Shown piece after piece: positions 1 to 64,000 of a stretch of DNA of 64,000 nucleotides (position 1 is the first letter of the stretch; each line of letters opens with the position of its first letter). The notes beneath the pieces are model-generated. The model worked only from the letters and a program-made list of their open reading frames with translations, was not told where the DNA came from and did no database searches. Location of the stretch: positions 1-64,000 of the forward strand of contig OW568880.1 of assembly GCA_938743325.2 (NCBI GenBank), in the 5' to 3' direction. This DNA comes from Pycnococcus provasolii (lineage: Eukaryota > Chlorophyta > Pseudoscourfieldiophyceae > Pseudoscourfieldiales > Pycnococcaceae). The translations under genes and the position numbers were made by a program.

Positions 1-330
1 CCACCATCCTCCTCCTCCTCCACCCCAACAGGGAGCGAGCGCTTCCGCACTAACGAAAACGAAACACCTTCCTGGGACCCACCCACAACAATAACATTTT
101 CCTGGGACCCACCCACATCATCCTGGGACTCACCACTAAGGTTAGGAGGAGACGCCATAAGAATAAGAATGCCCAACGACGACGACGACGGAAATCAGAA
201 ATGATTCGACAGCTGAGCGGATGGGCCTTTGCAAAGGGTGTCCGCGGAGGATTCAAACCCAAAACCCAAAACCCAAATAAATGGTCAGAACACCGCGGGA
301 AACGACAGTCTAAGAAGAAAAAAGAAGACG
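1..330. other. Sequence distal to the telomere-type array, no gene seen
   Basis: No convincing coding region. Around 78-135 a short motif reading roughly TCCTGGGACCCACCCACA recurs three times with small changes. The stretch lies on the side of the CCCTAA array where a chromosome terminus would be expected, so the array is not terminal in this assembly. Confidence 0.5.
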
Positions 331-512
331 AACCCTAACCCTAACCCTAACCCTAACCCTAACCCTAACCCTAACCCTAACCCTAACCCTAACCCTAACC
401 CTAACCCTAACCCTAACCCTAACCCTAACCCTAACCCTAACCCTAACCCTAACCCTAACCCTAACCCTAACCCTAACCCTAACCCTAACCCTAACCCTAA
501 CCCTAACCCTAA
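331..512 (+). repeat. Telomere-type (CCCTAA)n array
   Basis: About thirty uninterrupted CCCTAA units (TTAGGG on the other strand), followed by degenerate units to about 529. The C-rich strand reads 5' to 3', the orientation expected at a left chromosome end, yet about 330 bp of other sequence precedes it. It may be an interstitial relic of a fusion or insertion, or an assembly join. Reading frames through it are repeat artefacts (Asn-Pro, Gly-Leu or Arg-Val polymers). Confidence 0.97.
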
Positions 513-532
513 TTGTAACCCTAATTGCCAGG

Positions 533-1318
533 CTGGCAGTTTGACGCACATGTTGAAAAAACATTTTTGCCTCCGGTATGCGGCCGACCGTCGGCCAGTG
601 TCGTGCAGAACGAAGCCAATAACAACAGCCATTTTTTTTGGCAGTTAGGTTTGATTCGAAGCACTCACTCGCGGTGTGGCGGGCTGCGCAGTAGCCCAAC
701 CCACTCCACCTTAAGGCCGCCAAACAGATGTGGATACCTGTTGGTCTCCACTGGATATTTTATTGGTTTGTCTTAAGTGATAAGGTTAGCTCTGGTTGTG
801 TATGGCTTCTAATGGCCAACGCGTTTGGCCAACGCGTTTACTTCGTTTACTTTGAGAATGGTTACATATATAGATTCCTTTTCTTTGGTCTTCTCCACTT
901 GAGAACCGTTCCCTCTTGGATTCGATTGGATTCTTTTCGATTGGCTCCCATGAGCCCTCGTTATATGTTGCCGTTGTAGCGGGCATGACGAGAGGATGTC
1001 GACACCCTCTCGTGCCGTGCTTTGCTCTTCCCTCGAGGCCTCACGGTCTCGGGAGGCTCTTTCTTTCCCTTTTTCTCTCTCTTAGTAACGTCATAACTTT
1101 CTTTCCCTTACTTATTTCTTGTGCACGTCGCACAGTCTTAAGCACCTGTGGCGCGTCTTCTCGCGTCTACCGCTCACGTCTTACTACGCCTAACTACTGC
1201 TCGAACAACGCCTAAGTTGTCCTGCAACACGTAGGCTTGGCGGTCTTACGTGTAGTGAAAGAGGACGGCTTGAGCTCGCCGCCACATATACACGGACGAC
1301 GCGCACGCAGCCTTACAT
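533..1318. other. Gene-poor subtelomere-like stretch
   Basis: No supported gene. It holds a tandem 13-bp duplication (GGCCAACGCGTTT twice, near 812-838) and a potential hairpin near 988-1013 (arms ACGAGAGG and CCTCTCGT). Composition is less GC-rich than the gene-bearing part of the window. It may include remains of the element that carries the ORF beginning at 1319. Confidence 0.4.
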
Positions 1319-2056
1319 GTGCACTGTCTACTCGGATCAATCTTGGGCGTCATGCAGCGCGCAGGGCACTTGGCCAAGCACAGAGAGAGCACAGAGGATC
1401 TGCAGCTGCTCATGGCATGGCTCATGCCCGGCATCACCAAGTATCAGGTAGGACGAATTGGGAGTGCATTGGAAGACGTACGCAACAAAACGGCTGAACT
1501 AGAAGTAGTGGTGACCCCAGAAGCAGACGTGCAGAGCCTAGTTGACCTGATCCGGTTCGACAATCTGCGGTGGGTACTCGAGCCATCTGTCGGCACTGGT
1601 TCAATCAGCAGGGTGTTGCGCAAGGCTGGTGTCCATGTGCTTACAAACGACGCCAACCCCATGCATGATGCGGAGTTGCATCTTGACAGCACTCAGCTCA
1701 AGTTCTGGGAGCGGCTGCAGCAAGATGGAGGAGTACCATGCGTCGTGTGCAGCTGCTGGTTTCGATTGTTGGACCTGATGGCACCGCTGGCGGTACACTA
1801 TGCACAGGAGTTAGTGTGCTTACACATCTCACCATCCTACGTGACAACGGCAACATTGGCACGGCAGAAGTGGCTCAGAGAGCTTGCGGATGCAGATCGA
1901 GTGGCGCTGGTTACTGGGCTGAGCACAGGGGCACTCGGCAGGCGATGCTCGTGGTTGCTCATCAGCAGGAAGGCTGGACGCTGGAGGGAGTTTCTGAAAA
2001 AGGACGCTCCAAGCACAGTGGCTTGGATACCACTGCCTGTCAGCTCGCCAAACTGA
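1319..2056 (+). CDS. Methyltransferase-like ORF, probably from a mobile element
   Basis: A 245-aa ORF. From about residue 83 it reads like a Rossmann-type methyltransferase core: a glycine-rich segment (LEPSVGTGSISRVL), an acidic strand (LTNDAN) and a later CSCWF strand where amino-methyltransferases have their D/N-P-P-Y/F motif. Similar adenine-methyltransferase-like ORFs are known from DIRS-type retroelements. No reverse transcriptase or tyrosine recombinase is visible beside it, so that link is inference. Codon use is less GC-rich than in neighbouring genes, and a 51-bp direct repeat begins just past its stop. The start could lie further upstream. It may be a fossil piece rather than a working host gene. 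Confidence 0.45.
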   Translation: MHCLLGSILGVMQRAGHLAKHRESTEDLQLLMAWLMPGITKYQVGRIGSALEDVRNKTAELEVVVTPEADVQSLVDLIRFDNLRWVLEPSVGTGSISRVLRKAGVHVLTNDANPMHDAELHLDSTQLKFWERLQQDGGVPCVVCSCWFRLLDLMAPLAVHYAQELVCLHISPSYVTTATLARQKWLRELADADRVALVTGLSTGALGRRCSWLLISRKAGRWREFLKKDAPSTVAWIPLPVSSPN

Positions 2057-2063
2057 GGTGGGG

Positions 2064-2114
2064 AGTGGAGAGAGTACAACCTTAACCGCGTCCACGCGCC
2101 CAACGGTTGCGACA
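2064..2114 (+). repeat. 51-bp direct repeat, copy 1
   Basis: A 51-bp sequence beginning AGTGGAGAGAGTAC, immediately after the methyltransferase-like ORF. It recurs without change at 2572-2622, 508 bp downstream and in the same orientation. Such spaced direct repeats fit the end of a mobile element or a local duplication. Confidence 0.9.
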
Positions 2115-2571
2115 GCTGTCATGCCCGGAGGGTGCACTGATGTGTTTGATGTGTTTGGGGGTTAAGAGAAAGAGGCGCTGCGCGGCCGATGGAAGGAGGT
2201 GGCGGCAACGCGTCAGAAGGGGAGGAGAAGAGACAGTTAGGACTTAGGAATAAGGTGGCCCCGGGGGAAGGTCCCGGTGCCAAGAGTGGGCTGAGGTAAG
2301 AGGGGGAGGCCCGGTTACACCGGTGCCCTTCACTCGGGCAAGCTTTTACGTGCTTAAGGTGCACGTTCCAGGAGTGTGTGTGTGTTTCTTAACGTATAAG
2401 CCGAGGAGAGTCAAGTAGTGGTTGGTAGTAAGTCACAGTAACGTTTGGACAGCGTTTCTTTACTATTCAAACCCAAGAGTCACAGCTGTCAGTCCCGGCG
2501 AGCTGCAGTTGTTAAGGGGGACAGGTCCTCCATTGGTGAATTGACTTGGGGCATCAGTGGTTAATTAGTGA

Positions 2572-2622
2572 AGTGGAGAGAGTACAACCTTAACCGCGTC
2601 CACGCGCCCAACGGTTGCGACA
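2572..2622 (+). repeat. 51-bp direct repeat, copy 2
   Basis: Second copy of the repeat at 2064-2114, identical by eye over 51 bp and ending GGTTGCGACA. The 457 bp between the copies shows no gene. Confidence 0.9.
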
Positions 2623-2738
2623 TCCTCTCCTCTCCTTAAACCCCAAACACATCTCTTCTCCTCACCTCAACACCGCCACGCCACCCACCATCATGCGCCA
2701 CGACACGACGGTGCAACCACCGCGGACGGCGACGCGCA

Positions 2739-2815
2739 GCTGAGGCAGCGCCTCACGGCAAGGGACAACTGAGGCAGCGCCTCACGGCGACGCGCAGCTG
2801 AGGTGAGAACTTTCG
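2739..2815. repeat. Palindromic tandem repeat
   Basis: The segment CTGAGGCAGCGCCTCACGG occurs twice, each copy able to fold on itself (TGAGGC / GCCTCA). The pair is bracketed by two copies of GCGACGCGCAGCTGAGG. Confidence 0.75.
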
Positions 2816-2876
2816 TAACCCTAACGCTAACCCTAACCCTAATGAATAACCCTAACCCTAACCCTAATAACCCTAA
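2816..2876 (+). repeat. Degenerate telomere-type repeat cluster
   Basis: About nine CCCTAA-like units broken by variant spacers (for example AACGCTAA and AATGAATAA), in the same orientation as the main array at 331. It looks like an aged fragment of telomeric sequence. Confidence 0.85.
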
Positions 2877-3994
2877 GGTGATGTGTCGTACTACAAACCC
2901 CTAAAACTCCTAAAACTCCAACACCCAGGCCCATGGCAAGAGGTGCCTGGACCATTTCGTCACCTACCAGGGCCTGGGAACCTGGGCAACTACACGTACG
3001 GTACAGTGTAAGTACTACTGTACAGTACCGGGTATGTATTACAACACAGTGTTTTTAGAAAACAAAAAAGATACAGGATGTATTGGAGCGTACTGGCAAG
3101 AGGGAATTCCCAGACGGGAGCATCAGCCACCTCCTGCCGTACGTACCTCGATGGGGAACCCTCGGGCAAGCAACGGCCCGATTGGTGGCTGACGCCCCTG
3201 GGCAATCGTACATATTTGTCTATTGGATGGATTTTGTACCCGGTATCCCCGGGGTATTATTATGAAGGTATCCGCTGATATCGCTGATATTGCATGGGTC
3301 CCAGCTCGGATCAGATATTTCTTGCCGTAACTCTCTGGGGGGCGAAGGGCCGCGGGGGACCAAATTCTTGCCGGAAGCAAGGATCTCCTGTGCATTTCGC
3401 AACTGTGAAAAGCTTGGTGGTCCGTCGTTCTGGCACTCTGTAAAAATGGAGAGGAAAGGGTACGGGTAAGTAGGAAAACTGTAGGATCGTTGTCCGTCAG
3501 TCCGTGCGCGTGCGATGTGCTCCAACGCTCATTCCCCATTGGGAGGTATGCGTTGGGCACTTGGGCCCCACCCCAGGGCCTCGCAACAGTTGCTCTCGAG
3601 ACCCCCCACCCCCCCCACCCCCCCTCCCCACACAACCACACACCACAGACCTTTGCGAGGGGTAGTTGCACACACCTACTACCCCTCGCGTGCAACAACT
3701 CTGCAAGCACACAGCACACCACCGTTGCCCGTTGTCCGTCGTCGGGGCCCCTTTACTACGTTGGCCCCCTTTCAATTTTCACTCGGGCGAACGCTGAAGT
3801 TGCTCATTTGCCGCGTGCCGTGGTGCACTCAGAAGAATACGCCGCACACTCTTGCCAAGCAAGATAAGCCAAAAACACAGATAAAAGTCGCTGTTTGGGC
3901 AGAAAACCAGCGCGTTTCCGTAGAAACTAAAACTGCCTTAACCTTTTTTTTCGGTGGGACCCGTCTGTACAGACTGACTCAACTACCGTAAAGG

Positions 3995-5137
3995 ATGGCA
4001 GCAACTGTGGCAGCAGCAACATCTCTTTCCCCGGTGGCGGCCGCGACAGCACTTCCGAGCGGGAGCGCGGGGAGCAATAACAAGATGTCACCGGAACCTC
4101 CGACTACTGTGCAGCCTGCCAAGGAAGGAGGCACAACCGGCTGGCTCGACCAATACATCGCGCTGAACGACGAACTCGTCAATGACCTCCTCGTGGGTGT
4201 GGAAGGTGACCCCGCGCCGACGCACCCCATCGCTGAAGCTGCTGCGCAAATGCTCGCGCCGAACGCCATTGCTCCCGGCAAGCGACGCCGTGTCGAGCAC
4301 AGCAACGCGCAGAGGCGATACCGCGAGCGGCAGAAGGAGAAGATGAAGTCGCTGGAAAGTGAGGTGGAAGCTCTGCGAGATCGCGTGCGCGAGCTTGAGA
4401 CGCAGAATTCTCAGCTCGTATCAGCTCCAGCTCCGTCGACAGCTTTTCAAGTGGCGCCGGCTCCCGCCTCCGAAAAGGATGAGGAACTTCTTTGGTCAAA
4501 CGAGCCGCGCGAAGACGAGCTGCATGATGAGGAGAAAGTTGCGCACGAAGCGTGGAAAAGCAGTATTGAAGAGCTGAAACGTCTGCTCAGCTCAAACGCG
4601 GAAGATAGCGTCATCGACGCGCAGCTGCTTCGCGCAGGACACTTCTGCCGTGCGTATTCGAACGTCGCGCACCACGGCGCTGGAAAGTGCTATCTGCTTC
4701 GCAGCCTTTCCTCTTGCGAGGAGCACGGCAGCGACCGGTACGACATGTGGATCGGCATTGCAAAGAAGGTGAACTTGAACGAGAGGACGCGTGCACTTAT
4801 GCTGAGCTGGCGAGGTATGTACCTCGCCGCGTTGCAGGATGTGTTCCAAAAGCGAGAGGTTCAGCTGGGCAAGTTGCACGCGCTTACCTCTTCTCAAGCA
4901 TCGGACATCAGCAATTCTATCGCAATGCACTCGCAGGCTGAGACGTCAAAGATGCTCGGCGAACTTCGCAGCAACCTATCCGAGCAGCAGCAGGTCATGT
5001 ACAAGTACGTGGTTAAATTCTGCATGGAGTGCTTCTCCGGCCCGAGGGAAAAGGGTGAGATCTTTGTCGCAGCGTACCCAATCAACTTCGACCCGCTGGC
5101 GTTTGTGAATGCTCTGCATAGTTTGCACGAGAAGTAG
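3995..5137 (+). CDS. bZIP transcription factor with a long C-terminal domain
   Basis: A 380-aa predicted nuclear DNA-binding protein. A basic region at about 96-118 contains the N-x7-R signature (NAQRRYRERQK), followed by a leucine zipper with hydrophobic heptads from about residue 120. The N-terminus is Ala/Ser/Pro-rich. Residues 170-380 form a helical, Cys-containing domain that I do not recognise; by position it could play the regulatory role of the DOG1 region of plant TGA factors, but I see no clear DOG1 match. The ATG at 3995 is the first in frame after the upstream spacer. The downstream neighbour runs towards it on the opposite strand. Target genes cannot be inferred. Confidence 0.9.
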   Translation: MAATVAAATSLSPVAAATALPSGSAGSNNKMSPEPPTTVQPAKEGGTTGWLDQYIALNDELVNDLLVGVEGDPAPTHPIAEAAAQMLAPNAIAPGKRRRVEHSNAQRRYRERQKEKMKSLESEVEALRDRVRELETQNSQLVSAPAPSTAFQVAPAPASEKDEELLWSNEPREDELHDEEKVAHEAWKSSIEELKRLLSSNAEDSVIDAQLLRAGHFCRAYSNVAHHGAGKCYLLRSLSSCEEHGSDRYDMWIGIAKKVNLNERTRALMLSWRGMYLAALQDVFQKREVQLGKLHALTSSQASDISNSIAMHSQAETSKMLGELRSNLSEQQQVMYKYVVKFCMECFSGPREKGEIFVAAYPINFDPLAFVNALHSLHEK

Positions 5138-5335
5138 GAGCAGCACCTGATATGAAGCTGAGAGCATTGCATGGGTGGGGCGAAGAAGAAGAGTGGGTGT
5201 GAATATTTTTTTTCTGTCTTCCCAAAAATTAAAACGTCGTCAAGAATGAATGGTATGTGCATAAAAATAAAAAAAAACCTTTTCTACAATTGTTTTTCTT
5301 TGAATAAATCTTTTAATAAATATCAAAACATTTTT

Positions 5336-5590
5336 TCATTGTTTCGTCTGCATGAACCCTGCGTCACCAAATCTGCTACGGAACTTCGAAACGCTCTCCG
5401 TCTCCTGAACTTGTCCAATGGCACCTGTCCAAGAAGGGTGGTTGAACGGATCACGACGAAGAACGTACGGGATGGGACGTTTCGTCGTTGAGTTCATGAG
5501 AATAGAGGAACCGTCCGTGCACGCGACGACGATTTTGTTCAGGCTGAACGGGTGGCGCAACAAGAACGATGATGGAAGAGTTGGTGGCAT
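5336..5590 (-). CDS. Small mitochondrial ribosomal protein bL31m-like
   Basis: An 84-aa ORF starting MPPTLPSS. Its core, VVACTDGSSILM followed by RRDPFNHPSWTG, resembles mitochondrial bL31 proteins: a beta strand with a DGS turn, then a basic-Asp-x-x-x-HP-x-W segment. Length suits a small large-subunit ribosomal protein. A longer in-frame ORF reaches 5695, but the added N-terminus is low-complexity and partly repeat-derived, so I chose the ATG at 5590. It converges with the bZIP gene, and its upstream side abuts the left arm of the inverted repeat, so its promoter may lie in or beside repeated DNA. The identity rests on recognition by eye. Confidence 0.6.
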   Translation of the reverse strand: MPPTLPSSFLLRHPFSLNKIVVACTDGSSILMNSTTKRPIPYVLRRDPFNHPSWTGAIGQVQETESVSKFRSRFGDAGFMQTKQ

Positions 5591-5956
5591 TTGTTTTGTA
5601 TGTATGTATGTATGATGTCTGTTTTTTTTTTTGGTCGAAGAGCAGTATACTAGAAATAAAAACACGCGACAAACAACGATGAAACACACACACACACACG
5701 ACTTTCGGATTGTGTGATTTATTTCGTGTGAGTGAGACGTACGTACGTACTACGTGCACTAGAAGACGTACCCAGCGGACTGCGGACGCCTCTGTCTGCT
5801 GCTTGAAGAAGAAGAATGGAGGGAGGACTTCAGTGGTCGCCGGCCCGGCGCTCTGTTCGGGACTTCGGGTTGACGCCGTTCGTTTGTGCAAGACGACTTT
5901 TCTATGCAATGTCCCCTCACGTTGCTAGGCATTGTTGCGAAAGCACTTGAGACCAG

Positions 5957-5967
5957 GGTTCGACTCC
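5957..5967 (+). promoter_or_regulatory. tRNA B-box-like sequence
   Basis: GGTTCGACTCC matches the Pol III box B (T-loop) consensus, but the surrounding T-stem pairs poorly. It lies about 150 bp before the A-box-like sequence, the reverse of normal tRNA order. A copy lies in the right arm. Confidence 0.4.
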
Positions 5968-6076
5968 GTAAATTCTTCTTTCGTACCAACTACAACAACC
6001 TCTCTTCTCCAACTCTCGACCTAACGATGAAATACATATTCACAGCTGTAGGGTAAACACCTATCTTCTCACTAAA

Positions 6077-6095
6077 CTCGTGAATAATTCACGAG
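6077..6095. repeat. Palindrome inside the left arm
   Basis: CTCGTGAATAATTCACGAG, a 9-bp stem around a single A, present in both arms. A pair of short complementary tracts (TAGGGTA before it, TACCCTA after it) brackets it, so a longer stem is possible. Confidence 0.85.
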
Positions 6096-6104
6096 CCTAC
6101 CCTA

Positions 6105-6115
6105 TGGTGTAACGG
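6105..6115 (+). promoter_or_regulatory. tRNA A-box-like sequence
   Basis: TGGTGTAACGG fits the Pol III box A (D-arm) consensus and reads like the D-arm of tRNA-Gln or tRNA-Glu. A possible acceptor strand (TACCCTA) precedes it and a run of ten T follows at 6151-6160. No T-arm follows, so this is not an ordinary tRNA gene. A copy lies in the right arm. Confidence 0.4.
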
Positions 6116-6410
6116 TCAGCACATAAGTTTCTCAATCAGTTATGAGTCACTTTTTTTTTTGCTCTTCCGTTTGCATGTTGTGTCTCAGTGTCGTGTGATA
6201 CGCGAGATAGAGGAGATAGACGTTGGCCCAATGTGTGCGGCGCCGTCGATCGTGTAGAGGTGGCGCGCTTCGTTGAGTTCGAGCAGCGCGCGAGGTCGAG
6301 GTCGAACAAACTGTCGTCGTAGTCGACTAGTCGACTAGTCGTGCCCAACTAAGGAAGATTAGAGGCTCAGGAGCCATGTAGAGTTGCTGCTGTTCGAGGA
6401 GAGGTCTTCC

Positions 6411-6455
6411 TAGGTGCGGGTACCACTTCCTTCCTCGAAGTGGTACCCGCACCTA
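6411..6455. repeat. Perfect 18-bp-stem hairpin in the left arm
   Basis: Arms at 6411-6428 and 6438-6455 are exact reverse complements (first arm TAGGTGCGGGTACCACTT) around a 9-nt loop. The equivalent in the right arm lies at about 10666-10710. Such a hairpin could be a recombination or transposase site, or simply a hot spot for inverted duplication. Confidence 0.9.
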
Positions 6456-6940
6456 TTGCAAGACCATACCCACTTCTTCGTCGCGTCGTCGTTCGTCGTC
6501 CGTAAGAAGTCGAGCAGGTGACCACTGACCAGGTGTCCGTCGAACGCATTTCATGATTTCAGGCTTTCTCGAACATCGCAGCCATTGAGTGCTGCGTGCT
6601 GCCGCCTCCGCGCCAATGCGCCATGGATTGTGGAGGGACGCGTCCCCACGAGCTACGCCATCCTTCGCTCTTGCCCTGGCGACAAGCTTTGGAGCTCAAG
6701 TATGTGGCGTCGAGTGGTACTTGCAGGTACGTTGCTGTAGTACTACGATAGTTCAACAGAGTCCGGGCCCATCCAATTTCTATGTCAATGGGGTATCCCG
6801 GGATCGGGCATTCAAGCGGTCCCGCCCATACATTTTTTGACCGTCACGTCTCGAAATGGCCACCACCACGAACACGACAGCTGGCGCAGGCGCAGGCGTG
6901 GAAGATGGATCTCCCTGTATTCGACCTGTAAATCCACTTT

Positions 6941-9900
6941 TTACTCTACAACAACAACAACGTGTTGTGCGCTGCTGCCACAATGCTCATCATCGCCATC
7001 ATCTCTCTCCTTCCTCTTGGCCCCGCCGCCGCCGCCGCCGCTGCCGCCAAGACCACCCTCATCATCAACAGCCTGTCGTGGTGCCTTCTTCTGAAAAAAG
7101 CTCGCAATTGTTCGCGGCTTACTCTTAGCGCGCTCTAGCTGTTTCGGCTTCACGGACGCGGGAGCCTCCACCTGCGAGGATGGCGTCAACTGCACGGATG
7201 CAGCTTCATTTCCTGCGTCCATGCTGCTACTAGACAGCAACCCCACGAGCACGTCGCCCAAAAACGCCGCGGGAAAACGAACGCCAATCACGCGACTGCC
7301 GTCGTCGAGCTCCGCACGCACCACACGCATGCTGCGCTCGCTCTTCGCAATCTGGTGCTCCTTCTTGCGAAGCGTCGTCTCGAGAACACCCCATAGGCTG
7401 ACGACGCTGCCACCCAGGAGGCACACGTTCGAAAGCCGTCTTCCAGCTTCATGCCCGGGCGGGAAACCGTCGTGAAGTGTCGCATCGTAGATGGCATCCC
7501 ATGTGCTCCTGAGCTCGTCGTCATCGTCGCTCCTGAGCTGATACTTTGCTCTTAGATCTTCGGAGTCCATCTCGAAGTACGACTGCCCAGTGTTGGGTCT
7601 TGTAATCACAAAGGCGGAACGCTGGCCAGGTTTTCTCAGAGCTAGGATTGGCAGATGCCGTCCCCACTGCGGGCGACGACTCTGGTAGAATCCGTCCATG
7701 TCGCCGCCGTCCGATGCGAGGCGACGCCTCTCCAAGGCCATGGCAAACGACACTCCGCGATCCACGGTCAGGTCATGGCGCACGGTGATGGCGCGCGCGT
7801 TATTCGGATCGCGCCAAAATTCCAGTGGGCCTGGACCAGTGGTCTTTCCCCCCGAATTCTCCAATTCGGGTGGATGCGAGCGCTTCACAGCCCCGGGGAG
7901 ATCGCTGATACCCTCGGCATATCGGCCTGAGCTCTTCGCGATCGCCAACTCCGATGACAGGCACTGGAGGAAGTACGCGAAGAGAAGCTGCTGCATGCGC
8001 ACCTCGCACGCCAAAAGGCGGTTGAGAAATCGACGCACGTCTCCGAGAATCTTGTCCGTGTCTATTCGCGACGTGGCTATGCCATCCTCGCTCACGCACA
8101 GTAGTTTCACCTTCGCAAGCAGGCTGGCGTGCAGCGCGGCGGGAAATGCCGGCGGCGAATTCGCAAGCACCTGCGACACCTCGACATCGCAGTACTCCAC
8201 GAGAGGGGCTGCCGTGACGCCCGGAGGCAGCTGCGTAGCCTCGGTGACAATCGCGTCGTACATACGCTTCAGCGCACGTCGCCCAAAAGGCGTGTCGAGG
8301 TGGCTGTCGCTTAGGTCGAGGCCGCTCGCGGCGCGTCGATCGCCCCTCGTAAGAGCGCCCAAGCCCTGCAGGCGTCGAGCCACCGCGGAGAGGAATCTGC
8401 GCTCGCCTCCGAGATTCGTCACCATCAGCTGGTAAATCGGCCCGCTCGTCTGGTTCGATCGATGCGTTCGCCCAAGCTGCTGGATCGCCTTGTCCGCGCT
8501 CCAAGGCAGCTCGGCGGTGATGTGAACGCGACGTCGCTGGTTGCCTGCGCGGCGATCCGCGTGCAGAGAGACGCCCGTGGATGCGGCGTCACTGATTATG
8601 GCGACGAGCTTCCTTCCACTCTGAAAAGCCTTCGCCTCCTCAACGTTCAGGCTCTGTAGCATGGCGTCGCCTCCTCCGTCGCCGCCCGCCCGCAGCTCGT
8701 AGCGAGGCACGCCCGTCGCATCGCGAACGACGCGTCCCTTGCGACCCGTCATCTCCGCGACTTGCTTCGGCCCGCCGAGCGCGTCGAGTATGGTGTCAAT
8801 GAAATTGTTTGGAAGAGGCAGGGCGTTTGCCTCCTTGACGAGAGACGCGTACATCTCGTCGTCACCACCACCACCGGCGCTCCTGGGAAATTGAGATTCG
8901 AGAAAGCCTAGGATGGTGCGACGAGCTGACGACACCCACCCGGCGTACGCGCCAGGCTCCAGATTCAGCGCCGCCGCCGCCGCCTCACCTGTGCTCTGAA
9001 GGCCAATCACCACGCTATGACCACTGGAAAGCGCTTTTCTAGCATCGGCGACAATCGCATCCACCTTCATGCTCACACTTATGATGCGAAAGAATCTCTG
9101 CTGCGCAGCGTAGAAAGCCTTCATCACATTGCCCGCCTCCGAACCCGTGGACGCCGCCATGTTCGCCGCCTCGGTGGCCAAACGCAATCGCCTCCAGAAT
9201 GTGGCTGATGCGTCGTACCGCACGATGTCGTCATCCGTGAGCTGCACAACGCGCTCGACAAACTCCGCGCCGCGGAACGACAGGCTGCGCGCGAGGTACT
9301 TGCCGTCGCTCTTCAATTCCATCGCGAGCTGCTCCATAAATCCCAAGCCGCGATCCTTCATCGCACGGGAAAATTCCGCAAAGTCTTTGAAGCTCGTGCC
9401 TGCACCCCACAGCCCAAGGCGATCTAGGTACTGCATGTGAGCCACCTCGCTGACGCCCGTGGCTGAGCAGTACATCACGCGAGCGTTCGGCAGGCTCTGC
9501 TGAACCTGAAGCACGCACGCAGCCACCTTCGTCTCGGACAGAGAATTCTTCGCCCTGTGGCACTCGTCCAGCGCGATGACGCCGTCGAACGCACTCCCTC
9601 CAAGCCACTGCACGAGCTGGTCAAGGCGCGCGCGACCTCGCGCCGTGGACACCAGCGAGGCGTACGTCGTGAACAGCACGCCGTCCGTTGTCTGCGAGCT
9701 CTTCAGCGAATCGAGATCCTTGAGGTTGTCAATGACGCGTATGCCCGGCGCACCGACGTCGTTCAAGTCGCGCTGCGCGTCGCGGCTGAGGTCCGCACTA
9801 GCGGAAACCCACAGGTGCCTTCGCCTGCCTCGCGCGACGTTGTCCAGGATCACCGCTGCGATCTGCCTTCCCTTCCCCACGCCCGCGCCGTCGCCGAGGA

Positions 9901-10240
9901 AGAACCCTGCGCGCTGCTTCGACGGTAGAAACTCCTGGTGCTTCGTCGTCGCGTATAGCACACCCTCCAGCTGCAGCTGGCTGAGGTGAAGATGGCTGAC
10001 TGCTTCGTGCAACGGGTACGAAGTGGGAGGGAGGGTGATGGAAGCGAGGGACGACGACTCCGTGACATCGGCGGGGTGCTCGCGCGAGAGCGGGAACAGA
10101 GCGCGCACCGACGGTGATGCCGAATATGCGGCAAATATGTCCGTCGCTGGTGCGCCATCGATGTGCTCAGCTTCAGCTTCTTCTCCTTCTTCCACGCCTG
10201 CGCCTGCGCCAGCTGTCGTGTTCGTGGTGGTGGTGGCCAT
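6941..10240 (-). CDS. Strawberry-notch-type helicase with a C-terminal PIP-like motif
   Basis: A 1099-aa superfamily 2 ATPase of the strawberry notch (SBNO) family, nuclear regulators of transcription and chromatin. Walker A (GDGAGVGKG, ~116-124), a DECH Walker B (~225-228), SATG motif III and QQLGRTHRS motif VI are intact. The region between (GVSLHADR, then a strand with ITAELPWSADKAIQ) is typical of the SBNO helicase-C half. Near the C-terminus, TIASFF (genomic ~7085-7114) resembles a PCNA-interacting box, followed by Gly-rich and basic tails. I chose the ATG at 10240 because the sequence before it belongs to the arm; an in-frame start at 10354 is possible. Both ends abut the inverted repeat arms, and the first ~17 codons are duplicated in the left arm. 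It is codirectional with TAF6 upstream. Confidence 0.93.
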   Translation of the reverse strand: MATTTTNTTAGAGAGVEEGEEAEAEHIDGAPATDIFAAYSASPSVRALFPLSREHPADVTESSSLASITLPPTSYPLHEAVSHLHLSQLQLEGVLYATTKHQEFLPSKQRAGFFLGDGAGVGKGRQIAAVILDNVARGRRRHLWVSASADLSRDAQRDLNDVGAPGIRVIDNLKDLDSLKSSQTTDGVLFTTYASLVSTARGRARLDQLVQWLGGSAFDGVIALDECHRAKNSLSETKVAACVLQVQQSLPNARVMYCSATGVSEVAHMQYLDRLGLWGAGTSFKDFAEFSRAMKDRGLGFMEQLAMELKSDGKYLARSLSFRGAEFVERVVQLTDDDIVRYDASATFWRRLRLATEAANMAASTGSEAGNVMKAFYAAQQRFFRIISVSMKVDAIVADARKALSSGHSVVIGLQSTGEAAAAALNLEPGAYAGWVSSARRTILGFLESQFPRSAGGGGDDEMYASLVKEANALPLPNNFIDTILDALGGPKQVAEMTGRKGRVVRDATGVPRYELRAGGDGGGDAMLQSLNVEEAKAFQSGRKLVAIISDAASTGVSLHADRRAGNQRRRVHITAELPWSADKAIQQLGRTHRSNQTSGPIYQLMVTNLGGERRFLSAVARRLQGLGALTRGDRRAASGLDLSDSHLDTPFGRRALKRMYDAIVTEATQLPPGVTAAPLVEYCDVEVSQVLANSPPAFPAALHASLLAKVKLLCVSEDGIATSRIDTDKILGDVRRFLNRLLACEVRMQQLLFAYFLQCLSSELAIAKSSGRYAEGISDLPGAVKRSHPPELENSGGKTTGPGPLEFWRDPNNARAITVRHDLTVDRGVSFAMALERRRLASDGGDMDGFYQSRRPQWGRHLPILALRKPGQRSAFVITRPNTGQSYFEMDSEDLRAKYQLRSDDDDELRSTWDAIYDATLHDGFPPGHEAGRRLSNVCLLGGSVVSLWGVLETTLRKKEHQIAKSERSMRVVRAELDDGSRVIGVRFPAAFLGDVLVGLLSSSSMDAGNEAASVQLTPSSQVEAPASVKPKQLERAKSKPRTIASFFQKKAPRQAVDDEGGLGGSGGGGGGAKRKERDDGDDEHCGSSAQHVVVVVE

Positions 10241-11497
10241 TTTTGAGATGTGACTGTCATAATGTATGGGCGGGACCGCTTGAAGGGACACTGTCTGCCT
10301 GGGTCTTGAGATTTCCCGACCATTTTGCCCGATCCCGGGATACCCCATTGACATAGAAATTGGATGGGCCCGGACTCTGTTGAACTATCGTAGTACTACA
10401 GCAACGTACCTGCAAGTACCACTCGACGCCACATACTTGAGCTCCAAAGCTTGTCGCCAGGGCAAGAGCGAAGGATGGCGTAGCTCGTGGGGACGCGTCC
10501 CTCCACAATCCATGGCGCGGAGGCGGCAGCACGCAGCACTCAATGGCTGCGATGTTCGAGAAAGCCTGAAATCATGAAATGCGTTCGACGGACACCTGGT
10601 CACCTGCTCGACTTCTTACGGACGACGAACGACGACGCGACGAAGAAGTGGGTATGGTCTTGCAATAGGTGCGGGTACCACTTCGAGGAAGGAAGTGGTA
10701 CCCGCACCTAGGAAAACCTCTCCTCGAACAGCAGCAACTCTACATGGCTCCTGAGCCTCTAATCTTCCTTAGTTGGGCACGACTAGTCGACTACGACGAC
10801 AGTTTGTTCGACCTCGACCTCGCGCGGCATCCCGAGGCTATACGTTCGTGAGCAAGCTGCCTGAGCCGCGCACTGACCCGACGCTGCTCGAACTCAACGA
10901 AGCGCGCCACCTCTACACGATCGACGGCGCCGCACACATTGGGCCAACGTCTATCTCCTCTATCTCGCGTATCACACGACACTGAGACACAACATGCAAA
11001 CGGAAGAGCAAAAAAAAAAGTGACTCATAACTGATTGAGAAACTTATGTGCTGACCGTTACACCATAGGGTAGGCTCGTGAATTATTCACGAGTTTAGTG
11101 AGAAGATAGGTGTTTACCCTACAGCTGTGAATATGTATTTCATCGTTAGGTCGAGAGTTGGAGAAGAGAGGTTGTTGTAGTTGGTACGAAAGAAGAATTT
11201 ACGGAGTCGAACCCTGGTCTCAAGTGCTTTCGCAACAATGCCTAGCAACGTGAGGGGACATTGCATAGAAAAGTCGTCTTGCACAAACGAACGGCGTCAA
11301 CCCGAAGTCCCGAACAGAGCGCCGGGCCGGCGACCACTGAAGTCCTCCCTCCATTCTTCTTCTTCAAGCAGCAGACAGAGGCGTCCGCTGGGTACGTCTT
11401 CTAGTGCACGTAGTACGTACGTACGTCTCACTCACACGAAATAAATCACACAATCCGAAAGTCGTGTGTGTGTGTTTCATCGTTGTGTGTTTTTCAA
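10188..11497 (-). repeat. Right arm of the inverted duplication
   Basis: Reverse complement of the left arm. It spans the first codons of the strawberry-notch gene, its presumed promoter and the spacer down to about 75 bp from the end of TAF6. Because here the repeat is continuous with the 5' end of an intact gene, this arm is probably the original and the left arm the copy. Outside the gene start it holds no supported ORF. Confidence 0.95.
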
Positions 11498-11569
11498 GAA
11501 GAAAAAAAAACAATGTTTTGATCGAACCAACGAATAAAGTTAGAACGTTACAAACAAAGCACGACGATG

Positions 11570-13165
11570 TCACCGATGTTGAGTAAAGGCGGTCAAGTCA
11601 AACAGCGTGTTGAGTATGCCAAGGGTGGCGCCGTCCACTGGCGCATCCGTTCCCGGCTCGGTGCGTGATGCTTTCGTCAGCGCAGCATCCCACGCGTCGC
11701 GCGAATCTGGCGCCTTCGCGTGCGGCGGTACGCCAGGCCAGGCGCTCTCTATGAATCGCGCCGTGAGACCTGCACACTGCTGTAGTGCCGCCGAAAATGC
11801 CTCGTTGTCTGGCAGGGACTCGCTGAGCGCGCGCGCGCGCGGCAGAAACGTCGCGTGCAGGACTCTCTTGCCGAGGCAGTGAAGGCCCCACAGTGCACCG
11901 CACCGTGCGCTCGCCGCCTTCTTCGCATCCGCCATCGCCGCCGCGTACGTTTGTGCCATGCGCATGCGAAGAGCGTAACGTGGGTTGTCTCCAAATCGTT
12001 CGCACAGCGAGGCGGCCAGCTTCGCCGCCTTTTTTCTCACGTCGTCGCCCCTCTCGCGGCTGTCTTTCGCCTCGCGTTTCGTGCCCAGGTTTTTGGCGCA
12101 CACGCAAGATAGCACCGCGGGGCTGAGCTGGTGCAGGTACGGCTCGAGATCCACGTGGGTGTTGCCTAGGAGATTTTCCGCCGCGTCAAGCACAGCCTGC
12201 ACCGTGGCTAGGGGGCAGGTGCCGGAAATGCCCGCCTTGACGCGATCGCAGACGAAGCGAACGAGGTACGGCACGATGGCGTCTATGGCTGAGTCAGTTC
12301 TCAAGCCTTGAAGGATGATGCTATTGGTTTCCGCGCTCGATTGCGCGTCACCAAGACTTGCCGTCACCTTGTCAAGATAAACCTGCAGCTCCTTGGGCAC
12401 GTGGTGCGCGAGCGCTGGCAGACTCTCGCTCGGTCCTTGCACGGCGGGCAAAACCTGCTGAGGTTGCTGCTGACTCGCGACAGCCGTCGTGACAGCCGCC
12501 GTCGGCGCCGCTGCAGCAGCAGTTGTTGTTGTTGTTGCCGCCGCAGCCGCAGCAGCCGCAGCAGCCGCGGCGGAGACTGCTGTGGACGCCGCCGCTGCTG
12601 TTGCTGCTGTAGCCGTCGGAGCGGAGGGAACCGCATTTTGGGGCACTTTGGGTTGCACACCGTTGACGGCTAGGTAGTGCGTGGCCAACGCCGGCTCACG
12701 CGGAATGGCACGTGGCAGCGGCCTGCTCACGAACGATGCGAGGTCCAGCACGGCATCCTGCACGTAGAAGACGTGAGGGTGTCCCGCCGCCTCCACGAAG
12801 CGCGATGCGTCGCGCGCGCCATCCTCAAAGCCATACACCGGCTCGCACCCGCGCGCCAGCAGAGCGTTGTTGACGTCTGAGCACGTCAGCTTCGTTCGCT
12901 TGGCGTGCCGCATGAACTTCGAGGCGTCCTGCACCAGAGCGCGAAGGCGGTACTCGACGTCCGGTGCAAGCACGCTCGCCGCTTCCGCGGAAAGTTTCCG
13001 CGTGACGTCACCTCCGAGCACGGACTCCGCGAGCACGGACACGGAAGCAGGCGTCACACGAGCCGCCGCCGTCGCCGCATCTTGCTGCGTCGCCTGCATG
13101 TTCGTCGGCGTCGCGGCTGGTGCACCAGCACCAGCGTTGGCGGCGGAGGGTGCTTGGTCCGCCAT
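11570..13165 (-). CDS. TAF6: Transcription initiation factor TFIID subunit 6 (TAF6)
   Basis: A 531-aa protein, close to the usual TAF6 length in plants. A histone-fold domain (~36-105; LAPDVEYRLRALVQDASKFM, then a KRTKLTCSDVNNAL segment) should pair with TAF9 in TFIID and SAGA-like complexes. An Ala/Thr-rich linker (~185-230) precedes the C-terminal HEAT-repeat TAF6C domain (~245-480), with the typical opening VPKELQVYLDKV. It is divergent with the Cgi121 gene across 198 bp, so the two probably share a promoter region. Its 3' end lies close to the right inverted-repeat arm. Confidence 0.95.
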   Translation of the reverse strand: MADQAPSAANAGAGAPAATPTNMQATQQDAATAAARVTPASVSVLAESVLGGDVTRKLSAEAASVLAPDVEYRLRALVQDASKFMRHAKRTKLTCSDVNNALLARGCEPVYGFEDGARDASRFVEAAGHPHVFYVQDAVLDLASFVSRPLPRAIPREPALATHYLAVNGVQPKVPQNAVPSAPTATAATAAAASTAVSAAAAAAAAAAAATTTTTAAAAAPTAAVTTAVASQQQPQQVLPAVQGPSESLPALAHHVPKELQVYLDKVTASLGDAQSSAETNSIILQGLRTDSAIDAIVPYLVRFVCDRVKAGISGTCPLATVQAVLDAAENLLGNTHVDLEPYLHQLSPAVLSCVCAKNLGTKREAKDSRERGDDVRKKAAKLAASLCERFGDNPRYALRMRMAQTYAAAMADAKKAASARCGALWGLHCLGKRVLHATFLPRARALSESLPDNEAFSAALQQCAGLTARFIESAWPGVPPHAKAPDSRDAWDAALTKASRTEPGTDAPVDGATLGILNTLFDLTAFTQHR

Positions 13166-13363
13166 GGCGAGGGGAGTGGGAGAACAGAGCCCACACCACG
13201 ATGTCCACGCTCTGCATCTGGAGATCCCCTGATCTGGGGACCCCCCTGTGGACCACGCTCCTTGGCCCCTCCCCTCCCCCTCCCCCTCGTCGCCCCGTCA
13301 CACACAAGCGAAGGGCTCGGTATAGACCACTTTTAGGTACAACAACCCAACTCCAAACACGAC

Positions 13364-13368
13364 ATGGC

Positions 13369-13399
<31 letters not shown>

Positions 13400-13960
13400 G
13401 TGACGTTCCCGGGCATGCCGGACGTCACCGCGCGCCTCTTCCTGTACACCGGCGTGTCGCAGGGGACCAAACTGCAGAACGACATAAGGTCTGGAAAGGC
13501 GGAGCAGCACCTCATCCCAGAAGTGAGTCGACGGGACCACCTCGCCGTCGCCTTCCTCGACGCGCGCCGCGTCGTCGGCATCACCGCTCTGCAGGCTGCA
13601 GTGCACAAGGCGGTGGTGGACCAGCGGCGCAACGCGCTCGTGACACGTAGCCTTGCAAGCGAGGTGCTGTGCAACCTCTCCGGAACGAAGCAGGTTGTGC
13701 AGTCGTTCGCGGAGTTTGGTGTACGACAGGACAGCGAGGATGTTCTGGTGTGTGTGTTGAACCTCAACGGAGTGGAGGTGGAAGGCTTTGACGAAAGACT
13801 TCACGAACTCGTCGGAGGAACCCCGCGTGGAAGCGTATGGGACGTTGTGAAGGTGGACGAAGCGCGTCTCAGGAAGTGGTACAAGATCACGGACGAGGAG
13901 GCGAAGCTGAGCAGCCTCGACGTGTGTGCGTGCTGTCGCATCGCATGCAGAGACCTGTGA
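13364..13960 (+). CDS. CGI121: KEOPS/EKC complex subunit Cgi121 (TPRKB)
   Basis: A 198-aa Cgi121/TPRKB family protein, which binds the Bud32/PRPK kinase in the KEOPS complex that makes t6A37 on ANN-decoding tRNAs. Family features are the early aliphatic strand after a poly-Ala start, a central helix with HLAVAFLDARRV and ITALQAAVHKA, and a late LSGTKQVVQSFAEFGV segment with VLVCVLN. Length matches the family (about 170-200 aa). The poly-Ala start reflects a GCG run. It converges with the TTL-like gene downstream. Confidence 0.9.
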
Positions 13961-14219
13961 AGAAGAAGAAGATTACATCTAAGATGTCTCATACAGTAAG
14001 GAAGTGTACTTTACTCTGTTCAGCGGTCGTCCATTCACACCATTCACTTTCACCATTCAGCGCATTCACCGGTGCCATTCACTGCGCGTTTTTGTTCATG
14101 GCGCAGGTTGTATAATTTATAAACCTTTAACGACAGACTCCCCTCCCAGTTGGTGAATAATAAATAGACAGTATCTCTACAGCTTTTTTGACTAAATCTA
14201 CAAAGAAAAAAAGCAATCA

Positions 14220-16151
14220 TCATTTGCCCGGCATGATCTTCGCCCATGCAGCTAGCAGTTGATCTTCCGCCGAACCGTCGTTGCCGCCGCACGCGCACAT
14301 CTCCCAGCCACCTTTCACCACCTGCTCCTCCTCCGCCTCCCTAAGCAGCAGCTCGGCGTAGTCCGCATCGAGTCCCCCCACCCTCTCCGAGAGGAGGTTG
14401 CGAACGCGCACAGCCGCATCCGCGCCCTTCTTTCCAGCGAGCTTGCTGACGCGCTGGTTCGCACCTAGGAGGCTTAGGAGATCCTCGAGCACCGTCTGCT
14501 TGCTCTTGTACAGGAACGACGTCTCAGCCTGAAGATTGGTCGTCTCGTCGAGGCTGACAATCCACGGTCGCATCGCACTGTCGACGACGACGTCCGCCGT
14601 AACGAGCTGAAAGAGCCTTGCGCGCCGACGCTGTGGTGCAAGCGCGCCCGACGCAATTTTCTTCCTCGCATGTGCCGTGAAGTTGGACGCAAGGAAGTGG
14701 CGAGAGAACACCGTGCCAATCGCATCGTGAATGCGCCGCTCCAATGCAGCGCTGCTCTCATCGTCGAGTTTGCTCATAACTTCGTCGAGCGTCCACACTT
14801 CTGTGGGATCTGAACCTTCCCTGCTCTTCACGGACGGCACGTGGGCAGCCAGGTCTACCGGGACATCGCCCTTAAGATTGGTGTACTCGGCATCCGCGAA
14901 GATCGCCAAGCCTCTGCGATGAACGTAGACGCGAAGCGGGCGAACGCTGGCCACGAGCACAAACAGCTTCAGGGTGAACTTGCGGCGATTGATCAGGAAT
15001 GTGTTGACGATGTAGCGTTGGGCGATCCAAGCACCAGACGAAGGGAGCAGATGCGGCTGGTTGTTTTTCAGTATCACCGTCTGTTTTCTTACCGTCTCCT
15101 CTTGCGGCTGCGAGGAGAGCGGCTTGAAAATCCACGTAGTTGGCTTGGACGCGCGGGTTCCTGGCTCGTGCGCGTCAAACGAGCGTGCAAACGATTGTGA
15201 CGACGACACATGCGACGTTGTTAGATTCACGACATGCGTTTCCGGGGTGACACGGAATCGAGACAACAGACCCTTCGAGACGTTGGCGAGCGTCTGCGGC
15301 TGCGCAAGCTCGCGCACGCCCGGAGCATGGTTGAATGCTTGGCCCGAAGTGAGCGCGTGTATGTCGAACGTCCTTGCATCCACGTGCGTGCACCGTATCG
15401 TCAGGCACCACAGGATGTGCCATGAGATGATCTGCTGCTGCTGTTGGTGGTTACCAGGTATGATTGCGGCGTTCGTGGCGTCGGACGAGAGGGTGCGCAG
15501 CCCTAATCGGGCGGCGGCGGCGTGTAAGACGTGCTGCGAAAGAGAGGAGGAAGGTGGGTTCAGGTGGCGGCCGCGCTCTATGAGCAGAACGTCGGCGTAC
15601 AGTGAGGTGGAGGAGGGTTGGGTTGTTGTTGTTGTTGTTGTTGTTGTTGTCGGTGTTGCTGCTTCTGCTACTGCTGCTGCTGCTGCTGTGGCTTCCGTGG
15701 TTGTGGCTGATGATGTGGTTGTGGTTGCGGTTGCGGTTGTGGTTGAAGTAGCGGGTGTGGTGGTGGCTGCTGCGGTTGTGGTAGCGGTTGTGGATATTGT
15801 TGTGACGATGTTTGCCGACGACAGCTGCAAGAACACCGCGGCAAGGACGACGAGAACGGCTACGAGAATCGCGCCTACCCAGTATGCCTGACTTGCTGTT
15901 GCCGCTGCTGTCGTTGTCGTTGGCGGCATCTCCTCTTCCGGTGCGAGCGCGAACACCGTCCTCTGCGTCTTGACGGCGGCCGCTGTTAGCATGCGCCCTT
16001 GCCCGTCGCGGAACGAGTCGACCGAGTGGCCGGTGAGCGATGCGACGATGGACTTGAGCTCAGAGAGGTTCTCAAACTCCTGCGGCATGACCATCGCGGT
16101 TTTGCGCGCGCTCGGGCTGTGCACCTCTATGGACTTGGCGGAGGAGGCCAT
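14220..16151 (-). CDS. Membrane-anchored tubulin-tyrosine-ligase-like protein
   Basis: A 643-aa protein. Residues 1-85 include a short conserved-looking segment and a Thr run. One strong transmembrane helix lies at ~90-110 (WVGAILVAVLVVLAAVFL), followed by a long Thr/Ala/Ser-rich stalk (~115-175). The C-terminal half resembles the TTL fold: WIFKPLS, then WIAQRYI, a KFTLKLFVLVAS strand, and ADVVVDSAMRPWIVSL. TTL enzymes normally end this last motif in E-V-N; here the equivalent positions read S-L-D-E, so metal binding or catalysis may be altered. A membrane anchor plus stalk is unusual for tubulin-modifying TTLLs and suggests another substrate or a non-cytosolic site. I took the ATG at 16151; an in-frame start at 16292 adds a low-quality N-terminus. 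Confidence 0.8.
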   Translation of the reverse strand: MASSAKSIEVHSPSARKTAMVMPQEFENLSELKSIVASLTGHSVDSFRDGQGRMLTAAAVKTQRTVFALAPEEEMPPTTTTAAATASQAYWVGAILVAVLVVLAAVFLQLSSANIVTTISTTATTTAAATTTPATSTTTATATTTTSSATTTEATAAAAAVAEAATPTTTTTTTTTTQPSSTSLYADVLLIERGRHLNPPSSSLSQHVLHAAAARLGLRTLSSDATNAAIIPGNHQQQQQIISWHILWCLTIRCTHVDARTFDIHALTSGQAFNHAPGVRELAQPQTLANVSKGLLSRFRVTPETHVVNLTTSHVSSSQSFARSFDAHEPGTRASKPTTWIFKPLSSQPQEETVRKQTVILKNNQPHLLPSSGAWIAQRYIVNTFLINRRKFTLKLFVLVASVRPLRVYVHRRGLAIFADAEYTNLKGDVPVDLAAHVPSVKSREGSDPTEVWTLDEVMSKLDDESSAALERRIHDAIGTVFSRHFLASNFTAHARKKIASGALAPQRRRARLFQLVTADVVVDSAMRPWIVSLDETTNLQAETSFLYKSKQTVLEDLLSLLGANQRVSKLAGKKGADAAVRVRNLLSERVGGLDADYAELLLREAEEEQVVKGGWEMCACGGNDGSAEDQLLAAWAKIMPGK

Positions 16152-16396
16152 GGCCGGGTGGAAGGGAGCCTCTTCAAACGCGATCGCAAAAACCACAATA
16201 CCCCACTGGAGAGGGAAGGAGGGCGGGAATAATGAAGTGTGGTGTGCAACGACGGATCCCCAAACAGAAGTACAAATGCCTCGCGAAACCAAATCTGCCC
16301 CCCCCTTGACACGGCCTGATTTGATTGCTCCCCGGACCCGTCTGACTGGAGCACACTAGTCTACTCATAGTTTTCGTCTCACCTGCCTCAGGAATC

Positions 16397-17935
16397 ATGT
16401 CCCGCACCATGGCTGCTCGTCACGCCAAGGCCACAGCCACAGCCACAGCCACAGCCACGTCCTCTCGCCACCACAGAGTCAGACCACTCATCAGACCAGC
16501 TGCTGCACAGGGAGTACCACGCAGTACACCCGGCCAAGGGAGCACGCACAGGTGTCCCGATCAACCGTCGCGATCAACCATCATAACGCCACGACGCACG
16601 TTGGTGGGGAGGCGGCGGAGCTCTCAGCAGTTCCGCGTGAAGTGCGCATCCACAACCACAGCAGAGCAGCAAAACGAAAACGCCGTGCAAAATGAAAGAA
16701 GCATGATTGCCGTCCTAGCGGCGGCATTCTTACACCTTCTGGGGTTCACCATGATGCAGCCGCTGACGCCCTCGCTCGGACTGCACTTCCAGCTGGAGGG
16801 GGCGCGGCTCGGAGCTCTGACGTCCGCGTATCCGCTCGGCATGCTCGTCGCACTCTTCGTCTGGCCCGCACTTTCCGACAAAATTGGACGCAAGATTGTC
16901 CTAACAACCTCGCTGATCACCGTGGGTTTAGGTTTCGTGTTGCAGGGTGCCGCCGTTCACCTCGGGTGGAGCTTGGCGGCATTCTTGGCGATTCGCGCGT
17001 GCTGCGGAGCCTGCGCGTGCGCAAGTCCCGTCGCGAAGGCGTACCTTGCGGACATTGGCGATTCCGAACAGCTGCCACGCTGGATGGCTTGGCGCGAGGC
17101 GTCGTCCACGCTAGCCTTCATTGTTGGACCAACGCTCGGAGGCGTGCTTGGCGCTCACCTGCCGCTTGCCGCCGTCGTCGTTCTGTCGGGCGCATCGAGC
17201 GTCGTCGCGGGCTTGATTTGTGTGGCGGTGCTTGTGAGCCCGCCGCTCTCCTCTTCGCCATCCACAACCACGGCATCATCGTCCGGAAGCAGCACGATGA
17301 AAAAGATCGCGGAGACGGAGCTCGTCGTGCCGTGGAGCACGCCCGTGTCCTGCCCTCTCGGCACACGCCTCGTGGCGGCAGTCGCGTCCATATGCGCCAT
17401 CTCGAGCCTGTACCATGTCGGCCAGGTGGTGTACGACGCGTTCTTCGCCGTCTACGTCGCACGTCCACCCTTCAACCTTGCCACCTCTCAGATCGGCGGT
17501 CTGCTGAGCTGCTCCGCGTGCCTGAGCTTTTTCGTGTCTACGATGGTGTTCCACCGCACACAACGTCGCATCGGCATTACCGCGACATCCGTTCTCGGAC
17601 TCTGCCTGATTGGCACGTGCCTCGCGAGCGTCGGGCACGCGTCGACGCTGCCTGCCTTGGTTGCCTGCATGTCATGCTATGCCGTGGGCGTTCCTCTCTT
17701 CACGCCCACGATTCCCATCCTACTCCTGCAGTGCGTTCCCGCAAAGCGCCGCGGCGCGGTGATGGGACTCGACAGTTTCGTGAACAGCGTGAGTCGTGTG
17801 CTCGCGCCTCTCTTGCTCGGTGTAGTGTTCGAGACGGGAGGTGCCGTGGCTGCGTTCACGTCGGCATCTCTCGCGGTGTTCGTTGCGGCTGCCATCACGT
17901 GCGCGCGATTTTTCATCGTAGCTCGTGGATCGTAA
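16397..17935 (+). CDS. Major facilitator superfamily transporter
   Basis: A 512-aa MFS permease. Residues 1-95 are Arg/Thr-rich without hydrophobic helices and could be an organelle transit peptide. After this come 12 predicted membrane helices. The MFS loop 2-3 signature is clear (WPALSDKIGRK; usual form GxLaDrxGrk), and helix 4-5 shows R-x3-G and GPTLGG. The family resembles drug:H+ antiporters of the tetracycline-resistance type, but the substrate cannot be read from sequence. It is divergent with the TTL-like gene across about 245 bp and convergent with RH3. Confidence 0.88.
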   Translation: MSRTMAARHAKATATATATATSSRHHRVRPLIRPAAAQGVPRSTPGQGSTHRCPDQPSRSTIITPRRTLVGRRRSSQQFRVKCASTTTAEQQNENAVQNERSMIAVLAAAFLHLLGFTMMQPLTPSLGLHFQLEGARLGALTSAYPLGMLVALFVWPALSDKIGRKIVLTTSLITVGLGFVLQGAAVHLGWSLAAFLAIRACCGACACASPVAKAYLADIGDSEQLPRWMAWREASSTLAFIVGPTLGGVLGAHLPLAAVVVLSGASSVVAGLICVAVLVSPPLSSSPSTTTASSSGSSTMKKIAETELVVPWSTPVSCPLGTRLVAAVASICAISSLYHVGQVVYDAFFAVYVARPPFNLATSQIGGLLSCSACLSFFVSTMVFHRTQRRIGITATSVLGLCLIGTCLASVGHASTLPALVACMSCYAVGVPLFTPTIPILLLQCVPAKRRGAVMGLDSFVNSVSRVLAPLLLGVVFETGGAVAAFTSASLAVFVAAAITCARFFIVARGS

Positions 17936-18179
17936 GATCGCTCATTCAGTAATGTAATAGAGTTTACTACGATATTTTACGTCCAACTGGTCGTCCATTC
18001 ACACTCTTTCCCCATTCCAACTTGGCTTTGTTCCACCACCGGCCTAAGTAAAGCATCAAAATAATGTAGCTAGGGAAGGAAAATAATAAAAATAGAAAAG
18101 AAAAAAGAAAAGAAAAGACGTGCGTTCGTGCGTTAGTACTACAGAGGTCAATTATTAAGCTTGTACGTATTTTGCGTCT

Positions 18180-20702
18180 CTAGAAATCTCCGAATCGTCC
18201 GTCGCCACCGCCACCGCCACCGCCCCAGCCACGGTCGCTGCGACGTCCTCCACGACCACCGTATCCGCCACCGCCGCCGCGCCCACCGTATCCACCATTG
18301 CGGTCGCCACGATATCCTCCGCCTCCGCCTCCGCGCCCGCCGTACCCGCCGCTGCGTTCGCCACGGTATCCTCCTCCTCCTCCTCCTCGGTATCCTCCGC
18401 CGCCGCCGCCACGGTATCCTCCTCCACCACCTCGTCCACCTCGGCGGAAACCGCCACCGCGACCTCCACGACCTCCACCGCGTCCCCTGTCCTCCTGCAC
18501 GGCAGGCAGTGTCTTGATCACCTCCACGTCAATCTCCGCGCGTGCACCAAGCTTCTCGACGTAGTCGACCAGGGACTTTGAGTCCACCTCCGAGACGTCA
18601 AAGACGGCACCCTCCTCGTTTCGGTCAGCCAAAATCGCGATGCGGCCCACGTTAATGCGATCACTGTCGTCGCGCGGGCTGTTGTAGCGTATCAAGCGCA
18701 GGGCATCGCCAACCGCGCGCACACTGTCACCGTTGCGCGCAGTCATCTTCATCGTGACGTAGCCCTCCTCGTGCGAAAGCAGCGAGCGACTGCTCGGTGG
18801 CTCCGTCCAACCGCTCAGAGCGACAAGGCTCTTTGCCAGCAGCACTTCGGGATCCTCGCCCGTGGCCATAAGCTCCTTAGCGGCTTCCTCGAAGAATGGA
18901 ATCACCGCCACGCTCGCGGACGACACGCGCTCCTTCACCTGCTTGGCGCGCGCTTCCATCACCGCGTCCACGCTCGGCGGACTGATCATGTTGAGATCCG
19001 CGCCCGTCTCGCGGCGAATGCGCTTGACGAGGAATCGCTCGTTGTCTGAGATCATGGCGATGGCAATGCCGGTGTTGCCCGCACGACCCGTGCGACCGCT
19101 GCGGTGCAAAAAGCTCTCGACGTCACGCGGCATGTCGTAGTGCAGCACGACGTCGACGTGCGGAATGTCCAGGCCGCGCGCGGCAACGTCGGTGGCAATC
19201 AGCACGTTGAAGTTTCCGTTGCGGAAAGCCTCGAGGCTCTTCTCGCGCTGATTCTGCGCAATGTCGCCGTGCAGCGCCTCTGTTGTCATCGACTTTCCGA
19301 GCGTCAGCGCGACGTCGTCAGCCTCGCGCTTCGTGGACGTGAACACGATCGCCTTCTTGCCGTTGCCGTAGCACGTGATGAGGTCCGCGAGAATCGCGCG
19401 GCGGCTCTGGTTCGTCACGCGGCACGCCAACGTCTCGATGTTCTCGTTCATCTTGCCAGTGTGCTCGTCGCCGACGAGGTCCACCTTGAGCGGATTTTTC
19501 TGGAACTCGCGCGTGATCTTCATGATCCAGCGAGGCACGGTGGCGCTGAAAAGCATCGTTTGGATGTTGTTCTCGTCGGGAACACCCTTAAGAATCTCCT
19601 CCACATCCTCCTGAAAGCCCACGTTGAGCATCTGGTCAGCCTCGTCGAGAACCACGTACCGAACATCATGCAGGCTAACAGCCTCCTGCTGCATGAGGTC
19701 CATCAGGCGTCCGGGCGTGGCAACGACGATGTCGCACCCTCGGCGAATTTCACGAATCTGCGAGCCGATGGGCACGCCGCCGTACACTGTGATGACATTC
19801 AGGCTCTTGCACGCGCTCTGGCACTCGCGCTCCACCTGCTTCGCAAGCTCACGCGTCGGTGCGAGCATGAGAGCCCTGGGGTTGCGCCGACCACGCCTTC
19901 CGTCCATCATCTTCTCGTTCTCCTCGAGCAGGTTCTGGATGATGGGAAGCGAGAATGCGAGCGTCTTTCCCGTGCCCGTGCGCGCACGTCCGATGATGTC
20001 GCGTCCCGCCATCGCCGGCTCGAACACAGCCTTCTGGATGGGAAACAGGCTTTCGATGCCTCGCTCGCGGAGGGTGTTGACGATTTCGTCGTCGAGACCG
20101 AGATTCGCAACAAGAAGGCTGTCGCTGGCGGAATCCTGCTTGGCATCCGCCTTGATGTCAGCCTGACTTCCAAAGTCGTCGCCAGCGTCGCCCTCCTCGT
20201 CGAAGTCCTCGTCGTCGTCGTCGTCGTCGGCGTCGTACGAGACGTCCTCCTCATCGTCGTCGTCGTCCTCCATCGCCGACGACGTTGCGGCGAGACTGTC
20301 CTCGCTCGTCTGGCTGCGCACGGCTCCCGTGGAGAAGGCTGCGCGGCAAATGGCGGAGTGCACGTCGCGCGTTGGCGCCGGCGAGAAGAGCATGGCGTGT
20401 CGCGCCGTGAGTCCGTGGAGCGCCCTGTGTCCGCTGACTGCGAACATCGCGGCGTGCGGCGCGTTGTTGTTGTTGTTGTTGACATGACTTGGTTTGTTTT
20501 TTCTCGCCGTGAGTGCCGAGGCCCTGGGAGCGAGCGGGGCTGACGACGACATCTGCGCGGTGGTTGCCATCGAGAACATGGTGTTTGAAGTTGAAGAAGC
20601 CGAGCCGGCGAGCAGTCTGTGCAACGAGGAGTAGGGTAGAAGAAGCAGTGGCGTTGTTTTCAAGGTTGTTTGTGCCAGAGACATACACCACCAGGACAAC
20701 AC
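18180..20702 (-). CDS. RH3: RH3-type DEAD-box RNA helicase with GUCT domain
   Basis: An 840-aa protein closely resembling plastid RH3, which acts in group II intron splicing and 50S ribosome assembly in chloroplasts. A Ser/Ala-rich presequence (1-~130) and an Asp/Glu run (~144-172) precede the helicase core: Q motif with FPIQKAV, Walker A ARTGTGKT (~240-247), VLDEADQM, SAT and HRSGRTGRAG. The GUCT domain follows, with the family segment PPSSRSLLSHEEGYVTM, then a Gly/Arg/Tyr-rich RGG tail of ~90 residues. The GUCT fit to RH3 argues for plastid rather than mitochondrial function. Alternative starts within the presequence (for example at 20579) are possible. Confidence 0.93.
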   Translation of the reverse strand: MLSWWCMSLAQTTLKTTPLLLLPYSSLHRLLAGSASSTSNTMFSMATTAQMSSSAPLAPRASALTARKNKPSHVNNNNNNAPHAAMFAVSGHRALHGLTARHAMLFSPAPTRDVHSAICRAAFSTGAVRSQTSEDSLAATSSAMEDDDDDEEDVSYDADDDDDDEDFDEEGDAGDDFGSQADIKADAKQDSASDSLLVANLGLDDEIVNTLRERGIESLFPIQKAVFEPAMAGRDIIGRARTGTGKTLAFSLPIIQNLLEENEKMMDGRRGRRNPRALMLAPTRELAKQVERECQSACKSLNVITVYGGVPIGSQIREIRRGCDIVVATPGRLMDLMQQEAVSLHDVRYVVLDEADQMLNVGFQEDVEEILKGVPDENNIQTMLFSATVPRWIMKITREFQKNPLKVDLVGDEHTGKMNENIETLACRVTNQSRRAILADLITCYGNGKKAIVFTSTKREADDVALTLGKSMTTEALHGDIAQNQREKSLEAFRNGNFNVLIATDVAARGLDIPHVDVVLHYDMPRDVESFLHRSGRTGRAGNTGIAIAMISDNERFLVKRIRRETGADLNMISPPSVDAVMEARAKQVKERVSSASVAVIPFFEEAAKELMATGEDPEVLLAKSLVALSGWTEPPSSRSLLSHEEGYVTMKMTARNGDSVRAVGDALRLIRYNSPRDDSDRINVGRIAILADRNEEGAVFDVSEVDSKSLVDYVEKLGARAEIDVEVIKTLPAVQEDRGRGGGRGGRGGGFRRGGRGGGGGYRGGGGGGYRGGGGGGYRGERSGGYGGRGGGGGGYRGDRNGGYGGRGGGGGYGGRGGRRSDRGWGGGGGGGDGRFGDF

Positions 20703-21122
20703 CAGGACGTCCAGACGGTCGGGCGTGTGTGGCGTGTGGGAAGGCGCAGGTTAAAAGCGAGGGGAGGGGAGGGGAGGGGCAGCGCGTCGGGACGTGGGGT
20801 GGGAACCTGGGAGGGGGGGGGGGGGGCTGGCTCCAAAAAGCGGTGGCGGCGGACTTTTGGGCACCACAAACACGGACGAGCTCGACCAGACAGCCACAAG
20901 CGAGAGAAAGGGAAAAAGCAAGTCGTCGTCGCCTCCCCTCGCCTCTCAGCCTCTCAGCCCTATCCTTGGAGGCTGTGAGGGACTGAGGGGAGGGGAGGAC
21001 TGAGGAGGACTCTGGAGGAAAAACACGCGCTCTCATCCGAAGAATGGAACTGCGAACCTGCCCTCTTGGTCCCCAGTCTGCCAGTCCCCTCCCTCCCCTC
21101 CCCTCCCTCGCCCTCTTCTGTC

Positions 21123-21190
21123 TTGCACCTTGCACCTCGCACCTTGCACCTTGCACCTTGCACCTTGCACCTCGCACCTTGCCACCTCGC
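21123..21190 (+). repeat. 7-bp minisatellite
   Basis: Roughly nine copies of TTGCACC with occasional TCGCACC variants. It lies in the spacer upstream of RH3, with no coding role seen. Confidence 0.85.
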
Positions 21191-21696
21191 ACTCATCCTC
21201 CGTGGGAAAGCAGAGGGCAAACAACTATCCGGTAAGGTTAACAAGGCGTGTTCCAGAACTTTGGGGAGAGTTGTGTTCGAAGTTCGAGCGACTTTTTTCC
21301 CAGGTTTTTGGGGAGCGAGGAGCGAGGAGAGAAAGAAGCGTCAAACCGGAGAACGGCCTACCCGTAGCCATTATCGGGGATATTCCTCGGCCAGCGTGGA
21401 AGACCTGCGAGGTGCACAAATGCTACCTATGATGGAGCGGTTCAGAGGTGAGTGATGTCACGACTACCACCAGGAACCAGGAGGCCGTGAACCATACCTT
21501 CAAGGCGGAGGCGCTGCATAGGTATGTACTGTAGGTCACGAAACGAAAGAGGTCAACGAACGGAATTATCTACAGGGTACCCGGGTAGGTGGAACTCCAT
21601 CCAGCAGGACACATATCCTTTTTTTTAACGCCCGAGACCTCTCTCCACCTGGTCGTCGCCGCCCGCCTGACCACCGTACGTACTGTAAAGGTAGAG

Positions 21697-21807
21697 CATG
21701 TCGGCGGCGTCCGTTAGTGCCTCGCTGTGCAACGACCTGCTCTCGCTCGACCGCCTCGAGGAGGCTGACGTGCTCGACACGCTCGTCGGGACCCTCACCG
21801 TCGCCTA
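21697..21807 (+). CDS. Short hypothetical ORF or first exon
   Basis: The 36-codon frame starting MSAASVSASLCND and ending VGTLTVA has helical, Leu/Asp-rich composition unlike the surrounding simple sequence. A second protein-like frame follows to 21935. A very short GT...AG intron could link frames, but no branch point is evident. It may be a small gene, a gene fragment or chance. No family recognised. Confidence 0.2.
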
Positions 21808-21990
21808 GAGCACCTCCTCCACCACCCCCTCGCCAGCCTCCTGGAAGCGGCTCAGACAGCCCAGCTATCGCATCGGGTAACCGGTCCACATCAGACAGGG
21901 TTGCAGCAGCTTTGGCGAAAGCGGGACGAAAGTAAGGTGGGCTTTTTTTCTCTGTATTCATACTCTTGTAAAACTTAAGTTTTCAATTAA

Positions 21991-24900
21991 TTACTCGATT
22001 GTTAACTCGCCGTATTTCTCGCGGTACCTCTCTGCAAGTTTCGTCAACTTTGAGTGTGACCACTTGAGATCCTCGAGTTCCGTCCAGAACTCGTCGTCGA
22101 ATGCAGAGAGCTCTGTTTTGAGATGGCTGTTCTCATTCGTCAGCGCTGCGACGGTCCGCTCGAGATCGGCGACACCACGCCTCAAATATTCAGCTTCAGC
22201 CTGCGCGCCAGATGCGGCGCCGCTTGACTCCCCGCGCCGGCGCGTCGCCGCCTCCACCGCCTTGTGCTGAGCGGCGAGAGCAATCTCCAGCTCGCTTCGA
22301 AGCGTGAGAAGTTCCTCTCTCTTTGCCGCCAGCTCAGCCTTTCGATCGCCTTCCACCCCACGATGTGCCTCCTTCATCTGGCGTATTTCCATCTTCAAAT
22401 TGTCGCATTGAAGTCTGTATTTTTCAGTCTGTTCCTTCTCTCGACGAGTGCCGTCCTGTGTAGCTTTGATAACGTCGCGGGATGCCTCGAGAGCGCGCTC
22501 CATCTCCGCAACCGCGCGACGGTCCGTAGAGGGACCTGCGCCACCTCGGCGCGACGACGTCTCGTGCTTGCGATAGTCGTCAATCTCTCTCTGTAGACTG
22601 GCAATCTTAGCCTCAAGGGTCTGCTTTTCGAGACGAAGCTCGAAGACGTCGCCCTCAGCCCCAAGCCTACGGCCCTCGTCATCGGCGTTGCCTCCGCGAG
22701 CCGCGGCGGGCCGAGGCGATGTGCGGGCAGAGGAGAGCAGTCCTTCGAGCTCGTGTATCCGCCGTTCGCGTTGCTGAATTTCGCCCAGCGACCTCTGCTC
22801 CACTTCGGCAAGCTGGCTGTTGAGTTCGCGAATTTTCTCGCGGTCCGCACCCGGCACACTGGTGGTTTTGCTAGAGCCGCTTGCCCCAGCGCGAGGCTGA
22901 CTGTGCTGAAGCCGTGTGATCGCCGTTCTACTGCGTGCCAGGTCCGCCTCAAGCTTCTGCAATTCCGTCTCTCGCTGTTGGAGTTGCCGCTGCTGCACGC
23001 GCACCTTCTCTTCCAGTCTTTTATTCTCCGACCACTGCTTCTCAATCTTCGCCTTGAGCTCGCGCTCGCGATCGGCGCTCATTCCCGCCTCAGGTGAACC
23101 GGATGTTGATGCCTTTGGCGTGGACGTGTGCTGCGCAGCGGAGGTGGCTGCCGAAAGTGAAGCCTTGAGCTTCGCATTGGCAGTCTCGAGCGTGCGTATG
23201 CGAGCCTCGAGTTCTGGAATGCGAGCCGCCGCCGCCGCCGCCGCCGCCGCGGCGTTGCTCGAGGAGCTCGAGCCATCCGTTGCGGTAGCATCAGTTGAAG
23301 TGGATGCTCCAGGCACGGCTGAGCGCTGGCGCTTCTCAGCTGGTGCATCTTCGCCCGTTGACTGTGGCCTTGCCTCGGCCAACTGGCGCTTGCGCGCCTC
23401 GTCGAGATCACTCTGTAGCTCCGATCGAGTATCAGCACCGCGCTTCGTGGAGGAAAGGCCGCTAGGAGGTACCGCACCTGTCGGCGTCTTCGCCGCACGC
23501 CGCAGAGCCGCCTCGAGCCGAGTTTTCCCCGTGAGTGCCTTGCCGAGACTTTCGGAAAGCTGCGCGTTCTTCGCAGACAATGTCTTGTCTGCCTCTCGCA
23601 GCTTCTGCAGCTCAGCCTCGAGGGCGCTGACCTTCTTCATCAGCGTTGCATTTCGCTTGTTGGCCTCATCCGCCTCGCGCACCGCCGCCTCCTGCTTCTT
23701 ATAGTCAGCCAGCTTGTGCAGCGCATCCTCGAGACGCGCCCCAATTTCCTTCACGCTCGACTTCAGCTTTTCAATCATCCTGTCCTTCTCGTGAACTGAA
23801 GTGCGCATGCGGCTTCCCAAAGAGTCGAGAGCCTTCGATGGAGCCTTGCTCGCTTTCTTCAACTCCACACGCAGCGCATCGCCCTCGTTCTTCCTCGCAA
23901 TGGACTCACGCATAAGCTGATCCTCTAGATCCTTTGCGTGGTGGTGTGCCTTATCAAGCTGCTTCTTCAGTGTCTCGATGTGCTGCTCCCGCTGCGACAG
24001 CAGCGTGCGCAATTCACGCATCGCCTTGTTGCTGAATTCGGTGGACTTGTTAACACCGGGGCTGGACGGCGGTGCTCCCCGTGGACTCCTCTGTCCCCTG
24101 GGGCTCCTCGGTGCGCGTTGCTGCCCGAGCTCGCGAAGGCTGGCATCAGTCTTATCCGAGAGCATCGCGTTAAGCCGTTCAACCTCCCTGTTGCCACTCT
24201 GCTGCTGCTCGAGGTAATCGCTTCGAAGTCGTGCGAGGAGCGCTTGTGCACGCTCGAGCTGTCCGTCGCGTTCTTTCAGCAAGCCCTGCAGGCGATCAAT
24301 CGTCTGCTGTGCAACCTCTGCCACGTGCTGGGCCGCTGAGCTGCTTGCGCCGCCCGTTCCGTCTCCGCCTACGTCGTCCGCGAGCATCTTGAGCTTGGCA
24401 AGGAGCGAGTCCCTCTCCGACTCGAGCAGTGCAACTCGCTCCTCAGCATTAGATGCCATGAGGTCGGACGCGGCGCGGCGCTCTCTCTCGTCACTAAGCG
24501 CTTGCTTGAGGCTTCGAATCGCCTCCACTTGGTCGAGCATGAGGTTTCTGTCCTCTGATTTCATGTCCGCGCCGTATCCAGCCGGCAGCAGAGAGCCATT
24601 GTGCGAGGAACCCACACGTCTCGTGGACATCTCCGTCTCAAGCCTCCTCAGCTCCTCCTCCAAGTGCTCCGCGCGAAGGCGCTCGTCCGAAGCCTCCTTC
24701 GCCGCCTTCTTCTGCGCCTCAAGAGTTAGCGCCTCAGCGTCGCGCAAGCGCTTTGCTTCGATCATGGAGTGCTCCTCAATGTGCTTGAGCTTAGACTCCG
24801 CCGCGTCGCTTCGCCGTGTCAGCTGCACCACCTGAAGGCGCAACGTCAGTACCTCTTCCTGCAGGTCAAGGGCGCGGCGCACAGCCTCGGTGGTTGTGCC

Positions 24901-27900
24901 TCCACGTATCTCCGCCGCGGATGTCGCGGATGCAAGACGATGCTCAGCCTCCTCCACACGAGCGCGCAGCTGACCCTTTTCTTCGCCGCTTCGCGTCTCG
25001 CGCTCCTCCAGATCCCTGCAGCGACGCTGCAAGCTCGCGAGCGCCGCGGAGAGACTCGCTGCTGCACGATCTTCCGAGCGCATGTAAGCCTTGGTGCGTG
25101 CATCTCCCCCTGCGGAGACTGACTGGATTCCGCCAGTCGCTGCCGGCGCCGCCTTCGCCGCCTCGGACAGTTTGGTAACCTCGTCGCGAAGCAGTTCCGT
25201 TTCGCGGCGCTGCATCGCGATCTGGTGCTGCAGGCTCGCCTCTCGAGAGTGGCATCGTGCGAGCTCGTCCTGGGCAATCGTCAGCACCGCCTCACTTTCC
25301 TTGCCACGGGTTATTTCGCCAAGAGCTTGCCGCAGGCTTCCAGCTGTGGCCACAAGTGCCTCTTGCCGCGCGGACAGGGCAGAAAGGCGCCCCTCGGCGA
25401 CCGTGGCTCGCTCCTTCCACTCCGCACTTTCCGCGGAAAGTCCCATCAGCTCGAGCGAAATGTCGCGGTTGCCCAATGCGCTGCGAAGAGCATCTGCCGC
25501 CCCAGCGGCAGATGTCGATCCTCCTCCAGGCGAGGCGTGCACCTGGGCAACAAGTTCGTGGACCTCAGCCTCCAGCTCCGCCACGCGCATCTCGAGCCCG
25601 CGTTTTGACTCAAGTGCACTTTCGTAGTCAGCAATCGCGCGGTTTGCGCGCAGCTCAGCCGCCTCTGCGGAGTGGCGTAGGACGCTGAGCTCCTCCGCCG
25701 CTGCCATGCTGGCGGCAGCCGCGCCACCTTCCGCCTTGCCCGCATCCACCGCCTTCTGCAGCTCGCGCAGCTGCACCTGGAGAAGCATTCGCTGCTCCTC
25801 ACATGCGCGCAGGGCTGCCGTTGCACCCTCAGCCTCCGCGCGTAGGGCACCAACATCCGTTCGAGCGACGCCGTCGAGCTTAATTTCGCGAGCCAGTCGC
25901 TCGAATTCGTGGGTGAGCTCGGTGTGCTTGCGCACGAGCGCGTCGTGCACATCCTTGGGCACACTCACAGCGCACACCTTCTCCATGACCTCGCAACGCC
26001 TCTCCAGAGCGGAGCGCATCGCCTCGTTCTGCGCGACGCGCGCGCTCGCGGCGGATGCAATGTCTGCAAGTTGCTCCTCAAGCTCGCGCACGTGCCGCTG
26101 GCTGCGCTGCTCAGACTCCACCGCGACGGAAAGCGCGCGGATTGCCCGTTCGCGCTTCACGCTCTCGACCGCGAGGCGTCCAAACGCCTTCTGCAGGTGC
26201 GTGCGGAGCTCAATCTCGCCTTCGCTGGAAGCCGAGGCTGAGGTCATGCTCTCCACGAGGCTCTTCTGCGTTGCCGCCTCAGCCTTTGCCTCCGTGAGAT
26301 CGTTATTCTTCTGACGAAGATCGGACTCGAGGCGCGACTTCTCGATGTCCCACTCGGACCTGAGCCTTGCATGTTCGCGGTGGAGGAACTGCAGCTGTTC
26401 CGTCGTGCGCTGAATCTGGCGTCTGTATGCAACCAGGTCGCGTTCTGCGCCGGCATGCTGCTCGTCTCGAGCCTCCAGCTCGCGTAGCGCCTCGATTAGC
26501 TGAGCGCGCAGCGCGTGAACTTCGTGCACGCTTGCAGAAGATGGAGAAGCGGTGGAGTAGTTGTGTGCCGAGAATGGCGCCGCGGTGGCTGCCACTGGAG
26601 CCACGGCGCTTCCTGCCGCACCCACGGGAAGAGCTGGCGCGGAGGCGCGCAAGTCGTCCAGCCTAGTCTCGGCTTCGATTCCGTACGCATCCGTGGCAGC
26701 GGTAGCGGGGCGTGACACAGGCGCCTGCGCTGGCGCGGGAAGCAGCATCATATTCTGCTGTGGCTGCGGCTGCTGCTGTGCCATCATTTGCGAGATGAGC
26801 TCCGACAGGCGTCGGTACTCGGCTTGCATTGCAGATGTGTCCGTGGCAGTCGCGCGAGGCTGGCTGCCCGCAGCCGCCGTCGCGGCGTCGAGATCCTGAC
26901 TCGCACGCAGGAGCGCCTCGCTGCTCATTGCTTCACCAGCATTGCCGCGATTCAGGCGCGCCATCGCCTCTGGCGACAGTGCAAGCTTCGCCTGCGTCTC
27001 GGCGAGCCGCTTTGTCAGGTTGTTCACCTGCGCCTCGAGCTTTCCGACGACACGGCTTCGTCCATCCTCGACGTCGCCATCCCCCGCGCGAAGGCCCTGC
27101 GCAAACTCGTCGACGAGCTCAAGCTGGTGCGCGGTAAGTCCTGCGCGGCTGGCAGTTTCTCCCTCTAATCGAGCGTGCAGGCGAAGTTCCTCGCGCAACC
27201 GCCGGCGCTCCTCCTCGAGCTCGGAAATTTCGCGCTCAAGCTGTGAGTTCAGGCTTCGCAGCTGTGAGATCTCAACGTGCCTTCGCAGCTTGAGGTCGCC
27301 AATGTTCACCTTCTCGTCTTCTGACATTCCCGCCCTTCGCCGAACGATGCGATTCTCCTCCACCGCATCCTCGAGGCGGTCGCTGACGGCGTTCAGCTGC
27401 TTCACCAGCTGCTCCTGCCTATGGTTGTTCGTGCGCATTTCCGCGCGCAGGCGCTTCACGTCGCCCATAGCCTCAGCAAGGCCGAAGACGCCAGCCTCGT
27501 AGCGTGCATTCTGGCGCTCAGCTTCCTCGTACTTCTCCTTCATCTTCGACATGTCCTCCTCCATCTTCGACATGCGCTTCGACGCGGTGCCAAGCGACTT
27601 TTTGTTCCGCTCACTTTCGCGATTCATGCGATCCATCTTTGCCCTCTGCTTCGCGAGCGCGGCATCCACCTCCTTCGCAGTGTCCCGCTCCAGTTGCTCG
27701 TACGCCTCGAGCAGCAGAATTTCCTTCTCGCGCGCATCGGCCAGCGCCTCATGCACGTCCGCCGGCGCCGTGGCCACGGAGACGCCTGGAGATCCCGGGA
27801 TCATAGCGCCTGGCGCCCCCGCGCCGTGCATCTCCGCGGCAGTCAGCCGCGACTCCCACTCGCGGTGCTGGCGTGCAAACTTCGCCTCGAACGCCTCGAG

Positions 27901-28872
27901 GAGCTCCGCGCGTTCGCGCGCCTGCACCTCGAAAACTCCCGCGCGCTCCGTCAGCTCCAGCTTCTCCTTCTCAAGCTGCGCCGTCCCGTTATCGAGAACG
28001 TCCTTCTCCGCCTTGAGCTGCTTCACCTGCTCGTCGAGCGTCACCACCGCCTCGGACAGCTGCAGGCCCTCACGCTGGCTCTCGTCGTACTTGCGCTGCA
28101 CCTCCGCGTTGCTGCGCTCGACGGCGAGCATCTCCTTCTGCAGCCTGTCGTTATTCTTTTTGAGCAGGTCCGACCTTGTCTTGAGGCTCGCGTCCTCGGC
28201 GCCACCCTTGCGTCTCTCGTACTGCGTGAGCTTCGTTCGGAGTATGCCCTGCTCCTCCTCCGAGCTTCGCAGGCGGTGCTCTAGGTCCTCGTTCACCTCG
28301 CGAAACTTCCTCAGCTCAGCCTCGACGCGTTCCGAGCGGTCGCGCTCCTTCTGCTCGCGCTCCTCCGCGGTGCGCACGTCGCGCTCAAGCGAGTCGTTTC
28401 TCTCCCTGAGCTGCGCAAGCTCTCTCTCGAGCTCGCTGAATCGCGATGACTCGAGCTCCGCGCTACTGCCGCCCGCTCGCAGCTCCTCCGAAAGCTCGTC
28501 CACCTTCGCCTCGAGTCCCTCGAGTTCCGCCTCCTTCTCCCGCAGCTCGCTCACCACCTCGTCGAGTTTCGACTCGACATCCGCATAGTCCGACTCCGCC
28601 TGCTGCGACGTCGCCTCGTGCGCGAGCTGCAGCACCTGCCCCGCCTTGCCCAACCTCCTAATGTTCTCCGCTTCTGTGAGAGCCGCGTCGTCCGCGAGCC
28701 TGACACCGAGCAGCACGCTGAGCGTCGCCTGCAGTTGGTCCATGGCCATGGCGGATAGGCTCGCTCCCGCGCGCAGCGTGTTGACATCCACCGCGGTGAT
28801 CGCGTCCCAGACGCGCTCGTTGGACAGCCTGTCCTCCTTGGGCGCGAACGCGACGCGCGTGTCCGTCGCCAT
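21991..28872 (-). CDS. CEP290: CEP290 ciliary transition-zone protein
   Basis: A 2293-aa almost continuous coiled coil (human CEP290 is 2479 aa). Two stretches identify it. First, the segment YEAGVFGLAEAMGDVKRL, then DAVEENRIVRRRAGM and ISELEEERRRLREELRL, parallels the conserved CEP290 block with ESGVYGL and ESLEEERLDLKKK. Second, the C-terminus FDDEFWTELEDLKWSH parallels the vertebrate ending with FFEEIEDLKYNY. CEP290 bridges microtubules and membrane at the base of cilia and gates protein entry. A Gln-rich and Ala-rich low-complexity region (~700-800) and a Ser/Ala-rich insert near 1880-1905 interrupt the coil. It is intact and intronless, with the ATG at 28872 the first codon after the spacer. 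Its presence implies a flagellate stage. Confidence 0.88.
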   Translation of the reverse strand: MATDTRVAFAPKEDRLSNERVWDAITAVDVNTLRAGASLSAMAMDQLQATLSVLLGVRLADDAALTEAENIRRLGKAGQVLQLAHEATSQQAESDYADVESKLDEVVSELREKEAELEGLEAKVDELSEELRAGGSSAELESSRFSELERELAQLRERNDSLERDVRTAEEREQKERDRSERVEAELRKFREVNEDLEHRLRSSEEEQGILRTKLTQYERRKGGAEDASLKTRSDLLKKNNDRLQKEMLAVERSNAEVQRKYDESQREGLQLSEAVVTLDEQVKQLKAEKDVLDNGTAQLEKEKLELTERAGVFEVQARERAELLEAFEAKFARQHREWESRLTAAEMHGAGAPGAMIPGSPGVSVATAPADVHEALADAREKEILLLEAYEQLERDTAKEVDAALAKQRAKMDRMNRESERNKKSLGTASKRMSKMEEDMSKMKEKYEEAERQNARYEAGVFGLAEAMGDVKRLRAEMRTNNHRQEQLVKQLNAVSDRLEDAVEENRIVRRRAGMSEDEKVNIGDLKLRRHVEISQLRSLNSQLEREISELEEERRRLREELRLHARLEGETASRAGLTAHQLELVDEFAQGLRAGDGDVEDGRSRVVGKLEAQVNNLTKRLAETQAKLALSPEAMARLNRGNAGEAMSSEALLRASQDLDAATAAAGSQPRATATDTSAMQAEYRRLSELISQMMAQQQPQPQQNMMLLPAPAQAPVSRPATAATDAYGIEAETRLDDLRASAPALPVGAAGSAVAPVAATAAPFSAHNYSTASPSSASVHEVHALRAQLIEALRELEARDEQHAGAERDLVAYRRQIQRTTEQLQFLHREHARLRSEWDIEKSRLESDLRQKNNDLTEAKAEAATQKSLVESMTSASASSEGEIELRTHLQKAFGRLAVESVKRERAIRALSVAVESEQRSQRHVRELEEQLADIASAASARVAQNEAMRSALERRCEVMEKVCAVSVPKDVHDALVRKHTELTHEFERLAREIKLDGVARTDVGALRAEAEGATAALRACEEQRMLLQVQLRELQKAVDAGKAEGGAAAASMAAAEELSVLRHSAEAAELRANRAIADYESALESKRGLEMRVAELEAEVHELVAQVHASPGGGSTSAAGAADALRSALGNRDISLELMGLSAESAEWKERATVAEGRLSALSARQEALVATAGSLRQALGEITRGKESEAVLTIAQDELARCHSREASLQHQIAMQRRETELLRDEVTKLSEAAKAAPAATGGIQSVSAGGDARTKAYMRSEDRAAASLSAALASLQRRCRDLEERETRSGEEKGQLRARVEEAEHRLASATSAAEIRGGTTTEAVRRALDLQEEVLTLRLQVVQLTRRSDAAESKLKHIEEHSMIEAKRLRDAEALTLEAQKKAAKEASDERLRAEHLEEELRRLETEMSTRRVGSSHNGSLLPAGYGADMKSEDRNLMLDQVEAIRSLKQALSDERERRAASDLMASNAEERVALLESERDSLLAKLKMLADDVGGDGTGGASSSAAQHVAEVAQQTIDRLQGLLKERDGQLERAQALLARLRSDYLEQQQSGNREVERLNAMLSDKTDASLRELGQQRAPRSPRGQRSPRGAPPSSPGVNKSTEFSNKAMRELRTLLSQREQHIETLKKQLDKAHHHAKDLEDQLMRESIARKNEGDALRVELKKASKAPSKALDSLGSRMRTSVHEKDRMIEKLKSSVKEIGARLEDALHKLADYKKQEAAVREADEANKRNATLMKKVSALEAELQKLREADKTLSAKNAQLSESLGKALTGKTRLEAALRRAAKTPTGAVPPSGLSSTKRGADTRSELQSDLDEARKRQLAEARPQSTGEDAPAEKRQRSAVPGASTSTDATATDGSSSSSNAAAAAAAAAARIPELEARIRTLETANAKLKASLSAATSAAQHTSTPKASTSGSPEAGMSADRERELKAKIEKQWSENKRLEEKVRVQQRQLQQRETELQKLEADLARSRTAITRLQHSQPRAGASGSSKTTSVPGADREKIRELNSQLAEVEQRSLGEIQQRERRIHELEGLLSSARTSPRPAAARGGNADDEGRRLGAEGDVFELRLEKQTLEAKIASLQREIDDYRKHETSSRRGGAGPSTDRRAVAEMERALEASRDVIKATQDGTRREKEQTEKYRLQCDNLKMEIRQMKEAHRGVEGDRKAELAAKREELLTLRSELEIALAAQHKAVEAATRRRGESSGAASGAQAEAEYLRRGVADLERTVAALTNENSHLKTELSAFDDEFWTELEDLKWSHSKLTKLAERYREKYGELTIE

Positions 28873-29781
28873 GGTTCAAAGTACCTTTTCAAAGTAAGTG
28901 CGACGAGCAGACGTTGCGCAAGCTTGCTAAGGTAAGGATAGAACACTCTGCAGTGTCCCTAAACGAATGTATCAGCAACAAGTCACTGCGAGAAGTAAAG
29001 AATCGCCAGGCCACGTCTGGGGGACGAAGCAACCACGAGGCCAGCACTACTAAAGCACCCACACTACACTCACCCACTACTAAGCACCCACCCGCACTGA
29101 GGCGAGGCCTGTGCTCTGACTGAGGTGTCAAACTGGCTGGCAATGGCGGAGAGTTGGGCGAAGTCTCTCAAGCGTTGTGTTGCGTTGCCGGGTTTTCGGG
29201 GGAGGGAAGGCTCCCTTCCCTCTCCTTGGGCTTTTGGGAATTTGAATTTCACACCACACCACACCAAGTCAAGTCGTCTTCACGGGAGGGAAGGGAAGGG
29301 AAACAGCAGCGATTCCCACGGGCATCGGCAGGCAATCGGCAGTTCCATCGGCCCTCCAAGGTGGCCCTGCCAATCACACCCTACTGTACCCGTATGGTTG
29401 GCGTGTTGCCACAGCTTAGTCTAGTCTAGCTTCTTGAGGCAAGGACATCGCCTCCTCCTAAACTTGACCTTCGGCGCAACCTGTCCTTTCCGTGCAACTT
29501 TGCTTTGGGGCAAAACCTCGTGAAAACGGCTCATGTGGAGGAGGTACAGTACGCGGCCGCCCCCTAGGAGCAACGAGGTCATGCACCCAACGTCGGATCC
29601 CTAACCTTGCACCTACCTTTACTGTACGCCCTCCCAAGGGTCTTCCCTCCGGCTTCCGCCGCTCTCGTCGCCCGTCTCGCGCAACCACATCTCGGGAGGC
29701 TCTCGGATTTCACCTTCCACGCAGTATACTAGTAGGCTGCGACTCCGCCACCCACCTCAGGAGCGACGCCCGGGCAACTTC
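28873..29781. promoter_or_regulatory. Long divergent spacer between CEP290 and the GT47 gene
   Basis: About 900 bp between two diverging genes, so it should contain both promoters. I see short direct repeats (ACTACTAAGCACCCACCC-like, 29046-29098) and an ACACC run (29251-29265), but no gene, TATA box or telomere-type motif. Confidence 0.45.
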
Positions 29782-31407
29782 ATGCTCCCGCTCGCATACG
29801 GCCTCATGGCGCGAGACGCACGTGGCGCAAAGACGCTCAAGCACGTCAACGCAAGCTTCGTGCTTAAGGCGTCGCTCGCTATCAACGCAGCGCTTGCAAC
29901 GATCATTGCCATTCACCTACACCAGGATGCCGCGTACTGGGACACACTCGAGCAAACCGTGCAGGCGGAGAGAGACGCGAGAGTGCAGTGGGAAAAACAC
30001 GCAGCCATGGTGCGCACAAAGTCGGCGCAGGCGGTGTCCGCGTTCAGCCACGCGCCTGACGAACATAAAGAGACTGGCGCAAGCAAGCAGGGGGAAAACC
30101 ACGCGCCGTGTCCGAGATGCGAGCCGTGTGGTGACGACGACCGGCCGGCGCAGCAGCCGTGCCCGAAGCACGCCGAGAGAACGCCGAACGTACACGCTGC
30201 CGCCGCGGACGGGATCAACGGCTACGCCATCGCGGGAACGCCTCTCCTGCGCGCGGGATACGAAAGCAGCTCGGCGATGCCCGAGTTTAAGACCTACAGT
30301 CCTGTGTTCGATCCGTCAACGAACAACGGGCTCGACTTCAAAGTTTTCGTGTACGAGCTTCCCGACGAGTTTCACGTCGAACTCAAGCGGCAGCAGAAGC
30401 GTTGCATCAGCGATCAGTACGGTACGGAGATCCGGATACACGAGGACCTGCTGAAGAGCCCGCTTCGCACGCTCGACCCGGAGGAGGCTGAGTTCTTCTA
30501 CGTGCCGTGGTACGGGGAGTGCTTCCTGTTTCGCGAGGAGAAGCGAGACCACAAAAACGCCATCTCGACGACGAACAAGTGGTTCATACGCGCGGTAAAC
30601 ATCGTGAAGCAGGAGTACCCGTACTTCAACCGCACGCTCGGGCGCGACCACGTGTTTGTCTTCCCCGGCGCGCGTGGACCTCACATCTTCCGAGACTGGA
30701 AGCGGCACATTCGCAAGAGCATATTCATGACGCCGGAGGGCGATCGCAGCCTTGGCGAGCAGTTCAATACGTGGAAGGACGTCATCATTCCCGGCCTCGA
30801 GGCGGACGTCGAGTTGACGAGCGGCAAGACGCGCGAGCTGGACGGCGAGCGAAATCAGCTAGCCTTCTTCCGTGGAACCATATGGAACAGGGGTGGATCG
30901 AGCTACAGCCGCGGCATACGCATCAAGATGGCGGACGCGTTGAAGGGCGTCACGGACGTCACGTTCGGTGAGGCGGAGAAGTCGTGTGACCGTGCATGCT
31001 ATCGCAGGGAGATGCGGAGGTCGGTGTACTGCCTGTGCCCACGTGGGTGGAGTCCATGGACGTTGCGCGCGTACTCGGCGATGATGGCTGGGTGCATCCC
31101 CGTGCTTCTCGCGGACGAGATTGAGTTTCCCTACGAAAATTTTCTCAACTGGAATGCGCTCACGGTGAAGATTCCGGAGGCGCAGGCGGAGGATGTCGTT
31201 CAGATCTTGCGTTCCATCCCGCAGTCGGTGGTGGAGCAAAAGCAGGCAGCGATTGCGCGCGTTTGGAAGATGGTTACGTGGAAGCGTCCCGCCGAGCCTG
31301 GCGATGCGTTCCACACCGTCATGGCGGATCTTGGCCTGAAGCGTCGTCTGATGAAGGCGTCGACGTACACGTTCTGGGATCACGACCACGTCAAGCGCTC
31401 GTCGTGA
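29782..31407 (+). CDS. Exostosin-family glycosyltransferase (GT47)
   Basis: A 541-aa type II membrane protein of the Golgi type. A short cytosolic N-terminus precedes a signal-anchor helix (~25-45) and a stem with a CPRCEPCG segment (~110-120). The exostosin domain (~180-510) contains KVFVYELPDEF, FFYVPWYGECF, HVFVFPGARGPH, an FFRGTIWN strand, and the nucleotide-sugar-binding end CPRGWSPWTLRAYSAMMAGCIPVLL. GT47 enzymes transfer sugars such as GlcA, Xyl, Gal or Ara to polysaccharides or glycoproteins; the donor here is unknown. Length suits a plant-type single-domain GT47. Confidence 0.92.
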   Translation: MLPLAYGLMARDARGAKTLKHVNASFVLKASLAINAALATIIAIHLHQDAAYWDTLEQTVQAERDARVQWEKHAAMVRTKSAQAVSAFSHAPDEHKETGASKQGENHAPCPRCEPCGDDDRPAQQPCPKHAERTPNVHAAAADGINGYAIAGTPLLRAGYESSSAMPEFKTYSPVFDPSTNNGLDFKVFVYELPDEFHVELKRQQKRCISDQYGTEIRIHEDLLKSPLRTLDPEEAEFFYVPWYGECFLFREEKRDHKNAISTTNKWFIRAVNIVKQEYPYFNRTLGRDHVFVFPGARGPHIFRDWKRHIRKSIFMTPEGDRSLGEQFNTWKDVIIPGLEADVELTSGKTRELDGERNQLAFFRGTIWNRGGSSYSRGIRIKMADALKGVTDVTFGEAEKSCDRACYRREMRRSVYCLCPRGWSPWTLRAYSAMMAGCIPVLLADEIEFPYENFLNWNALTVKIPEAQAEDVVQILRSIPQSVVEQKQAAIARVWKMVTWKRPAEPGDAFHTVMADLGLKRRLMKASTYTFWDHDHVKRSS

Positions 31408-31794
31408 ACTTAAATAATATTTGGCGCTCTTTCCATCACGCGCATGTAACATTATTACCCAACAAAAGTAGTCATCACATGGATGGCCGCATGGGGCACG
31501 TCAGGCGACGTGGCGGTGAATCTGGTGATGACGCATACGACGACGACTGTTGCACGACACTGTGCACGACCGGGTTCCCCAAATTCCCCCCAAAATAAAA
31601 CTTTTACTAGCCTACGATGGATCCCGGCTCTTCTATTGTTCTTTCACACCCATACATACATATGTCACACTCATCCATCCGCTGGAGCGCAGCACGTCGT
31701 CGCGTGCACGAAGTGGCGCCACCGCACGCCACGTACAAACGCACTGCTGAGTGGCGCCGCTGAATGGGCTGAGTGTTGAATTCGAATGGTGTAT
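31408..31794. other. Convergent 3' spacer
   Basis: Lies between the 3' ends of the GT47 and DeSI-like genes. A/T-richer than coding DNA, with no ORF that I would support. Confidence 0.5.
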
Positions 31795-32457
31795 TTACAA
31801 TCCAGTCATTTGCTGCTGTGGTGGTGGTAATTGTGTGGGCGCCGTTGTGGTGGCGTGTGTGTTGCCGTTTGCGCCACCTATTCTGTTGTTATCTCCACCT
31901 GACACCCCGAAGAGACTTTTAGATATGATGTCGAGCGTGCTTTGTGCGAATAGCCCCGCTTCTCTCGCGAGCGCACTCGCCTCGCGCGCAGCCATGGAAG
32001 CAGCGTCGTACACCTGCGCGGTAGTCGTGACTGTTGCGTCCGCGCCTCTCGCGAATCTGTTGACCCACATGGGAAAGGGTCCAGCCCCTAGCGCTTGACA
32101 GAGCGCCTCGCAGAAGTCGTTGCAGTTTCTTTTCAGGAGGTCGTACGACGCGCCCGGCCATGATTCTCTGAGGTTTCTGATCACCTCTTTCACCTTTTCA
32201 GGTGACATGGTTGTGATTCCAAGCGGCACAGTTTCTCGGTACGTGTACATGGGGTTTCTCTTCGGCTCGACGGCGTATACTCCCGACCCGGTTTCGCAGA
32301 ATCCGAACGACCACTCGCTTCCCATGACTTCGAGTCCACCGTGGAAGATCCCTCCGATGGACAGTTCACGCGTGACGGCGTTGATTCTCTGGATCGCCGT
32401 GTTTGTGCTTTCCGAGCCTGAGTTGGTGATGTCGTACACGTGGAGGTTGACGAGCAT
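31795..32457 (-). CDS. PPPDE/DeSI-type isopeptidase
   Basis: A 220-aa member of the PPPDE superfamily (DeSI deSUMOylating isopeptidases). The permuted papain-like fold shows its catalytic pair: His39 in GGIFHGGLEV and Cys112 in RNCNDFCEAL. The strand ending VYAVEPKRNPM and the later FPMWVNRFA helix are typical of the DESI2-like branch. After ~140 the protein continues with an Ala-rich helix and a Gln/Pro tail. Members remove SUMO or ubiquitin-like modifiers, or palmitate, from targets; the modifier here is unknown. It is convergent with GT47 and divergent with the hypothetical gene beginning at 32740. Confidence 0.88.
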   Translation of the reverse strand: MLVNLHVYDITNSGSESTNTAIQRINAVTRELSIGGIFHGGLEVMGSEWSFGFCETGSGVYAVEPKRNPMYTYRETVPLGITTMSPEKVKEVIRNLRESWPGASYDLLKRNCNDFCEALCQALGAGPFPMWVNRFARGADATVTTTAQVYDAASMAAREASALAREAGLFAQSTLDIISKSLFGVSGGDNNRIGGANGNTHATTTAPTQLPPPQQQMTGL

Positions 32458-32739
32458 GGTGAAGCACTACAATGAGATACAATATCGACAGATAGCTATT
32501 ATTATTGCAGCAGCAGGACGAGCGAAGCTTTCTTTTTCCCCCTCCCGAGGAGGGATGGATTTCAAGTAAAATGGAGATGGGATGGACGGGATGGGAGGCG
32601 CATAAACGTTGGGCACCGGAGAACGCGGACCGAAGAGGCTCAGCGTGGGGCGGGGGGAATACGGGGATCCGTCGGGGAACCTATTTTCTGTGTGGCATCG
32701 TGGAGGAGAAGTCTGGGATCCCGCTCGAGCCAAGATTCA

Positions 32740-33354
32740 ATGGCGGCGCACACGTTCCCGGTGTTTACTTCGTGTGTGGACCTCCCGGAGGTCCCTTTTA
32801 GATATATTTTTCTACGCCTTGCCGCCGCCGCCGTTGCGGCACCATCCTCGGGAGCGCCTGTCAGGCTGTCACGCAACCATGTCACACTTTCTGCTCGGAC
32901 GTCCTGCCGCGCGAAATCACGCGAGGGCTCGAACTCTCGAAGACTATTCTGGGAGCTCGACAAGTACGCCAGGCCCTTGCCTGCGCGGACGAAACGCGAA
33001 CTGGCTCAAACCTTGGCAAGGGCGTACCATGAGACTGCTGTTGCGCGTTTAGTGGCCGAAGCGCAGCTCGCTCGGGAACGCACTCAGTTTCGGCTCATGA
33101 CCGCGAGAGCCAACCTGAAGAATAATAAAGCAGCACTGCTTAAAGTTTTGGTGGAAACCCTCAGAATGAACGACGCGCACGCGAAGAGCGTCCTCCTCAA
33201 GATGACGAGCGGGGCGGGGCAGCTTGGGCAGCTTTTGGTTACGCGATGTCCAAGGCGTGTTCCACCAGACCATCAGTCCATCACGTCCCTACCATCACGT
33301 CCCTGGAGGAGAGGCCCGGGGCCGGGGGCCCGGGCCCTGGGCACGCCAGATTAG
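32740..33354 (+). CDS. Hypothetical helical protein
   Basis: A 204-aa ORF, not recognised. The N-terminus (~1-70) is hydrophobic to Ser/Arg-rich and could be an organelle presequence. Residues ~75-150 are strongly helical and charged (WELDKYARPL, then LAEAQLARERTQ-like heptads). The C-terminal ~40 residues are Pro/Arg/Gly-rich, and the stop codon falls within a TTAGGG motif. An in-frame ATG at 32692 would lengthen it. The coding potential of the central helix looks real, but the ends are uncertain. Confidence 0.4.
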   Translation: MAAHTFPVFTSCVDLPEVPFRYIFLRLAAAAVAAPSSGAPVRLSRNHVTLSARTSCRAKSREGSNSRRLFWELDKYARPLPARTKRELAQTLARAYHETAVARLVAEAQLARERTQFRLMTARANLKNNKAALLKVLVETLRMNDAHAKSVLLKMTSGAGQLGQLLVTRCPRRVPPDHQSITSLPSRPWRRGPGPGARALGTPD

Positions 33355-33366
33355 GGTTAGGGTTAC
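33351..33366 (-). repeat. Telomere-type motif upstream of the zinc-finger gene
   Basis: ATTAGGGTTAGGGTT, two to three TTAGGG units, about 70 bp before the ATG at 33435 and overlapping the stop of the preceding ORF. Confidence 0.8.
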
Positions 33367-33434
33367 ACCGGACTTTTCGCTTTTTTTTTGCGTTTGACCT
33401 CTCGCGCCATCCATCCTCGTGTGAACTCGTCATA

Positions 33435-34142
33435 ATGGAGGTGTGCATGGACGACGACGACGACGACTCGCCTGCCCGCGTTCATCAACCTCATGGAGTA
33501 GGGAACGAACCAACAACAACGGCGGTGTCGTTCGAGCAGAGACGACTCGAGCGACAACTCTACGACACGATCAGAGCGTCCATAACCAAACAGGGCACGG
33601 CAAACGCCACGACGGCACTCCCTCCGCCTCGAGCCGCACCGCACGTTGTCGTGCCGCCACGACTTGACGAAGCGAGAAGACTGCTGCACCTGAACAAGCC
33701 GGAAGCGGCGATGCAGGTCGTACTCAAGGCGCTCAACGACATTGGAGGCGACGAACTCGTCAAAAGTGCAGTCAAAAAAGCGTCGGGGGAATTCTGGAGT
33801 TCACAACACGAACCGTCAACGTCACACAAAGAGTCGAAAAAGAGAAAAATTGAGGACCTTGTTGGGGAACTCGAACACCTGCTCAGAAGCTGTAGCGTCG
33901 AGACGAACATCGACGAAGATGATGACGAACAGGACGGAGCCATGATGGACGTTGTCGTCGACGAACAAGCAGTCACGCCGACGACGAGTCCGACAGGAAC
34001 AAAGCGCGTGCGCATGTCTCACGGGGTGAAGCCGGAATACGACCACGATGAAGGTACAGTCTTCACGTGCGAGAGATGTGGCGCTGTGATTGCACTGTCG
34101 CGAAGATTGGCGCACGAGACGATGTGGTGCTCGGCACTGTAA
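33435..34142 (+). CDS. Uncharacterised protein with C-terminal CCHC-type zinc finger
   Basis: A 235-aa protein. An acidic N-terminus (MEVCMDDDDDD) precedes a basic/helical region (~28-50), and a helical pair (~70-115, with RLDEARRLLHLNKPEAAMQ) recalls a single tetratricopeptide-like hairpin. A short nuclear-localisation-like stretch (KKRKIED) and a second acidic patch follow. The last ~25 residues contain C-x2-C-x11-H-x4-C (CERCGAVIA, then HETMWC), a plausible zinc-binding knuckle. I chose the ATG at 33435; upstream in-frame sequence is repetitive. It may be a nuclear protein-interaction factor, but I do not recognise the family. Confidence 0.7.
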   Translation: MEVCMDDDDDDSPARVHQPHGVGNEPTTTAVSFEQRRLERQLYDTIRASITKQGTANATTALPPPRAAPHVVVPPRLDEARRLLHLNKPEAAMQVVLKALNDIGGDELVKSAVKKASGEFWSSQHEPSTSHKESKKRKIEDLVGELEHLLRSCSVETNIDEDDDEQDGAMMDVVVDEQAVTPTTSPTGTKRVRMSHGVKPEYDHDEGTVFTCERCGAVIALSRRLAHETMWCSAL

Positions 34143-34197
34143 CGATAGAGAAGAATAGTTGAATGGCAAAAAAAAAGATTCATTTACAACGCCTAAC

Positions 34198-36202
34198 TTA
34201 GGCAGAAGGCGGCGGCGGCGGTGGACCGCCCATCACGGGTGGAGGCGGTGGTGCACCCATCGAAGGAGGAGGAGGTGGAGGATCTCCTTCACCACCCTCG
34301 CCGCCAGCACCAGCAGCTCCATCTCCAGGAGCAGCTGCTTGCTGACTTGCTGCGCTGCCACGCCAGAATCCCGTCGGCAACTCTTGACTCGCGAAGGAAA
34401 TCTGAGGCTTGAATTTTCTCAACCTCTCGACGCCCGGAAGCTCCTGAATCAAAATGGAAACGAGCGGGTGACTCAACCCGTACATCTCCGTGCCACTGAC
34501 CGTAACCTTTGATCGCTGCCCACCGCGGATTGCATTCACGGCGTTTGCAATCGCCACCCAAACGCCTGAAGCGCTCTCGCGCTCCACGCGCAGGTGAGGG
34601 GCATCGCGCGGAGTCACGCGAAACAGCGGCGTGTCGCCTCCATCCAAAATCTCGCTGTCGTAGTACGTGCGGCCGTTTGGATCCACTCGGCTTGCAAACT
34701 CGCGGCTGCTCTTGTATCCGACAGGGAAAATGTGGCGCTCGTTGTGGAAGGAGTCGCGTTCCCAGACAATCTCGCCAAGACTCTCGATCGTCACGCGGTC
34801 CGTGATGCGGATAGGGTACACAGGCTTTCCGTCTGGGCCACGATCGACGTCCGTCTTCTTCGCGTACTTCACGCGCTTCGGCGGGCGGAGCCACTGAATC
34901 GGATTCGGGTTCACCGCCGCACCACTCGCCTTCGCACCACCGCCACCGCCACCGCCGTCTTCCTGGCCCCCCGCCGGCGGCGCCTTTGGAGCGCGAGGGT
35001 AGCTCGCGCGGCTCGCGCCACCCGTCCCTCCCGAAGCCGCGCTCACCTTGCGCTTCACCGGAGCGGGTGGAAGCAGTGAGCCGAGCGACGCACCGCCGGC
35101 AACCGCCGCCGCCGCCGCCGCGGAGCCGCTCTCCTGTGCCACGAGCATGGCATGCTGCATCAGCCGCTTCGAGAGCATCTTAGAGCGATCGACGAGCCAC
35201 TGTTCGGACGGGAAGGTGCCCGGAACTGGCGCGTCGGGGGCAGACTCCCCACCGGCTTGAGCCTGGAACATCGCGCCAAGTCCGGTCGTGCGAGCGCTGC
35301 GATCCGCCCAAACCGATTCGCGCCAGCCTGGCAGAGTGGGGTAGCCGTGCTCCATCAACTCTTCGCAGAGGCGTCGATCTCCGCCGCCATTGAGCCAGGA
35401 GGTGAAGGTGTCCTTCGTGAAGTCCGGGTCTCGCGTCAGCATGTTCCAGAAAGGATCCCCGCCACCAGCGGAGTCTAGCGCCGCCACGCCACCACGCACG
35501 CCGTCGAAGAAGCGAATGCGCTCCACCATCTCGGTGCCAAGTCGTACGCTCATCTTGGGAATGTCGCCATCGCCCTTCTCCTCGAGAGACTTGAGCGTGG
35601 CGTCGTCCAGTGCGTCCAGCGTGCCCGCCGCGGCGGCTTCAGCTTTCGATGCCTCGTCCGCGTCGATGAGAAGTGCACGGTGCGCCAGCTCCGCGGCACC
35701 AGCACCACCCTTGAGGTTCCCTCCCACCGCGGCGTTCAGCGCGTCGTAGTCCGGAGCGCCTTGATCGGTGCGCGGCACTCCACGCTCGATGAGAGCTCGC
35801 GCCAGGCGAAGTTTCTCGTGTGCTGTGGGTGGAACTTTCGGTGGAGACGGGGCATTGTCCTCGCGCGCGGCGCGCGCCACCCTCGTGCGACCATCAGGCT
35901 TCTCGCTGCCTGGTGGTGGAGGAGGAGGAACTTGTGGACCTTTCCGCGGGTCTGTGCCCGCCAGAAGCGACAGCGTCACGCCGGCAATCTTTCCCTTTCG
36001 CATCTTTGCCGACGCACGCTGAGCGTGGTCGAGCAAGCGCTTCAGACGCCGCGTCACCGTGTCGGGCACAGGCCACTCCTCGCTGCCGGGTGTGGTGCGG
36101 ACGCGCTTCTTTTTCGCCGCGCCATCACCAGCATCGTCCTCCTCGGCACCGGCGTTCGGCTCGCCTTCGCCGTCGCCGCCGTCATCTTCCTCGCCTCCCA
36201 CA

Positions 36203-36238
<36 letters not shown>

Positions 36239-37560
36239 GCGTCGGCGTCGGCGCCACCAGCCGCAGCATCGCTTTTGATATTGCTCATGGCTGCGCACGG
36301 CACGCGCAGACCTCCAAATGCCGACTGAAATTCCGGGTCCGTGCGAACGCGGTCGTAGTACGCGTACCCGTGCTTGTGAACGCCCATCAGCAGAGCGACG
36401 TCCGCGTCGCGCGTCCACCACTTCGCCGGCGGATTGGACTTTTCGATGGCACGTAGCGCAGAGAGCACAGCGCCGCGGTAGTCCACCATGCGCGGGTCGC
36501 AGAGGTACGCAACCACCTCGTGCAGCTCGTCGAGCAGAATCAGCCGCCGTGCCCACACGCCCGCGAGACGATCCGCCTTGTCCCAGACGCCGAACCGCGC
36601 TCGGCAGTCGCTGCTCTGTGGAGGCCCCTCGCGAACGCGCCTCTCGAGGTACGCTCGCTCCTTCGGGTCCGACGCGTACGTCGCCGCGCTGCGCACGATG
36701 TCCCACGCGCAGTCCGCGACGTCGCCAAGCGCGTGCCTCGTTGGCTTGTTGCTTCCTCGTGTTAGCGCGGCACGAAGAGCATCCCACCTCTCGAGTCCGA
36801 ACAGCAGGAGCGCCCGACGCAGCCACTCTTTTTCCGTGGCGTTCCAGGGAAGCCGCCTTCGCGGCAGGTCGGCTGTCGTGTTGACGTTGCGCACCGTGGG
36901 ATCGTACCCGAGCGCGTCGAGCTTCCACCTCCTTTGCGACACTGCGATGGCCAGCTGCATGGATTGGCACGACGCGCGCAGTTCGTCGTGCATGAGCGCC
37001 GCGTTTCGCTCCATTTCGGCGAGTTCGGGGCACGCCTCTGCGGCGGCGTTCATCGCGGCGTCCTCAGGGTCGCGCAGTGGGCTTGGCGGCACCTTGGACT
37101 TGACAACAAGAGTTTCTCCCACGACTCGAGAAAGCAGTCCTCTTCTCGCCGCCGTGGAGCCTGCGACGCTGTTTCTCCACCTCGCGTTTTGTATGGTTTT
37201 CTTCGGCGTCGGCGACTTTGGTTTTTGCAGTTCCTCCTCCTCCGTTTCCTCCCCGTCGTCGTCAACGTCGTCGTCGTCGTCATCCTCTTCTCCCTCCTCA
37301 CCTTCTTCCTCCTCCAAGTCCTCCTCCTCCTCCTCTTCATTCACGTCGTCGTCGTCGTCGTCGTCCGCGTCTTCGTTCAAGTCCTCCTCCTCCTCCTTCA
37401 AGTCTTCGTTCAAGTCTTCATTCAAGTCCTCCTCCAGATCCTCCTCCAAGTTCTCCTCCTCCTCCTCCTCGAGATCCTCCTCCAAGTTCTCCTCCACCTC
37501 CATCATCATCACAGGTTGCAAGGTGTCCCCCCCAAGGTCGTCACCGTCACCTGAGGCCAT
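34198..37560 (-). CDS. FYR-domain chromatin protein with SANT/CHD-like regions
   Basis: A 1120-aa nuclear protein. Residues ~20-112 are almost all Asp/Glu. A SANT/Myb-like segment follows at ~236-270 (LPWNATEKEWLRRALLLFG). A second segment at ~379-415 (WWTRDADVALLMGVHKHGY) closely resembles a region of CHD6-9-type remodellers. A long middle region with further helices separates these from FYRN/FYRC domains at ~910-1055 (PVYPIRIT, FPVGYKSSREF, and the GLSHPLVSILIQELPG end). FYR domains occur in MLL/Set1-type methyltransferases, TBRG1 and plant JMJ proteins; here there is no SET, JmjC or helicase domain. Pro-rich ending. A start at 37632 is possible. It may be a reader or scaffold protein. Confidence 0.85.
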
Positions 37561-38026
37561 GGCGACAAGACAGGAAGGCGGCTTTTGCGCAAAACGCAAT
37601 AATGCGTCGGACTCTTCGAAGGCGCGCGACAACAGGATGACAGGGAAGCAGAGGCGGGGAAAGGGAAGCCCACATGGGGAACCCGACTCGAACCCTAACC
37701 CTAATCAGGCTCTAAGCCCTAACCCTAACCCTAACCCGGAACGTGAAAACCCTAAAGTTTTTAAGTAGTCCTTACATAATCGGAACGAGACATCGAGGTG
37801 AGACATCATGCTGAACGGATCTAGCTAGGGTAACCCCGAACTACATAGAACCCCCTTCGCCCAGCCCATGTTCCCGGCCCCTGATAAAACTCAGAGGGAA
37901 ACTCACCGAGGATCAGCAACGAGTGGCTCCGAGTACGCCTTTTCTCTCTCTTTTCTCCTGGGAAAAAAGGGAAAGAGATAGTCTATCTTTCTCATTCCAG
38001 CAGCTCATCAGTTCCCTCTAAGCCAT
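37561..38026. promoter_or_regulatory. Divergent spacer with telomere-type repeats
   Basis: Separates the FYR gene from the lumenal pentapeptide gene. It contains CCCTAA clusters at about 37690-37705, 37718-37738 and 37747-37755. The remainder has no ORF; a CT-rich stretch lies at ~37940-37975. The repeats could act like plant telo-box promoter elements. Confidence 0.55.
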
Positions 38027-38821
38027 ATGATGTCGCTCCTAACCCATAGCAGTGTCGCTCCTGTGCAGTCTCCTCTAAAGTCCTCTTCGTTTTCGAGGCG
38101 CACACACGCCAAAGCGGCTCTGCCCACGCCACCTTCTGTGAGGCAAGTCGCTGGGTCAACAGCCGCGGCAATCGCAATCGCGATCACCATCAACGCGACG
38201 CCCGCGGTCGCGCTCGGCGTCGACGGTGAGCTCAACAACAGGGAGGCGGATACATACGGAGAGTTTGGAAAGGGGACGATGAAGCAGTACGGAAGTGCGG
38301 ACAAAAGCACAGACCCGCGACTCAAGGAGAACTTTGACAACCAGGATCTGCAACGAAGTAACTTCACCGCAGCGGATGTGCGTGGAGCGAGCTTCAAGAA
38401 CGCCAACCTGAGAGGCGCGTACCTCATGAAGATAATCGCCTCGAAGTGCAACTTCTCCGGCGCGAACCTTGCCGACACGCTCATGGACCGCGGCGTTTAT
38501 GTCGACGCCGACTTCTCGCAGGCGATCTTGACGCGCGCTGTCGCCACCACGTCCGACTTCTCCGGAGCGAACATCGAGGGTGCCGACTTCAGCGACGCTC
38601 TGCTCGACAGGACAGAGTACAAGAAGCTGTGCGACAATCCCACCGCGACTGGCACGAACAAGATCACCGGCGTCTCTACGCGAACGAGCCTTGGGTGTGG
38701 CAACAAGCGCCAGACGGGGTATCCGAGCAGGTACATGAACGACGAGACGGCGTCTGATCCTCGCAAGGCTCCCCCGACGTTCGACCCGAAGAGCTTCGAC
38801 AGCAAGGCTGGCGGATTCTAA
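38027..38821 (+). CDS. Thylakoid lumenal pentapeptide-repeat protein
   Basis: A 264-aa protein. A Ser/Arg/Lys-rich chloroplast transit region (1-~40) is followed by a hydrophobic thylakoid-transfer segment ending in VAL/ALG (~42-63). After it come pentapeptide repeats of the A(D/N)LxX type (~105-200: LQRSNFTAADV, ANLRGAYL, ANLADTLM, ANIEGADF), which fold as a right-handed square helix. The ending with ALLDRTEYKKLC and a later LGCG parallels plant TL17/TL20.3 lumenal proteins. Their biochemical role is unknown. It shares a divergent promoter region with the FYR gene and opens a run of plastid genes. Confidence 0.87.
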   Translation: MMSLLTHSSVAPVQSPLKSSSFSRRTHAKAALPTPPSVRQVAGSTAAAIAIAITINATPAVALGVDGELNNREADTYGEFGKGTMKQYGSADKSTDPRLKENFDNQDLQRSNFTAADVRGASFKNANLRGAYLMKIIASKCNFSGANLADTLMDRGVYVDADFSQAILTRAVATTSDFSGANIEGADFSDALLDRTEYKKLCDNPTATGTNKITGVSTRTSLGCGNKRQTGYPSRYMNDETASDPRKAPPTFDPKSFDSKAGGF

Positions 38822-39105
38822 GAGCCTTCTCAGTAACTCACGTGGAAAGGAACGAACGTCACACAAACCAAGCGCAGGAAATAGGCAAATACTGTGGGGA
38901 TTGATTGGGGGTTTGGGGAAAAAACACCCGAGAAAAGTCTTGCCCAAACCCCGATCCTCTTCCTTGCCTCCCCTCCCCCGGGACCCTTCCTTGGGTTCTC
39001 TCCCCTTCGGAAACCCCGGTCGGGGGTGGTTCCATTCCGGCATTCCCAAGACTTCTTAACGCGTCGATCGATTGTATCATCCAAAAACAACCGAAGCCCG
39101 CATCG

Positions 39106-40158
39106 ATGTCTGCTGCTCCTATGAGGTGCCGCACGCCGCTCCCTAGTCTCGGACTCGGCACGTGGAAGGCGCCGCCAGGACAGGTCGGTGCGGCGGTCAG
39201 AGTCGCGCTGCAGAAGGGATACAAGCTCATCGACTGCGCGGAGGCGTACGACAACCAGGACGAGGTGGGACTCGCGCTCGAACAGGCGTTCCAAGACGGC
39301 GTCGCGGCACGTGAAGACGTCACGATCGTTAGCAAGGTGTTCAACCATAACCACGGATCGCGCGCCGAGGCGTCGTTAAGGAAGACGTGCGAAGACCTGA
39401 GAGTGGGAGTGGACCTGTGGCTCATGCGTAAGCTTCTTTGCGATTACCCATACGTGCGTGACGGATGCACGTTCAACAGACACTAACCTTTCACACGCTG
39501 AAATGAACACACAGACTGGCCGATCCGGTTCGAAAACGAGCAGATTCCTTCGCCGGCACGTGGGCCAACTGGGTGGCCAAATCCGAGCATAGAGGCGAGC
39601 TTCGAATACAACGAAACGTGGAAGGAGATGGAGCGTTTGTACAACGAAGGAAAGTGCGGTGGTATCGGCGTGTGCAACTTCACCGTCCCGCAACTTAAGG
39701 ACCTGCTCGCAAACTGCACGGTGCGACCTCTCGTCAACCAGGTGGAAGCGCACCCGTTTTTTGTGGATGCCGAGCTGCACGCGTTCTGCGCGAGCGAGGG
39801 CATTCAAGTCATGGCTTACAGCCCACTTGGAAGTGCCGATTCGTACAGCGGTAAGCTCGTCGGCGCGATTTTGCTGCAGGACGACGAGGTGAACGCCGTC
39901 GCGAAGGAAGCGGGCATTTCCGCGGCGCAGGCGCTTCTTTGCTGGGGCATGCGCGACGGCGCGTGTGTGTTGGCGAAGAGCGTGCGTGAAGACCGCATCG
40001 AGGAGAACCTGAGGAGTCAGGACATCAAGCTTGACGCGTCTCTTCTGGCCCGTCTGACGAAACTGGATCGTGGTTACCGCTTTGGGTTGGGTTGGATGAA
40101 GGGCCACTTCTGGGACGACGAGGCGTGGTCGGCGGAGGAGAAGAAGAATGCGCCATGA
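39106..40158 (+). CDS. Aldo-keto reductase (one intron)
   Basis: Spliced CDS, exons 39106-39427 and 39515-40158, 321 aa. NADPH-dependent AKR fold: the tetrad Asp and Tyr lie in IDCAEAYDN, Lys in IVSKVFNH and His in LWLMHWP. The substrate-loop and C-terminal segments (GIGVCNFTVPQL, NQVEAHPFF, VMAYSPLG) are standard. The 87-nt intron starts GTAAGC and ends ACACAG, with a CACTAAC branch site about 30 nt before the acceptor. It interrupts the codon of the catalytic His after its first base. Without splicing, the frame ends at 39486. Likely role: cytosolic reduction of aldehydes or sugars; the substrate is unknown. Confidence 0.93.
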
Positions 40159-40218
40159 TAGTGATCAGTAAGAGTAGCTTACATACCCCATTCCTTCGTT
40201 CCATACCCCACGCACAGT

Positions 40219-40241
40219 ACGTAACCCTAACCCTAACCCTC
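40219..40241 (+). repeat. Telomere-type motif upstream of the thylakoid kinase gene
   Basis: Three CCCTAA-like units (GTAACCCTAACCCTAACCCT) in the 192-bp spacer between the AKR stop and the kinase ATG. Confidence 0.85.
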
Positions 40242-40350
40242 CGCCTTATCCCCTTCCTTTTGTGGTGGGAATTCCTTCGTCCCGTCCCGTCCGCCTCACC
40301 CCTTTTTTCTTTTTATTTATTTTTCCTTCACACCACAGGGCTTACTGATC

Positions 40351-41952
40351 ATGTCCGTGTGCTCTCGTAGTAGTGCTCGGCTTCCTCTTCCTTCACGGAG
40401 TACCACTAGGACTCTTAGGAGGACAGCTTCCTCTCGGGTGTATTCGTCCTCGTCGTCGTCGTCATCGGAGTCACTGTCCTCGTTGTTGCGTGACGCATTG
40501 TCGCCGGAGAACGTGCCCACTGCACCAGTACCATGGCAGGCCAACGTGGATGGTGTGCAAATCAACGACGCGGCGGCGGCGGCGGCAGGAGGCGCGCAGC
40601 AGGCAAGCTCAAGCTTGATGTCCCTGGATAATACGCCGAACTTCTTCGCAAACCTCGCGGACGCTATGCAGCTCAACGACGCCGTCGAAGCCATCGCACA
40701 ACTCGCGGACCAGTACCCCGCACAAATGGCGGCGTTCGTGTACCTCGCCCTGCTCCCGCCGTCGCCCATATTCGGAATCGTCGACTACTTCCTACTCAGG
40801 CCGATCGACGACCTCATCATCAGTACCACGCTCACACCCAACAACTTCCGAGTGGGACCGAAGCTCGGAGAGGGAAACTTCGGGCGAACGTTCGAGGGAC
40901 TGCGAACGGGCGGACTCGGACGCGCGCCGGAATACGAGCCGCGCTACGGCGCGCAGACGGACCAGGAGAAGCGCAACCGAGTTGTGCTCAAGCGGATAGG
41001 AACGGGAACGTTCGCGTCCACCGACGACGCGCGTAGCGACTTCCTCAGCCGAGGCACTGTCGCACGTGGAGCGGTCGAAGTGGGCCTCACCGAGTCGTAC
41101 ATGAATGGCGTGCTGCGCCGGTCGCTCTGCCCGGGTATCGCACAGTACATAGGCCGCTTCAATGTCACGAGGAATAACAACGACAACCTCGACTTCTCCA
41201 TGGGCTCGGAGTGGCTCGTCTTCGGATTCGAGTCCGATGCGACGCTCGGCGATCTCATCAACATCGGCGACTATCCCGAAACGGCTGCGCAGTACCTCGC
41301 GAAAGGCGCAAGGGACGAGGTGGCGCAGCGCACGAAAATCACGAAGAACGTCGCAAGGCAGCTGCTCGGCGTATGCTCGGCACTGCACGCGCGCGGCATC
41401 GTTCACAGGGACATCAAGCCGGAGAATGTGCTCGTGACGAACACGGGGGCGTTCAGGCTCATCGACATGGGTGCCGCGACGGATCTGCGAAATGGCGTCA
41501 ACTACAGTCCCGATGCGGGCATGCTGGATCCTCTGTACGGACCACCGGAGAGCTTTGTGATGCCCGACACCACAAGTCGAGCTCCGAACCCGCTCGTTGC
41601 AGCGCTGGGAAGTCCCCTGGTGTGGGTGCTCAACGCACCGGACCTGTTCGACTCGTATTCCGTCGGCATCACACTTCTTCGCGTCGCAGTACCGGCGCTC
41701 AGCTCGGAGGCACAGTTGAAGAAGCTGAACCAAGAGCTTTCTCGCTTCGACTATGACCTTCGCACGTGGCGCCGGGAGACGGAGGGAATGGGCGGGGGGC
41801 TGGCGACACGCTGCGACTTCTCCGCGCTCGACGGTGGCGGTGGCCTTGGCTGGGACCTGTGCTGCCGCCTCGTTTGCCCACGCAACAGCCTTCAGCGCGG
41901 CCGTCTGGGGTGCCGTATGGCACGCCTCCATCCCTTCGTGTGGCTTCCATGA
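40351..41952 (+). CDS. STN7/STN8-type thylakoid protein kinase
   Basis: A 533-aa Ser/Thr kinase. A Ser/Arg-rich transit peptide (1-~40) is followed by a transmembrane segment (~128-150) just before the kinase domain, as in STN7/Stt7 and STN8. Key residues are present: Gly loop GEGNFG (~173-178), Lys214 in VVLKRI, HRD (352-354), and DMG in place of DFG (372-374; STN kinases commonly have DLG). The post-HRD region (FDSYSVGITLLRVAVPAL), the FDYDLRTWRRE segment and the DGGGGLGWDL helix match this family well. These kinases phosphorylate LHCII or PSII core proteins for state transitions and repair. I cannot separate STN7 from STN8. Confidence 0.9.
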   Translation: MSVCSRSSARLPLPSRSTTRTLRRTASSRVYSSSSSSSSESLSSLLRDALSPENVPTAPVPWQANVDGVQINDAAAAAAGGAQQASSSLMSLDNTPNFFANLADAMQLNDAVEAIAQLADQYPAQMAAFVYLALLPPSPIFGIVDYFLLRPIDDLIISTTLTPNNFRVGPKLGEGNFGRTFEGLRTGGLGRAPEYEPRYGAQTDQEKRNRVVLKRIGTGTFASTDDARSDFLSRGTVARGAVEVGLTESYMNGVLRRSLCPGIAQYIGRFNVTRNNNDNLDFSMGSEWLVFGFESDATLGDLINIGDYPETAAQYLAKGARDEVAQRTKITKNVARQLLGVCSALHARGIVHRDIKPENVLVTNTGAFRLIDMGAATDLRNGVNYSPDAGMLDPLYGPPESFVMPDTTSRAPNPLVAALGSPLVWVLNAPDLFDSYSVGITLLRVAVPALSSEAQLKKLNQELSRFDYDLRTWRRETEGMGGGLATRCDFSALDGGGGLGWDLCCRLVCPRNSLQRGRLGCRMARLHPFVWLP

Positions 41953-42070
41953 GTCTCTTCAACCTTAGTGCAAATTATATCTACGATAAGACGTTAATAC
42001 GATAATAGATGTTTCACGTTACCCTTATTTTTTTTGTTTTATGTGCTTTGTGAATGCACACACAACCTGC

Positions 42071-43339
42071 CTAGGCGGACACATTCTTGCACGCCGTCGT
42101 GCCGTCCGGCTGCTGGCGGCACAGCTCAAACTCGCTCGGAATGGCGCTCCTTGCCTGCCAGCCTCCGCCCTTGAAGAACTTAGGCACAATGTACTTCTCA
42201 GAGTCGAAGCTCGCGTTCAGAGACATGTTGTTGAGAGCACGCGTGATGCGCCCCTCGACCGTTCCAGGGAATGTGCCACCGAGATCGTTCTGCGCAAAGA
42301 AGGTTTTCAGCGACCCATCCTCGCGGAGCACCGCCTCGGCGTTTCCGTCGGGGCTCAGGAACGGTGCGAGCGCCACCAGCTCGTTCGGGCTGAGGCGGCA
42401 TCGTGCCGCCCACACCTTCCACTCGTCGGAGGATGCTCCCGGCTTAGGGATGCGTCCGTCCGGCGCCGCGACGGTCGCATCGACGCGTCCCACCTTCACG
42501 GGGTTGGGGTTGTCGCTCGCAACCCCCTGCGGGTCGACGGAGCTGTACAGCGTCGCGAACTTGCCGCGGAAGTCCGCGTTGCCGAGAATCTCGAGCAGGG
42601 GCATGTCCGCACCCGCGCCAACAGCCCACTGCCTCCTCTTCTCAAATCTGTCCGTCTTGCCGGCGAAGTCGCGCTTCCACTGCTCGCAGGAGACGATGCG
42701 CGCGCCGACGGCGATCAGGTCCGCATATCCGATCGGGATGGCGGACTCCTTGTCCACCTCCGCCTTGGCTTTCTCGTAGACGGCGAGCAGATCCTTCAGG
42801 CCAGCATTCTCCGCGCGCGCGAGTTCCTCGGATAAGTGCACGCTTCCGTTCGCGCCTATTAAGGCCTTGCGGTCGTACACACCCGCATCCATGATGGCGA
42901 GCCTGATTGCCTGTTCATACGGCACTTCGCGCACGATCGGCTTGATGATGGCGAGCACTTGCTGTGAGAACTTGCCCTGCGCTCTGAGCAGGCTGTCCGT
43001 GTCTATGTTGCACGGCGGTAGCACGTATCCCTCCGGGAGAGCGCTTCCGACGACTTCGTACGACTCGGGGTTGTTGAACCCTTTTCTGGGCACCTCAGGT
43101 AGCGGGCTGAACGCCGCCGCCGCCGCCGTGGGTATGGCTGCTGACGACAGGAGCGAGAGCACGAGGCGCCGGTCGACCGCGGGTGACGACGACGACGAAG
43201 AAGAGGACGAAGATGACCGAGCTGATGAGCAGACCCTCACCCTAACCCGGGATGATGGACGACACGGAAGACGAAGAGCACGAGGCTTGGAAGGCGTGCC
43301 CTTGGATGCATATGTGGTGGACGACATCGACATCGACAT
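42071..43339 (-). CDS. TL29: TL29-type lumenal ascorbate-peroxidase homologue
   Basis: A 422-aa protein. A chloroplast transit region rich in Ser/Arg precedes a twin-arginine thylakoid signal (DRRLVLSLLSSAAIP, ~56-70, then poly-Ala). The mature part is a class I haem-peroxidase homologue: IRLAIMDAGVYD (~145-156) and the helix with ARAENAGLKDLL. In active peroxidases this first motif reads R-x2-WHD; here Trp and distal His are Ile and Met, so peroxidase activity is unlikely. Plant TL29 is likewise a non-peroxidase, PSII-associated lumenal protein reached by the Tat pathway. The C-terminal ~100 residues contain a Cys pair. It converges with the kinase gene. Confidence 0.88.
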   Translation of the reverse strand: MSMSMSSTTYASKGTPSKPRALRLPCRPSSRVRVRVCSSARSSSSSSSSSSSPAVDRRLVLSLLSSAAIPTAAAAAFSPLPEVPRKGFNNPESYEVVGSALPEGYVLPPCNIDTDSLLRAQGKFSQQVLAIIKPIVREVPYEQAIRLAIMDAGVYDRKALIGANGSVHLSEELARAENAGLKDLLAVYEKAKAEVDKESAIPIGYADLIAVGARIVSCEQWKRDFAGKTDRFEKRRQWAVGAGADMPLLEILGNADFRGKFATLYSSVDPQGVASDNPNPVKVGRVDATVAAPDGRIPKPGASSDEWKVWAARCRLSPNELVALAPFLSPDGNAEAVLREDGSLKTFFAQNDLGGTFPGTVEGRITRALNNMSLNASFDSEKYIVPKFFKGGGWQARSAIPSEFELCRQQPDGTTACKNVSA

Positions 43340-43644
43340 GTTTGCTCAGAGTGATTGTTTGGCAACGGGGGAGGGAGAAGATATTATAACTTCGACAGAA
43401 ACGGTTCCCTTGGAAATCTAATCGCGAAATCTAATCTTCGCTCAGGTGACAGGGTAGGTCCCGGGGGGGGAGATGGGGATCCGTCGGAGGACGACAGAGG
43501 GATTTTAGGGTTTTAGGGTTAGGGTTTTAGGGTTAGGGTTAGGGTTAGGGTTTTAGGGCTACGGATCGGCCTGCTCGGTCAACTCCCCTGTGACCCTGTC
43601 CCTTCAATAATCGTTCCCCCTGGGCCTGGTGTGACTCGTCGTGC
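43340..43644. promoter_or_regulatory. Divergent spacer with mixed telomere-type repeats
   Basis: Separates TL29 from the RCC1-like gene. At 43501-43560 it holds about nine units mixing TTAGGG and TTTTAGGG. No ORF otherwise. Confidence 0.6.
43501..43560 (+). repeat. Mixed TTAGGG/TTTTAGGG repeat
   Basis: Both the vertebrate-type TTAGGG and the Chlamydomonas-type TTTTAGGG appear in one short tract (GATTTTAGGGTTTTAGGGTT and onward). This contrasts with the pure TTAGGG array at 331-512. Confidence 0.9.
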
Positions 43645-44646
43645 ATGGCGTCCACGTCAGCGAGCGTGACCGTGGGGACCGAGTCTCTCGCGTACGATGC
43701 CCTCCGCGTACTCGTCAACTGGCAGCGCGAACGCAGGTTAAAGTGGGTGCAAGCTGCGCGAACGGCAACCGAACTGATCGCAGCAGGTGGCGGTCATTAT
43801 CAATGGCTCGTCAACCACAATGGAGGTCAATCGTTAGCGATACGAGTCGACGGCAGCATCGCGTGTTGGGGAAGCAACGACGACGGCCAGGCGCCTCCCG
43901 ACGGCATTCTAGGTGACTTCACGGCAGTCGATGCGGGTACTATGCACTCTTTGGCACTTCGGCGCGACGGCAGCGTTGCATGCTGGGGAAGCAACCGCGA
44001 CCGCCAAGCGCCTCCCGCTGGCGTTCCGGGCAACTTCGTCGCGATCGCTACGGGTGACAACCACTCTTTGGCACTACGAGTCGACGGCAGTATCGCGTGC
44101 TGGGGAAGCAACTACATCGGCCAAGCGCCTCCCGACGGCGTTCCGGGCAACTTCGTCGCAATCGCTGCGGGTGGGTATTACTCGCTGGCGCTACGAGTCG
44201 ACGGCAGTATCGCGTGCCGGGGAAACAACGACGAGGGCCAAGCACCTCCCGCTGGCGTTCCGGGCAACTTCGTTGCGATTGCTGCTGGTGCTATGCACTC
44301 GTTGGCGCTACGAGTCGACGGCAGTATCGCGTGCTGGGGAAGCAACCGCCAAGGCCAAGCGCCTCCCGACGGAATACCGGGCGACTTCGTCGCGATTGCT
44401 GCGGGTCACGCTCACTCGCTGGCGATACGGCGCGACGGCAGTATCGCGTGCTGGGGATGCAATGAAGACGGCGAAGCACCTCCCGCTGGCGTTCCGGGCA
44501 ACTTCGTCGCAATCGCTGCGGGTTATGCGCACTCGTTGGCGCTACGAGTCGACGGCAGTGCCGCGTGCTGGGGACTGAACACCAACGGCCAAGCACCTCC
44601 CGCTGGCGTCTCTGGTCCATTCAAGGCTACGCAGGCGGATTTGTAA
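43645..44646 (+). CDS. Seven-blade RCC1-like propeller protein
   Basis: A 333-aa protein. After an N-terminal helix region (~1-60), seven tandem 39-aa repeats run to the end. The unit includes SLALRVDGSIACWGSN, then GQAPPDGVPGNFVAIAAG. Seven blades match the RCC1/BLIP-II propeller class, although the unit is shorter than in canonical RCC1 and closer to bacterial and algal RCC1-like proteins. Adjacent units are nearly identical in DNA (117-bp period), so the array has expanded recently or is being homogenised. No signal peptide or other domain seen. Likely a protein-binding module; partner unknown. Confidence 0.85.
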   Translation: MASTSASVTVGTESLAYDALRVLVNWQRERRLKWVQAARTATELIAAGGGHYQWLVNHNGGQSLAIRVDGSIACWGSNDDGQAPPDGILGDFTAVDAGTMHSLALRRDGSVACWGSNRDRQAPPAGVPGNFVAIATGDNHSLALRVDGSIACWGSNYIGQAPPDGVPGNFVAIAAGGYYSLALRVDGSIACRGNNDEGQAPPAGVPGNFVAIAAGAMHSLALRVDGSIACWGSNRQGQAPPDGIPGDFVAIAAGHAHSLAIRRDGSIACWGCNEDGEAPPAGVPGNFVAIAAGYAHSLALRVDGSAACWGLNTNGQAPPAGVSGPFKATQADL

Positions 44647-44788
44647 AAAACAAAAAAGGATTCAGTATTAGTTGTAATAATAAAGGACAACCAAAATCTA
44701 AAAAAAACAGAATGGGAACCAAAAGAAGGACGAAGTAAAAGTCAACTCCATTCTGTTACTGAATGAATGAGCAATCTTTGAGCAAATC

Positions 44789-46795
44789 TCAGCAGCCGCT
44801 CTTGATCGCTGCAAGAAGCAAGCGGCTCTCTGCGGCGTAGTCAATCTTTGACATGCTCAGCGTGTTCACGCGAACCTTGCGCTCGCCTTGCCACTCGCGC
44901 AGCTGCCGGCACAAGCGGAACACGCCGCTCTGCCAGAATGCACCCTTGATGCAACGCTCGCGATCCTCCTTCTCCATCGCAGCCATCTCGTCTGCGGTTT
45001 TGCCAAACAGAGCCTCTCCCTCTGCGTTGAACATGTTCAGCCAAGTCTCCGAACCGAACGAGTCAACCGCCTTCGCCGAGAAGATGAAGCGGTTCGTTGC
45101 TGACGTGAAGCTCTTGCCAAGACCCTCGCACCAGAACGAGCCGTCGCCGTTGTCCATAACCTTCTTGTTGCTTCCGTCAGGCGCGGCAAGGTACATCAGA
45201 TTCTGGTCAGGCTTGATGTAAACGACCGTCGCCCTGACGTTCGCGTACTCCTTCTCCGCCAGGCTGCGATCCTCCGGGTTGTCCACCTTCAGCGCGTCGA
45301 AGCTCTTGCGGTCGTTCGCGCGCTGCTCGGGCGTCAGGCCGTCGCCGCCCGGCGATCCTCCCGCCGTCAGCGCGCCGGACAGACCCTCACCCGCAGCAAC
45401 GAATGCCGTCTGCTTGCCGCCATCCTGCTCGTACCAGCGCCTCAGGCCGGAGGCGCGTGCGCAGTCCGCGACGAGCACGTCCGGGTTCAGAACCACCTTG
45501 CTCTTGCTGAGCGAGCTGAGCGATACTCCGTTCCAGCTCGTCGGTCTGACGTGGCGAAGCGCGACGAGAAGCGCGGAATCCGGCTTCGCTGCAAGCTCCG
45601 CCTCCATCTCCGCGCACTCCTTGTCCACGAGCTCTCCCCACAGAGCGCAGTTTACGGACTTGCCGGTATCGTCGACGATCGTAACCTCGCGTGTCTGCAG
45701 CTCCGAGCCGTCCGACTTGCGCTTCACGCTGCGCACCGCGCCCACCTCGGTAACTACGCCAAAGACGTCGACGAGCATGCGCGGGTTCTTCGCCATCTTG
45801 ACGGCGATGTCGGAGATGTTCACTCCCGCCATCGCCTTGACGATAGCCACGTTCGGGTCGCCTTCGGAGGCGACCAGCTCAGCCTCCTCGTCGTCGCTGA
45901 GTGCCTCGATGACGGTGTCGTTCTCGAGTCCCAGCGTGTAGTCGCTGTCCGTCGACTTGTACTTCTTGGACGCGAGCGCGACTCGCATCTTCGTGACGTA
46001 GAACGTGCGTCCCTCGACGAGCACTTCGTCGAACTTGCGCGCGTTGTCACCCCACGCCGTCGCCTCGATGCTGAATCCCGTTCCCGCCTCCGCGAGTTCG
46101 ACGTTGAGCACGTCCTTCTCTCCCACACGCGTGTTCACGGTACGGATGGGTCGTTTGGAGGTGACTCTCAGCTTCAGCGTTCCCGAGGACATGTACGGCG
46201 ACAGTCCCTCCGCGCTGATGATTTTGCGTCGCACGTTGGGATTCGCCTTGGGTGCCGCCGCCGCCGCTTTCGGTGCGACAGCCGCAGCAGCAGCAGCAGC
46301 AGGAGCGCTCGGTTCCGCCTTGGTTTCTGCGTGCGTCGTTTTGTTTGCGGGTGCCGTCTCTGCGGCGACAGCGTTCCCCGCCTCCGCCTTGACACGCTTC
46401 GCCGCCGGCTCGTTGCTGTTGTTGTTCTCCTTCTGTTCGTCCGACGACGCGCCAGTCCCCTCCGTCGCGATTTCCGCCTTGTCGACGATGAGAATTTCCT
46501 TGTCGTTCTGGTCCGCCGTTTTCACCGTCTTCCACGAGTACGCCGTCAGCTTGACCATCGACGGCTGACTGTTCGACGCGTTCTCCAAGGGCAAGTTGAA
46601 GACGCACGGCAGACGCGTGTCCATGTCGTCCATGAGGATCGCCTTATGCTTGGTGTTTGACGATGAGATGGGCGTCCACGCTGAGACGGAGACGACGAGT
46701 GGCTCGTTGGGTGCGAAGGCCTTGTTGCGAAGACGCGTGCACGCGGACGGCGTGAGCGGTACATTGTTGTGATTAGGAGCAGTCACGGACGCCAT
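44789..46795 (-). CDS. RPA1: Replication protein A large subunit (RPA1)
   Basis: A 668-aa RPA70 homologue, the single-stranded-DNA-binding subunit for replication and repair. N-terminal OB fold (~1-110), Ala/Glu-rich linker (~115-190), DBD-A (~195-320, with PIRTVNTRVGEKDVLN), DBD-B (~330-450, with VDVFGVVTEVG and VNCALWGELVD) and DBD-C (~505-668, ending MSKIDYAAESRLLL). DBD-C normally has a four-Cys zinc ribbon. Here, at ~537-562, the pattern reads A-P-D-G-S-NKKV, then FWCEGLGKSF, so only one of the four cysteines (Cys556) remains. Length and other features are normal. It is divergent with the sulfotransferase gene. Confidence 0.94.
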   Translation of the reverse strand: MASVTAPNHNNVPLTPSACTRLRNKAFAPNEPLVVSVSAWTPISSSNTKHKAILMDDMDTRLPCVFNLPLENASNSQPSMVKLTAYSWKTVKTADQNDKEILIVDKAEIATEGTGASSDEQKENNNSNEPAAKRVKAEAGNAVAAETAPANKTTHAETKAEPSAPAAAAAAAVAPKAAAAAPKANPNVRRKIISAEGLSPYMSSGTLKLRVTSKRPIRTVNTRVGEKDVLNVELAEAGTGFSIEATAWGDNARKFDEVLVEGRTFYVTKMRVALASKKYKSTDSDYTLGLENDTVIEALSDDEEAELVASEGDPNVAIVKAMAGVNISDIAVKMAKNPRMLVDVFGVVTEVGAVRSVKRKSDGSELQTREVTIVDDTGKSVNCALWGELVDKECAEMEAELAAKPDSALLVALRHVRPTSWNGVSLSSLSKSKVVLNPDVLVADCARASGLRRWYEQDGGKQTAFVAAGEGLSGALTAGGSPGGDGLTPEQRANDRKSFDALKVDNPEDRSLAEKEYANVRATVVYIKPDQNLMYLAAPDGSNKKVMDNGDGSFWCEGLGKSFTSATNRFIFSAKAVDSFGSETWLNMFNAEGEALFGKTADEMAAMEKEDRERCIKGAFWQSGVFRLCRQLREWQGERKVRVNTLSMSKIDYAAESRLLLAAIKSGC

Positions 46796-47018
46796 GATGC
46801 TGGCTGGGGTGAGAGTGAGAATGAGAGTGAGGATGAGGGAGGGGGCGGAAAACCCAACAGCTTTTTTGAATTCCCCTCCAAAAGACCAAAAGCAAAGCGG
46901 GAAAAAGGACAGCCGGAAAGTTTAGGGGTTGGGGGGACTGGGACTTACCGTTTCTGCTTTAGGGGTTTCGTTTCGTTTAGGGGTTTTCCGTTTACCCAGC
47001 AGTACCAACTCTTCCGTC

Positions 47019-47993
47019 ATGCCGTCGTGCACGCTCAGTCTTGGCGAGCCTGCGGGAATCACGGGCGCGAAGCAGAAGCTCGCCAACTTCGAAACCGAGG
47101 AGGGAAGAACCGCCGCGCTCGATGGAACGTTCCGACCCAGGCAAACGGACGTATTCGTCGTGACGAGTCCCAAGTGCGGAACGACGTGGACGCAGCAGGT
47201 TGTGCACGCGCTCAGGTCCAGAGGCGACGAAAACTTTCAGGAAATCTCGCAGGCGGTGCCGTGGATCGAACTCGCCAACGACCTCAACCAAAACCTCGAC
47301 GAAGACCACGCGTTCGAACCGAGGTGCTTCAAAACGCACTGCTGGCACACACACTGCCCAAAGGGGGGCAAGTACATCTACGTAGCAAGGCACCCGCACG
47401 CCGTCGGACCGAGCTTCTACCGCTTCCTAGGCGGGTGGTTCTTCGACACCAAAGACGTCTCGATGGAGGAGTTCCTCCACCACTTCTGGCTCAACCGCGG
47501 CGAGCCGACGTCGCTGATGGAAAACGCGAGCTACTGGCACCACCTCGCGAGCTGGTGGCCGCGAAGGCACGACGACGACGTCCTGTGGCTACACTACGAG
47601 GACATGCGCCAAGACCTGCGCGCGTGCATCAAGCGAGTCGCGGCGTTTATGGGCGTCGACGCGTCAGACGAGACTCTCGTCGACTTGGCGTGCGAGCGTT
47701 CGTCTGAGGCGTACATGCGCGAGAAGGCTCACCTGTTCGACGAGAACTTGACGCGGCGTTTCCGCAACGAGGCGTGCGGCTTGCCGTTCGAGGCGGGCGG
47801 CGTGAAGATCACGCAGAGCGGCGAGCGCGAGCGCCTTCCCGCTGAGTTGGTGGACGCCGTCGATGCGAGGTGGCGCGACGTCGTCCTTCCCGTTTCCGGG
47901 TGCGCGACGTACGAGGAACTCAGGAGGACGTTCTGGAACGAGCGCGTTCTGGGGCGAGGCGACGACGACGTTCCTGAGACGTTCTTGAAGTGA
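47019..47993 (+). CDS. PAPS-dependent sulfotransferase
   Basis: A 324-aa cytosolic-type SULT-fold sulfotransferase that would transfer sulfate from PAPS. 5'-phosphosulfate loop at ~49-59 (TSPKCGTTWTQ), catalytic His in CFKTHCW, and a 3'-phosphate motif YVARHPHAVGPSFYRF (family RNPxDxxVSxxxF). No signal peptide or anchor is seen, so the acceptor may be a small molecule rather than a Golgi glycan. I started at 47019 because the 30 in-frame codons before it read through spacer sequence. It is divergent with RPA1 and codirectional with the UVR-ApaG gene. Confidence 0.92.
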   Translation: MPSCTLSLGEPAGITGAKQKLANFETEEGRTAALDGTFRPRQTDVFVVTSPKCGTTWTQQVVHALRSRGDENFQEISQAVPWIELANDLNQNLDEDHAFEPRCFKTHCWHTHCPKGGKYIYVARHPHAVGPSFYRFLGGWFFDTKDVSMEEFLHHFWLNRGEPTSLMENASYWHHLASWWPRRHDDDVLWLHYEDMRQDLRACIKRVAAFMGVDASDETLVDLACERSSEAYMREKAHLFDENLTRRFRNEACGLPFEAGGVKITQSGERERLPAELVDAVDARWRDVVLPVSGCATYEELRRTFWNERVLGRGDDDVPETFLK

Positions 47994-48039
47994 AGTAAGA
48001 AGTACATAGACTAAGGTTAGCTTTTTGCAGCTGTAAAAC

Positions 48040-48072
<33 letters not shown>

Positions 48073-48442
48073 CGAAGAAGAAGAAGAAGAAGAAGAAGAG
48101 TTGTCCTGATATCATGTGCGCATACATACGTGTCACGGGATCATTTCATTCATGTGACCAACCCCTAACTAAACCTGCACTAACCCTCAGGGAAGAGAAG
48201 TAGAAGAGACCCTGAAGGAATATTCGCGGAAGGAAGGGAAGGGACTCCCCTCCCCTACCCTAGTGGTAGGTATAACTGGGGACCCATTGTTGCACGCCCA
48301 GGTCCAGGTGGGATATGACGTTGGAGCAGAAACGCGTGTCCCTTATCCGAACCCCCTGGCTCTGGCTGCCCGGTGTTGAAGACTTCAGGGGGGGAGAAAC
48401 CTCCTTTTTTAATTCCATCTCCCCATACACCTGTATTGGCAC
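47994..48442. other. Spacer with triplet repeats
   Basis: Holds an (AAC)n tract followed by (GAA)n at about 48039-48098 and a stray TAACCC-like motif near 48160-48190. The rest should be 3' flank of the sulfotransferase and promoter of the next gene. Confidence 0.6.
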
Positions 48443-49603
48443 GTGTTCCATTTCTTTGGTGCTCGCTCTTCCTTGGGCTTTTTGTGCTCGATGATGATGC
48501 TCTCTGCTGCATCCATGTCTGGTAACGTGTCATCATCTCTACGTGCCTCATCATCTCTACGGGCACCTCGTCGTCCTTGTTGCACCCATTCGCGGCGTCG
48601 TGTGTCAAACAATGTGTCAAAAATGCCAGGGTCGTCAGGGAACGACCCTGGCAACAATGCGAAAAACCAAAATCAGGGGGAAGAAGAAGGAAATAAAGTC
48701 GACAAAAATACACAGGCGCCATCTTTTGCAAACGGTAACGGTAACGGTATACACGGGCACCACGACTTGGACGACGAAGAAGACACACCACGGCTCACGC
48801 CAATCGCGAGAATGGACCAACACGACGACCCGGAGTCAACGCGACGATTCGAAAAAATATTAGAGCAGCTCTGCGGCTCAACCGACGACGTCGACGGACT
48901 CGAGAACGAAGAGGGGGAAGTGTGCATGCTAGAGGTGATTGAACACCTGCAGGAACTCATGGACTCGAGCGTCTCCGACGAGAAGTTCGAGGAGGCGGCA
49001 AAGTTCCGCGACCTCATCGACGAGGCGGAGCGACTCGACCCCATCCTTGGCAGAGAGCGTGAGCTAGAGCGGGCGGTGCGTGAGGAGAGATACGTCGACG
49101 CCGCAAAACTTCGCGACGCGCTCGCCGAGCTGCGACCTCCGCCACCAAAGCCTGTGACGGAGTCAGACTCAGTCGCGAACGGCGTGCGTGTGAGGGTGAA
49201 AAGCTTCTACGTGCCCGAACGCTCGTCACCAGAACGTGGCCAGTACTTCTTCGCGTACCGCGTTGCCATCAAAAACTCGTCCGACGCATCCGTGCAGGTG
49301 AGGAGTCGGAGGTGGGTCATCGTCGACGACACGGGACACAGGGAGGAGGTACGCGGCCCAGGTATCGTGGGAGAGCAGCCCATCCTGTCGCCAGGATCGA
49401 CGTTCGAGTACACTTCCGCATGCCCGCTGCGCACCATCCGAGGTCGCATGTCTGGTGAATTCCGCGTCATCATCGTCAACGAGAATGGCGAGCAGAAAGG
49501 TGACACGTTTGGCGTGCCGATTGCCACGTTCGCGTTGGATGCAGAACATGGGGAAAAGTTTCACGGCATTTCCAGGGCGAGCGACGCCAAGGACTCGGAG
49601 TAA
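48443..49603 (+). CDS. UVR-motif and ApaG-domain protein, probably plastid
   Basis: A 386-aa protein. The N-terminus (1-~60) is hydrophobic then Ser/Arg-rich and could be a transit peptide; several Met codons make the start uncertain. After a low-complexity Asn/Gly region come two UVR-like coiled motifs (DEKFEEAAKFRDLIDEA and EERYVDAAKLRDALAEL). The C-terminal ~140 residues form an ApaG/DUF525 beta-sandwich (YFFAYRVAIKNSS, RRWVIVDDTG, VVGEQPILSPGSTFEYTS-like). UVR-ApaG pairings are known from plant plastid proteins; the ligand is unknown. Confidence 0.85.
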   Translation: MFHFFGARSSLGFLCSMMMLSAASMSGNVSSSLRASSSLRAPRRPCCTHSRRRVSNNVSKMPGSSGNDPGNNAKNQNQGEEEGNKVDKNTQAPSFANGNGNGIHGHHDLDDEEDTPRLTPIARMDQHDDPESTRRFEKILEQLCGSTDDVDGLENEEGEVCMLEVIEHLQELMDSSVSDEKFEEAAKFRDLIDEAERLDPILGRERELERAVREERYVDAAKLRDALAELRPPPPKPVTESDSVANGVRVRVKSFYVPERSSPERGQYFFAYRVAIKNSSDASVQVRSRRWVIVDDTGHREEVRGPGIVGEQPILSPGSTFEYTSACPLRTIRGRMSGEFRVIIVNENGEQKGDTFGVPIATFALDAEHGEKFHGISRASDAKDSE

Positions 49604-49705
49604 ATAAGAACTACCCTATCCATTTTTAATCTTCTCCCCCACGTTCCAAGCATTTCCAAGATGGTATTATACCATTTTACAGAAGATTATAGCGATGATT
49701 TTGCA

Positions 49706-51373
49706 TCAGATAAAGCGGCCGCCGCCGCCTCCTCCAGATCCTCCTTTCGATCTTAGCACAGCACGCTTCCACGATTCGGTAATGAATTGCCTGCACTTCG
49801 AGGGACATGAGCCTGGCATCAGCGTGTTGGCGAGGCGGCAGCCGGCTGACTCGATCGAAAGCCGCCACTGACGATCAAACAGTGGAACGGTCGCGGCATC
49901 GTAGTGACCTGCCGCTTTCCAGTCAAAGTACCGATCAGCTTCCCTCGGATTTTTGTCTAGCTTGCGAAGGTAAGCGGCAAGCTCCTTTGCATCGGAAAAG
50001 TCGTGAGAGTTGATCACGCATGGACTGCTGCACGGGAGGAACTGCGATATGTTGTGAGCACCGCGCACCACAGGAATGCTCCCGGCTAGCAGCCCGTGGT
50101 ACATCTTCTCCGTCGCCCACTCTTCGTCGATCGTCGACTCGAACGCAAATTGGAATTTGGAATCTTTGTACATTCTTGCGATGCCTCCCGTCTGCGGGTC
50201 CTTGCTTGCGGAAACATCATCCGACATGGAACCGCTGCCACGTGGCCGTCTGCGAGGGTGAGAGGAGGGGCGACTCCTCAACAGCAGACGACCTCGCGCC
50301 AACTTCATCGTTGCGTGGCCGCGGCACTTTCCGGCAATCTTCACGCGTGGACTGAGCTCGATTGCCAAGTCTCTGATGTAGTTCTCGCGCTTGCTGTGCG
50401 TGATGCAGTTGGAAAAGACAGCCATGCCGACGTACTCCCGGTCGTCCCACCTGACTGGATGAGGGCGGAAGAAGTCGTCGATTTCCGCGCCAAAGTACAT
50501 GTACTGAAAGAACGAAGCGGGAACGTCGCTCAGCAGTCTCCAGTCGAGCACGTGGTCGATGCGGTGCTGGCTCGGAAACTTCCTCAGCGCCGGAAATCCG
50601 GGATTGCTTGGATGTTCCCTGGAGATTGCCACCCACGTTTGGTGCGCGGGTTTCAAGCGAGGCGGTGTCGTCGCGCCCGACTTGAACAGATACGGGAGCT
50701 CGAACAGCAGAACGTCCGCCTTGCTGACCCGCTTTCGGTCCGTCGTCCACTGAATGAGCGTGCGTCCTTTCGACGTGCCGTCCTCCGAGCAGCCGTACGT
50801 CTTTTTTTCTGGCAGGTTCATCATCGCCTTGAGTATGAGAGGCTGTCCTGTGGCTGACTTGCCGTTCATGATGAGCACCTCAAGCGTTCGCTTCGTGTTA
50901 TCGTTGCGTTCCGGTTTCGCGGGTGTTAAGATAAGTCCCTTCTTTTCCCGGAACCCGCCGGTGGCTTCGTCATAGCTCAAGGAGTCCGTTTGGAACACCG
51001 TTCTGTGAGTCGCCGGCGCGACTTCAGCGAACCACTTGATTTCCAGCTTATCTCCTCTGATGGCCCACTCCCCTTCGTCCCACGATCCGTAGTGGATTAC
51101 AAGGCAGTTTGGAAACAACGCGACTTTCGCTCTTGAGGATCCTAAGTAGGCGTGTCGCGTGGCCGTAAAAGCAAGTCCCCCAGACGGCAGGGACCTGAGG
51201 GAGGAAAACGACGACGACGACGACGATGACGACGATGAGGAAAGGCCACACCCGCCTTCCAAGGGTACACCCACCGCCATAGAAAGAAACGCCAAGAAAG
51301 CAAACACAAAGCCATAAGCAAAGCATGGACCCGTGGTTTGCACTGCGGCTATTCGAAGTGTCGCCATGGCCAT
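49706..51373 (-). CDS. GT10-type alpha-fucosyltransferase
   Basis: A 555-aa type II membrane enzyme. A signal-anchor helix at ~16-37 is followed by a Ser-run stalk. The C-terminal half carries the GT10 donor-binding block: MAVFSNCITHSKRENYIRDL, then FQFAFESTIDEEWATEKMYHG, LLAGSIPVVRG, and DRYFDWK. Residues between (~365-395) include an Arg/Ser-rich insert not typical of the family. GT10 enzymes move fucose from GDP-Fuc, for example to core or antennary GlcNAc of N-glycans in the Golgi. Upstream of the catalytic block, residues ~85-180 form a beta-rich domain I do not recognise. Confidence 0.85.
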   Translation of the reverse strand: MAMATLRIAAVQTTGPCFAYGFVFAFLAFLSMAVGVPLEGGCGLSSSSSSSSSSSFSSLRSLPSGGLAFTATRHAYLGSSRAKVALFPNCLVIHYGSWDEGEWAIRGDKLEIKWFAEVAPATHRTVFQTDSLSYDEATGGFREKKGLILTPAKPERNDNTKRTLEVLIMNGKSATGQPLILKAMMNLPEKKTYGCSEDGTSKGRTLIQWTTDRKRVSKADVLLFELPYLFKSGATTPPRLKPAHQTWVAISREHPSNPGFPALRKFPSQHRIDHVLDWRLLSDVPASFFQYMYFGAEIDDFFRPHPVRWDDREYVGMAVFSNCITHSKRENYIRDLAIELSPRVKIAGKCRGHATMKLARGRLLLRSRPSSHPRRRPRGSGSMSDDVSASKDPQTGGIARMYKDSKFQFAFESTIDEEWATEKMYHGLLAGSIPVVRGAHNISQFLPCSSPCVINSHDFSDAKELAAYLRKLDKNPREADRYFDWKAAGHYDAATVPLFDRQWRLSIESAGCRLANTLMPGSCPSKCRQFITESWKRAVLRSKGGSGGGGGGRFI

Positions 51374-51737
51374 GATAAGCCGGGCAGGCGGGGAGAGAGA
51401 GGGGGGGAGAGATCGCGATCCGGAAGACGGGAAGAAGACAGGCGACAGGGGGCAGGAACAAGGAGGACCGCTAACCCTAACCCTAATAATCCTAACCCTA
51501 ACCCTAATCCCTGTCAGGATCCCTGTCCCGCTGGCCGCCGCTGAACTGTCCCACTCCTCTTAGTCCTAGTTAGGGGTTAGGGCATCCTTCCTTTCGGGTT
51601 TCCCTGTTTCTCAAAGACCCCTACTCATAGTTCCTAACCCTAACTTCCCGGGACCTTCCTTGTGGGTGGGTTCCTGCTTTCCTCCGGGGCCTCCCTTGCT
51701 CTCCTCATCCTCATCCTCTGTGGAATCCAGTACTACT
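51374..51737. promoter_or_regulatory. Divergent spacer with telomere-type repeats
   Basis: Lies between the GT10 and EMC3 genes. CCCTAA units occur at 51471-51512, with further TTAGGGGTTAGGG near 51568-51581 and CCTAACCCTAAC near 51637-51648, in both orientations. No ORF supported. Confidence 0.6.
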
Positions 51738-52556
51738 ATGTCGTCCATGGCGGCGGCGTCCACCACTGGGGCGTCATCTTCATCGGCGTTAAGCAACTCG
51801 TTGACGCTCGACCCCGCGATCCGAACGTGGGTGCTCGTTCCCATATCTTTAGCCATGTTCTTAATTGGGGTCATACGACACCACGCGAGTCGACTCCTCG
51901 CCACGGGACCGAGAAAGGTGGAACTCAAGGCTGTGCGCGAATCGCAGGCGGTGATGCGAGCTTCCAGGCTACGCATGAACCACGCGTGGATCTCGCGAGA
52001 AGCGTCGTTCCGCATGCGACGCGCGTTCTTCAACGACAAGAAGGAGGGCGTGCTGCAGCAGAAGGTGAAGAACAACAACCCGCAGGCGCAGATGATGTCA
52101 GACCCCTCGATGATGCAGGACATGATGATGAAGAACATGAGCATGATCATCCCGCAGTCGCTCACATTCATGTGGGTCTCCTTCTTCTTCTCAGGGTTCG
52201 TCATGGCGAAGGCGCCGTTCCCGCTCACGCAGAAGTTTCGCGTCATGCTGCAGCGAGGCATCGACATCTCCGGAAGCCTCGACGTCACCTACGTGTCGTC
52301 GCTGTCGTGGTACTTTATGAACATGTTCGGCATGCGAGGGCTCTTCACACTCACGCTGGGAGAGGGAAACGCCATCGACGATACCGCGCTTATGCAGCAG
52401 CAGATGGAGCAAGCTGGCGCGGGTATGGACAAGGCGAACGCGTTCGTGATGGAGAGGGAGAACCTCGAGCTCATTGAGGCGAGGGACGGCATGGTGTACG
52501 AAAAGGCGGAGGAGCGCGCGGCGAAGGTGCTCAAAAGGGCACTGCGAGCGAGGTGA
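51738..52556 (+). CDS. EMC3: ER membrane protein complex subunit 3 (EMC3)
   Basis: A 272-aa EMC3/TMEM111 (DUF106) family protein, the YidC/Oxa1-superfamily core of the ER membrane protein complex that inserts tail-anchored and multipass proteins. First membrane helix (VLVPISLAMFLIGVI), a cytosolic helix pair with the long Met-rich segment (MMSDPSMMQDMMMKNM), and two further helices (SLTFMWVSFFFSGFVMA and VSSLSWYFMNMFGM) are in the expected order. The usual closing region with GEGN, then an acidic/helical tail, is present. I chose the ATG at 51738 over 51660 because the earlier residues are spacer-like. Confidence 0.93.
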   Translation: MSSMAAASTTGASSSSALSNSLTLDPAIRTWVLVPISLAMFLIGVIRHHASRLLATGPRKVELKAVRESQAVMRASRLRMNHAWISREASFRMRRAFFNDKKEGVLQQKVKNNNPQAQMMSDPSMMQDMMMKNMSMIIPQSLTFMWVSFFFSGFVMAKAPFPLTQKFRVMLQRGIDISGSLDVTYVSSLSWYFMNMFGMRGLFTLTLGEGNAIDDTALMQQQMEQAGAGMDKANAFVMERENLELIEARDGMVYEKAEERAAKVLKRALRAR

Positions 52557-52652
52557 CTATCGTAGTACAAAGGTGTAATCGCACGAAGTATACATACTTT
52601 TTTAAATAAAAATAACTACAACCGTCACCACCAACGCACGGCACGGTGCCTA

Positions 52653-53816
52653 CTATTTTGTAGTTTCGTGAACGACGCCGCACCGATCACGCGAGGCACA
52701 AAGGCGAAGCTTGCCTTCGTCGTCGAGGCTCTTGAGGAAGTCACCCTCGAGCGAAAAGGCGTGGTGCTTGTGCGCGCGAAGCTGCTCGCTATCGTGAAAC
52801 TTGTGGAAGTAATGGTAGCGCTTTCCCTTGTTCTTCATGTCCGCCGCCCATCGGCTATCAACGAGGCTGAATCCGTAGACGGAAACGCGCTCGCACAACT
52901 GCATCGCCACGTAGACAGCAAGCAAGCCGGTGGACGGCGAAACGTCGCCTGCGGTGTTGTTGTACGTGAGCAGCCAAGCCCTTGCACGGGAGATGACTCG
53001 ACTCGAAAGAAGCGCCGTCGGCTGTAGGTCAGGCCGTCGGCGGTGCTGCGCGGTGGCGAGTCGGTCGAAAGCGCCGGCGTCCGCACGGCTGGCAACGAGC
53101 GTGGCGTTGGGCGGCTCAAGACCCATCAGGTAGCGCGCGAGGTTCGACGTTCCGCCAGGAACCTGGTCGCTGTACACGCCATCCTCGCAGTACACGGTGC
53201 TCCACTTGCTGTTGAGTAGTCGAAACGTCACCTTCGATCCTACGATAGCCTGATATTCCTTGCCACCGACAGGCGCTTGGTTGACACGCCACACGGCGTC
53301 GTGCCGATCGATTGACGATCCGTGTCGGCCGAGCTTGAGCACGCCTGCGTTTCCCACCACCGCGCACGTCCTTGATCGCGGCGTAGGGCTCGAGGTTGGC
53401 AGGAACTTTTTGATGGCGTTGTAGTTCTGCGACGCAAGAACAACGCCGACATTGTCCTGGCTCACGAAGATGTCCTCCAGCGCTGCAGCTCGCGCCTCGC
53501 TTCTGCTCCTGCGGTGTTGACTCCTCGTCGTCGGCGTCGCGTCGTCATCCTCCGCAGTCACATCCACCTGCTGCTCATCGGCCACCACCTCGTCAAAGTC
53601 GTTCAACACCACCACTTCATCAACACCTCCACCACCATTTCCAACTCCTCCTCTTTCGTCATCCGGTTCCATACCAATACCACCATTACCACCACCACCC
53701 TGGCCAATACCACCATCACCGCCACGATCCTGATAATACGTGACCAGGTACCACGCCGTTGTTTGGAGCAGGATTAAAAATACTAACAAGCGGCGCAGAG
53801 ACCGACTACGGTTCAT
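52653..53816 (-). CDS. GT29 sialyltransferase-like protein
   Basis: A 387-aa type II membrane protein with a signal anchor at ~8-26, a Gly/Asp-rich stem (~30-105) and a GT29 catalytic domain. Sialyl motif L: CAVVGNAGVLKLG and later DAVWRVNQAP. Motif S: SPSTGLLAVYVAMQLCERVSVYGF-like. The motif III/VS region has HYFHKFHDSEQLRAHKHHAFSLEGDFL with His and Glu in place. GT29 proteins are found in plants and algae although sialic acid is generally absent there; the plant members include pollen-tube and Golgi proteins that may use another 2-keto sugar such as Kdo. It converges with EMC3. Confidence 0.9.
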   Translation of the reverse strand: MNRSRSLRRLLVFLILLQTTAWYLVTYYQDRGGDGGIGQGGGGNGGIGMEPDDERGGVGNGGGGVDEVVVLNDFDEVVADEQQVDVTAEDDDATPTTRSQHRRSRSEARAAALEDIFVSQDNVGVVLASQNYNAIKKFLPTSSPTPRSRTCAVVGNAGVLKLGRHGSSIDRHDAVWRVNQAPVGGKEYQAIVGSKVTFRLLNSKWSTVYCEDGVYSDQVPGGTSNLARYLMGLEPPNATLVASRADAGAFDRLATAQHRRRPDLQPTALLSSRVISRARAWLLTYNNTAGDVSPSTGLLAVYVAMQLCERVSVYGFSLVDSRWAADMKNKGKRYHYFHKFHDSEQLRAHKHHAFSLEGDFLKSLDDEGKLRLCASRDRCGVVHETTK

Positions 53817-54065
53817 AGTTACGACGACGCCATCGGCTGATCGTTAAGGGAATGATTGAGGGGGAACCGGAGGACAAAAACCCGAAATGCAAAAATGGCC
53901 CTCCCCTCACACCCTAGAATCACACCCTCACATGACCCTCACACCCTGCCTGCCAGCCAGCCTGCCTGACGGACACACACACACAAGGATCGAAAAGGAC
54001 GTGGAAAAGGGGAAAACACGTTATTTACTTACGATAGACTACTCGACGATAGAGATGTACTGTAT

Positions 54066-55583
54066 CTATGGCAGCGGCTCGACGGTGTTCCCGAGGCGGT
54101 TCAAGTGCAAATACGCGTCCGTGCCGTAGCCTTCCATCGACAAAATCTGCAAGTCGCCGCCAAAGTAACGCGCGTACAGCTTCGAAATCGGCAAGCCGTA
54201 CCCGTAACCCGCCAGCACGCTCGGCGTGTCGATGTCTTCCAAGCTATTCATGCCCCCCTTCTCGTCCGCGAGCTTGAGAATCGGACTCTGGGCGGTTGTG
54301 TACAGGTACGTCCATATGTTGCGAAGGCCGGAGCGCGGGATGCCGCCACCCTCGTCGCTCACCTTGATTGTCACGTCCTCGAGGCCCTCCGCGACAATCA
54401 CGCGGATCTTAGGAGTTTCCGTCGACTCGCCGTGGCGGTCAATCACCGCACGCAGCGAGTTCTTCGTCAGCTCGAAGAGCATCTGGTGAAGGTGCTCTGG
54501 AACGTACGCGAAGTTGAGCTCCGGGTCGCCAAACACGTCAACCTCCGGCGCGTAGCCGTACTGCCGGTCGCAGATGTGTCTTGCATCCGCAATGGCATCC
54601 TGTGCAACTTCCACGGGCCTGACGTTCGTTCCAATCAGGCCGACGTAGCTTGGCCGCGTCGGCTGGTGCAGCGCGACGTGCTGTCCAATGAGCATACGGA
54701 TGCCAACGCGGCTCATGTAGAATCCGTCGAGGAATCCGTGTATGTCGCTCAGCGTGACGAACGAGTCCTCGCCTCGCTTCACGAGTTTGTTTTTCAGCGA
54801 GGCGATGCCGAGAGCCATGCAGGGCACCACGTTTCGGTGGTTGTGCTTAATGCTCTCGATGAGCTGCGTGAACTTGAGTTCGTCGCTTCCATCCTTGATT
54901 TCCTTTAACTGCCTGAGTCTCTTGAAGCTCTCTAAATAGAGGTCTCTGACCTTGATGATTTGCGGCGAGTCCGCCAAGCCGTGCGGCAGGCTTTCGAGCT
55001 CGCGCACGCGGTGCGCGAGTCGTATTGGAAGTTCGTGGTGCAGGAACTGCGCCGCGTGTATGAGCGTCGTTTCCGTGGGTTTGGCTGCAAAGTCTCGCAT
55101 GTACTTGAGCGAGACACCCGTCTGCGGGAGGCAGCTGCAGTGGTAAACGTCCGCCGCGAGTTGCTGCGGCGTGTTGAGCGGCGTCGCGGGGTGTTCGTTC
55201 GGCACCCACCCTCCGGTACCTCCCTCTGTGCGCAGGGGGTTCGACGGCGTTGACGCGGACGACGACGACGTGAAAAAGCGACGACAAGCAACTAACCCAC
55301 CAGCAAGTGGTCCCCCGGGTGACTGCTGCCTACCACATGACATAAGTGAACTAGCGGAGGAGGCACCACCACACAGTTGTCGTCGCGCGCCCGACAGGCC
55401 AAGGCCAAGGCCAAGGCGCGCGCCCGAGGATGACGCCAACGAAGATGACAACACAGACGGTGATGACGCACTACTGATGGCAGAGGCGCTGAGCGTGCCC
55501 AAGAGAGAATGCCCAGGAGCAACCACCGCAGGAGCCATGGCAACCTTCCACAAGGCCATGCCACAGTTTCCCCTCAAGGACAT
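54066..55583 (-). CDS. PDK: Pyruvate dehydrogenase kinase (PDK)
   Basis: A 505-aa mitochondrial PDK/BCKDK-family kinase that inactivates the pyruvate dehydrogenase complex by phosphorylating E1-alpha. A long Ser/Ala/Gly-rich presequence with Arg residues (1-~125) fits mitochondrial targeting. The helical N-domain follows (QTGVSLKYMRDFAA, HNHRNVVPCMALGI). The GHKL ATP-binding domain has the N box (LFELTKNSLRAV), G1 DEGGGIP and G2 GYGYGLPISKLYARYFGG. Plant enzymes lack histidine-kinase activity despite this fold. The presequence is longer than in most PDKs, so the true start could be internal. It shares a 625-bp divergent spacer with the EEP gene. Confidence 0.92.
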   Translation of the reverse strand: MSLRGNCGMALWKVAMAPAVVAPGHSLLGTLSASAISSASSPSVLSSSLASSSGARLGLGLGLSGARRQLCGGASSASSLMSCGRQQSPGGPLAGGLVACRRFFTSSSSASTPSNPLRTEGGTGGWVPNEHPATPLNTPQQLAADVYHCSCLPQTGVSLKYMRDFAAKPTETTLIHAAQFLHHELPIRLAHRVRELESLPHGLADSPQIIKVRDLYLESFKRLRQLKEIKDGSDELKFTQLIESIKHNHRNVVPCMALGIASLKNKLVKRGEDSFVTLSDIHGFLDGFYMSRVGIRMLIGQHVALHQPTRPSYVGLIGTNVRPVEVAQDAIADARHICDRQYGYAPEVDVFGDPELNFAYVPEHLHQMLFELTKNSLRAVIDRHGESTETPKIRVIVAEGLEDVTIKVSDEGGGIPRSGLRNIWTYLYTTAQSPILKLADEKGGMNSLEDIDTPSVLAGYGYGLPISKLYARYFGGDLQILSMEGYGTDAYLHLNRLGNTVEPLP

Positions 55584-56208
55584 GATTCGAGTTGGAAAGA
55601 AGGGCTGACGCGGCGTGTGAAACTGAATGAAAAAGAAAACTAAAAAGGAATGGAAATGGGGAGGGGGAGAGGCCGAGAACAGCCGCCACTTCTTCTCCCT
55701 CCCTCCCTGGCTGAACTGAACCGGAAGGGAAGGGAAGGGAAGGGGTTGAATGAGGTTGATTTTTTACGGGCACGGGGCCGGGGGGGAGGGAGTTTCTGCA
55801 CAATTAATTATCCCCTATCTCACTCTGTTCTGTCTGAGCCTGTGAGGAGAGGGGAGAGAGAAAAAAAAGGCAAAAAACCCGGGTCTGTTCTGGGTTTCCC
55901 TGGCACCACAGGGGGGCTCCCTTGCTGGGGGTTTCATTTGGTGGACTTGTTTCCATTCGGGGTTCGCGTCCTTCCCTGCTGGCTGCTCGGCAGTCACGAT
56001 CCACGAAACGGTTCAACTTTACAACTTTTTTAAGTCACGAAACTTTTTGAAACTCACGACTGGAACAAACTTGAAACTTGTCTACATTTGGATCTGTCTG
56101 TGCGTTATCAGCAATAGATTATTCATTATTAGTGGTAACTTGACATTTAACTCGCTCCACTCAGGCAGCCATTCATTTTCAGTTTACTGTACTCGCGCAA
56201 TAATAGTA
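55584..56208. promoter_or_regulatory. Divergent spacer between PDK and the EEP gene
   Basis: Holds a GGGAA-type run (~55719-55744) and a G-rich stretch (~55781-55790). No ORF is supported; the in-frame extension of the EEP frame to 56047 is possible but reads as spacer. Confidence 0.4.
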
Positions 56209-57375
56209 ATGTCACCTGATGATTCTTCACCGCCACCTCCTCAACAAGTCGTGCTAGTCTTCGGTGTGCAGAACGTCGCGTGCATGCCGTTCGCAGGAAT
56301 CGGGGCAACGAACCAACTCGCTTCGAGAGCCTCGAAGATCGCGGCGAACATGATGATGATGGGCGACGAAAGCACACGAACAAGAAGGAGAAGAAAGTCA
56401 ACCACCACCACAACAACAACTTCAGACATCATAGCAAAAAACGACCCAAAAGAAGTACATGATGATGATGATCATGATGTCAAAGCAATAGCAGCAGCAG
56501 CAGACTCTGGACTACCACCACCACCACCACTACGTCTACCTGACATACTCGCCGTACAGGAACTATTCGAAAAGGGAAACAGCCAGGCTTACGACGCATT
56601 CGTCAACCAAATTCGAAAGGGCACAGTCGTTGGCACGCCCACGCAAAACAGCGGACTCGTTACGCTGCTGCTATCCGAGAAATGTCGACTCGCTGAGGGA
56701 TTCACGCCACATTTTGAGCCGTTTAAAGTCACGGGACCTGAGTCGTGCATCTTGAGGAAAGGATGTCAGACAATGATTGTGGAGGTGGTGGACGACGGAA
56801 GCCTGGTCGTCGTCGTCAACGCACACATGCAGAGCGACCTGTGGTTTGACGGTCAACGTGCGCGCATTTCGCAGTACGAGACGGTAGGACGCGAGCTCGC
56901 AAGGGCACGGCGATGGTGCACGCACGACGCGCCGGCAACGTACCGTCATCAACATCGTTTCGCAGGTGCGTTCGTGCTTGGAGATCTGCAGGCGCACGCC
57001 GGCTCTGAGGAGTACAAGAAGATGCTAGAAATTCTGAAGAAGACGTCGTCATGTGTTACCATCCTGGACGGCACGTCTGGCCTCGGTGATGCGTATCCCA
57101 TCGGCAAAGGGTTTGATCGTCAGCACAACGCATTCACGAGGAGCACGCCGAACATGCGAAGCGACTACGTGCTTGCCTTTCATTGGATGAGCGACAGCAG
57201 TAGCAGTAGTAGCACTGGCATTCGCAGCAACGTTGGGATACAAACTTCGTCGCTAACAACGAGTTGGATCCTCACACCACACGATCAGGAGGAGGAGGAG
57301 GGTCATGAAGACGAAGAAGAATCTGGGGTGATTCTTAGCGACCATCTTGGCGTCGAGGTTGCTTTCGTGCTATAA
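56209..57375 (+). CDS. Endonuclease/exonuclease/phosphatase-fold hydrolase
   Basis: A 388-aa member of the EEP (DNase I/neutral sphingomyelinase) superfamily. Catalytic positions are visible: Asn in GVQNVACMPF, Glu in DILAVQELFEKG, the strand VVVVNAHMQSD, the LGDLQAH strand (usual form GDxN), and a terminal SDHLGVEV with the general-base His. Two low-complexity inserts (~55-105, Arg/Thr then Asp/His; ~325-370, Ser then Glu) interrupt the fold. The arrangement is nearest to sphingomyelinase/inositol-phosphatase-like EEPs, but I would not assign a substrate. No signal peptide with this start. Confidence 0.8.
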   Translation: MSPDDSSPPPPQQVVLVFGVQNVACMPFAGIGATNQLASRASKIAANMMMMGDESTRTRRRRKSTTTTTTTSDIIAKNDPKEVHDDDDHDVKAIAAAADSGLPPPPPLRLPDILAVQELFEKGNSQAYDAFVNQIRKGTVVGTPTQNSGLVTLLLSEKCRLAEGFTPHFEPFKVTGPESCILRKGCQTMIVEVVDDGSLVVVVNAHMQSDLWFDGQRARISQYETVGRELARARRWCTHDAPATYRHQHRFAGAFVLGDLQAHAGSEEYKKMLEILKKTSSCVTILDGTSGLGDAYPIGKGFDRQHNAFTRSTPNMRSDYVLAFHWMSDSSSSSSTGIRSNVGIQTSSLTTSWILTPHDQEEEEGHEDEEESGVILSDHLGVEVAFVL

Positions 57376-57728
57376 GCTAAGATACCCCAAGAAATTCCTC
57401 CATGGATGAATGGAATTGGACGGAGTTGCTTTCCACGATTTGTTTTTTTTTGGTAAGTGGTGTAACGTTAAAGTGCACGGTCCACCGCGTTCGTTCCTCC
57501 AGACTTGTTTCACCAGCCGATCCTGCATGCACCTTCCATCACAGCTGACTTGACCCGACGGTCACCAGCGCGCGCTCGCGGCGCTCGACGCTCTCGCCCA
57601 TCGACTTGCGGTGGGTGGAAGGGTTTTTAATGGAAGAACCGAAGAAACCCTTTTTACTTTTTTTCAGTAATGCAACTGGCTTTACTATATCTTTTTTCTT
57701 TTTTCAAAAGCTGACCTCACTCCAATTT
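57376..57728. other. Convergent 3' spacer
   Basis: Lies between the 3' ends of the EEP and Patched-like genes. T-rich runs (57438-57450, 57649-57664) but no gene. Confidence 0.5.
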
Positions 57729-60700
57729 CTACTCGCTCGGTGCCGAGGAAGAAGAATGAGATTTCGCGGCGGCGTGGTTGGGTGCGGCGCCAGATATTCG
57801 TAGCCAAGGGAAGTATCCTCCATTCGGCGGCCCAAACGTCATGAGCATGGGCGAAAACACGAAGATTCCCGTCATGACGGACAAAATCATGCATAGGATA
57901 AGCACACTGCCCACACGTACGAAGAGTTGAATTGTGCAAAGTGTCATCGGAAAGCAGGCAAGGCAAGTCGTGGCAGCCGATGCGACGATCGGCCCGCCCA
58001 GCTCTCGAAGCGACGCGAGACCACGCTCGGACGCCTTGCGCAAAACGTGGCCTTTCTGCACGTAGGCCATTGCAAGGTGCAAGCAAAAGTCGCAGCTGAG
58101 CCCGACGAGGATCGTGATCGTGATCATTTCCATTGCACCAATGCACCAATTCATGCTCCAGAAGAGACCCAAGAGCGAAACGACGATAAACACCAGATTT
58201 GCGAACGTCAACAAAGCCAACGCCAAGTCACGAGTAAATATGAATGCAATCGCAACGGAGCTTGTGATGCTAATGATCAGTCCTGACACCGTCTTGCCCA
58301 CCGCGTCGTCCATGCTTCCATCCTGAGGCGATGGGGGCAAAGGCGGCGGCGGCGGTGGCTGGGGCGGCTGCGGCGGCGGCGGCGGCGGACTTGGCGGCGG
58401 TGGAGGTGGACTTGGCGGCGGTGGTGGCGGCGAGTGAGGCGGCGGCGGAGGTGGCGAAGTCGGTGGACCCGGCGGCGGGCTTTGAGACGGCGGTGGCGGT
58501 GATGGTAACGGGGGAGGGGGCGGAAGGGGCGGAGGAGGGGGAGGACTCGGAGGTTTAGGTGGTGGTGGAGGTGGAACACCTCCAATCAAAATGCCACCAA
58601 CCAGATTGGGATCGCACGGATTCAGCGTCATGGAGGAAGGTGCCCATCGAACGGCGACTTCGTCCGATTCAGCACTCTGCAGCCCATTTTCGACGCTCGT
58701 GGCTGCACCCTCTGGCATCTGCAAGATGAGATCAATGAAATCGTTGTCGTTGGTACATGCGCCGTTCGCAGTGGGATCAAGGCAGACATCGAGCAAGTAC
58801 GACGACGCTGCATCCGTCTCCGTGCTGTTTCCCAGCTGTCGCACCTGCGCAGTTGCCAACGGAGCGACGTCGTCCTCGTTCAGCGCAACAACTCTTAGCG
58901 CTGGGCTCGAGGATAACTGCACCGGCACGATGGCGGAGGAGCTGTTGCCATTGTAGAAGGTTGTGCTAACCGCAAAACACTGCTCGTTGACGACAGGTGA
59001 ATTTGACAAGGATCGAGATTCAGCGGCGGCGGCAGTAGCCTGAGAACTTATTATCGTAAGCTGCACGCTGGGCTGCTCGGGCTTGATTGGCGTGCGAGGT
59101 GTAGGCGGAGGGCGCGGTGGCGGAGGGCTCGGCGGCGGAGGGCTCGGAGGAGGAGGAGGGCTCGGCGAAATGGGAGGTGGTGCGCTTGGCACATTGTCGC
59201 AAGATGCCGATAGCGACTCCGCCGTCACCTCTTCCGTTCCCATGGTCCACCGTGCGGATGACCAATGAGGATATTGAGCAAGCGGGTCGGTAAGCCACAC
59301 CCACCCACTGTCAAGCTGACAGCCGCCCGAGTCGCTGAAAAACTTTGCCGCCGAGTTCACGAGCCAGACACGCGTGCTCTCGGATGTGAAGAGCACCAGG
59401 CTCCCAGGCGCGGGTGAAACGAAGACAGGTCGGCCGTCGCAGGTTACGTCTGGTTGCATGTAGTACGTCGTCTTGACGTGCGCGTTTTGAGACAGGGTGC
59501 CATCAAGCTTGCACTGTGGATACGATGAACCAGGGATGGGAAGAGGCTGGGGTGGGGGAGATGGCGGTGGCCGAGGAGGTGGCGGCGGTGGAGGAGCCGG
59601 CTTCGGCGGAGGACTCGGCGCCTGCGTCGTGGGCACCTGCACTAATGCAGCCAGTTCGCTCTGAACATCCTTAACAGACATTCGGGCGGTTATCTGTGGC
59701 GCCTCGCATTTGCGAAGACTGGTCGCCCGTGCCGCGAACACCACCTCGCGAAATTCCGTGAGCCCATGTCTCGAAAAGGACGACGCGTCGGCAATGTTCA
59801 GCATCTGCAGGTTGATATCGTGAAGTGTAGACCACTTGAATCCACGGCATGTTTGGCAGAACGAGATGCGGCCGTCGACATTGGTTACCGGGAAGAACGT
59901 GCCGAGAGCCTTGCGTGTTATCTCCGTGGGAGCCACAAAGTTGTACCTCTGCCAGAGTGTCAACTCGTAGGTATTTGGTGTGCCCCATCGCACACGCACG
60001 CTGAGAGTCGCATTGACACCTGACCATGCGAGATTTGGATCTGGGGCTGTTCCCTCGGGAAAGTAAACGACATCCGCATACATCTCAGAGCCATCCTGCT
60101 TTCCGTCGCCGTTCGCATCGAGCACGCTACTGCCTGAAAAGAATATGTCCGATGACCAGCTCTCATCGCCCGTGCCGGTGGACACCGGATCCTGGTGGAG
60201 TCGATATCCCAATGCAACTATGTGATTGAGTTCGAAAGCAACTTCAGAAGATGCCGGTGTCAGCGGTACCAAGACCGCAGATGACCAGAAGATACTCGAT
60301 GCATCACCACCGTTCAGGGCAGCATCGCCAGCCTCCCTTGTGAAACCCACGAGAGCAGAACTTTTCACCGCTGTGCTTGGCAGAGCTGCGGTAAGCGTAA
60401 AACTGGCGAACGTAGTAGTGTCTTGGTGATAGAAAGGTGCAACGGAACGGCTCAACCCGCTCTGTGCAAAGGCGAAGGAAATGCATGGATCTGGAGGAGG
60501 CGGCACGGGGGGTGGAGGCGAGGGTGCCGAGACTGAAGATGGCGTCTGAGGGGGAAATGACGGTGGTGGTGACGGTGGTGGTGGCGAGATGAGCAACTCG
60601 AGCACGTCGTCAATGAGGGGTTCAGGTGGTGGTGATGGTGGAGGAGGCGGGACATTGAAAATATCCGATTCAGGCTCACAGATTTTGAAGTCTTCAGCCA

Positions 60701-63700
60701 AAGAGTCGTACCTAAAGGTAGAGTCGTCCAACGTCTTCAGGAATTTCGCGTGCGCCGTAGTGTCGTGAGGAGTGAGATAGTTCATCGACGCCGAAACCGC
60801 TTCAAAATCCCTCGTCTGGTCATAATAATTGAAGTCTGGGAAGAACATTTGCATCCCCGTGTATAAATCCCCTGCTCCAGAATTACGCTCGTAAACTAAC
60901 GCTTCTTTGTAAGACGACTGAGCATACGAGGCAAGTTCGCGCAATCTGCCGCACGAATAGTACGTTTCAAGAGACTGAAGAAAGAGTCCAATGTCGATGA
61001 CTTTCATTTCCTCTTGCATGCGCTCACAACGTACATGCTTGTTCAGGGCGGCATAATATGCCTTAAAAACGAGGTCGAATATGATCATCGAATTTTGATT
61101 CAAGGCGAACGTCATATATTCGAACAGAGCATTCATTGACTTTTCCAAAGCCGGAAATTTGGACGTGTCAAGTACCGCCAAAGTGCTTGGACTGGTGCGA
61201 TGGGACATGAACGAGTCGACAATTGCTTTCGACCATTCCAACGAAGTCTCGGCATTCGGATTCAGCCCTGAATATCTCCATCCATGCGCTAATTCGACGT
61301 CTTCACTCGAAACGATGAAATCGGCATACGGATTCAGGGCAACGTTCACCGCCAGGCTAGACATGTAACAGGCATCGAAGCCAAGCATGTCAAAGCGGAA
61401 TGGTGACTGCGTTCCATCGGCCAACGTGCGCTTGAACCCCGCAGTGCCCTCCTTTAATCCACTCAGAAGTCCAGGAACGCTCATAATGTACTGGCCTCCA
61501 TTACGATCTTCGTCGCCACCAAATCCCGTCCAGCCGCCGCCATGGTCGTTGAAGACGAGCGCATAGAATTCCGATGTGTCCGCAATTTGCGGAATCATTT
61601 TACGAAGAAATGTGGTTAACGTCCCTGGGTCGTCCATGTTCACTTCGTCGAGCTCTTCGAGCAGCTGCCAACGGAATGTGCCACCGGAACCAGGAACGCG
61701 CTTGATTATCACGGCATGGTCGAAGTCGCGCAACACGATTTCGCCAGACGCGTCCACGATGTCCATCGACGCGTCGGAATAACCTCCTGCTTGCGAACTG
61801 CTCTGATGCCGATCAACAAGAGCGATAATCTCCATGCCCGCGCCCGCGTTCAGCATCTCGTCGAGATCGCTCATTTGGTAATGTTCCAAGTTTGTGTCAG
61901 CGTGCATGTAATACAGCATCGTCCATTTTGGATTCGCGCCTGGCATCGGCGTCGGCGTCGGCGTCGGTTCGCCATTGCTGTTCACGACAGGCCCAGGTGG
62001 TGCAAAGCAGTCTCCCCCATCAAAACCACATTCGGCATTATTGCACGCTGGATCGCAATATCCGTCTCCACGGTACTCATCTGGACATCCGGGCGCGCAC
62101 ATGGGAGGTGGAGGGGGTGACACCGGCGTCATCGGTGGTGGCGGCGATACGCAGTCTCCCTTATCATAATTGCACTCTGGCGATGCTGCACAGATGGGGT
62201 TGCAAATGCCATTGCCAACATCACTTAAGGGGCAACCAGGAGCGCACGAAGGTGGTGGCGGTGGACTTGTTCTCGACGGCGGTTTGGGGGGCGGCGGCGG
62301 CGGCGACGGTGGAGGGTTAGGCGATGGCGGCGGCGGCGGCGATGGCATCGACGGCGGCATAGGCGGTGGCGATGGTGCCGACCATGGTGGTGGTGCAGGC
62401 GCGAACTCGTCATCGTAAGAAGAATCGTTTCCCCGAGACGCCAGAAAGCCGATTAAAACTCCTGCTGAAACGAGCCACGCCAGGCATGCCAAAGCGGCAA
62501 CTAGAAGCTGAATCGCGGAACGATCCTTGTCACCGTCAGTGACCTCCTCGGTACCACCATCCTCGTCGCCACCCTGCTTCAGCCGTGGTTTGCGGACCAT
62601 GCGGTAGACTGCATAGGGAGTCGCAACAAAAAATGCGATGGCGACGATGAGAACAAATCCGGTGTATTGAAAGGTGGTGCTGTCCGAGCCCCAGCCTTGC
62701 TTCTGCTCTTCCCACACATCGATGCAGCGTCCTCCACCTTTCCAACCGCTTCCAAGCGAGATACGTTGATAGCCGGGTACCTCAGCGTCAATCATGAGTG
62801 GCAACTTTCCCTCATTAACGCCAATGCTCGTCCAGTAATTTTCCTCCGTCCACAGCGGATTTTTCCCTTGCACGCGTGATTGTGCCATCATGAATTGTTG
62901 CACGTTGTGAGACTTCGGCATGAGCTCGGGTGGATCAGCATTGCTGCAGAGCTGCGAAGTTGCAATCAGACTGAGCACAAAGATCACTCCGGTGCCGATG
63001 AGAAACCTCTTACGGTACATACGAATCTCATCGGTGAGGATCGTCCAGCTCGACCCGAATGCATTTGTAATGCGAAGGTACGTGGCGTACAGCTTTGGCG
63101 AGAACTTGAACAGGGCACTCACGCGAACACCCTTGCTCTTCAGCCTACGAATCGCAAAGCCGTATGCCGCACCCTTCTTGAGAGTGGAGTGGCGCCAGGC
63201 AAGTACACAGGGCATAAACGTCATCACTAAGATGTAGTTGGCAATCACAAGGGCCGCGATGAAGAAGCCCGTGGAGCGCAAAGCGGGTGCTGGAGCTGCG
63301 CAATTGCTTGCAAATGCCGCGGCGGAAGTGAGTGATGTCATGAACATCGCTGATCCAGCGTGCTGGAGGGCAAAGCACAGCGCACTGTCGAAAGCCTCGT
63401 CGGCATTGCCCTGTCCTGTTTCGTCTATGACGACAGAATCCAGATTTTTTCCAGTCTCCACTCGATCGAAGCGCTTCGACGAGCTTTTGTACGACCCAAT
63501 GCCTCCCGAACTTTCCTCCGCCGCAAGTGAGGCGGACCGATTCTCCCTCATCGTGACGATCTGCTTATCCGCGACGATGCGGGCTGTGCGCTCGAACGTC
63601 GCGTACAGCACAAACACGTCGTCAACTCCGATGCCCACGATGACGAATGCGGCAAGGAAGTGAAGGGGGCCTAGCGTGGTGTCACCATATCCGTACGCCA

Positions 63701-64000
63701 GTGCGGCCAGGCCCATGGGAAAGCTGATCACGATTTCCAGAACGGCGGCGGTCGCAACGATATTACTTCCGCAGTAGATTCGGATATAGATGGCAACAAG
63801 GAGCAGGCCAACAATCGAGAGCAGAAGGTCCGTTTTCACGACAGACGTCACTTGTAGGTCGTGCAGCGCCGCATTTCCGAAGACGATGTCGACGCGCTCG
63901 CAGAACTTCGCGTTGTCTGAAAGGTAGCACGCTCCCTTCCGCAGCTCGGCGAGAACGTCGCTGTCGAAATCTTTTTTCTTGGCGGCATACCAGATCCGAG
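57729..64000 (-). CDS. Patched/Dispatched-like protein with LNR and clostripain-like protease insert (partial)
   Basis: The frame is open to the window edge, so the N-terminus is missing; about 2089 residues are visible. The first half-transporter (~62.4-64.0 kb) has an SSD/RND motif (GIGVDDVFVLYATFER) and several helices. Then follow Pro-rich linkers, two Notch/LNR modules (62.15-62.25 and 61.99-62.10 kb; CAPGCP, then C-x-DGGDC), and a peptidase C11-type domain (~60.7-61.95 kb) with catalytic His in NDHGGGW (~61.54 kb) and Cys in GFDACYMSS (~61.37 kb). Further beta-rich and pherophorin-like Pro-rich segments lead to the second half-transporter (57.73-58.33 kb; GLSCDFCLHLAMAY). The protease thus sits where RND proteins have their second large extracellular loop. 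Confidence 0.9.
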   Translation of the reverse strand, partial: RIWYAAKKKDFDSDVLAELRKGACYLSDNAKFCERVDIVFGNAALHDLQVTSVVKTDLLLSIVGLLLVAIYIRIYCGSNIVATAAVLEIVISFPMGLAALAYGYGDTTLGPLHFLAAFVIVGIGVDDVFVLYATFERTARIVADKQIVTMRENRSASLAAEESSGGIGSYKSSSKRFDRVETGKNLDSVVIDETGQGNADEAFDSALCFALQHAGSAMFMTSLTSAAAFASNCAAPAPALRSTGFFIAALVIANYILVMTFMPCVLAWRHSTLKKGAAYGFAIRRLKSKGVRVSALFKFSPKLYATYLRITNAFGSSWTILTDEIRMYRKRFLIGTGVIFVLSLIATSQLCSNADPPELMPKSHNVQQFMMAQSRVQGKNPLWTEENYWTSIGVNEGKLPLMIDAEVPGYQRISLGSGWKGGGRCIDVWEEQKQGWGSDSTTFQYTGFVLIVAIAFFVATPYAVYRMVRKPRLKQGGDEDGGTEEVTDGDKDRSAIQLLVAALACLAWLVSAGVLIGFLASRGNDSSYDDEFAPAPPPWSAPSPPPMPPSMPSPPPPPSPNPPPSPPPPPPKPPSRTSPPPPPSCAPGCPLSDVGNGICNPICAASPECNYDKGDCVSPPPPMTPVSPPPPPMCAPGCPDEYRGDGYCDPACNNAECGFDGGDCFAPPGPVVNSNGEPTPTPTPMPGANPKWTMLYYMHADTNLEHYQMSDLDEMLNAGAGMEIIALVDRHQSSSQAGGYSDASMDIVDASGEIVLRDFDHAVIIKRVPGSGGTFRWQLLEELDEVNMDDPGTLTTFLRKMIPQIADTSEFYALVFNDHGGGWTGFGGDEDRNGGQYIMSVPGLLSGLKEGTAGFKRTLADGTQSPFRFDMLGFDACYMSSLAVNVALNPYADFIVSSEDVELAHGWRYSGLNPNAETSLEWSKAIVDSFMSHRTSPSTLAVLDTSKFPALEKSMNALFEYMTFALNQNSMIIFDLVFKAYYAALNKHVRCERMQEEMKVIDIGLFLQSLETYYSCGRLRELASYAQSSYKEALVYERNSGAGDLYTGMQMFFPDFNYYDQTRDFEAVSASMNYLTPHDTTAHAKFLKTLDDSTFRYDSLAEDFKICEPESDIFNVPPPPPSPPPEPLIDDVLELLISPPPPSPPPSFPPQTPSSVSAPSPPPPVPPPPDPCISFAFAQSGLSRSVAPFYHQDTTTFASFTLTAALPSTAVKSSALVGFTREAGDAALNGGDASSIFWSSAVLVPLTPASSEVAFELNHIVALGYRLHQDPVSTGTGDESWSSDIFFSGSSVLDANGDGKQDGSEMYADVVYFPEGTAPDPNLAWSGVNATLSVRVRWGTPNTYELTLWQRYNFVAPTEITRKALGTFFPVTNVDGRISFCQTCRGFKWSTLHDINLQMLNIADASSFSRHGLTEFREVVFAARATSLRKCEAPQITARMSVKDVQSELAALVQVPTTQAPSPPPKPAPPPPPPPRPPPSPPPQPLPIPGSSYPQCKLDGTLSQNAHVKTTYYMQPDVTCDGRPVFVSPAPGSLVLFTSESTRVWLVNSAAKFFSDSGGCQLDSGWVWLTDPLAQYPHWSSARWTMGTEEVTAESLSASCDNVPSAPPPISPSPPPPPSPPPPSPPPPRPPPTPRTPIKPEQPSVQLTIISSQATAAAAESRSLSNSPVVNEQCFAVSTTFYNGNSSSAIVPVQLSSSPALRVVALNEDDVAPLATAQVRQLGNSTETDAASSYLLDVCLDPTANGACTNDNDFIDLILQMPEGAATSVENGLQSAESDEVAVRWAPSSMTLNPCDPNLVGGILIGGVPPPPPPKPPSPPPPPPLPPPPPLPSPPPPSQSPPPGPPTSPPPPPPHSPPPPPPSPPPPPPSPPPPPPQPPQPPPPPPLPPSPQDGSMDDAVGKTVSGLIISITSSVAIAFIFTRDLALALLTFANLVFIVVSLLGLFWSMNWCIGAMEMITITILVGLSCDFCLHLAMAYVQKGHVLRKASERGLASLRELGGPIVASAATTCLACFPMTLCTIQLFVRVGSVLILCMILSVMTGIFVFSPMLMTFGPPNGGYFPWLRISGAAPNHAAAKSHSSSSAPSE

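Follow-up and report, generated by a model that had tools for sequence, protein, structure and literature searches.

Does the 64,000-nucleotide stretch of Pycnococcus provasolii DNA analysed here (the window) encode a single protein in which a protease is built into a transporter, and what might such a protein do? An earlier note on this DNA had described one continuous frame with SSD/RND membrane halves at both ends and, between them, two LNR modules and a clostripain-like domain with intact His and Cys, joined by Pro-rich linkers; all of these elements have held up. The part of the gene within the window (57729..64000, minus strand, to which all coordinates below refer) codes for residues 392-2480 and the stop codon and was delimited as a single open frame, by its codon signal and by simulation. 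The frame is open from 57729 to 63998 and extends upstream to C20:65270, with the first Met at C20:65171, giving 2,480 amino acids with no stop inside. The N-terminal 391 residues fall beyond the window and had been missed previously. In 500 sequences simulated from this stretch with a first-order Markov model, the longest stop-free run averaged 214 codons and reached 447 at most. In every one of 40 segments, codon usage favours the frame over the two other forward frames; some reverse frame scores above it in eight of the 40, seven of which are N-terminal or Pro-rich, and the remaining one, starting at residue 1261, lies within the C11 protease domain.

That the gene is known here from DNA alone could speak for an assembly join or for two or more genes read as one, and so could the relative P0009, which stops short of TM8 and whose tail is unaligned past the post-protease module A. 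Against this stand the uninterrupted 2,480-codon frame with its coding signal and the finding that the best paralogue of both membrane halves is identical; furthermore, TM8-12 by itself would be an orphan half. An assembly join is unlikely because P0009, encoded on a different public contig, keeps the order from TM5 to module A (60% and 41% identity) and thus repeats the first join. Module B and TM8 lie beyond the end of P0009, and the full order and the second join have been seen once. Taken together, an assembly artefact or fused genes would be most improbable, and the architecture from TM5 to module A looks like a real, conserved design, as judged from the two sequences.

Further members were sought with three queries of a protein collection, none of which returned our own protein. 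The LNR-C11 query covered residues 970-1500 and, restricted to long proteins, scored the 8,000 best-sharing candidates; of its four matches, none combines LNR with C11 or RND with C11 in its Pfam list. The membrane query (residues 180-920; 7,997 candidates scored) found three Dispatched-like proteins, with C11 listed in none of the three. The C11 query (proteins of 441-1402 amino acids; 6,180 candidates) yielded 15 matches, one of which, P0009, has both LNR and C11 listed and a membrane part recognised by direct comparison; the other 14 were assessed by Pfam lists alone. No Dispatched- or Patched-type transporter with a built-in protease was found in the literature searched, and within that literature the assertion that no described family has this domain order stands.

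The membrane part is of the Dispatched type. TM2-6, the sterol-sensing/RND core (residues 447-661; 63189..63833), score 65-144 bits with leave-one-out family profiles and match the solved Dispatched structure 6tbu over residues 591-657; TM7 (residues 723-741; 62949..63005) was placed by hydropathy and alignment to P0009, and TM8-12 (residues 2294-2449; 57825..58292) score 120-134 bits. Solved Dispatched (6tbu, E 3.9e-16) matches both halves, with TM5-6 and TM8-12 resembling solved structures and TM2-6 and TM8-12 the profiles of relatives, so that two homologous TM sets with an SSD are present. The full-gene domain search proposed in the earlier note places C11 and LNR above the Pfam cut-off, and Patched (E 3.9e-4) and Sterol-sensing (E 5e-4) weakly below it; in the genome scan, Patched exceeds the cut-off (25.2 versus 23 bits). 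Acidic motifs in TM4 and TM10 serve as relays in RND transporters, and both are kept here, as GIGVDD in TM4 (residues 513-518; 63618-63635) and GLSCDF in TM10 (residues 2357-2362; 58086-58103). By sequence, the product of the frame has an RND membrane core derived from Dispatched, with a protease-bearing TM7-TM8 loop. Two further elements had been missed previously. The first is an extra two-helix hydrophobic hairpin with a basic turn (residues 837-907; 62451..62663; by hydropathy), whose first and second helices are 70% and 25% identical to P0009 and of which no second copy was found in this genome. The second is a SAM-like N-terminus, for which the Pfam scores are below cut-off (SAM_1 16.3 versus 23 bits; SAM_2 14.4 versus 20.5 bits) and, upon rescoring of SAM_2, marginal (20.3 bits, or 20.7 with neighbours, versus 20.5).

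The outer loops set this protein apart from its relatives. Outer loop 2 starts with a conserved segment (residues 742-836; 62664..62948), delimited by the P0009 alignment and the leave-one-out porter test, of which residues 746-835 share 62% identity with P0009, and then carries an insert of about 1,540 residues. The second porter domain, on which the earlier note is silent, was not detected in this loop by a test that finds seven of eight relatives, albeit with few sequences and with one relative (P0008) missed; the porter strand motif is also absent, and a Pro-rich linker precedes TM8. The first porter domain, in outer loop 1, was likewise not detected (best score -0.9 bits, whereas six of eight left-out relatives reach at least 14 bits), and the undetected domains may therefore possibly reflect high divergence rather than loss. 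Lacking a recognisable second porter domain, the protein is classed as Dispatched-derived and not as a Dispatched, from which it also differs by the protease insert, the hairpin and the marginal SAM-like N-terminus; its sequence suggests a scaffold that is perhaps no normal exporter. The insertion point itself is shared, since five of eight relatives, namely P0006, P0007 and P0008, which probably stem from protists, and the paralogues C34 and C10, carry inserts at the matching position after TM7. These inserts are Cys-rich, EGF-like, FN3 or Pro/Thr-rich; no C11 match is listed for any of the five. All five retain the porter strand, and four are recovered with the porter profile. A comparison of the C10 and C34 payloads gave nothing convincing, the only profile match being a weak one where the porter domain begins; for a 390-residue stretch of C10, Pfam gave no match and the PDB none better than E 0.5.

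With neither porter domain recognised, the core could have lost transport and merely hold the protease at the surface, which would also suit the fact that, in the rows compared, the frame whose C11 domain is closest apart from P0009 lacks an RND match. A plain anchor, however, would be expected to drift in TM4 and TM10, so the intact acidic motifs tell against this reading, as do core scores similar to those of the relatives; we regard it as unlikely.

The payload contains a complete Peptidase C11 (clostripain) domain (residues 1083-1484; 60720..61925; Pfam E 3.7e-31) with the catalytic residues His1210 (61542-61544; motif NDHGGGW, residues 1208-1214) and Cys1268 (61368-61370; motif GFDACYMSS, residues 1264-1272) and with Asp1266 at the S1 position; the roles of this dyad and of the S1 Asp in C11 enzymes are described in PMC4850288. 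The domain has the C11 fold; in the fold search, the C11 entries are followed by legumains, caspases, GPI transamidase, a CHAT protein and Raptor, which are read as a general likeness of the caspase-type fold. C11 enzymes are reported to favour a basic P1 residue, and PmC11 to process itself (PMC4850288). The loop after the His, which is the self-cleavage region of clostripain and PmC11, contains Arg1223; the same column of P0009 lacks a basic residue, and PNT1, with Ala at its self-processing position, reportedly dispenses with this step (PMC4850289). C11 proteins of Chlorophyta (Volvox, Chlamydomonas, Monoraphidium) are known here by their occurrence (PMC4850289); the member described here sits inside a polytopic membrane protein.

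Ahead of the protease lie LNR1 (residues 976-1007; 62151..62246) and LNR2 (residues 1025-1055; 62007..62099; 46.1 bits), each assigned to Pfam PF00066 and possessing six Cys; Pfam finds LNR in two stretches of the protein (E 1e-13). The earlier note took them for a Ca2+-dependent gate, or lid, on the protease and the whole for a release device for lipid-linked cargo. In each of the two known sequences the protease does follow two six-Cys LNRs, in P0009 after some further residues. The Notch negative regulatory region consists of three LNRs followed by a heterodimerisation domain. Here, the LNR module is shared, but the LNRs number two, the Pfam scan of the protein lists no heterodimerisation domain, the modules are not positioned beside a single TM helix, and Pro-rich or low-complexity linkers flank them on both sides. 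Moreover, LNRs are common in this genome (20 matches, counted as 12 reading frames, with six LNRs in one trypsin-type frame). The AlphaFold2 model neither shows nor excludes a gate over the protease because it leaves the LNRs unplaced (block-mean pLDDT 34-52). The Notch-like gate is thus unsupported, and, of the release device, the single frame, the Dispatched-type core and the intact C11 domain stand, whereas failure to detect the second porter domain weakens the idea of release; the protease may trim cargo, its own chain or a neighbour, as the earlier note supposed, but the lid reading as a whole appears highly doubtful. PAPP-A, a metalloprotease and hence another kind of protease, is not known to be built into an RND core. 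It likewise combines LNRs and a protease in one chain (PMC9489782), and its LNRs are reported to act in substrate docking, a reading that fits better here than the Notch gate.

The remainder of the insert comprises a first Pro-rich linker (residues 913-974; 62250..62435), modules A (residues 1561-1850; 59622..60491), B (residues 1882-2000; 59172..59528) and C (residues 2032-2193; 58593..59078) and a long Pro-rich linker into TM8 (residues 2200-2285; 58317..58574), the linkers being defined by sequence. Module A, which adjoins C11 in P0009 too, has no Pfam match and no usable AlphaFold2 model; it shows a weak likeness to part of C44, a C11 frame (7.1 bits; the next row scores 0.8, and the highest of 50 shuffles 0.6). 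Module B recurs in this genome (nine matches including itself, three other LNR frames among them), and module C has weakly similar stretches in other long frames (11 matches including itself, the others at E 0.003-0.07); neither has a Pfam family above cut-off.

We tentatively propose, as a possibility that falls a little short of an even chance, a surface-tethered C11 protease on a Dispatched-derived core, with the LNRs as docking modules. An even total of 14 helices (12 in the core plus the hairpin) and the basic turn of the hairpin suggest that the payload faces either the cell exterior or the lumen of the secretory pathway. The enzyme is a predicted surface-tethered protease cleaving after Arg or Lys, and, by analogy with PAPP-A, the LNRs would be Ca2+-folded docking modules that select substrates rather than a Notch-style lid. 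The membrane core might mainly direct the protease to a specific lipid domain or complex, which the SAM-like N-terminus possibly serves, and its conformational changes may couple to substrate access. The substrates may, as a guess, be surface or wall proteins in its vicinity and sister transporters, at their dibasic sites.

Alternatively, the C11 domain might act on its own chain, cleaving outer loop 1 at the dibasic site GRRHLMQ (residues 253-259), and thereby switch on transport of a lipid-linked ligand. The basic P1 preference and the self-processing of PmC11 are in line with this, as is the reported requirement of furin cleavage of ECD1 for Disp1 function (PMC8630017), and a Hedgehog-type Hint domain in the genome is a possible source of such a ligand. 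RRxL[M/L]Q occurs 21-36 residues ahead of the first strand of loop 1 (judged by eye) in this protein, C34 and C10, and RRxL[LMAVI] is enriched (13 observed versus 3.2 ± 1.9 expected), although the RRxL motif was picked after examples had been seen. However, C34 and C10 bear the same kind of site without a C11 domain, so another enzyme is presumably able to cut it, and the second porter domain is undetected here; we consider self-activation rather unlikely.

A bolder form of the surface-tethered protease is quite unlikely as it stands: a proton-coupled Dispatched core would have become a membrane protease machine, a protease ectodomain having replaced its second porter domain, with core movements presenting membrane-anchored substrates to the C11 domain or gating it, and loop 2 would be a socket for payloads, enzymes included, in algae and protists.

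Human Dispatched1 is reported to rely on the external protease furin (PMC8630017). Here, a protease lies within the same chain, in an alga that also bears a Hedgehog-type Hint domain, which offers a testable case for how lipid-ligand release and proteolysis became linked. Loop 2 as a recurrent insertion socket would provide a route to other payloads; if this is true, algae and protists would exchange extracellular payloads there, enzymes included.

The protein at the start of contig C20 is encoded on the minus strand by a frame of 2,480 residues without a stop, counted from the first methionine at C20:65171. The frame continues for 1.2 kb beyond the window edge and stays open, and the sequence upstream overlaps the window exactly and contains no N. 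When codon usage was scored in 40 windows, with other frames of the same genome (46 contigs, 32.3 Mb, C20 opening with the window) as the training set, it beat both remaining forward frames every time; a reverse frame outscored it in eight of the 40, one of which lies within the C11 peptidase domain. The single continuous frame proposed in the earlier note is borne out. Five matches to the small Rubisco subunit, located on large contigs of this genome, are consistent with a green alga, nuclear rbcS being a marker of the green line. A Pfam search of the full protein placed the C11 peptidase (E 3.7e-31) and two stretches of LNRs (E 1e-13) above the cut-off, as that note had expected, whereas Patched and Sterol-sensing matches were weak and fell under it; in the genome-wide scan, however, the Patched match at this locus was above threshold (25.2 bits versus 23). 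A SAM match was marginal.

The membrane part is of the Dispatched type. Among solved structures, Dispatched (6tbu, E 3.9e-16) was the best match by sequence search, via the TM5-6 region and TM8-12. Hydropathy revealed TM1, the TM2-7 region, TM8-12 and an additional pair at residues 837-855 and 889-907; TM5, too weakly hydrophobic to appear in the plot, was assigned by homology. Profiles for both halves were built from eight Dispatched-like relatives, each omitted in turn: the C20 protein scored 65-144 bits with TM2-6 (omitted relatives 72-160) and 120-134 bits with TM8-12 (107-135). These relative-level scores, together with intact acidic motifs in TM4 and TM10, uphold the claim of RND membrane halves at both ends. 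The top paralogue of both halves is encoded on contig C34; C10 is second for the C-terminal half, and C28 and C10 follow, nearly tied, for the N-terminal half.

A second source of the arrangement is P0009 (1,298 amino acids), which comes from a 5,399-base ENA contig and aligns to residues 598-1743 of the C20 protein with its parts in identical order. Segment alignments gave identities of 65% for TM5-7, 70% and 25% for hairpin helices one and two, 59% for LNR1, 67% for LNR2, 55% for C11 and 47% for module A (1561-1850). Unlike the C20 protein, P0009 has additional Cys-rich sequence separating LNR2 from C11, and the alignment is lost in its tail beyond module A. Since P0009 has the same order, an assembly join is no longer a serious objection for the first junction; the second, from the payload to TM8, is backed only by the frame and the shared ancestry of the halves. 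Two further C11 proteins, P0010 and P0011, have about 660 residues; the former ends in a Cys-rich tail of eukaryotic appearance, as judged by eye.

The payload lies between TM7 and TM8. With the post-TM7 motif, porter strand and TM8 placed by eye, 21-27 residues separate the motif from the strand opening the second porter domain in the insert-free proteins of C28, C27 and C3, and 162-1,111 residues in P0008, P0006, P0007, C34 and C10, whose inserts are Cys-rich, EGF-like, FN3 or Pro/Thr-rich; five of eight overestimates the insert frequency because P0006-P0008 came from a search restricted to long proteins. The very long inserts of C10 (FN3) and C34 (Pro/Thr-rich) were compared, and nothing convincing linked them. 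From strand to TM8, all eight relatives have 171-230 residues. The C20 protein has 1,536 residues at this place, a Pro-rich linker leads into TM8, and no porter strand was seen by eye. Nor was a second porter domain detected by the profile that finds seven of the eight omitted relatives (19.3-64.2 bits; P0008 was missed). We take these results to mean that the domain has been replaced. An extremely divergent porter domain is conceivable, because loop 1 of the C20 protein likewise escapes profile recognition. The number of helices and the basic turn of the hairpin suggest that the payload would face outside.

LNRs look like a stock extracellular module in this genome, with 20 matches in 12 frames by our count. 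LNRs are paired with a protease a second time in L036 (C14:657072-658070, minus strand), a frame for a trypsin-type serine protease that also carries LDLa and six LNRs. Module B (1882-2000) recurs in three other LNR frames. One of the three, of 2,206 residues (C1:1418565-1421783, minus strand), also shows a marginal SAM match in phase with the rest and so has three modules in common with the C20 protein; a further LNR frame of 628 residues has a clear SAM match. By analogy, PAPP-A, whose LNRs bear on substrate choice for cleavage (PMC9489782), may be the nearest working model. Another Patched-type frame (L013, C17:86992) carries nearly identical tandem Cys-rich repeats ahead of its sterol-sensing part.

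Judged by its family, the C11 domain would cut after Arg/Lys. Three sister transporters share a dibasic RRxL[M/L]Q motif in outer loop 1: the C20 protein (L042, residues 253-259, encoded upstream of the window), L017 on C34 and L041 on C10. Since furin cleavage in loop 1 activates human Disp1 (PMC8630017), it is tempting to regard this site as a candidate substrate, which is guesswork; L017 and L041, however, carry it without a C11 match. Among 35 non-overlapping ORFs drawn from 67 loci, RRxL[LMAVI] occurred 13 times versus 3.2 ± 1.9 in 300 block shuffles (maximum 10), the pattern having been chosen after examples were seen; it is possibly a maturation site. The same genome may also encode a lipid-linked ligand: L066 (C39:202313-202786, minus strand) is a Hint domain of the Hedgehog type (PF01079, E 7e-12) that lies close to the C-terminal end of a 1,860-residue frame and has, by eye, a CFPG-like start. 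A second, short Hint match of this type lies at C28:225295.

In mainly non-subscription literature on protease, protist and clostripain contexts, nothing similar to a Dispatched/Patched protein with a built-in protease was found among the papers listed, which for one query were ten of 194, none with clostripain; the three papers mentioning clostripain together with patched concern other subjects by title and abstract. With its anatomy, its partial conservation in a second source and its intact catalytic and acidic membrane motifs, the C20 protein appears to be real, combining known parts in a new order that is conserved at least in part.
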